A stretch of DNA of 26,888 nt, from IMG/VR virus record IMGVR_UViG_3300000117_000082, positions 1-26,888 of that record, one strand, 5' to 3'. The notes beneath the pieces are model-generated. The model was not told the origin of the DNA and made no database searches. It saw nothing but the letters and a program-made list of their open reading frames with translations. The DNA is from a virus. Below are positions 1 to 26,888 of this stretch, one piece after another (the stretch's first letter is position 1; each line of letters begins with the position of its first letter). The position numbers and the translations under genes were made by a program.

Positions 1-1
1 A

Positions 2-622
2 GATGAATTTGAGTATAGTGATAAAAAAGAAGATTACTTTTTATTTGTAGGTAGAGTATACGATGGTAAAGGCGTAAACATTGCTATGCAAGTTACTGAA
101 GCACTAGGTGTTAAATTAAAAGTTGCTGGTCAATTATCTGGGCATTATGCAGAACCAGATTATCAATGGCCAGATCACGTAGAATTTGTAGGATATGCCG
201 GTTTAGAAAAAAGAGCTGAATTAATGAAAGGTGCAAAGGCATCATTCTTAGCGTCAATGTATGTTGAACCATTTGGAGGAGTACAGATTGAAAATTTACT
301 TTCTGGTACACCTATTATTACTACAGATTGGGGAGCATTTGCAGAATGTAACATTGAAGGTGTTACAGGATATAGGTGTAGAACTTTTGATGATTTTGTT
401 AAAGCTGCCAAAAAATGTTTGGATGGTGAAATTAAATATGAAGACTGCCGTGCACACGGTGAAACTTTTTCTTTAGAAGCAATTGCTCCTAAGTATGAAA
501 AATTCTTTACTGATGTAAGAAACATTTATCAAGGTAAAGGCTGGTATCATATTAGTGATCCTTCAATTTATACCGATAAGTGGTTAAAGGATCATGATTA
601 TGATTCATCAAAAAAAAACTAA
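2..622 (+). CDS. GT4-type glycosyltransferase (GT-B fold), 5' partial
   Basis: The frame is open from base 2, so the N-terminal (acceptor) domain lies outside the window. The visible part is the nucleotide-sugar-binding domain of a GT-B retaining glycosyltransferase. It starts with a FVGRVYDGKGVNIA segment (GT4 families have F-x-G-R-x-x-x-x-K-G here), then a KLKVAGQ strand, and EPFGGVQIE at bases 266-292, which is the E-x7-E sugar-nucleotide motif. LSGTPIITTDWGAFAE follows, another typical GT4 segment. The role is inferred to be transfer of a sugar to phage DNA, a virion protein or a host glycan; donor and acceptor cannot be read from the sequence. The last codons are AAA AAA AAC TAA, an in-phase slippery heptamer directly before the stop, so a fraction of product may continue into the next glycosyltransferase. 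Confidence 0.85.
   Translation, partial: DEFEYSDKKEDYFLFVGRVYDGKGVNIAMQVTEALGVKLKVAGQLSGHYAEPDYQWPDHVEFVGYAGLEKRAELMKGAKASFLASMYVEPFGGVQIENLLSGTPIITTDWGAFAECNIEGVTGYRCRTFDDFVKAAKKCLDGEIKYEDCRAHGETFSLEAIAPKYEKFFTDVRNIYQGKGWYHISDPSIYTDKWLKDHDYDSSKKN
613..619 (+). promoter_or_regulatory. Candidate -1 ribosomal frameshift site (A AAA AAC)
   Basis: Bases 610-618 are nine A followed by C. In the frame of the upstream gene the codons are AAA AAC TAA, so A_AAA_AAC is exactly in phase as an X_XXY_YYZ heptamer. A -1 slip puts the ribosome on CTA at 619, in the frame that stays open to 1530 and encodes a second glycosyltransferase. I see no convincing downstream hairpin. The only purine-rich upstream element (AAAGGA, 586-591) is about 22 nt away, further than the dnaX stimulator. 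The alternative is a homopolymer length error: one extra A would fuse the two genes. Confidence 0.5.
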
Positions 623-1530
623 AACCAAAGCTAGCAATCTGGACAGAAGCAGGCTGGTCATTAGGTAAAGTATATAAAGGTTTAAAAAAATCCTTAGATT
701 TTAAATATGATATCGATTTTTATGGTTGGAACGATCATGAAAAAAATACAGAGTTATGGACGAATGGCAAATGGAAAGAATATGATGCCATTATGGGTAA
801 TACTGCGTTAACCTTTTATCCTGAGGAATTAAATTATTTAGAAAAATTACCACAAGAAGCATTAAATAAAATGATTATAGGGATTTGGGCAAATCTCAAT
901 TTAGATAATGCTCATTTTGTTGAAAGAATAAAATATACAAAAGGCCCTTTATTTCACTGTGTAACTCCTGATATTCAAAAAAGTGCCAAAGATATGTATA
1001 ATATTGATGCAACACTAGTTAAAGCTGGTAAACCTACATCTGATTTTGCACCATTTAAGAAAGTTAATAAAATTAAAACATTAGGATTGAATGGTAATCC
1101 TAGTATAGGTGAAGCATGGTGCCAAATAAAAAGACCTGATATGTTTAAAGAAATTGCAGAAAAGGCAAATTGCAAACATACATTCATATTTAATTCTACC
1201 GAAAAAGATAATAAGATTTATAAAGACATAGATATGTATGTTTGTACTAGTACTTCTGAATCTGGCCCAGCTGGAATTATGGAATGTGCACTTAGTAAAA
1301 TACCTGTTATATCTACACAAACAGGCCATGCTAAAAACCTTAAATCTATAAAAACATTTACTACTGTAGATGAAGCTGTTAAAATTATAAATGAATTAAA
1401 TTCTTCTCCACAATTATTAAATGATTATATTGAAGAAGTTTACAATGAAGTTATTAAAGAATATGATTGGTCTACTGTTGCCCCTAAATATTGGATTCCT
1501 TTAATAGAAAAACTCTTAAACAAATCATAA
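619..1530 (+). CDS. Second GT-B glycosyltransferase, entered by -1 frameshift or an unusual start
   Basis: The first in-frame ATG is at 793, but the same frame already encodes recognisable glycosyltransferase N-terminus before it: KLAIWTEAGWSLGKVYKG and then DIDFYGWNDHEKN, resembling the first beta strand and helix of a GT-B protein. The frame opens at 604, after a TGA at 601-603. Between there and 793 there is no ATG, GTG or TTG; the only weak candidates are ATC/ATT codons such as 607. The C-terminal half has TLGLNGNPSIG and STSESGPAGIMECALSKIPV, the E-x7-E-like region of GT4 enzymes. The simplest reading is a protein made as the C-terminal part of a fusion through the slip at 613-619. Initiation at 793 would give a 245-residue protein lacking its first Rossmann strand. 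Substrate unknown. Confidence 0.75.
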   Translation, partial: LKPKLAIWTEAGWSLGKVYKGLKKSLDFKYDIDFYGWNDHEKNTELWTNGKWKEYDAIMGNTALTFYPEELNYLEKLPQEALNKMIIGIWANLNLDNAHFVERIKYTKGPLFHCVTPDIQKSAKDMYNIDATLVKAGKPTSDFAPFKKVNKIKTLGLNGNPSIGEAWCQIKRPDMFKEIAEKANCKHTFIFNSTEKDNKIYKDIDMYVCTSTSESGPAGIMECALSKIPVISTQTGHAKNLKSIKTFTTVDEAVKIINELNSSPQLLNDYIEEVYNEVIKEYDWSTVAPKYWIPLIEKLLNKS

Positions 1531-1550
1531 TTTTTGCATATAAAAATAAA
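1531..1550 (+). promoter_or_regulatory. Putative promoter motif upstream of uvsX
   Basis: The core CATATAAAAATAAA at 1537-1550 follows a run of T, with the uvsX ATG 11 nt downstream. Nearly the same core is found before gp41 (3070-3083) and gp44 (20431-20444), all genes of DNA replication or recombination. It may be an early or middle promoter of the phage. No experimental support. Confidence 0.4.
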
Positions 1551-1561
1551 CAAAAAATAAT

Positions 1562-2770
1562 ATGGCAAAGGAATTCTCATTCTTAGATTTAAATAAAGAA
1601 ATGTCAAAGATCTCCGAGTACGGTGATACTTTAGATAAATCAACAATATCAGAAATAGATCATTATATACCTACTGGTAATTATCATCTTAATGCATGTT
1701 TAACAGGTTCTTTGTTTGGTGGTTATCCTAACAATAGAGCAGTTGCATTAGCAGGACCTTCAGGAACAGGTAAAACATATCTTATTCTTAACGCAATTAA
1801 ACAGGCACAAAGACAAGGTTATAGTATTATATTTTATGATTCAGAAAATGCAGTAGATAAAAAATTAGTTGAAAAGTTTGGAATAGATGCTTCAAAATTC
1901 AGATATGAACCATGTAATACTGTTCAGGAGTTTAGAAGTTCAGTAACTGCAATTACTGATGTATTAATTGAGCAAAAGAAAAAGGGAATTGAATTACCAA
2001 AAATAATGGTGGTTTTAGATTCTGCTGGTAACCTTGCAACGCAAAAAGAAATTGATGATGCAAAAACAGGAAGTAGTAAAGCTGATATGACAAGAGCTAA
2101 ATTACTTAAATCAACCTTTAGAATTATTATGACGCAGTTTGGTATTTGTAAAATTCCTTTCTTATTCTCAAATCATACTTACCAAACACAAGATCTTTTC
2201 TCAAGGCAAGTTGGTGGTGGAGGTACAGGACCAGAATATGCAGCATCTATAATTCTATTCTTAGGTAAAGCTAAACTAAAAGAAGGTGTAGAACAAACTG
2301 GAATTATTGTAACAGCAAAACCTAATAAAAATAGATTTGCCAAACCAACCAATATTAAATTCCATATTTCTTTTAATAAAGGTATGAATGCTTATGTAGG
2401 TTTAGAAGAATATATCAGCTGGGATATCTGTGGTATCGAAAGAGGTAGGTTTATTACTGAAGGTCAATTTAATAAATTAACTGATATAGGTAAAGCTGAA
2501 TGTAGAAAACATTCTTTTAAGAAAGATAAAAAAGATGTTACTGTTTATTTTCAACCGTCGGCAACTGCACGTAAGATTTGTGTTAAGCATTTAAATGATT
2601 CTGTTGATTTGAATAAATTATATACTCCAGAAGTTTTAACTGAAAATGTTCTTAAATTAATTGAGCCTATTGTAAATGCTAAGTTTACTTATGGTGATGA
2701 ATTAGATCAAGAAGAATTAGGAAATATAATTACAGAAACAACAGTTGAAGATGCTACCGAAAACTCTTAA
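1562..2770 (+). CDS. uvsX: UvsX RecA-like recombinase
   Basis: This is the phage strand-exchange recombinase that pairs single-stranded DNA with a homologous duplex in recombination-dependent replication and repair. The 402 residues are close to the 391 of T4 UvsX. The Walker A loop GPSGTGKT is at residues 65-72, a Walker B strand KIMVVLDSAG has its Asp at residue 153, and a DNA-binding loop-like region follows (RQVGGGGTGPEYAAS), as in UvsX/RecA proteins. The ATG follows an A-rich leader with no Shine-Dalgarno. It is the first gene of the block uvsX, small ORF, gp41, unknown, gp47, gp46, consistent with a replication/recombination operon. The next gene overlaps its 3' end by 20 bp. Confidence 0.95.
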   Translation: MAKEFSFLDLNKEMSKISEYGDTLDKSTISEIDHYIPTGNYHLNACLTGSLFGGYPNNRAVALAGPSGTGKTYLILNAIKQAQRQGYSIIFYDSENAVDKKLVEKFGIDASKFRYEPCNTVQEFRSSVTAITDVLIEQKKKGIELPKIMVVLDSAGNLATQKEIDDAKTGSSKADMTRAKLLKSTFRIIMTQFGICKIPFLFSNHTYQTQDLFSRQVGGGGTGPEYAASIILFLGKAKLKEGVEQTGIIVTAKPNKNRFAKPTNIKFHISFNKGMNAYVGLEEYISWDICGIERGRFITEGQFNKLTDIGKAECRKHSFKKDKKDVTVYFQPSATARKICVKHLNDSVDLNKLYTPEVLTENVLKLIEPIVNAKFTYGDELDQEELGNIITETTVEDATENS

Positions 2771-3050
2771 TACAGCAAAGCTTAAAGTAAAGTATGTATT
2801 AGGAAACCACACAGCACAACAACAATACCCTGATGCGGAAGATGTACTTTTTGAATTAATCCGAGATTATTGTGGAAAAGTTGCTAAAGAGATAAAATTT
2901 ACAGATGTCTCAATGGCAAAAAGATGGAGTTTATCCAAAGAACAGTGCGATGTTATTTTAAAAGAATTATTAAAACATAATTTTTTAGAAATATCTTTAC
3001 AAAATTCTGCTTACACTACATATGAAGTAATCTATAATCCATATCAATAA
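2751..3050 (+). CDS. Small conserved hypothetical, possible winged-helix protein
   Basis: A 99-residue protein translated from ATG 2751 (MLPKTLNTAKLK), overlapping the end of uvsX by 20 bp, which suggests translational coupling. A TTG two codons upstream is also in frame but less likely as the start. The central part, DVSMAKRWSLSKEQCDVILK, followed by a helix and a strand-like tail (NSAYTTYEVIYNP), has the order of a helix-turn-helix plus wing. I do not recognise a family. Its position between the recombinase and the helicase suggests an accessory role in replication or its control, but this is inference from context only. Confidence 0.6.
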   Translation: MLPKTLNTAKLKVKYVLGNHTAQQQYPDAEDVLFELIRDYCGKVAKEIKFTDVSMAKRWSLSKEQCDVILKELLKHNFLEISLQNSAYTTYEVIYNPYQ

Positions 3051-3061
3051 AACTAATTATG

Positions 3062-3083
3062 TTTTTTAGCATATAAAAATAAA
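3062..3083 (+). promoter_or_regulatory. Putative promoter motif upstream of gp41
   Basis: A T-run and AGCATATAAAAATAAA, nearly identical to the element before uvsX, ending 5 nt before the ATG at 3089. The short distance means that if it is a -10 element the mRNA would be nearly leaderless; alternatively it is a translational enhancer-like A-rich leader. Confidence 0.35.
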
Positions 3084-3088
3084 ACTAC

Positions 3089-4375
3089 ATGAAATCAAGC
3101 ATAGATCACGAAAAGATTTTCTTTAACTATTTTTTAACAAAGCCACATTATCTGAAAGGAACGGGTAAAGGCTTTTTTGCAAATAGAGATTTAGATCAGA
3201 TTGCAAAACTTTCAAAAGATTTCTATTTAAAATTTGGTGAAAGCCCGTCTAAACAACAGATGTCAGCTTTAGTTAAGGATGACCCTAATGAAATATCTCA
3301 GGATATTGTAAAATCTGTTTTTGATATTAATATTAATGAATATGATCAAGATTGGTTAAAGAGAACAGGAGAGGCGTGGGTTAAATGGAAACATTTTGAT
3401 AAACAATTAGTTAGAACAATTGAGTATGTAAAAACTCAAGATGTATCACCAGAAAATGTAGAGGATGTAGTTCAGCGCGCAATAGGAATGATCTCAACTG
3501 ATGGGTCAATTAATTTTGATACTGATACAGGTTTAGATTTCTTTAATCCAGAATCTCATATTCAAAGAACATCAAAGAAAATAGAAACAGGTTGGAGTTT
3601 TGTAGACCGAGTATCTGGTGGAGGTTATGATACAAAATCATTAATAGTTTATGCAGGAGAACAAAACATTGGTAAATCTATATGGCTAGCAAATGATGCA
3701 GCAAATTTTGTAAAGATGGGTCATAATGTAGTTTTTATAACAGCAGAAATGTCAGCTCAAAAGGTATTAAAAAGAATAGGCGCTAATCTTTTGCATGTTC
3801 CAATGAGTGATTATGATAAAAATGCAAGTAATAGAGATTATATGAAAAGGAAGTTGGAAAAAGTATCTAGAGGTTTATTACCTCCTGGTAAATTATTTGT
3901 TAAAGAATATCCAACTTCACAAGGAACTATACCAGATATTGAATCTTACTTAAAAGATTTAGAAGAATCAACAGATCATAAAGTAAATGTATTAGTTGTA
4001 GATTATATTAATATTCTTGCAAATTATAGAAATCCTAATACTGAAAATACTTATATGAAGATCAAGCAAATAGCTGAAGATCTTAGGGCATTAGCAGTTA
4101 AAAGAGATATGCTAGTTATTTCCGCTACTCAGATTAATCGTGGTGCATGGGATGCAACAGAAGTAAGAATGGAAAATATAGCAGAATCCGCAGGTCTTGC
4201 ACATACTGCTGATGTAATGTATGCACTGATACAGGATTCAGTAATGCATGCTGAGCGTGAATATTGGTTAAAGGTTTTAAAAATTAGAGACGGTCAAGGA
4301 AAAGGATCAAGATGTAGGTTTAATATTGACTATGAACATATGAGATTAACAGAAACTGATGATATATCAGGATAA
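3089..4375 (+). CDS. 41: Replicative DNA helicase, T4 gp41 / DnaB-like
   Basis: Hexameric 5'-3' helicase that unwinds the replication fork and works with the primase. The 428 residues compare with 475 in T4 gp41. The RecA-like motor domain starts near residue 160 (ETGWSFVDRVSGGG). It has a Walker A-type loop GEQNIGKS at 190-197, FITAEMSAQKVLKR after it, and a Walker B strand VLVVDYINIL with Asp305. Next come VISATQINRGAW, the sensor region typical of DnaB/gp41, and a basic C-terminal segment KVLKIRDGQGKGSR. The N-terminal 150 residues correspond to the gp41 N-terminal domain and are less recognisable. It lies between the small winged-helix-like ORF and an unknown gene. Confidence 0.93.
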   Translation: MKSSIDHEKIFFNYFLTKPHYLKGTGKGFFANRDLDQIAKLSKDFYLKFGESPSKQQMSALVKDDPNEISQDIVKSVFDININEYDQDWLKRTGEAWVKWKHFDKQLVRTIEYVKTQDVSPENVEDVVQRAIGMISTDGSINFDTDTGLDFFNPESHIQRTSKKIETGWSFVDRVSGGGYDTKSLIVYAGEQNIGKSIWLANDAANFVKMGHNVVFITAEMSAQKVLKRIGANLLHVPMSDYDKNASNRDYMKRKLEKVSRGLLPPGKLFVKEYPTSQGTIPDIESYLKDLEESTDHKVNVLVVDYINILANYRNPNTENTYMKIKQIAEDLRALAVKRDMLVISATQINRGAWDATEVRMENIAESAGLAHTADVMYALIQDSVMHAEREYWLKVLKIRDGQGKGSRCRFNIDYEHMRLTETDDISG

Positions 4376-4392
4376 AAATAAAATAAAACATT

Positions 4393-4887
4393 ATGTGGGG
4401 TAAAAAGAAAAAGAAACTTACAAAAGCAGAAGAAGATAAAAAATCAGGCTATCAAGAAAAGGATAAAATCTTTAATAATACATACGGAGAACAAGACTTA
4501 GGAGGCCAAAAGATAAACTTCACAGTATCAGCATCATGGTTAGATGGAATGGATCCAGATGATAAGATGCACTATGATGCGTTATTTGAAGTAGTAGATG
4601 CTTTAATTAAAGGTAGTGAATTTGAACATCTTAATGAAGCTACACCAGACGGTGTTATTAAAAAATTAAATAAAGTACAAATTAATAAGGTATTCTTTTA
4701 CATTATAGAAAATACAGGAACTTCATATACAAGAATAGATCTCTTTAGTGTTCTTTCTGATTATTTTGATGTATTTCCTAATAAGTTTTACAATTCACTA
4801 TCTAATAAATTTAAAGATGAATTAATAAACGAATTAGATGCAAAATACAATATTTTAGAAAAAAGAAAAATTAGAAAATTATTTTAA
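4393..4887 (+). CDS. Hypothetical protein between gp41 and gp47
   Basis: A 164-residue protein with a very basic N-terminus (GKKKKKLTKAEEDKK), then an acidic/neutral mostly helical body including NFTVSASWLDGMDPDDKMHY and a basic C-terminal tail (LEKRKIRKLF). No signal peptide, membrane segment or catalytic motif is visible. It ends one base before the gp47 start, so it is in the replication/recombination operon. I do not recognise the family; a nucleic-acid or replisome-associated accessory role would fit context and charge but is only inferred. Confidence 0.65.
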   Translation: MWGKKKKKLTKAEEDKKSGYQEKDKIFNNTYGEQDLGGQKINFTVSASWLDGMDPDDKMHYDALFEVVDALIKGSEFEHLNEATPDGVIKKLNKVQINKVFFYIIENTGTSYTRIDLFSVLSDYFDVFPNKFYNSLSNKFKDELINELDAKYNILEKRKIRKLF

Positions 4888-4888
4888 T

Positions 4889-5977
4889 ATGGCAAAAAGA
4901 ATATGGATGATATCCGACACTCATCTAGGGTGTAGATCAAATTCTGTTTTATGGCTTAAGATTATTGAAGATTACTTTTTTGAATTTTTTATACCCTTAA
5001 TAAAAAAGGAATATAAGAAAGGCGATGTTCTTTATCATTTAGGTGATGTATTTGATAATAGACAAAGTGTTAATTTAGCAGCACAAGATTTAGCCATTAG
5101 AGTATTTGAAGAATTAGGTAAAATATTTCCTGACATTCATATCATTGTAGGTAATCATGATATAATGAGAAAGAACTCTAATGATATATCATCAGTTGAT
5201 TGTTTAAAATATTTACCTAATGTTACGGTATTAAAAGAGCCTAGAATTTTAAAGTATAATAATGCTACTTGTTTATTAATGCCATGGAGAAGAAATCATG
5301 AACACGAAAAAGAAACTTTAGATTCTATAAAAGAAAATATTGATTATATGTTTTGTCATACGGAAACACAAGGTGTTCAAACTAGCCCAAGCACAAAACA
5401 TTTGCATGATGGTGGTAATGCAATAGGCATATTCAAAAGATTTAAAAGAGTTTATTCTGGGCATATTCATTATAGACAAGATAAAGAAAATTTTGTACTT
5501 GTAGGAAATCCATACCAAATGACTAGATCTGATAGAGGTAATCAAAAAGGTATTTACTTATTAGACTTGGAATCAGGTAATCATAAATTCTATGAAAACA
5601 AATTAAGCCCTACTTTCCTTAGGTATTACATTAATGAAATATTAGAAATGAGAATGGAAGATATTGAGGCTGCTATAAAAAATAATTTTGTAGATATCTT
5701 TATTCCTTCAAATGTATTAGGTAAGTATAATATTAATATGTTTATGGATTATCTTGATGGCATAGCTAGAAAATTAGAACCAAGAATTTATGATGAGGAT
5801 AATCCTTATGATACAGAAGACGGTGAATTATCAGATTTTAATGGAGAAATGAATTTAATGAATATTGCAGCAGAGCATATAAATTCTTTAGATTATGATG
5901 ATGATTTAAAAGAAAGATTAAAAATATCAGTACAAGAATTATATAAAAGAACATTATCTCCAAGCTATGAAGATTAA
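4889..5977 (+). CDS. 47: Recombination endonuclease subunit, T4 gp47 / SbcD-Mre11-like
   Basis: Metallophosphoesterase nuclease subunit of the gp46/gp47 complex, the phage Mre11/SbcD equivalent that processes DNA ends for recombination-dependent replication. All metal-binding motifs are present: SDTHLG (Asp10, His12), GDVFDNRQ (Asp53), GNHD (Asn89, His90), a FCHTE motif, and SGHIHYRQ (His192, His194). The 362 residues compare with 339 in T4 gp47. The start ATG follows the previous stop by one base, and gp46 starts inside its last codons (11 bp overlap), matching the co-translated arrangement of sbcD/sbcC and T4 47/46. Confidence 0.94.
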   Translation: MAKRIWMISDTHLGCRSNSVLWLKIIEDYFFEFFIPLIKKEYKKGDVLYHLGDVFDNRQSVNLAAQDLAIRVFEELGKIFPDIHIIVGNHDIMRKNSNDISSVDCLKYLPNVTVLKEPRILKYNNATCLLMPWRRNHEHEKETLDSIKENIDYMFCHTETQGVQTSPSTKHLHDGGNAIGIFKRFKRVYSGHIHYRQDKENFVLVGNPYQMTRSDRGNQKGIYLLDLESGNHKFYENKLSPTFLRYYINEILEMRMEDIEAAIKNNFVDIFIPSNVLGKYNINMFMDYLDGIARKLEPRIYDEDNPYDTEDGELSDFNGEMNLMNIAAEHINSLDYDDDLKERLKISVQELYKRTLSPSYED

Positions 5978-7637
5978 AAAGGTAGAGTTTAAGAATTTTG
6001 CAAGTTACGGAAATAGATTGCAAGTTATAGATTTTGAAGAAGGTAAAAGTAACTTATATTTAGTACTTGGTGGAAATGGTGCAGGTAAGAGTACGTTGGC
6101 AAAGGTGATAACATATATGTGTTATGGTAAAGTTGAAGGCTCAACATTAAAGGATTTACCTAATAGAGTTAATAGTGAACTATATGGAAGAATATGGCTA
6201 GAGTCAAAAGGTAATAAAATTGAAATTGAACGAGGTATTAATCCAGGTATCTTTAATGTTAAGATTAATGGAGCTGAATACGATGTAGCAGGTAAAGTAA
6301 ATTTACAGGAATTTTTAGAAACAGAAATTTATGAAATACCTTATCATGTTTTTAAGAATGTAATTATATTATCAGTTAATGATTTTAAATCTTTTATTAC
6401 AATGTCTCCTTATGACAAGAAAAGAATTATAGATAAGATATTCGGTTTCTCTGTTATAAATGAAATGGCTGAAGCAGTTAAAGAACAGCGACGAGGTATT
6501 ATTGATGAAATAAGAACTTATGAAGATGAAATAAGAACTCTTAATGAATCTATAGGATCTGTTTATGATAAAATTGAACAAATTGAATTGCTAACTGAAG
6601 AAAAAGATAAATCTAAAGTTAAGAAATTAAAAACAGATTTGATTACTCTAAATGAAAACAGAAAAAAATTAAATCAAGTTACATCAAAGACTAAAGAAAA
6701 GTTAGAAGAATTAGATTTAGATTCCAGAAATAAGTCAACCGAACATTCCACAGTTAAGCATAAAATTTCTAATATTAAAAAAGATTTAAAATTATTTGAA
6801 AATTCAACATGCCCTACATGTACTGCACCATTAACTTCAGATTTTCATTTAGATATTAAAAAAGAAAAAGAAGAATCTTTAATATCTTTAGAAGAACATT
6901 TTAAAATTACCGAAAAAGAATACGAAGATTCTGTTACAAAATTAGATGACTTAAGAATAAAGGGAAGACAAATACACGTAAGAGCTGGTCAATTAGAAAC
7001 TCAAATGGAAAATCTAAAGTCTAAATTAATAGAGTTAGCTGAAAAGAATGAATCTGATTCTTCAACTAATTTAAAACAGTTAGTAAAAGATTTTAAAATT
7101 CGTAAAGAAGAAAAGTCATCTGGTAAATTAAAAAGCGAAAGTGAAGATTATTATTTAACTATTCTTGAAAATCTAATGGGTGAAGGTGGAATTAAAAATT
7201 TAGCAGTAAGATCTATACTTCCTTCTTTTAATAATCATATACTTTTAATGGGTAGAGAAATGGGAATTCCATTCGGTATAAGATTTGATGATAAATTTAA
7301 TTGTACCTTGCATCATTTAGGTACAGAGATTAGCCCTAAGACATTAAGTACAGGTGAGAAGAAAAAGGTAGACTTTGTAATTATTATGGCTTTAATGAAA
7401 ATGATTAAAGTTAGATTCCCATCTTTAAATATATTATTCTTAGATGAAATCTTTTCTTCAATTGATTCTGATGGTGTATATCATATAATTAATATTTTAC
7501 ATGATACGATACAAGACATCGGACTTAATACATTTGTTATAAATCATACAGTATTGCCTAGTGAATATTTTGACAAAAAGTTAGAAATTACAAAAGATGC
7601 AGGTTTTAGTGAATTTACAATTGAAACTATTGGATAA
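5967..7637 (+). CDS. 46: Recombination endonuclease subunit, T4 gp46 / SbcC-Rad50-like
   Basis: ABC-type ATPase partner of gp47. The N-terminal half-ATPase has Walker A GGNGAGKST at residues 35-43. A long coiled coil (about 190-380) carries the zinc-hook CPTC at 282-285, where two molecules dimerise through Zn. The C-terminal half-ATPase has the ABC signature LSTGEKKK at 460-467 and Walker B NILFLDE with Asp493 and Glu494. The 556 residues are close to the 560 of T4 gp46, so this is a phage-type short Rad50. It overlaps gp47 by 11 bp, a strong sign of coupled translation and complex formation. Confidence 0.94.
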   Translation: MKIKKVEFKNFASYGNRLQVIDFEEGKSNLYLVLGGNGAGKSTLAKVITYMCYGKVEGSTLKDLPNRVNSELYGRIWLESKGNKIEIERGINPGIFNVKINGAEYDVAGKVNLQEFLETEIYEIPYHVFKNVIILSVNDFKSFITMSPYDKKRIIDKIFGFSVINEMAEAVKEQRRGIIDEIRTYEDEIRTLNESIGSVYDKIEQIELLTEEKDKSKVKKLKTDLITLNENRKKLNQVTSKTKEKLEELDLDSRNKSTEHSTVKHKISNIKKDLKLFENSTCPTCTAPLTSDFHLDIKKEKEESLISLEEHFKITEKEYEDSVTKLDDLRIKGRQIHVRAGQLETQMENLKSKLIELAEKNESDSSTNLKQLVKDFKIRKEEKSSGKLKSESEDYYLTILENLMGEGGIKNLAVRSILPSFNNHILLMGREMGIPFGIRFDDKFNCTLHHLGTEISPKTLSTGEKKKVDFVIIMALMKMIKVRFPSLNILFLDEIFSSIDSDGVYHIINILHDTIQDIGLNTFVINHTVLPSEYFDKKLEITKDAGFSEFTIETIG

Positions 7638-7668
7638 ATATAATACAAGAAAAAATTAAACATGGCTA

Positions 7669-8670
7669 ATGTCAGCATATAATCAAGAGTTCAATAAAGA
7701 CAATACTATACTGCGTTATATTATAGTAGCTCTTTTAGCAGAACTAAAAGATAAAGTTTATTATTATAATCAAATAGATGAAGATACTTTAAAAAAGATA
7801 CCTATCCCTTTCTTTTATTCAATTACAGGAGACGGTAGATTTTTAATGGATAATTTTCTATGGGGTGCTGAAGAGGCAGGTAAGGCTATAGGTGACTATG
7901 AATCAGTTCCAAGAGGTATAATACAGTTAACAGGTATATCCATAGATTCAGGTAACCAAACAAATAAGTTTGCTAGAGGTGAGTTTGTACAGGAATGGGA
8001 AGGTATATTAAAAACTTTTTCAATGGAGACAAATTTTCTTCCACTCAATATGTCTTTTGATTGTACAGTAGTATGCTCATCTAATTTAGAAATGTTAAAG
8101 GTTACAGAATCTTTAATGAGTAAGATTTATAAAAATACTCTTTTCCAGGTTGATTTAGGTATGATGAGAGTTCAAGCTAGTTTTGCGGTTCCAGAAGATT
8201 ATCAACAAAATAGACTATTTGAATTTCAATTAAATGATAAAAAAGAATGGAGTGTAACTTTCCCTATAGAAGTTAGTTCATTTATGCCAGTATTTGAAAG
8301 TGGTATTTTAATACCTGAAGTAAGTCTTATGACAAAGGCTGCAATTAAAGCTAATCCTACTGCATCTGGTGTAGGTATGTTAAGATCTGGTCCAGATAAT
8401 GAATTAGGTATTTACTTTGGTGGGGTATTTCAAAAATTATTGGTTACGCAAGAAGATATTGCAAAACTACAACCTAGCGGAACATTTAGTAATAAAGGAT
8501 ATATTAATCCTGATACAGTACAAACCGGTGGACCGTATAGTGAAACAGAACTTAATACAACACCAGGGGTACCTGAACCACCAGAAAGTAGAAAATATAG
8601 AAATGCTGATGCTGAACCTAAAGTAGATGAATCAGGACTTGGAAGTGTTGATGATGGCTTTGGTGTATGA
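7669..8670 (+). CDS. Putative virion structural protein (unknown family)
   Basis: A 333-residue soluble protein with a helical N-terminus (RYIIVALLAELKDKVYYYNQ) and a beta-rich middle containing GIIQLTGISIDSGNQTNKF, FLPLNMSFDCTVVCSSNLE and WSVTFPIEVSSFMPVFE. The C-terminal tail is low-complexity, with Pro and acidic residues (TPGVPEPPESRKYR and then an Asp/Gly-rich end). No enzyme motif is seen. The beta-rich pattern and its place before other virion genes suggest a tail, neck or baseplate component, but I do not recognise the family. An upstream ATG at 7662 gives only a 6-codon reading frame, so 7669 is the start. Downstream is a late-type promoter motif for the next gene. Confidence 0.65.
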   Translation: MSAYNQEFNKDNTILRYIIVALLAELKDKVYYYNQIDEDTLKKIPIPFFYSITGDGRFLMDNFLWGAEEAGKAIGDYESVPRGIIQLTGISIDSGNQTNKFARGEFVQEWEGILKTFSMETNFLPLNMSFDCTVVCSSNLEMLKVTESLMSKIYKNTLFQVDLGMMRVQASFAVPEDYQQNRLFEFQLNDKKEWSVTFPIEVSSFMPVFESGILIPEVSLMTKAAIKANPTASGVGMLRSGPDNELGIYFGGVFQKLLVTQEDIAKLQPSGTFSNKGYINPDTVQTGGPYSETELNTTPGVPEPPESRKYRNADAEPKVDESGLGSVDDGFGV

Positions 8671-8694
8671 TAACAATTAACAAACAAGACATAG

Positions 8695-8704
8695 AATATA
8701 TAAA
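8695..8704 (+). promoter_or_regulatory. Late-type promoter motif AATATATAAA
   Basis: AATATATAAA ends 19 nt before the ATG at 8724. The same ten bases occur 19 nt before the portal and prohead-protease ATGs (12127-12136, 13819-13828), and at slightly shorter distance before the genes at 17685 and 24918. It resembles the T4 late promoter element TATAAATA, and a gp55-type sigma is encoded at 10705. Confidence 0.5.
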
Positions 8705-8723
8705 ACAAATCAAATAGTGTAAT

Positions 8724-10607
8724 ATGGAAAACACAGTTAACGAAGGACAAACACAAGTTTACACAGATGGGCATATTGATGCTCAACCTGGTGTAAATAC
8801 AAATGCCCTTTATCTTAATAATCCCAACTCACAATTAATGGATATAATCCATGTATTGTTTAACCAAAGTGGTAGAATGTCAGATGGTGACAAAGGTGAT
8901 AAAATTGAACATAGTGGATCTATGACCGATCAACAAGTAATGACAATCTTAGTAGGAATGGGAATTCCACAACAAATGGCAATGAGTGGTATTGCTAAGT
9001 ATCGTGAAATGCATAAAGATCAATCCGATATATACACTGAAAATAATAATCAAAAAAATCATAACAAAATGAAATTTACATTAACAGACCTGTACGAAAA
9101 CGTTATGGATAGCATTAATGGATTGAAGGCAATGGATAATGACAATTCCAGAGTTTCGTATTCTGTTAAAGAATCTTTAACTGTTTTGGAAGAAGCATTA
9201 ACTGCATTTCCAATGAAACTTAAAAATGCTGACTTATCTGCAATTAGTGAAGAACTAGAAAATTCAGTTAGTCCAGACCTTAAGTTTAAAATTGCAAGAA
9301 ACTTATATACTAAATTATCTCAATCAACTTGGTTAAATCCAATTTCTGAATTAAGAGAGTATATAATGGAATCATATAACAATTCTAAGTGGTACTTTAG
9401 AATTAGTGAATCTATTGAAAGAACTTCAAATCAAAAAGGAAAATTAATGGAATCATTAAATGCTGATTTAGTTTCTTTATTAAATGAATCAGATGTAAAA
9501 TCTAAATTTTCTGTAGTTGCTGCAAATCACCCATGGTCAATGGATGCTAAGGCAATTATAAATGAAATGAATGCTGAAGACCAAAAGGTTGCATCTACCG
9601 CAAATGGTAAAGTTGTATCTATTCTTTCTCCAGTGTTAGAATCTGAAGAAGGTTTAACATTCCACTTACATGGAAAGAATTATACTTATAACGGAACTGA
9701 TATTACTGAAGCTAATGTAACTGATCCAAGATTCTTTGATGTATCTGAAGGTTTAAATATGTTCTCAAGAAATGGAAACATTCTTTCATTACATGGAGAA
9801 AATGGAAAATCATTAGAATACAACATTACTGAAGGAACTTTAACAATGGGTAAAGTTGATATGACTAATTATAGTATCATTGAGTTAAAAGAAGCTTTAT
9901 TGGCAACTAACTTCTCAGGATATAGAAACCAATGGCAAAATGATAAAATTTGCAAATTCTTTGAATCTGTTGATTTAATCGCTGAAATGGATAATTTCAC
10001 AACAGTACAAAATCAAGAATTCTTAGATGTATTTTTAACAATGATTGGAGTAAGTGAAGGTATTTACATTAATAAAGTAAATCCTGGAATGAACTTAAAT
10101 GAAATGTCAAAAATTGATACTGCTACTGAAACTGTTGAAATAGTAAAAGAGTTTATTAATTTCGATGTTTCTCCAATTCTTTCTGAAAGATTAATTGCTG
10201 AAGATAATGAAAAGGCAATTGAAGAAAATAAAAGAAAAGATCTCACTGATTCTATTTCTTTCTTAGAAGAAAAGAAATCTGAAGTTGAAGCTGCTATTAA
10301 AAAGTTAGGTGAAACTGAAGAATTAACTGAAGCTTTAAATTTATTAGCTGAAGAGTTAAAAGGAAAAGAAAAAGAATTAGCTGATTCATATATTTCTGAA
10401 AAAAAAACTAAAGACGACTATTTAAATGATGGTTTTGTAGAAGCATCACTGAAAGTAAACAGTCAAGGTTTAAAAAAGAGACAAGAAGTATTAGTTTCTG
10501 CTGAAGAATACGCTTCCTTAGGAGATGACGATATGTTAAGTATAATTATTCCTAAAACTGGAAAAAGTGTAGTAATGCCTAAAGGCGATTTAGAGGTTAA
10601 GATCTAA
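8724..10607 (+). CDS. Large putative structural/head-associated protein
   Basis: A 627-residue protein of unknown family. Residues 1-115 form a separate Asn/Gln/Gly-rich region with SMTDQQVMTILVGMGIPQQ. Residue 116 is an in-frame Met (MKFTLTDLYENV) whose upstream bases (AATAATAATCAAAAAAATC) look like the leaders of other genes here, so a second, shorter product is possible. The middle is mixed helix/strand with a beta-rich stretch (GLTFHLHGKNYTYNG). Residues about 493-575 are a charged coiled coil (Glu/Lys-rich, LLAEELKGKEKELA), followed by a small C-terminal domain ending MPKGDLEVKI. The late-type promoter upstream and the terminator downstream suggest a monocistronic or end-of-operon late gene, hence a virion protein. 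Confidence 0.7.
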   Translation: MENTVNEGQTQVYTDGHIDAQPGVNTNALYLNNPNSQLMDIIHVLFNQSGRMSDGDKGDKIEHSGSMTDQQVMTILVGMGIPQQMAMSGIAKYREMHKDQSDIYTENNNQKNHNKMKFTLTDLYENVMDSINGLKAMDNDNSRVSYSVKESLTVLEEALTAFPMKLKNADLSAISEELENSVSPDLKFKIARNLYTKLSQSTWLNPISELREYIMESYNNSKWYFRISESIERTSNQKGKLMESLNADLVSLLNESDVKSKFSVVAANHPWSMDAKAIINEMNAEDQKVASTANGKVVSILSPVLESEEGLTFHLHGKNYTYNGTDITEANVTDPRFFDVSEGLNMFSRNGNILSLHGENGKSLEYNITEGTLTMGKVDMTNYSIIELKEALLATNFSGYRNQWQNDKICKFFESVDLIAEMDNFTTVQNQEFLDVFLTMIGVSEGIYINKVNPGMNLNEMSKIDTATETVEIVKEFINFDVSPILSERLIAEDNEKAIEENKRKDLTDSISFLEEKKSEVEAAIKKLGETEELTEALNLLAEELKGKEKELADSYISEKKTKDDYLNDGFVEASLKVNSQGLKKRQEVLVSAEEYASLGDDDMLSIIIPKTGKSVVMPKGDLEVKI

Positions 10608-10640
10608 GATATAAAATACATTCTAGTTTAATATAATTAG

Positions 10641-10675
10641 AGGACCGATTGGAATTAAACAATCGGTCCTTTTTT
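10641..10675 (+). terminator. Rho-independent terminator
   Basis: A perfect 11-bp stem, AGGACCGATTG (10641-10651) and CAATCGGTCCT (10660-10670), with an 8-nt loop and a T-run to 10675. It ends the transcription unit of the gene at 8724-10607 and isolates it from the gp55 gene that follows. Confidence 0.92.
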
Positions 10676-10685
10676 GTATATAATA
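10676..10685 (+). promoter_or_regulatory. Variant late-type promoter motif upstream of gp55
   Basis: GTATATAATA directly after the terminator T-run ends 19 nt before the ATG at 10705. It is a degenerate version of AATATATAAA at the same spacing. If functional, the late sigma gene could support its own expression. Confidence 0.3.
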
Positions 10686-10704
10686 ATAAAATAAACTAAA
10701 GCTA

Positions 10705-11070
10705 ATGGCAAGAAAAAGAAATTATTTAAACAATAGAGATTTATTAGATCAAATTGTTTTATCAAAAGAGCAAGGTGAATTAACGCCAAAGGCATTAGAG
10801 TTTTTAATGTTACTAGCTGATAAGTGTTCAAGAAAATTAACATATAGAAATCCAGAAGATAGGCAAGATTGTATTGCTTATGCTTATATGGATCTTTATA
10901 GATATTGGAGAAATTTTAATCCAGAAAAAAGTACTAATGCATTTGCTTATTTTACTGAAATAGCAAAAAGAGGATTTGCAAAAGGTTGGAATAAATTACA
11001 TCCAAAGAAATATCATGGTACTGTATCAATTAATGGTAGTGCTGATAGCGAAGGAATTTATACAATATAG
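10705..11070 (+). CDS. 55: Late-transcription sigma factor, T4 gp55-like
   Basis: A 121-residue protein with a conserved sigma region 2-like core: CSRKLTYRNPEDRQDCIAYA, then YMDLYRYWRNFNPEKSTNAF, then AYFTEIAKRGFAKGWNKLHP. This resembles T4 and cyanophage gp55, the small sigma that directs host RNA polymerase to late promoters together with the sliding clamp. T4 gp55 has 185 residues, so this version is compact and appears to lack much of the C-terminal extension. It begins the block gp55, gp4, unknown, portal, protease-scaffold, capsid. Recognised from motif and length, not from a search. Confidence 0.8.
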   Translation: MARKRNYLNNRDLLDQIVLSKEQGELTPKALEFLMLLADKCSRKLTYRNPEDRQDCIAYAYMDLYRYWRNFNPEKSTNAFAYFTEIAKRGFAKGWNKLHPKKYHGTVSINGSADSEGIYTI

Positions 11071-11080
11071 TTAATCGCCT

Positions 11081-11557
11081 ATGAGCATTAAAAAGGTAAA
11101 GCCTACTTCAAAGTCTGGATTTAAACAAGGTTATTATAAACCTAAATACCCTCAGAAGTATCGAGGAGAAGGACCTATCATATATAGAAGTAGCTGGGAA
11201 AGAAAATTTTGTTATTGGTGTGATCATAATATGGATGTTATTTACTGGATATCTGAACCTTTTTCTATACCTTATTTTAATTTACTAGATAATAAGTTTC
11301 ATAAGTATTATCCAGATTTTTTCTTTAAGATAAAAAAGGGAGATAAAACTGAAGAATATGTAGTGGAAATAAAACCTAAGGCTCAATTACAAAAACCTAA
11401 GGAACCTAAAAGAAAAACAGCAAAAGCATTAAAGAATTTTAAATATGCTTACGAATCATATGTAAGAAATTTGTGTAAAACAAATGCACTTAATAAAATG
11501 GCAAAAGAAAGAAATTGTAAAGTAATGTTGTTAACTGAAGATTCAAATTTATTTTAA
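11081..11557 (+). CDS. 4: Head completion nuclease, T4 gp4-like
   Basis: 158 residues, compared with about 150 in T4 gp4 (also called gp50/65), which finishes packaged heads before tail joining. The sequence has the TnsA/PD-(D/E)xK-type nuclease core. YRSSWERKF carries Glu40, followed by a strand-rich ISEPFSIPYFNLLDNKFHK, then YYPDFFF with Asp79, and VVEIKPK with Glu96 and Lys98. A basic helical C-terminus follows. It starts 10 bp after the gp55 stop and its last base overlaps the A of the next ATG (TTTTAATGG), indicating co-translation with the downstream unknown gene. Confidence 0.85.
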   Translation: MSIKKVKPTSKSGFKQGYYKPKYPQKYRGEGPIIYRSSWERKFCYWCDHNMDVIYWISEPFSIPYFNLLDNKFHKYYPDFFFKIKKGDKTEEYVVEIKPKAQLQKPKEPKRKTAKALKNFKYAYESYVRNLCKTNALNKMAKERNCKVMLLTEDSNLF

Positions 11558-12135
11558 TGGCACTAATAGGAGAATTTAAAGAAGATTTAGATATTTACTT
11601 AACAGATAGTAAAGGTAGAAGAGGTGCATCTAAACAATCACAGATTGATATACCTAGAGTTTCTGCAAAGAGTGATGGTGTTTTAAATCCTGGTCAAATG
11701 TATTGTTTTAATTATTATACTGAAGATGAATTATTTTATGATACTAAACCATTAGTGATAGGTTTAGGAGAATCTGATAACGGACATCAGCTTGGAATTA
11801 ATTTACATTACATGCCGTATGAGGCTAGGCTTCCTTTTTTAACTGAACTTACCGTATCATTACAGTCTCAAATAAAAGCATTAACTAAAAATGAAGCTGC
11901 TTTTAATGCTGAAATGCAAAAACCTATTACTAACTTTAGGTGGGAATTTGTTAAGAGAGCATACGGAAAGAAATATAATTTAACTTACTGTACAAGACAG
12001 TATATGATAAAGAAAATGAGAAATCCTTATGTATTAGCATATGAGGATTGGTATGTTGGGGCTGTTAATAATGAAAACCAATTTTATGGTGGGAATATTA
12101 ACCAAGCTCAAGCATTATACTATAAGAATATATAA
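11557..12135 (+). CDS. Conserved T4-type hypothetical, likely virion-assembly protein
   Basis: A 192-residue protein that contains GQMYCFNYYTEDELFYDTKP and then LVIGLGESDNGHQLGINLHY followed by MPYEARLPFL. A similar Y-x-F...LP/DTKPLVI...G-INLHY-P pattern recurs, from memory, in a protein family of marine T4-like phages encoded near head genes. I cannot assign the T4 gene number with confidence; a DNA-end protector/head-completion role (gp2-like) is one possibility. The C-terminus is basic (WEFVKRAYGKKYNLTYCTRQ). It is translationally coupled to gp4 upstream and lies directly before the portal, which supports a packaging or head-completion role. Confidence 0.6.
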   Translation: MALIGEFKEDLDIYLTDSKGRRGASKQSQIDIPRVSAKSDGVLNPGQMYCFNYYTEDELFYDTKPLVIGLGESDNGHQLGINLHYMPYEARLPFLTELTVSLQSQIKALTKNEAAFNAEMQKPITNFRWEFVKRAYGKKYNLTYCTRQYMIKKMRNPYVLAYEDWYVGAVNNENQFYGGNINQAQALYYKNI

Positions 12136-12136
12136 A
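12127..12136 (+). promoter_or_regulatory. Late-type promoter motif AATATATAAA before portal
   Basis: This copy overlaps the last codons and stop of the preceding gene (AAT ATA TAA) and ends exactly 19 nt before the portal ATG at 12156. Keeping the motif at the same distance even inside a coding end argues for function. Confidence 0.5.
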
Positions 12137-12155
12137 CTAATAATAAAAATAGATT

Positions 12156-13802
12156 ATGGCAGGTTTTACAGATAGAAGAGGTCCTTTAAGTACAGGAAAT
12201 CCCGTAAGAAGACTTCTAAAAGATCTTTCTAATTTAGGAATGGCATATGATGATATGATCATTCGTAATTCACGTGCAGTAGGCTTTACTGAAAATCAAA
12301 TGGGTTATTCATTTAATCCAATGGGATCAGATGGCGATGATATGTATGGAGCGTTTGCTGCACTATCATTAACTGATACAAACTTAAAAAAGAATATTGC
12401 ATTCTTTGATCAAGACTATGTTAGGAAAAGAGATCAACTTAGAACTTTTGCAGTACAAGATGAAATAGAAGATATCTTAGATGTATTAACTGATGAAGCA
12501 ATTGTATTTGATGAATCTAATTATATGGCTTATGCAGACTTTAATGGTCACATTGGAGAATCAATCGAAGAAGAAATTAATGATGTATATAATAATATCT
12601 ATAATTACTTTGGATTTAATGACTCTGTTGCCCCGTGGAATTATTTTAGAAAATGGTTAATAGACGGTTATCTTGCATTTGAAATAGTTTATAATGATAA
12701 ACAAACAGAGATTATCGGTTTTAAAGAATTAGATCCAATATCATTAATGCCAGGTATTGATACTGATGATGGTAAAAAAGTTTGGATTCAATATAAAGGT
12801 GAAGGTGCAAAGGAAAGAACATTATGGGATTCTCAAATAATATACATTTCATATTCTTCAGTAAATTCACCAATGAGAATATCTTATGTTGAAAGATTAA
12901 TAAGATCTTTTAACCTTTTAAGAATAATGGAACATAGTAGAATTATCTGGGCTGTATCTAATGCTTCATTTAAAACACAGTTTACAATACCTGTTGGTGG
13001 TAAATCTAAAACAAGAGCAAAACAATCTCTAGCAACATTAATGAATTCATATCGTGAGGTTGTAGACTTTAACTTTGAAAGTGGTGAGATTCAAACTAAT
13101 GGTAAACCAATGATGCCATTCAATAAAGAATATTGGTTACCTTCTAAAGATGGTGAATCACCTGAAATTACAACATTAGGTGGTGATGGTCCCGATTTAG
13201 GTGATACTGAATCTTTAAAATACTTTTCAGATAAATTACAATTAGCTTCTAAGATACCATTCTCTAGATTTGATAGAGAAGGAGGTAATACTTATGATAT
13301 GGAAGCAAGTGGTATGTTAAGAGATGAAATTAAATTTGGAAGATTTATTTCAAGATTAAGATCAATATGGCAAGAAATATTAGTTAAACCTGTATATCTT
13401 CAAATGTGTCTTAATCATCCTGAATTAAAAAATGACATTGCATTTAAAGCTGGGTTAGGTTTAAACTTTATAAAGGATAACGTTTTTGAAGAAATGAAAG
13501 AAATGGAATTGCAAACAAAGCGAGTAGATTTTATAGGTAATATGAAAACTCAATTAAGTACAATGACTGCTGATATGGAAGAAATACCATATTTTGATTT
13601 AGGATTCTTAATTAAGAGATATGGCGGATTTACACGTGATGATATTAAAGCGAACGCCCGAGCTAAAGAACGTACTGAGTTAGAAGCAGATGGTTATAAG
13701 GAAGAAGATATTGAAAAGATCTTGTTAGGAGCAAATCCTAAAGATTTTAAGCCTGAGAAGAAATCTGATGGAATAGATGAAGACCCATTAGCTGGAATCT
13801 AA
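12156..13802 (+). CDS. 20: Portal vertex protein, T4 gp20-like
   Basis: Dodecameric portal of the capsid through which DNA is packaged and to which the neck attaches. 548 residues, compared with 524 in T4 gp20. Recognisable T4-type segments are RDQLRTFAVQDEIEDILDVL, TDEAIVFDESNYMAYADFN, a wing/stem region with KELDPISLMPGIDTDDGKKVW, RLIRSFNLLRIMEHSRIIWA, and PFSRFDREGGNTYDMEASG. The C-terminal helix region has the PYFDLGFLIKRYGGFTRDDI signature followed by an acidic tail. The late-type motif lies 19 nt upstream. Next in order come protease-scaffold and capsid protein, the conserved T4 order 20-21-22-23. Confidence 0.95.
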   Translation: MAGFTDRRGPLSTGNPVRRLLKDLSNLGMAYDDMIIRNSRAVGFTENQMGYSFNPMGSDGDDMYGAFAALSLTDTNLKKNIAFFDQDYVRKRDQLRTFAVQDEIEDILDVLTDEAIVFDESNYMAYADFNGHIGESIEEEINDVYNNIYNYFGFNDSVAPWNYFRKWLIDGYLAFEIVYNDKQTEIIGFKELDPISLMPGIDTDDGKKVWIQYKGEGAKERTLWDSQIIYISYSSVNSPMRISYVERLIRSFNLLRIMEHSRIIWAVSNASFKTQFTIPVGGKSKTRAKQSLATLMNSYREVVDFNFESGEIQTNGKPMMPFNKEYWLPSKDGESPEITTLGGDGPDLGDTESLKYFSDKLQLASKIPFSRFDREGGNTYDMEASGMLRDEIKFGRFISRLRSIWQEILVKPVYLQMCLNHPELKNDIAFKAGLGLNFIKDNVFEEMKEMELQTKRVDFIGNMKTQLSTMTADMEEIPYFDLGFLIKRYGGFTRDDIKANARAKERTELEADGYKEEDIEKILLGANPKDFKPEKKSDGIDEDPLAGI

Positions 13803-13818
13803 AAACTATCAAGAGTTA

Positions 13819-13828
13819 TAATATATAA
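13819..13828 (+). promoter_or_regulatory. Late-type promoter motif AATATATAAA before protease-scaffold gene
   Basis: Lies in the 45-bp gap after the portal gene and ends 19 nt before the ATG at 13848, the same spacing as the copies before 8724 and 12156. Confidence 0.5.
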
Positions 13829-13847
13829 ATCAAATAATACTAGAAAG

Positions 13848-15560
13848 ATGTCTAATAAGAAACTTTTAATTCTAGAAAGATCTAAGTCAAACTTAAGTAT
13901 GACAAAGGCCGAAGATGGCTCTGTTGTACTTGAAGGCGTATTTACTGAGATCGGAGTAAAGAATAAAAACAATAGAATATATGAAGAAGCTGAAGTACTT
14001 CCTCATATAAATGAATTAAAGGAAAAGGTAAAAACTAATAAACTATTAGGTGAACTTGACCATCCAAAAGATTTTGATATTAGTCTATCAAATGTTTCTC
14101 ATGTTATTGAGGATTTAGATTATGATAGTGATAAGAAACAGGTTCTAGGAAGAATAAGATTATTAAATACTTCAAAAGGTAAAGAAGCTCAGGCATTAAT
14201 AGAAGATGGTATTCCATTGCATATTTCTAGTAGAGCTGCTGGAACTGTTGATGAGGCAGGTAAAGTAAAAATTAAAAAATTCTTTACATATGATTTAGTT
14301 GCTGATCCTGGATTTGAAAATGCAGAATTGGCTAGAGTTAATGAATCATTCGGTTTTGAAAATACTGAAGGATTATACATTTATGAAATGGACAACTCAG
14401 AAGATGAAATAAATAAAACAAATAAAACAGATCTAATAATGGAAAATACAGCAGACAAATTTGTAACCGTTGACGATTTTAATAAGTACACTGAATATGT
14501 AAAGAATACATTAGATAGTGTTAAGGAATCTGCAAATTCAAATAACGATGAGTTAATTGAAAAGCTAGTTAAATATACTGAGCATATTGCAGAGAAAGTA
14601 AATCAGGTTACTGATTATACTGAATACTTATCAGAAAATCTTGACAAGAGTATATCTCACTCTGACTACTTAGCAGAGAATATCGACAAAATTAAAAATT
14701 ATGCTTCTTACTTAGGAGAAGAGCTAGATAGTTCAATTCAATATACTGAGCATGTTGCTGAACAAGCAGATAAAGGAATTGCATATTCTAATTATTTAGG
14801 TGAAAGCTTAGATAAAGGAATTAAGTATTCTGAATATGTTGCTGAAAAGGTTGATCAAAATATTGCTTATTCTGAATATCTTGGAGAAAATGTAGATAAG
14901 AGTATTAAATATTCTGAATACATTGCAGAAAATGTAGCAGCTGTAACTACTGAATCAATTAATGAAGAATCATCTGATCCAGTAATTGAAGAAGCTATTA
15001 ATGAATCAGTTGAAATTAAAGAAGAAAAGAAATCTTATAAAGATACTATTAGTGAAAAATTAGAAAGTTTAATTTCTAAGGCTGAATCTAAAAATGTTTC
15101 TGAAATGCACTTTATGAATTTCTTGTCAGAATCTAAGAAGAATGAATTTGATTCTTTATCTGAAGATAAGCAAGGATTAATAGTTGAATCAATGAATAAA
15201 GATTCTATTATGTCAACTGTACAAGCTGAAAATGTTTGGGAATCATGTTTTATAGTAGAAAGAAAGGCAATTAACTTTATTGATGATATGCCATCAAAGT
15301 ATTCTGATAAATGGAATGCTCTTTCTGAAAATAGAAAAGAACAAATTATTGCTGAATCTAAATTCCACTCTTTAAGTACTCCTTATGCCATTAATAACTT
15401 TTGGCAAACAAGAGATCTTAGAGATACTCAAATGAATTTAGAAACACTAAACGAAAGTAAAACTGCTGCTGAAGCTGCTCAAACAAAATCTGAGCCATTA
15501 TTAAATGAAAGCTATTCAGCAGATTTAATTCAAAAAATGAAATTCAGATTAAATAGATAA
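13848..15560 (+). CDS. 21: Fused prohead protease (gp21-like) and core scaffold (gp22-like)
   Basis: 570 residues, compared with 212 for T4 gp21 and 269 for gp22. Residues about 1-190 match the gp21 serine protease: VFTEIGVKNKNNRIYEE, LLGELDHPKDF with candidate catalytic His72, then VSHVIEDL, and HISSRAAGT with candidate catalytic Ser127/Ser128. After an Asn/Lys/Asp-rich linker (residues 183-197) the protein becomes helical and acidic, as scaffold proteins are, with eight full copies plus part of a ninth of a 14-residue repeat (residues 243-363). The C-terminus holds VNES/LNES motifs that resemble prohead-protease sites and ends basic (KMKFRLNR). A start-like in-frame ATG at 14439 (residue 198) could give free scaffold. 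T4 order portal-protease-scaffold-capsid is kept. Confidence 0.85.
   Translation: MSNKKLLILERSKSNLSMTKAEDGSVVLEGVFTEIGVKNKNNRIYEEAEVLPHINELKEKVKTNKLLGELDHPKDFDISLSNVSHVIEDLDYDSDKKQVLGRIRLLNTSKGKEAQALIEDGIPLHISSRAAGTVDEAGKVKIKKFFTYDLVADPGFENAELARVNESFGFENTEGLYIYEMDNSEDEINKTNKTDLIMENTADKFVTVDDFNKYTEYVKNTLDSVKESANSNNDELIEKLVKYTEHIAEKVNQVTDYTEYLSENLDKSISHSDYLAENIDKIKNYASYLGEELDSSIQYTEHVAEQADKGIAYSNYLGESLDKGIKYSEYVAEKVDQNIAYSEYLGENVDKSIKYSEYIAENVAAVTTESINEESSDPVIEEAINESVEIKEEKKSYKDTISEKLESLISKAESKNVSEMHFMNFLSESKKNEFDSLSEDKQGLIVESMNKDSIMSTVQAENVWESCFIVERKAINFIDDMPSKYSDKWNALSENRKEQIIAESKFHSLSTPYAINNFWQTRDLRDTQMNLETLNESKTAAEAAQTKSEPLLNESYSADLIQKMKFRLNR
14439..15560 (+). CDS. 22: Possible nested scaffold product from internal ATG
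   Basis: In-frame ATG at residue 198 of the fused gene. The preceding bases (GAAATAAATAAAACAAATAA and a further short A/T stretch) read like an intergenic leader of this phage and encode a low-complexity linker. The product would be 373 residues containing the whole 14-residue repeat region. It would be comparable in concept to the nested lambda gpC/Nu3 protease-scaffold pair, but is only a proposal. Confidence 0.35.
   Translation: MENTADKFVTVDDFNKYTEYVKNTLDSVKESANSNNDELIEKLVKYTEHIAEKVNQVTDYTEYLSENLDKSISHSDYLAENIDKIKNYASYLGEELDSSIQYTEHVAEQADKGIAYSNYLGESLDKGIKYSEYVAEKVDQNIAYSEYLGENVDKSIKYSEYIAENVAAVTTESINEESSDPVIEEAINESVEIKEEKKSYKDTISEKLESLISKAESKNVSEMHFMNFLSESKKNEFDSLSEDKQGLIVESMNKDSIMSTVQAENVWESCFIVERKAINFIDDMPSKYSDKWNALSENRKEQIIAESKFHSLSTPYAINNFWQTRDLRDTQMNLETLNESKTAAEAAQTKSEPLLNESYSADLIQKMKFRLNR
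14574..14936 (+). repeat. Tandem 42-bp (14-residue) coding repeat
   Basis: Eight full 42-bp units and a final partial one (YSEYIAENV). The residue pattern is Y-S/T-E-Y-L/V-A/G-E-x-V/L-D-K-x-I-x. Two heptads per unit with regular Tyr, Leu/Val and Ile suggest a long amphipathic helix or coiled coil. The DNA copies are divergent at third positions, so it is an old, protein-level repeat. Confidence 0.85.
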
Positions 15561-15622
15561 TCATTTAATCTAAACAATATAATCGAATAGTCAAGAAGAA
15601 AAGGACTCAGGCGATTAGAAAC

Positions 15623-15641
15623 GGAATATTAATAGTATTCC
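15623..15641 (+). promoter_or_regulatory. Leader hairpin upstream of major capsid gene
   Basis: GGAATA (15623-15628) pairs with TATTCC (15636-15641), extendable by one T-G pair, 27 nt before the capsid ATG. The whole 108-base leader (15561-15668) is longer than other gaps here. A candidate -10-like AATATAAT at 15576-15583 would make an 80-90 nt leader. It may stabilise the highly expressed mRNA; no T-run, so not a terminator. Confidence 0.35.
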
Positions 15642-15668
15642 ACAAAATGCGAAAAATAATTTTAAATA

Positions 15669-17588
15669 ATGTACGCAAATCAATTAATCAACGAGGCTGA
15701 GGTTCAAAAGACTTGGGGACCTGTTATTGAGGAAAGTACTGGAATTACTGAAAAGTCTAAGTTATCTTGGATGTCTAAGTACTGCCATTACCATAACCTT
15801 AATGAGAGTGTTTACAATACTGTACACCTTAACCCGAACATGAATGTTCAAAGTATGGGTAACGTTACATTGCCAGGAAACCCTGGATCAATGAATGCTT
15901 TCCCAGCACAAGCAACTGGATCTGGTGACAGACCTTTTTCTTTGCTACCACTTGCAATGCAAGTAGCGGCACAGACTGTAGGTTTAGACTTAGTACCTGT
16001 TGTACCAATGCAAGGCCCTATGGGAGTATTAACTTACTTAGACTTTGTATACGGTGGAGGTAGAGGATCAGGAGCTCCTATTAACGGCGCTTTAGATACA
16101 TCTGCTGCTCCATTACTAATTAAATTTAGTGTAACTAATGATGATGGAACTGCATTTCAAGCAAATGACGTATTATATGCTGATCAATACAACTCATCAA
16201 CTACAAGGTTAACACCTGTAGCTGCAAACAATGCATTCGCTTCTTATGAACTTACTTTTGTAGGTGTATCAAGAATCGATGGTTTACAGATATTCAGAGT
16301 TAGAGCTAATAATACTGCTCAAGGTTTTGCTACTGCAAATACTAACCTTACAGCAACTGACCTTACTAACACTGGGTCTAATTATGCTCAAGGTTCTGAA
16401 TTAGCTGCTTCAACAATCTATAATTCGATTGTTAACCAACCTGCTACTGGTGCTGGTGCTGCTCAAGCTATTCTTTATGGATTAGCAAGAGTAGGTGTTG
16501 CTGCAAGAGCAGGTTCTGCTACAACTGATATGGGTGCTGGTGCAAGTATTACTGGTATGGCAACTATTGGTGCTGTTTCTAGTTTAGGTTTAGTTAAAGC
16601 TTTGGAAGATCATATTACTGGTTTTTCTGGTAATGCTTTCCAACCAACTAACGACCCTGCAACTGGATTCCCTGCTTTTGGAACTGAGAATATTAACGGA
16701 AACGATCCTTACCAAAGAGGTGTAGGTGAATCTACTGTTGATAACATCATGGGACTAAGCTTATTCAACAAGTCTGTAGCTGCTGAAACTTTCCAAGTTG
16801 CTGCTGCTGTGACTAGAGAACAAGTTCAAGATCTGAAGCAATTCGGAATTGATGCTGTTGCTCAAGTTGAGGCTGTATTGGTAAATGAGTTAACTCAATC
16901 TATCAATAAATACATCCTAGACAGAATTTTCAGAAATGGAACAACTAACGCTGTAAATATCTTTGGTATTAACGCTACTACATTATCTGCATCATTTACT
17001 ACTGCTGTAGGTGCTGGTGCTGGTGTTGCTGTCAACTTAGGACCAAACAATACAACTAATGGAAACCAGGCGCAAGCAATTGCTCAGTTTACATCTGTTG
17101 CTCAGGGTGGTTCAACTCAAGGTGATGTACAACGTAGAATCTATACTAAAATTCTTGCTGCAAGTAACTTAATTGCTACTAGAGGAAGAAGAGGACCTGC
17201 AACGTTTGCAGTAACAGGTGGAGAAATGGCAACTGCTCTTCAATCTGTAGCTGGATTTATTGCATATCCGTTATCTAATACAGTTAACCAAGCTGGTGGA
17301 TCTTTATATCCAATCGGTGCAATTGCTGGGGTAACAATTTATGTAGATCCTAACAGAGCTTTTAATGACTATACAATTTGTGTAGGACGTAAAGGTGATG
17401 GTAATTCTCCAGGATTAGTATTTATGCCATACTTAATGGCTGAATCTGTAGAAACTATCGCAGAAGGAACAATGGCGCCGAAAATCGCTATTAAGTCTAG
17501 ATTTGCTTTAGTAGATGCAGGATTTAATCCAGAATTAATGTATTACACAATGGGCTTCAACTTTAACAATGGCGCTTCTCTGATATAA
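15669..17588 (+). CDS. 23: Major capsid protein, T4 gp23-like
   Basis: Main shell subunit (HK97 fold). 639 residues, longer than the 521 of T4 gp23. N-terminal propeptide region: the best prohead-protease site is L-N-E46/S47 (ITE28 is a weaker one). Recognisable gp23 segments are FSLLPLAMQVAAQTVGLDLV, VPMQGPMGVLTYLDFVYG, VTREQVQDLKQFGIDAVAQV, RRIYTKILAASNLIATRGRR followed by GPATFAVTGGEMATAL, and AIKSRFALVDAGFNPELMYY. Between about residues 150 and 310 lies an Ala/Gly/Thr-rich stretch, probably an enlarged insertion domain exposed on the capsid. Codon use is richer in C-ending codons than neighbours, as expected for a highly expressed gene. A terminator follows closely. Confidence 0.96.
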   Translation: MYANQLINEAEVQKTWGPVIEESTGITEKSKLSWMSKYCHYHNLNESVYNTVHLNPNMNVQSMGNVTLPGNPGSMNAFPAQATGSGDRPFSLLPLAMQVAAQTVGLDLVPVVPMQGPMGVLTYLDFVYGGGRGSGAPINGALDTSAAPLLIKFSVTNDDGTAFQANDVLYADQYNSSTTRLTPVAANNAFASYELTFVGVSRIDGLQIFRVRANNTAQGFATANTNLTATDLTNTGSNYAQGSELAASTIYNSIVNQPATGAGAAQAILYGLARVGVAARAGSATTDMGAGASITGMATIGAVSSLGLVKALEDHITGFSGNAFQPTNDPATGFPAFGTENINGNDPYQRGVGESTVDNIMGLSLFNKSVAAETFQVAAAVTREQVQDLKQFGIDAVAQVEAVLVNELTQSINKYILDRIFRNGTTNAVNIFGINATTLSASFTTAVGAGAGVAVNLGPNNTTNGNQAQAIAQFTSVAQGGSTQGDVQRRIYTKILAASNLIATRGRRGPATFAVTGGEMATALQSVAGFIAYPLSNTVNQAGGSLYPIGAIAGVTIYVDPNRAFNDYTICVGRKGDGNSPGLVFMPYLMAESVETIAEGTMAPKIAIKSRFALVDAGFNPELMYYTMGFNFNNGASLI

Positions 17589-17616
17589 TTTATATCAAAG
17601 TAATATCTTTATATAG

Positions 17617-17643
17617 AAAGCCACTCTTCGGAGTGGCTTTTTT
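17617..17643 (+). terminator. Rho-independent terminator after capsid gene
   Basis: 10-bp stem AAAGCCACTC (17617-17626) and GAGTGGCTTT (17631-17640) closed by a C(TTCG)G tetraloop, an extra-stable loop type, with the T-run continuing to 17643. Terminates the head-gene unit. Confidence 0.93.
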
Positions 17644-17657
17644 GTTCTTACATACTT

Positions 17658-17667
17658 AATATATAAA
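17658..17667 (+). promoter_or_regulatory. Late-type promoter motif AATATATAAA
   Basis: Immediately after the capsid terminator, ending 17 nt before the ATG at 17685. Gives the internal-protein candidate its own late promoter. Confidence 0.48.
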
Positions 17668-17684
17668 AAAATCAAAACAATATA

Positions 17685-19019
17685 ATGGCAAAGTTAAAAA
17701 CATATAATGAATTTGTTAATGAAGCATTAATAGATGCAGTTAAGAATCCAATTAAGTGGAAAAAGATTAAAAACAATGCAAAGAAATATCAAAAAGCTAA
17801 AGTAGCACAAGCTCTTAATGATGTTGATTTTGCAAAAAGAAAAGAAAAGTCTAGAGGTAAATTAACTCCACAGCAAGATGCAGTATTAACACAAGCACAG
17901 AAAGCAAAAAATGCTGCACTAAAAGATACTGCTACTAATATTGCGCAAAGAATGACTGACTTAGCTACAACTACAGGTTTAAAAAGAGTTGCTCAATTAG
18001 CAAAAACTAAATCTGCAATGGCTGCAAATCAAATTGTACTTAAGGCAGCTGATGGAGAAGAAGCAAAAAGATTAAAGGTTAGACAAAAAGAATTAAATAA
18101 GAAAGCAACAGAAGATCAAAAGGCATTAGCTGATTATGAAGCTGATACTAGTGATAAGGATACTGGTGGAGACGATAAAGCAAAAGAACAAATATCCGCA
18201 TTAAGAGATCAAAGAAAACCTCTGATTGATTCATCATCGGCTGAAAAGGATCCAGCAAAGAGAGCTGCTATAAGAGTTAAGATAGAAGAAATTAACGTTA
18301 AAATAGCTGATCTTGAAGGTGAAGGCCAGGTAGAAGCAAAAGAGGATCTTGCTTCTGCTAAAGAAAAATTAACTAAAGCAACTGGGGGTGGTAAAAAACT
18401 ATCAGCTGCTGAAGAAAAGAAAGCCGAACAAAAACAAAAGCTAGGTGATCAAATCGGCAAAGCAATGCAAGCTATCGAAAAAGCTAAACAAGAAAGAGTA
18501 TTAGCACAAACAGAAGAGGATAAACTTTCTAAAAAATTATCAGATGCTAAAGGCACTGATGCTGAAACGGCATTAGCTAGATCAGTAGCAGATGCCGATA
18601 AGGCCGGTAAAGATATTGAAAAAGCAATTAAAGATTTGCAAAAGAATGTAAAAGATTTACAACAACAACAAAAAGATTTAAATGAATCTATTAATGAAGG
18701 TATGTATACCGCCGATCAACTTACTAATATGTTATTAGATGATATTAGAAAAGGTATTCGTAAAGGTATCCAGGCACCTGATGAAAAAGAACTTAAAACA
18801 TTAGCTCTGAAAAGACTTAAGATGAAAAGAGTAATGAAAAGAGATATAGAAGATACTATTAACGGATGGGAAAATTCATTAGCTGATGCAAGAAAAGATA
18901 AAATACGAGAATACATGTTTTCAGATGTTAAAGCAACTAAAGGTAAAATACCAGAATCTTTTGAATATGTAGCAGAATCTGTTTCTCAGAAATTTGCAAG
19001 ATTAAGATCAAACCTGTAA
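17685..19019 (+). CDS. Coiled-coil internal head protein candidate with capsid-targeting N-terminus
   Basis: A 444-residue, Lys/Ala/Glu/Gln-rich protein. The N-terminus MAKLKTYNEFVNEA closely resembles the T4 capsid-targeting sequence of internal proteins (MKTYQEFIAEA in IPI). A prohead-protease-type cleavage would fall after Glu13 (V-N-E/A). Residues about 25-350 are largely helical and highly charged with coiled-coil segments (KAIKDLQKNVKDLQQQQKDL). A second possible cleavage site, LNE/S, follows at about residue 335. The C-terminal domain is basic (KEKELKTLALK-type helices, LKRLKMKRVMKRDIED) and ends SQKFARLRSNL. It follows the capsid terminator with its own late-type motif. I infer a packaged core or internal protein that binds DNA; no enzymatic motif seen. 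Confidence 0.65.
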   Translation: MAKLKTYNEFVNEALIDAVKNPIKWKKIKNNAKKYQKAKVAQALNDVDFAKRKEKSRGKLTPQQDAVLTQAQKAKNAALKDTATNIAQRMTDLATTTGLKRVAQLAKTKSAMAANQIVLKAADGEEAKRLKVRQKELNKKATEDQKALADYEADTSDKDTGGDDKAKEQISALRDQRKPLIDSSSAEKDPAKRAAIRVKIEEINVKIADLEGEGQVEAKEDLASAKEKLTKATGGGKKLSAAEEKKAEQKQKLGDQIGKAMQAIEKAKQERVLAQTEEDKLSKKLSDAKGTDAETALARSVADADKAGKDIEKAIKDLQKNVKDLQQQQKDLNESINEGMYTADQLTNMLLDDIRKGIRKGIQAPDEKELKTLALKRLKMKRVMKRDIEDTINGWENSLADARKDKIREYMFSDVKATKGKIPESFEYVAESVSQKFARLRSNL

Positions 19020-19033
19020 AAATAATTATTAAT

Positions 19034-19099
19034 ATGAAATGTGATTGTAAAAACTGTGGTTGTAATAAATCATGCGATTGCGCATGTTGCAACTGTTAA
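19034..19099 (+). CDS. Cysteine-rich microprotein, metallothionein-like
   Basis: A 21-residue ORF with nine cysteines at positions 3, 5, 8, 10, 14, 16, 18, 19 and 21. It is made of CDC, CGC, CDC, CACC and CNC units separated by Lys, Asn and Asp. C-x-C and C-C spacing is the hallmark of metallothioneins and other thiolate metal clusters. The ATG has the same A/T-rich leader (AATAATTATTAAT) as other genes here. The ORF fills the 91-bp gap between its neighbours, with 14 bp before it and 11 bp after it. The next gene encodes a four-Cys zinc ribbon. It could bind Zn or Cu, or be a disulfide-rich peptide; nothing similar is known to me in T4-type phages. Confidence 0.55.
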   Translation: MKCDCKNCGCNKSCDCACCNC

Positions 19100-19110
19100 A
19101 TTAAAACTCT

Positions 19111-19602
19111 ATGTATAAAGTTCGTAAAATAAACTTTGGATGGTATAAAAGGCGGTATGGTATTCTTCTAGAAAACCTGCCGCCTTTAAAGCAAAAATTG
19201 CTTTTAAATAACCGTCATATGAAATGGCTTAATTCTGATACTCAGGCTTTTGAGGTTATATTTAAAGTAGAGGATATGAATGGTCATGAAAAGAATGTTA
19301 ATAAAGCTATTTGGAATCCTTTTAGGGAAACCTTTACTACACTTAAAGAATTAGAAAAATCAGCAGATCTTATTGACTGGAATTGTGGTATATGTAAAGT
19401 TCCTATTAAATCTAGAATGGATTCTAAAAAGGTGGAGAATTTTGTATGTAGTAAATGTTCTAAAGCCCATAACTCACGGAACAGAAGTGTAGATGGTAGA
19501 ATTATAGATACATCTATTAAATTTACTAAACACTGTAAACACCTCCTTAAAAAAGAACAAAGAGAGTTTATGTCCTATGCTAAAAGATCATCTAAAGCTT
19601 AA
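19111..19602 (+). CDS. Zinc-ribbon hypothetical protein
   Basis: A 163-residue basic protein. The C-terminal half has a four-cysteine zinc ribbon: NCGICK (Cys92, Cys95) and FVCSKC (Cys113, Cys116), spacing C-x2-C-x17-C-x2-C. The N-terminal half (INFGWYKRRYGILLENLPPL, then KWLNSDTQAFEVIFKVEDMN) is mixed strand/helix, and the tail is Lys/Arg-rich. Zinc ribbons in phage genomes are found in transcription factors, HNH nucleases and recombination proteins; no HNH or catalytic motif is visible here. Its stop codon overlaps by 15 bp the 3' end of the convergent reverse-strand gene. Function unknown. Confidence 0.7.
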   Translation: MYKVRKINFGWYKRRYGILLENLPPLKQKLLLNNRHMKWLNSDTQAFEVIFKVEDMNGHEKNVNKAIWNPFRETFTTLKELEKSADLIDWNCGICKVPIKSRMDSKKVENFVCSKCSKAHNSRNRSVDGRIIDTSIKFTKHCKHLLKKEQREFMSYAKRSSKA

Positions 19603-20376
19603 GGCCTGTTCAATTGTAATTTTAGGAAAAACTGTTATCATACTATGAGCAGATGCATTGTATATTTGAACATTTTCATTTAAAATTTCAGACTTTAATT
19701 CTTTAAATCCAGGTATAAATTTATCTATATACATTTTATCAGACGTGCCTCTGGTTGGATAACCATCATGAAAGTGAGTTTCATTTCCGCTATTACACAT
19801 ATCAAATCCTAATAGTATAATTTTAGCCGCACCTAAATGATAAGCTAAATTAATAGCAGCATATCCACTATTAAACCCGTGAGCTAAATAATCTGGATCT
19901 TTTTCTAATCCGTAAGGTTTTCCTTTTTTTAATAATTTAATATCATTAGTATATTGACTACCTGGTTTTAATGTATACTTTAATCCTTTATAATTATCAA
20001 TGTCATTTTTATACCAACTATAAAATCTAGTATCTGTCCAATATAATACTTGAGAACTGTCATGATAAAATAAAGCTTTATTGATTGCAATTGTTTTGGA
20101 TCCTTCTAATTGTCTAAAATCAAAGTTTTTTAATGAAGGTCCTCCACCTATAATATAAATAGTTTCACCTTTAAATATTGGACTTACTGAAGAGTATGTA
20201 GCACGATAATCAATTTGTGGCCTGTAGTCTCTATGAGTATTATGTTGAGCAGGAGGAGATGGATTTTCTAACACCCTGCGTCTTCTTCCTCTATCTTGTC
20301 TTTTTTCAATGTGGGTAGGGCTATGTACTACATTAGGATCTGCCATTACTCTTCTAACACTACGTCTTCTTTGCAT
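19588..20376 (-). CDS. DUF115/MptE-like Rossmann protein, putative glycan-modifying enzyme
   Basis: The only convincing reverse-strand gene. 262 residues. Residues 1-65 form a very Arg-rich, probably disordered region (MQRRRSVRRV, DRGRRRRVLE). From residue about 72 a Rossmann-like domain begins with IYIIGGGPSLKNFDF, then KTIAINKALFY, VLYWTDTRFYSWY and HGFNSGYAAINLAYHLGAAK with ILLGFDMC. This pattern (GxGPSL, then S/T-D, then G-x-x-A...GA-x-x-I-x-L-x-G-x-D) is that of DUF115/MptE-like proteins, related to flagellin glycosylation Maf proteins and some sialyltransferases. A glycosyl-transfer role is therefore plausible but not certain. An alternative start at residue 11 (20346) exists. Transcribed from the divergent region shared with gp44. 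Confidence 0.75.
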   Translation of the reverse strand: MQRRRSVRRVMADPNVVHSPTHIEKRQDRGRRRRVLENPSPPAQHNTHRDYRPQIDYRATYSSVSPIFKGETIYIIGGGPSLKNFDFRQLEGSKTIAINKALFYHDSSQVLYWTDTRFYSWYKNDIDNYKGLKYTLKPGSQYTNDIKLLKKGKPYGLEKDPDYLAHGFNSGYAAINLAYHLGAAKIILLGFDMCNSGNETHFHDGYPTRGTSDKMYIDKFIPGFKELKSEILNENVQIYNASAHSMITVFPKITIEQALSFR

Positions 20377-20380
20377 TCTT

Positions 20381-20400
20381 TTACCTTATTTTTATATTTA
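20381..20400 (-). promoter_or_regulatory. Putative reverse-strand promoter motif
   Basis: On the reverse strand AAATATAAAAATAAGG lies just upstream of the ATG at 20376. It shares TATAAAAATAA with the forward elements before uvsX, gp41 and gp44, which suggests the same class of promoter drives this gene. Confidence 0.35.
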
Positions 20401-20412
20401 TTCTTTGTGTAA

Positions 20413-20429
20413 ACAAATCACTAATTTGT
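20413..20429. promoter_or_regulatory. Inverted repeat in divergent promoter region
   Basis: ACAAAT (20413-20418), 5-nt spacer CACTA, ATTTGT (20424-20429): a perfect 6-bp dyad near the middle of the 74-bp intergenic region. Possible operator for a dimeric regulator of both divergent genes, or two opposed TTTG promoter elements. Confidence 0.35.
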
Positions 20430-20430
20430 C

Positions 20431-20444
20431 CATATAAAAATAAA
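20431..20444 (+). promoter_or_regulatory. Putative promoter motif upstream of gp44
   Basis: CATATAAAAATAAA, identical to the core before uvsX and gp41, ending 6 nt before the gp44 ATG at 20451 and immediately after the 20413-20429 dyad. Confidence 0.4.
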
Positions 20445-20450
20445 TTAATT

Positions 20451-21413
20451 ATGCGGAACATACAAAACATTTTACTTACTGAAAAATATCGCCCAAAGGC
20501 ATTAGAGGATTTAATAACGCCTAAAAGAGTAGGTGAGAAATTAAGTAAAGGTGTTTATCAACATTTATTATTACACGGTAGTCCAGGTACAGGAAAAACA
20601 TCAGCCGCTAAAGTATTAGTTAAACATTTTAAACACCCTTATCTTTATATCAATGCATCTACCGATACCTCAGTTGATATTGTAAGAAATAGAATAACGG
20701 ACTTCTGTGCTAATCGTTCAATCATGGATGAGCCAGGAAAAATTAAAGTTATTATACTCGATGAGATTGACGGTGTATCAGATCAATTCTTTAAAGCATT
20801 AAGAGCAACAATGGATCAATTTGCAGTAAATGCAAGATTCATTGCAACGTGTAATTATATCAATAAAGTACCAGATCCAATTCAGTCTAGATTTGAAATG
20901 ATTGATTTTGATTTTTCTAAAGAAGAAGAAACTGAAATAATGAAAAGTTACATTATGAGAATTCTTAAAATATGTAAAGAAGAAGGTATTGACATTGATA
21001 AGCATGCAGCTGTTGAATTAGTAAAAAGAAAGTTTCCAGATTTAAGAAATATGTTAAATCAACTACAAGGCTTTCAATCTCAAGGTAAAGATAAAATTAC
21101 AGTAGAGGATATAAAACAATTCAGTTCTGTTTATAGAGATATTTATGATCTTGTAATAGACGGCGAAGATCCTGTAAAGAATTATCAATATATGTTATCA
21201 AATTATGCAAATAGAACAGATGATGTATTATCTTCTTTAGGAGCAGAATTTATTGAATTTATTCAACAAGAAAGACAATCTTATATTCAGTTTATACCAC
21301 AGGTTGTAGTAACAGTAGCTAAGTATCAATCCCAACGACAACAAGTAATTGATCCTGCAGTATCAATGTTAGCTTGTATTTATGAACTGCAATCAATATT
21401 AAATGGAGTATGA
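20451..21413 (+). CDS. 44: Sliding clamp loader large subunit, T4 gp44-like
   Basis: AAA+ ATPase that, with gp62, loads the sliding clamp onto primer-template DNA. The clamp is also needed for gp55-dependent late transcription in T4. The 320 residues are almost identical in length to the 319 of T4 gp44. It starts LTEKYRPKALEDLI, typical of RFC/gp44 proteins. Walker A GSPGTGKT is at 43-50, Walker B VIILDEIDG has Asp104 and Glu105, and the SRF motif with arginine finger Arg147 replaces the usual SRC. The C-terminal helical collar domain follows. Its TGA overlaps the ATG of the next small ORF (ATGA). Confidence 0.95.
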   Translation: MRNIQNILLTEKYRPKALEDLITPKRVGEKLSKGVYQHLLLHGSPGTGKTSAAKVLVKHFKHPYLYINASTDTSVDIVRNRITDFCANRSIMDEPGKIKVIILDEIDGVSDQFFKALRATMDQFAVNARFIATCNYINKVPDPIQSRFEMIDFDFSKEEETEIMKSYIMRILKICKEEGIDIDKHAAVELVKRKFPDLRNMLNQLQGFQSQGKDKITVEDIKQFSSVYRDIYDLVIDGEDPVKNYQYMLSNYANRTDDVLSSLGAEFIEFIQQERQSYIQFIPQVVVTVAKYQSQRQQVIDPAVSMLACIYELQSILNGV

Positions 21414-21565
21414 GAGCACAATTCTTAAAAGCACTAATAAAAAAGTTTCCTAATTATATGGAATTAGGTGGAGCAGTTAAAAGATATTATGATTTAAGAC
21501 AATCAAAATTAAGTAAAGAGGAATGTGAGAAAATTGTATTAGATTCATCTTTCAGAATTAACTAA
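21410..21565 (+). CDS. Small ORF coupled to gp44
   Basis: A 51-residue basic ORF whose ATG overlaps the gp44 stop (ATGA). It begins MRAQFLKALIKKFPNYMELG, continues with AVKRYYDLRQSKLSKEECEK and ends SSFRIN. It appears all-helical with no metal-binding or membrane motifs. The tight overlap and the absence of any other gene in the 183-bp gap before RNase H make it likely real. Function unknown; it is too short and unlike gp62 to be the clamp loader small subunit. Confidence 0.6.
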   Translation: MRAQFLKALIKKFPNYMELGGAVKRYYDLRQSKLSKEECEKIVLDSSFRIN

Positions 21566-21596
21566 AATTTGTTATATTTATATTAAATACAATAAT

Positions 21597-22832
21597 ATGA
21601 GAAAAACAGGAAGGCATACGTTTGTAATAGACGGCAATTATTTTCTTTTTAGAACACTATACGTTTTACCTAGAAAATCAAAAAAGGCAGAAATGCTTGC
21701 TACTGATGAAGATGCAACTGTCTTTATGAGAAAGCTTGCAACAGATTTTGCATACCAAATTAGATTATTCGAAGGTCTTATTGATAAGGTTGTATGGACT
21801 ATTGATTCTAGATCATGGAGAAAAGATTTTTATCCAGAAGCAGAATACAAAGGTAATCGTAAACAAGATAGTTCAATTAACTGGGCAAACTTTTCAAAAG
21901 TTACAGAAGAATTTACTCAATTGCTTATTAAACAAGGAGTTATTTATTCTAAAGTAAATGGCGCAGAAGGCGATGATCTAATGTATGCATGGAATACAGA
22001 ATCATTAGCCAATGATAAATCTGTTATTATGTTTACTGGTGATAAGGATTTGGTTCAATTAGTAAATAAGAGTCAAAATAATAATACTCATACAATATTA
22101 TTTTCACCAGCTCATAAAAAATTATATACTTATCAAGGATTTTCTGAATGGCTATCTACGGAGGAAAAAGAAACATCCACAGATTTATTTGATGTACTAA
22201 AAACTTCATCATCACCAGAGGCTCAATCTAAAAAACTACTTTCATCTATTATATCTAAAAAGAAAGTTTCAGTTATAGAAATAGATCCTGAGGATTTCCG
22301 CTTCCGCAAAGTTCTAACAGGAGACTCAGGTGATAATGTTCCTCCTGCTTATTGGCATATATCTAAACCTAAAAATGGAAAGGCAAGGAGATATGGTATT
22401 AGTGAATCTAAAGCAACTTCTATTATTGCAGAATTTAAAGAAAAGCATGGATCATTATCTCATATGTATCTATATGAAGATGGCTATATTACTGATTTAG
22501 CAAATATACTTATTAGGCATATGAAAGCTAAGCATATGAGCAGAGAGCAAATTATTTCTAATATTAAATCTAATGTCAATTTAATGGTTCTTAGTTCTCA
22601 TACTATACCAGAAGGTATTCTAGATGAAATGTTTAGTTCAGTAGAATCTCAAATAAATATAAATGAATTAGTACTACCTAATATATCTACAATGAAAAAA
22701 ATTGTTGAAGGAACAAAACACGATGGCGATGATAATTCTGCATTTAAAGCAAGTTTCTTTAAAGGTGATAATGATGATTCCGATGATATGTCATTTATAA
22801 CAAATAAAAAAACTAAGGGAAAAATATTTTAA
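21597..22832 (+). CDS. rnh: RNase H / 5'-3' exonuclease, T4 Rnh-like (FEN family)
   Basis: Structure-specific 5' nuclease that removes RNA primers from lagging-strand fragments. 411 residues, compared with 305 in T4 RNase H, so there are extra segments. FEN-family acidic motifs are present: FVIDGNYFLF (Asp12), VVWTIDSRSWRKDFYP (second Asp motif with following Arg/Lys), GAEGDDLMYAW (Asp126, Asp127), FTGDKDLVQL (Asp149, Asp151), and LTGDSGDNVPPAY (Asp243, Asp246) of the helix-hairpin-helix entry. The extra length is partly a polar stretch around residues 175-225 and an acidic C-terminal tail (DGDDNSAF, GDNDDSDDM). It starts after a TTTG/TATATTTATA-containing leader and overlaps the next gene by one base. 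Confidence 0.9.
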   Translation: MRKTGRHTFVIDGNYFLFRTLYVLPRKSKKAEMLATDEDATVFMRKLATDFAYQIRLFEGLIDKVVWTIDSRSWRKDFYPEAEYKGNRKQDSSINWANFSKVTEEFTQLLIKQGVIYSKVNGAEGDDLMYAWNTESLANDKSVIMFTGDKDLVQLVNKSQNNNTHTILFSPAHKKLYTYQGFSEWLSTEEKETSTDLFDVLKTSSSPEAQSKKLLSSIISKKKVSVIEIDPEDFRFRKVLTGDSGDNVPPAYWHISKPKNGKARRYGISESKATSIIAEFKEKHGSLSHMYLYEDGYITDLANILIRHMKAKHMSREQIISNIKSNVNLMVLSSHTIPEGILDEMFSSVESQININELVLPNISTMKKIVEGTKHDGDDNSAFKASFFKGDNDDSDDMSFITNKKTKGKIF

Positions 22833-23764
22833 TGGAAATAGTAAAAACAGAAAATAATGTACCGGTAGTTAAGTTACCTAATAAACCAAAAAAGATACTG
22901 CTTTGTATGTTAACTCATCATAATTTACCTGCATTAAAAAGAATGGTAAAATCGGTAGAGCAACAGTATGAAGAAGAAAATTTAATTATTGAACCAGTTA
23001 TTGTTGTAAATACATTAACAGACCAATATTACGAAGATGTTTTAAATGAAGGATTTTCATTTAAGGTTATTAGAACAGAGAGTAATGGTAAACCCGGTAA
23101 AGGTAAAAATTCGTGTAGAGATTTATTTTTAAAGAGTGATGCGGATTATTTAACTCAAGTAGATGGTGATGATTTTCTTTATCCTACTTTTGTTAAGTCT
23201 ATATGGGAGCATATTGAATGGTATCCTTGTATAGATGTATTAGGAAAACATCCATTAGATGCCGTAGCTAATGAAAAATTAGGTGGTCACCATTTTACTG
23301 TAGGGAAGAATGATGAATACTGGGGCTGTGTGTGGGGAGATTCTATGTTTAAAAGAACTGATCATGGACCAGGACAGGCTAACTGGGTAACTGAAGATCA
23401 TCCATCAAGCTTTGATAGAATTTTATTACAAAGCAGGAAAAGTGCTAAAATTAGAATGGATGAAGATATTCCTAATGGTGAAGACCACTTATATTCTATG
23501 CAACTTTTAGCATTACACCAACAAAGAAAGTTATCTTACTTTGTAACAATGTCAAGTGATTTATATGTAACTGTGAGAACGGAGACAGATACAATTCAAT
23601 TTCAATTTCCATTCCCTCCTCATGTAGAAAATATGAAAACTAAAATGAGAGAACATGTTCAAGAATGGCGATCTAGTCAAGAAGAACTTCCAATGGTATT
23701 TAAACCCTTACTTTTAGACTGGGAACAAAAAAGGGATGTTATAAGAAAACTTTATGCAGAATAA
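22832..23764 (+). CDS. GT-A (GT2-like) glycosyltransferase
   Basis: 310 residues. The N-terminal nucleotide-binding half is KKILLCMLTHHNLPALKRMV, then a strand IIEPVIVVNT, then a basic GKPGKGKNSCRDLF. This is followed by the metal-binding DxD-type motif QVDGDDF (Asp111-Asp114), which coordinates the divalent cation and the sugar nucleotide in GT-A enzymes. The C-terminal half has DEDIPNGEDHLYSMQLLALH, the usual place of the catalytic base (ED in GT2 enzymes). It is coupled to RNase H by a one-base TAATG overlap, an odd place for a sugar enzyme. Possible targets are phage DNA bases, virion proteins or host glycans; the sequence does not decide. Confidence 0.82.
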   Translation: MEIVKTENNVPVVKLPNKPKKILLCMLTHHNLPALKRMVKSVEQQYEEENLIIEPVIVVNTLTDQYYEDVLNEGFSFKVIRTESNGKPGKGKNSCRDLFLKSDADYLTQVDGDDFLYPTFVKSIWEHIEWYPCIDVLGKHPLDAVANEKLGGHHFTVGKNDEYWGCVWGDSMFKRTDHGPGQANWVTEDHPSSFDRILLQSRKSAKIRMDEDIPNGEDHLYSMQLLALHQQRKLSYFVTMSSDLYVTVRTETDTIQFQFPFPPHVENMKTKMREHVQEWRSSQEELPMVFKPLLLDWEQKRDVIRKLYAE

Positions 23765-23801
23765 TTTTTAATTTCTGTAAAACAAAAGTAACAATCAATC
23801 G

Positions 23802-23809
23802 TATAAATA
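23802..23809 (+). promoter_or_regulatory. Exact T4-late-type octamer TATAAATA
   Basis: TATAAATA, the T4 late consensus, ends 10 nt before the ATG at 23820, within a 55-bp gap after the glycosyltransferase gene. As the downstream gene is a replication gene candidate and the genome is AT-rich, chance occurrence is possible. Confidence 0.3.
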
Positions 23810-23819
23810 ATAAAAGGTA

Positions 23820-24230
23820 ATGAAATTATTTGATTACATAAAGGTCTTGTTTGGTCGAGATCAGCAATGGAATAAATTAAAAGGATATGATAAATCTAAA
23901 AATTCATTTATGACAAATAGATTTATGAGTATTAAATTTCCTATACAAGCAAATATGTTTAATGCACTGAAGATTGATCCAGTAGGACAAGCAGAAGCGT
24001 GGCGAATGGTTGCATCAAAATTTAATAGAGTACCTGGTTTTATTTACACTAAAACTAAAGCCTCTAAAAAAGTAAAGAAATGGGATCCTAATCCAGCAGC
24101 TTTAGAAATGTATCTAAAGTTAAATGAAATAGGTGAACGTGATTTTAAAGAAGCAATGAAGCATCAGCCATCTGAAATTAAAAATGCAATAAACGTATTA
24201 GAAAAACAGATGAGCAATGATGTTAATTGA
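23820..24230 (+). CDS. 62: Probable clamp loader small subunit, gp62-like
   Basis: A 136-residue protein. It has FDYIKVLFG near the start, then YDKSKNSFMTNRFMSIKFPI and QANMFNALKID, then a basic KKVKKWDPN segment and a C-terminal helix pair (YLKLNEIGERDFKEAM and IKNAINVLEKQM). The pattern of an N-terminal FDY, an F-x-x-NR-x-x-S motif, and a final helix resembling the gp62 'Y-x-x-S...EAL' segment matches, from memory, the short gp62 of marine T4-like phages. T4 gp62 itself has 187 residues and is more divergent. In T4, 62 directly follows 44; here three genes intervene. Assigned by remembered pattern and genomic neighbourhood, so moderate confidence. Confidence 0.55.
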   Translation: MKLFDYIKVLFGRDQQWNKLKGYDKSKNSFMTNRFMSIKFPIQANMFNALKIDPVGQAEAWRMVASKFNRVPGFIYTKTKASKKVKKWDPNPAALEMYLKLNEIGERDFKEAMKHQPSEIKNAINVLEKQMSNDVN

Positions 24231-24885
24231 TAACCAGTTTGAATTAGAAATACCAACTCATATTGCATTTACTTTATATAAGAATGATTACATTGATAAT
24301 CTTATTATATCTAAAGTAAAGAAAGAATGTAGAAATGAATCTAAAAAGAAAAATGAATTCATTGTATCTTTAGAGGAATTCCAATATGCAATCCAAACCT
24401 CTGCTTTTTTAAGAGCTGAATTAAAGAAAACTTTAGATCAGGATTTATTACCTAATCCTAACTTTAAACCAAATTCTATTTTCTTTTTACAGTCTATTAT
24501 TAATAGATTGGCTAATCTTAATAAAATCACCTTTAAAATATCAGATGAAAAAATATTTTCTAGGTTAGTTAAAGTTGATGGTGGTAGAGAAATAGTAAGT
24601 TTTCATTTCAATATTATAGAAGGAATATTTGATCTTACAAAGATACTTAACAGAGAACAATTGGATACTTTTAATAAAAGATTTATGGATGTAGGCGTAA
24701 TGAAAAATAAATATTTAGAAAGAACCCCTTATTTTTATATTAAAGCCACAGTTTTATTTGATATCCTTTCACAGATGGATGAACACCAAGTAATGGATGC
24801 ATTTGATATTATCACAGCAGTAGATCCAAAGATAGAAGAAGATGATCCAATTCTTTTAGTTAAGACTGACTATACACCGTATTAG
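24217..24885 (+). CDS. Hypothetical protein overlapping gp62 candidate
   Basis: 222 residues, starting at one of two adjacent ATG codons (24217 or 24220) inside the last codons of the preceding gene, so translation is coupled. It is a soluble, mainly helical protein with ELEIPTHIAFTLYKNDYIDN, a central strand-rich section (KVDGGREIVSFHFNIIEGIF) and an acidic C-terminus (DPKIEEDDPILLV). Length is close to T4 gp59 helicase loader (217), but I see no convincing sequence match, so I do not call it. Context suggests a replication or late-transcription accessory protein. Confidence 0.6.
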   Translation: MMLIDNQFELEIPTHIAFTLYKNDYIDNLIISKVKKECRNESKKKNEFIVSLEEFQYAIQTSAFLRAELKKTLDQDLLPNPNFKPNSIFFLQSIINRLANLNKITFKISDEKIFSRLVKVDGGREIVSFHFNIIEGIFDLTKILNREQLDTFNKRFMDVGVMKNKYLERTPYFYIKATVLFDILSQMDEHQVMDAFDIITAVDPKIEEDDPILLVKTDYTPY

Positions 24886-24891
24886 AACATG

Positions 24892-24901
24892 AATATATAA
24901 A
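24892..24901 (+). promoter_or_regulatory. Late-type promoter motif AATATATAAA
   Basis: Fifth copy of the motif, 7 bp after the preceding stop and 16 nt before the ATG at 24918. It separates the replication-type gene cluster from the lysis/structural genes that follow. Confidence 0.45.
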
Positions 24902-24917
24902 CAAATAATGTTTGTAT

Positions 24918-25178
24918 ATGAAAAAAATCATTAATTGGGTAAGTGGTCTTTTAAGAGACGAAAAAGGTACGCCTTCATCAAAAAGATTTATTGGTATTAC
25001 TGCTGGTTTATCTCTTTGTGCTGCTCTTTTTATAAACCTATACACAGAACAACCAGTTGAACCTTCTATTGTAAATGCAGTAGCTGCAATATGCATTGGT
25101 GGCCTAGGGTTAGCTTCTGCTGATAAAATATGGGCAAAGAAAATTGCAAAAGAAGAAGATCAACAAATAAATTCATAA
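24918..25178 (+). CDS. Two-TM holin-like membrane protein
   Basis: 86 residues from ATG 24918 (an in-frame TTG two codons upstream is less likely). There is a short amphipathic, basic N-terminus (MKKIINWVSGLLRDEKGTPS) and a first membrane segment about residues 24-42 (FIGITAGLSLCAALFINLY). A short loop with acidic and Pro residues follows, then a second membrane segment about 50-68 (Ala/Gly/Ile-rich) and a charged tail (KKIAKEEDQQ). Size and topology fit a class II holin that permeabilises the inner membrane, or another small phage membrane protein of the kind common in Bacteroidota phages. No endolysin is seen in the window, so the lysis role is inferred from form only. Confidence 0.6.
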   Translation: MKKIINWVSGLLRDEKGTPSSKRFIGITAGLSLCAALFINLYTEQPVEPSIVNAVAAICIGGLGLASADKIWAKKIAKEEDQQINS

Positions 25179-25179
25179 T

Positions 25180-26888
25180 ATGGCAGTAACTGGATCTAGT
25201 ACAGATGCTAATGGCGATCAGTTATTAGTAAGTCTTAAAACACCTTATGAAAATGTAATAGAAGTAATAGGATTTACTGATTCTATTACTGGTGAAACTA
25301 CTAATTGTTTTTACAATAAAGACTTTAGGTGGGGTATAGATGGTGTGACATATTCTGATTGGATTCCACTTACTGATGCAAATTTACAAGCTTTAGTATT
25401 AAATCCTAAAAATAAATTTTGGATTCAATATAGATACACTCAAGTTGGTGATTGTACTTTAACATTTAATTCTATTGCATTAGAAATTGTAACTGATGGT
25501 GGTATAATTTGTAAAATACCTCAAATTGATTGTGGTGGTGTAGACGGTTGTTCTGGCGCATTAAATTTAGCATTTGACTGTTGTGGTGGTGGATGGAATC
25601 CTTATGATATTTCTAGAGCAGGGCAAGTATATACTCAATTATCTGCAATGACAAATAACTTATTTGGTATATGTGTAGATTATTATAAGACAAAAGCAGA
25701 TCAAAGAAGTAGGGATGTTATCCTAAAAGAATATTCTTTATTTGATGTTATTAAGGAGGCTGAAATTAAAATCATGGTTCCTGATAATGAATTACCTACT
25801 CGAGATATAAACTTTAATCCATTAATGATGGATTTTCCAGTTCAATTTGAAATTCATATTGTAAAATCTGCATTTGAAGCAGCATTTGGTATTGGTGCAA
25901 AACCGCAAATGAGAGACTATTTATATTTTAAACAATTTATGAATAGAATGTATGAGGTTGATGCTGTTGCACAATCTGATGATTTTATGTATACTGGTTC
26001 TTATTGGAGAGTTAGTCTTGTAACATACCAACAAAGAACTAATGTAGGTTTTGAAAATACTATAGAAGGTAATTCTGCTGAAGCATCTACTGAAGCATTA
26101 GTTTCTAATGTAGAAGAAAAGTTCAGAGTTGAAAGAGAAAATGAATTTAAAGATGTTAGAAAACCTAATGAATATAACACAATAGGAACTCAAGCTAATG
26201 ATTATGTAAGAAGAGCACTGAATAAAAAGATGACTATTACAGAAGAAAATGTTTACAATCAGTGGACAATTATTTCTAAATATCATTATGCATTAGGAAC
26301 TTTAGCTGATAGAACAATCGCTGCTAAATATAGATATAAAGAAGGGTGGGCTAATACTCAAGATAGAGCATTTACATTTTGGTTCAGGCCACAATATATT
26401 AAACCCATACAAAAAAATATTTTAATAACATCAATAGTAGATAATAACGGCTATCCTGAATTAACTACACCAGGATTACCAGTATCACCAACGAGTGATA
26501 TTATAATTGCAGGTGATTGGATTGCTATAAGAGGAACCAATTCTTATAATGGAATTCAAAGAGTAAAAGAAGTTATAGGTAGTAAGATAATATTAGAAGT
26601 ACCTTATATAGATAATGTTATTACTCCTACTGCTAAATTCAATAAGGAAGTTAGTAATAGTTTTTTACAGTATGCAGCAGATGTACCTAATGCACCGGCT
26701 CCTCTAGTAGAATTTATCTACACTACAAATTGGTTTATAATCAAATTAAATAATGTTTATTATAAATATAATTTAAGTAAAAAATCCATTAGTCTTATAA
26801 AAGGTAAATGGTATGCGGCAGTAATTAATTTAAATAACTTAGCTAAGCAATTATCACTATTCCTTTATAATACTGTTGAAGTTGCTGG
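25180..26888 (+). CDS. Large putative virion structural protein, 3' partial
   Basis: The frame opens with ATG 25180, two bases after the previous stop, and stays open to the window end (569 codons). It has a beta-rich N-terminus (ENVIEVIGFTDSITGETTNC, WIQYRYTQVGDCTLTFNS). A Cys/Gly-rich segment follows, with Cys111, 118, 124, 134 and 135, including DCCGGGWNPYDI. The middle is mixed (NPLMMDFPVQFEIHIVKSAF, GSYWRVSLVTYQQRTNVGFE). After residue about 400 comes a beta-rich part resembling a lectin or LamG-like jelly roll (KGKWYAAVINLN, LSLFLYNTVEVAG). The late-type motif upstream of its operon and the architecture suggest a baseplate or tail component; the family is not recognised. Confidence 0.7.
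   Translation, partial: MAVTGSSTDANGDQLLVSLKTPYENVIEVIGFTDSITGETTNCFYNKDFRWGIDGVTYSDWIPLTDANLQALVLNPKNKFWIQYRYTQVGDCTLTFNSIALEIVTDGGIICKIPQIDCGGVDGCSGALNLAFDCCGGGWNPYDISRAGQVYTQLSAMTNNLFGICVDYYKTKADQRSRDVILKEYSLFDVIKEAEIKIMVPDNELPTRDINFNPLMMDFPVQFEIHIVKSAFEAAFGIGAKPQMRDYLYFKQFMNRMYEVDAVAQSDDFMYTGSYWRVSLVTYQQRTNVGFENTIEGNSAEASTEALVSNVEEKFRVERENEFKDVRKPNEYNTIGTQANDYVRRALNKKMTITEENVYNQWTIISKYHYALGTLADRTIAAKYRYKEGWANTQDRAFTFWFRPQYIKPIQKNILITSIVDNNGYPELTTPGLPVSPTSDIIIAGDWIAIRGTNSYNGIQRVKEVIGSKIILEVPYIDNVITPTAKFNKEVSNSFLQYAADVPNAPAPLVEFIYTTNWFIIKLNNVYYKYNLSKKSISLIKGKWYAAVINLNNLAKQLSLFLYNTVEVA

Follow-up and report, generated by a model that had tools for sequence, protein, structure and literature searches.

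The junction between two adjacent glycosyltransferase genes of an uncultured T4-like phage, GT1 and GT2, very probably carries a programmed −1 transition, whichever mechanism brings it about; no RNA or protein data bear on it. The stretch analyzed here (the window; 26,888 nucleotides, Table 1) starts at base 1 of the 37,399-base IMG/VR record IMGVR_UViG_3300000117_000082, and GT1 is therefore cut at its N-terminus, with 206 of about 390 residues (the length of full-length GT1 relatives) in the window and the remainder off the contig. The 0-frame of GT1 ends TCA AAA AAA AAC TAA, such that a run of nine A's is followed by C619 and the stop codon, and an A_AAA_AAC heptamer lies in phase at 613–619. 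The −1 frame is open from 604 to 1530 and contains KKKLKPKLAIWTEAGWSLGK, with no ATG, GTG, or TTG between 604 and 793. When re-read from the sequence, the in-phase heptamer beside the GT1 stop and the open −1 frame with its first ATG, GTG, or TTG at 793 were both as the original prediction had described them.

Table 1. Features of the window that are discussed in the text.
Feature	Position	Strand	Basis
GT1, GT-B/GT4-type glycosyltransferase, C-terminal 206 aa	2–622	+	Pfam Glycos_transf_1, E 1.2e-17; phrog_3408, E 1.9e-75
Putative A9 slippage tract	610–618	+	A8–A10 at same place in 13/13 distinct junctions
GT1 0-frame stop TAA	620–622	+	Sequence
GT2, start-less glycosyltransferase, −1 frame	619–1530	+	AlphaFold2 GT-B model; PDB GT4 matches
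GT2 N-terminal stretch before first ATG, about 58 codons	619–792	+	Invariant residues, pN/pS, model
First ATG of −1 frame, within GT2 N-terminal domain	793–795	+	Sequence
uvsX-like recombinase, next gene after GT2	1562–2770	+	phrog_97, E 7e-58
627-aa protein, family unassigned, small C-terminal domain past tract	8724–10607	+	Weak SH3-like matches
Second conserved A9 tract, inside 627-aa gene	10399–10407	+	A9 40/41, A10 1/41 homologues, same phase

Scans of viral_contigs with GT1, GT2, and uvsX yielded 13 distinct junctions, that of the window included, from different metagenomes, with GT2 proteins 39–55% identical to the window's. All share one geometry, in which the A-run lies a few codons before the GT1 stop and GT2 follows in the −1 frame. 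The run is A9 in 11 of the 13, A8 in L009, and A10 in L016; its first A can occupy any of the three codon phases (0, 1, or 2), and the base behind it is C, G, or T. Only in the window and L009 does a C fill the third codon position; other junctions read AAA AAA AAA C.., GAA AAA AAA AGC, or GTA AAA AAA AAA TTA. The GT1 C-terminus surrounding the run is unconserved, yet the run length is kept. One additional A opens about 300 codons at every junction, and the loss of one A or the gain of two leads to a stop within 3–20 codons. Two criteria for a slippage site are met, namely a homopolymer of about 8–9 or more A's conserved at a frame junction across the 13 distinct junctions, and a one-base indel that opens a conserved downstream frame lacking its own start. 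No start codon common to the family was found ahead of the conserved GT2 N-terminus at these junctions, and no fused in-frame GT1-GT2 relative was present among viral_contigs. This comparison of fused with shifted forms had been proposed as a check on the original prediction, which held that a −1 shift is required for GT2 and would yield a GT1-GT2 fusion alongside free GT1; the 13 conserved junctions, together with purifying selection ahead of the ATG (see below), support that inference. No relative was found in genome_contigs, and among annotated phage records GT2 had only distant matches, in five archaeal rudivirus records. Huge phage LR756500, the nearest relative in the annotated collection as judged by uvsX and portal, has no GT pair beside uvsX. 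No paper on a glycosyltransferase frameshift in phages was found in the library searched.

Long A-runs in these loci are concentrated at the junction. In 117,566 bases of related GT1-GT2 loci, 11 of 11 runs of A9 or longer are located there, as are 17 of the 19 A9 runs in the uvsX-centred loci (685,107 bases, duplicates included), where no run of A10 or longer or of T9 or longer was found. At one sister-clade locus, L119, an A9 run is present near the GT1 end (1557–1565) and GT2 has a normal ATG; a −1 stop directly follows this run, such that an extra A yields no fusion.

The stretch of GT2 that precedes its first ATG spans about 58 codons. In the AlphaFold2 model its strands (residues 4–9, 31–36, and 57–61) and helices (14–26 and 40–48) form the start of the GT-B N-terminal Rossmann domain, and the stretch is predicted to complete the GT-B fold. 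It includes the invariant residues K2, A6, G12, W13, and G16. Its median pN/pS is 0.47, versus 0.49 downstream; synonymous changes approach saturation between distant relatives, but closely related pairs give the same picture. By these comparisons the stretch is under purifying selection and as constrained as the rest of the protein.

Synthesis of GT2 solely from the ATG at 793 or from a later start is scarcely tenable: although 793 is the first NTG of the window's GT2 frame, initiation there would drop about 58 residues, including all five invariant ones, and the first strands of the modeled Rossmann fold. No ATG equivalent to it is common to the relatives, and the −1 frame of L007 has no NTG between the start of the open frame at 4555 and about 4890. 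On these grounds a start at 793 was rejected. GT2 might instead be a separate protein that begins at a rare non-NUG codon near the GT1 stop by termination-reinitiation, as could be argued from the sister clade, where GT2 begins at an ATG overlapping the GT1 stop (L108, L110, L119, L151, and others), and from an in-frame GTG nearby in L005. We regard this as improbable, as the relatives have no common start codon (the equivalent codons are CTA, GTA, GTT, GTG, and ATA), and reinitiation explains neither the conserved A-run nor its absence from GT1-only homologues: of 52 distinct homologues of GT1 that lack this GT2, none has A8 or longer at the stop and one has A7. It is very unlikely that the junction reflects an error of sequencing or assembly, or that the gene pair has decayed. 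Homopolymers are generally error-prone and the window is one metagenome contig, but a run of nearly equal length recurs in the same geometry at 13 distinct junctions from independent metagenomes, a conservation on which sequencing error was rejected, and both frames remain open and constrained.

As to mechanism, we lean toward the A9 run at 610–618 being a programmed RNA-polymerase slippage site, a reading for which no transcript or peptide data are at hand. Most transcripts would keep nine A's and give free GT1, ending at the TAA at 620. On a fraction of transcripts RNA polymerase would realign on the run and add one A; of this, the geometry is observed and the slip is an inference. Normal translation of the lengthened transcripts would then join GT1 and GT2 into a protein of about 690 aa and, lacking its own start, GT2 would exist only as the C-terminal half of this fusion. 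The run would set the ratio of free GT1 to fusion, and the arrangement would likely serve to keep the one-enzyme and two-enzyme products in constant proportion for a two-step glycosylation.

We prefer polymerase slippage over a fixed A_AAA_AAC heptamer because the run length is kept while its phase and the next base vary, because no stimulator is common to the junctions, because a Shine-Dalgarno (SD)-like motif is found at the start of just 2 of the 21 window genes, and because the second A9 tract (see below) retains a ninth A, although a heptamer would work without it. The original prediction had allowed slippage by either the ribosome or the polymerase. Its −1 shift is supported, but the element that is kept is a run of about nine A's rather than the heptamer, and a heptamer-specific site was rejected on this basis. 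The leaders of the window genes are A/T-rich, which points to a host that initiates without depending on Shine-Dalgarno pairing, as in Bacteroidota. Bacterial RNA polymerase slips efficiently at nine A's or T's, and Thermus dnaX is a further precedent (PMC5009743), with precedent also for runs of more than seven A's (PMC3711429), and an A11 run before a stop in Citrobacter rodentium tssM slips at 20–25% (PMC4256274). Polymerase slippage at the junction is weakened by the finding that short poly(A) induces little slippage in E. coli RNA polymerase (PMC6260861), the host polymerase of this phage not having been identified, and by L009, which has only A8.

The same two products could also arise by −1 ribosomal frameshifting, in which tRNAs paired with A_AAA_AA[A/C] move back by one base, perhaps helped by a hairpin in part of the family; we hold this possible but doubtful. 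An in-phase A_AAA_AA[A/C] heptamer is indeed present at 13 of 13 junctions, though not always at the same place in the run. None of the 13 junctions uses A_AAA_AAG, the most effective ribosomal heptamer in E. coli, and a heptamer gives no reason for that avoidance or for the retention of nine A's. The criterion set for a frameshift stimulator, an SD-like element upstream or a structure 5–8 nt downstream, was not met: no SD-like element common to the junctions was found, the downstream RNA in the window is unstructured (z −0.57), and L004 alone has a modest structure about 8 nt past the run. Some frameshift sites work without a known stimulator, A_AAA_AAC itself doing so in an insertion-sequence cluster (PMC4066793), so the unmet criterion lowers the case for ribosomal slippage without excluding it. 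Nine relatives (L005, L009, L010, L011, L013, L016, L020, L041, and L090) have a very stable hairpin in the GT2 coding sequence, 38–60 nt after the run, with different pairing but similar encoded protein in L005 and L009; for 8 of the 9 members of one subclade, no other 80-nt segment of the locus is as stable, and the hairpin hints at a translational role. However, it starts 38 nt or more past the tract, compared with 5–8 nt for known stimulators (PMC4066793), is missing from the window, L002, and L007, and shows covariation not above that of shuffles, and it was rejected as a classical stimulator. No tRNA genes were found near the junction in the two loci scanned.

The second A9 tract of the window ends at 10407, the C at 10408 not being part of the run. 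The original prediction had used it as a control for run length. It does argue that such runs are correctly sequenced, but it is not neutral, as it is conserved in all 41 distinct sequences compared (L200–L260, down to 49% identity) with a −1 stop behind it. The tract always reads GAA AAA AAA A.., with the −1 stop falling within two codons in 41 of 41, and one additional A gives EKKN and a stop, truncating the protein at about residue 562. Across the alignment of this gene, A8 or longer occurs 41 times at the tract column and once elsewhere. The serine after the tract is encoded by AGY in 15 of 15 sequences, versus 24% AGY across the gene; the ninth A is therefore kept, although a ribosomal heptamer has no need of it. 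By itself the −1 stop carries less weight, since 15 of 604 columns show one in all 15 sequences tested. The 627-aa protein has no significant Pfam or PHROG match, and its model (pLDDT 66 and pTM 0.30 overall) is too weak to assign a fold to the whole; only the C-terminus (563–627), which is confident and has weak SH3-domain matches, is usable. In the model the A9 run sits in a low-confidence linker preceding this SH3-like domain. The tract is probably a truncating slip site that would remove the C-terminal domain, the slip itself being unmeasured. Taking both sites together, we propose only tentatively that a T4-like phage lineage reuses RNA-polymerase slippage at exactly nine A's, for a glycosyltransferase fusion in one gene pair and for removal of a C-terminal domain in another gene, at a rate possibly tuned by a phage-modified host polymerase.

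The 13 GT2s with an A-run form one clade (100/100), and the A-run state may therefore have arisen once, a further point against the slippage reading. The GT1s of L002 and L004 are placed in the other GT1 clade, as if the upstream half of the A-run cassette had been exchanged without loss of the cassette, or the state had arisen twice. In the sister loci L108, L110, L119, L137, L138, and L151, GT2 is about 30% identical and has an ordinary ATG overlapping the GT1 stop; of the pair, L117 has only GT1. The A-run form probably replaced an overlapping-cistron form like that of the sister clade. Three forms make up a natural comparison set: loci with GT1 but no GT2, loci whose cistrons overlap at an ATG, and loci with the A9 run and no GT2 start. 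In L016, uvsX is in two pieces (8107–8730 and 9992–10531) about 1.3 kb apart, interrupted near residue 208–214, likely by an intein, an intron, or a homing-endonuclease insertion.

Both enzymes meet the criterion for GT-B/GT4-type glycosyltransferases (two Rossmann domains and GT4-like profile matches). GT1 is above the Pfam cut-off, and GT2 scores 26.6 bits with PF00534, whose cut-off is 26.4. The GT2 model is a GT-B fold with a mean pLDDT of 88; Foldseek matched it to GT4 structures with query TM mostly 0.6–0.7, and its top 50 PDB matches are mostly GT4-type enzymes. The gene order at the loci is polymerase-like gene, GT1, GT2, uvsX, helicase. In L013 a C5-cytosine methylase (129–1391), an unassigned protein, a sliding-clamp-like gene, and a DNA-polymerase-like gene precede GT1, GT2, uvsX, and helicase, the sliding-clamp and polymerase calls having been made by eye without a search. 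Elsewhere in related records, dCMP-hydroxymethylase-like and ThyA-like genes are present in L216–L220. Proteins of the thymidylate-synthase family (PF00303) occur in 3 of 17 records, which are fragments, and not in the window's own. For the one that was searched (L219), the closest PDB entries are CMP/dCMP hydroxymethylases, with T4 dCMP hydroxymethylase at 1.6e-23 versus 1e-11 for thymidylate synthases. A search for a TET/JBP oxygenase gave no match, but its positive control matched nowhere either. The methylase and hydroxymethylase-like genes make DNA hypermodification in these phages possible. Because the GT pair adjoins DNA polymerase and uvsX, phage DNA is weakly favored as the glycosylation acceptor, a guess from gene order and from the hydroxymethylase-like genes of relatives; a cyanophage GT1 homologue is located among tail genes, and the acceptor is therefore not settled as DNA.

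Gene callers would give GT2 a false start, at 793 or similar, and would miss both the predicted fusion and the predicted truncation. If the second A9 behaves as its conservation suggests, homopolymer slippage would be a repeated device for obtaining two products per gene. Conserved phage recoding is best known from tail assembly chaperones, whose G/GT genes use a −1 frameshift to make the upstream protein alone and a fusion. The GT junction resembles them as a phage gene pair predicted to give an upstream protein and a −1 fusion, but here the inferred recoding would join two enzymes, what is conserved is the near-constant length of an A-run rather than a heptamer, and the pair does not lie among tail genes before the tape measure, as a tail chaperone would. 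T4 beta-glucosyltransferase also adjoins uvsX, and both systems thus have a glycosyltransferase beside uvsX in a replication gene cluster; however, the T4 enzyme is absent from the top 50 PDB matches of GT2, and DNA glycosylation by the GT pair has not been shown. C. rodentium tssM (PMC4256274) likewise has an A-run soon before a stop, where an added A restores the downstream frame and yields a short and a long product, but its long product is one ancestral protein, whereas the GT junction would join two glycosyltransferases in a phage, with an A9 conserved across the family and slippage unmeasured. In Thermus thermophilus dnaX (PMC5009743, PMC3711429) a nine-A run sets the ratio of two products, as would the run at the GT junction; the genes differ, and a dnaX-like truncation is predicted for the second site at 10399, whereas a slip at the GT junction would instead extend the protein.
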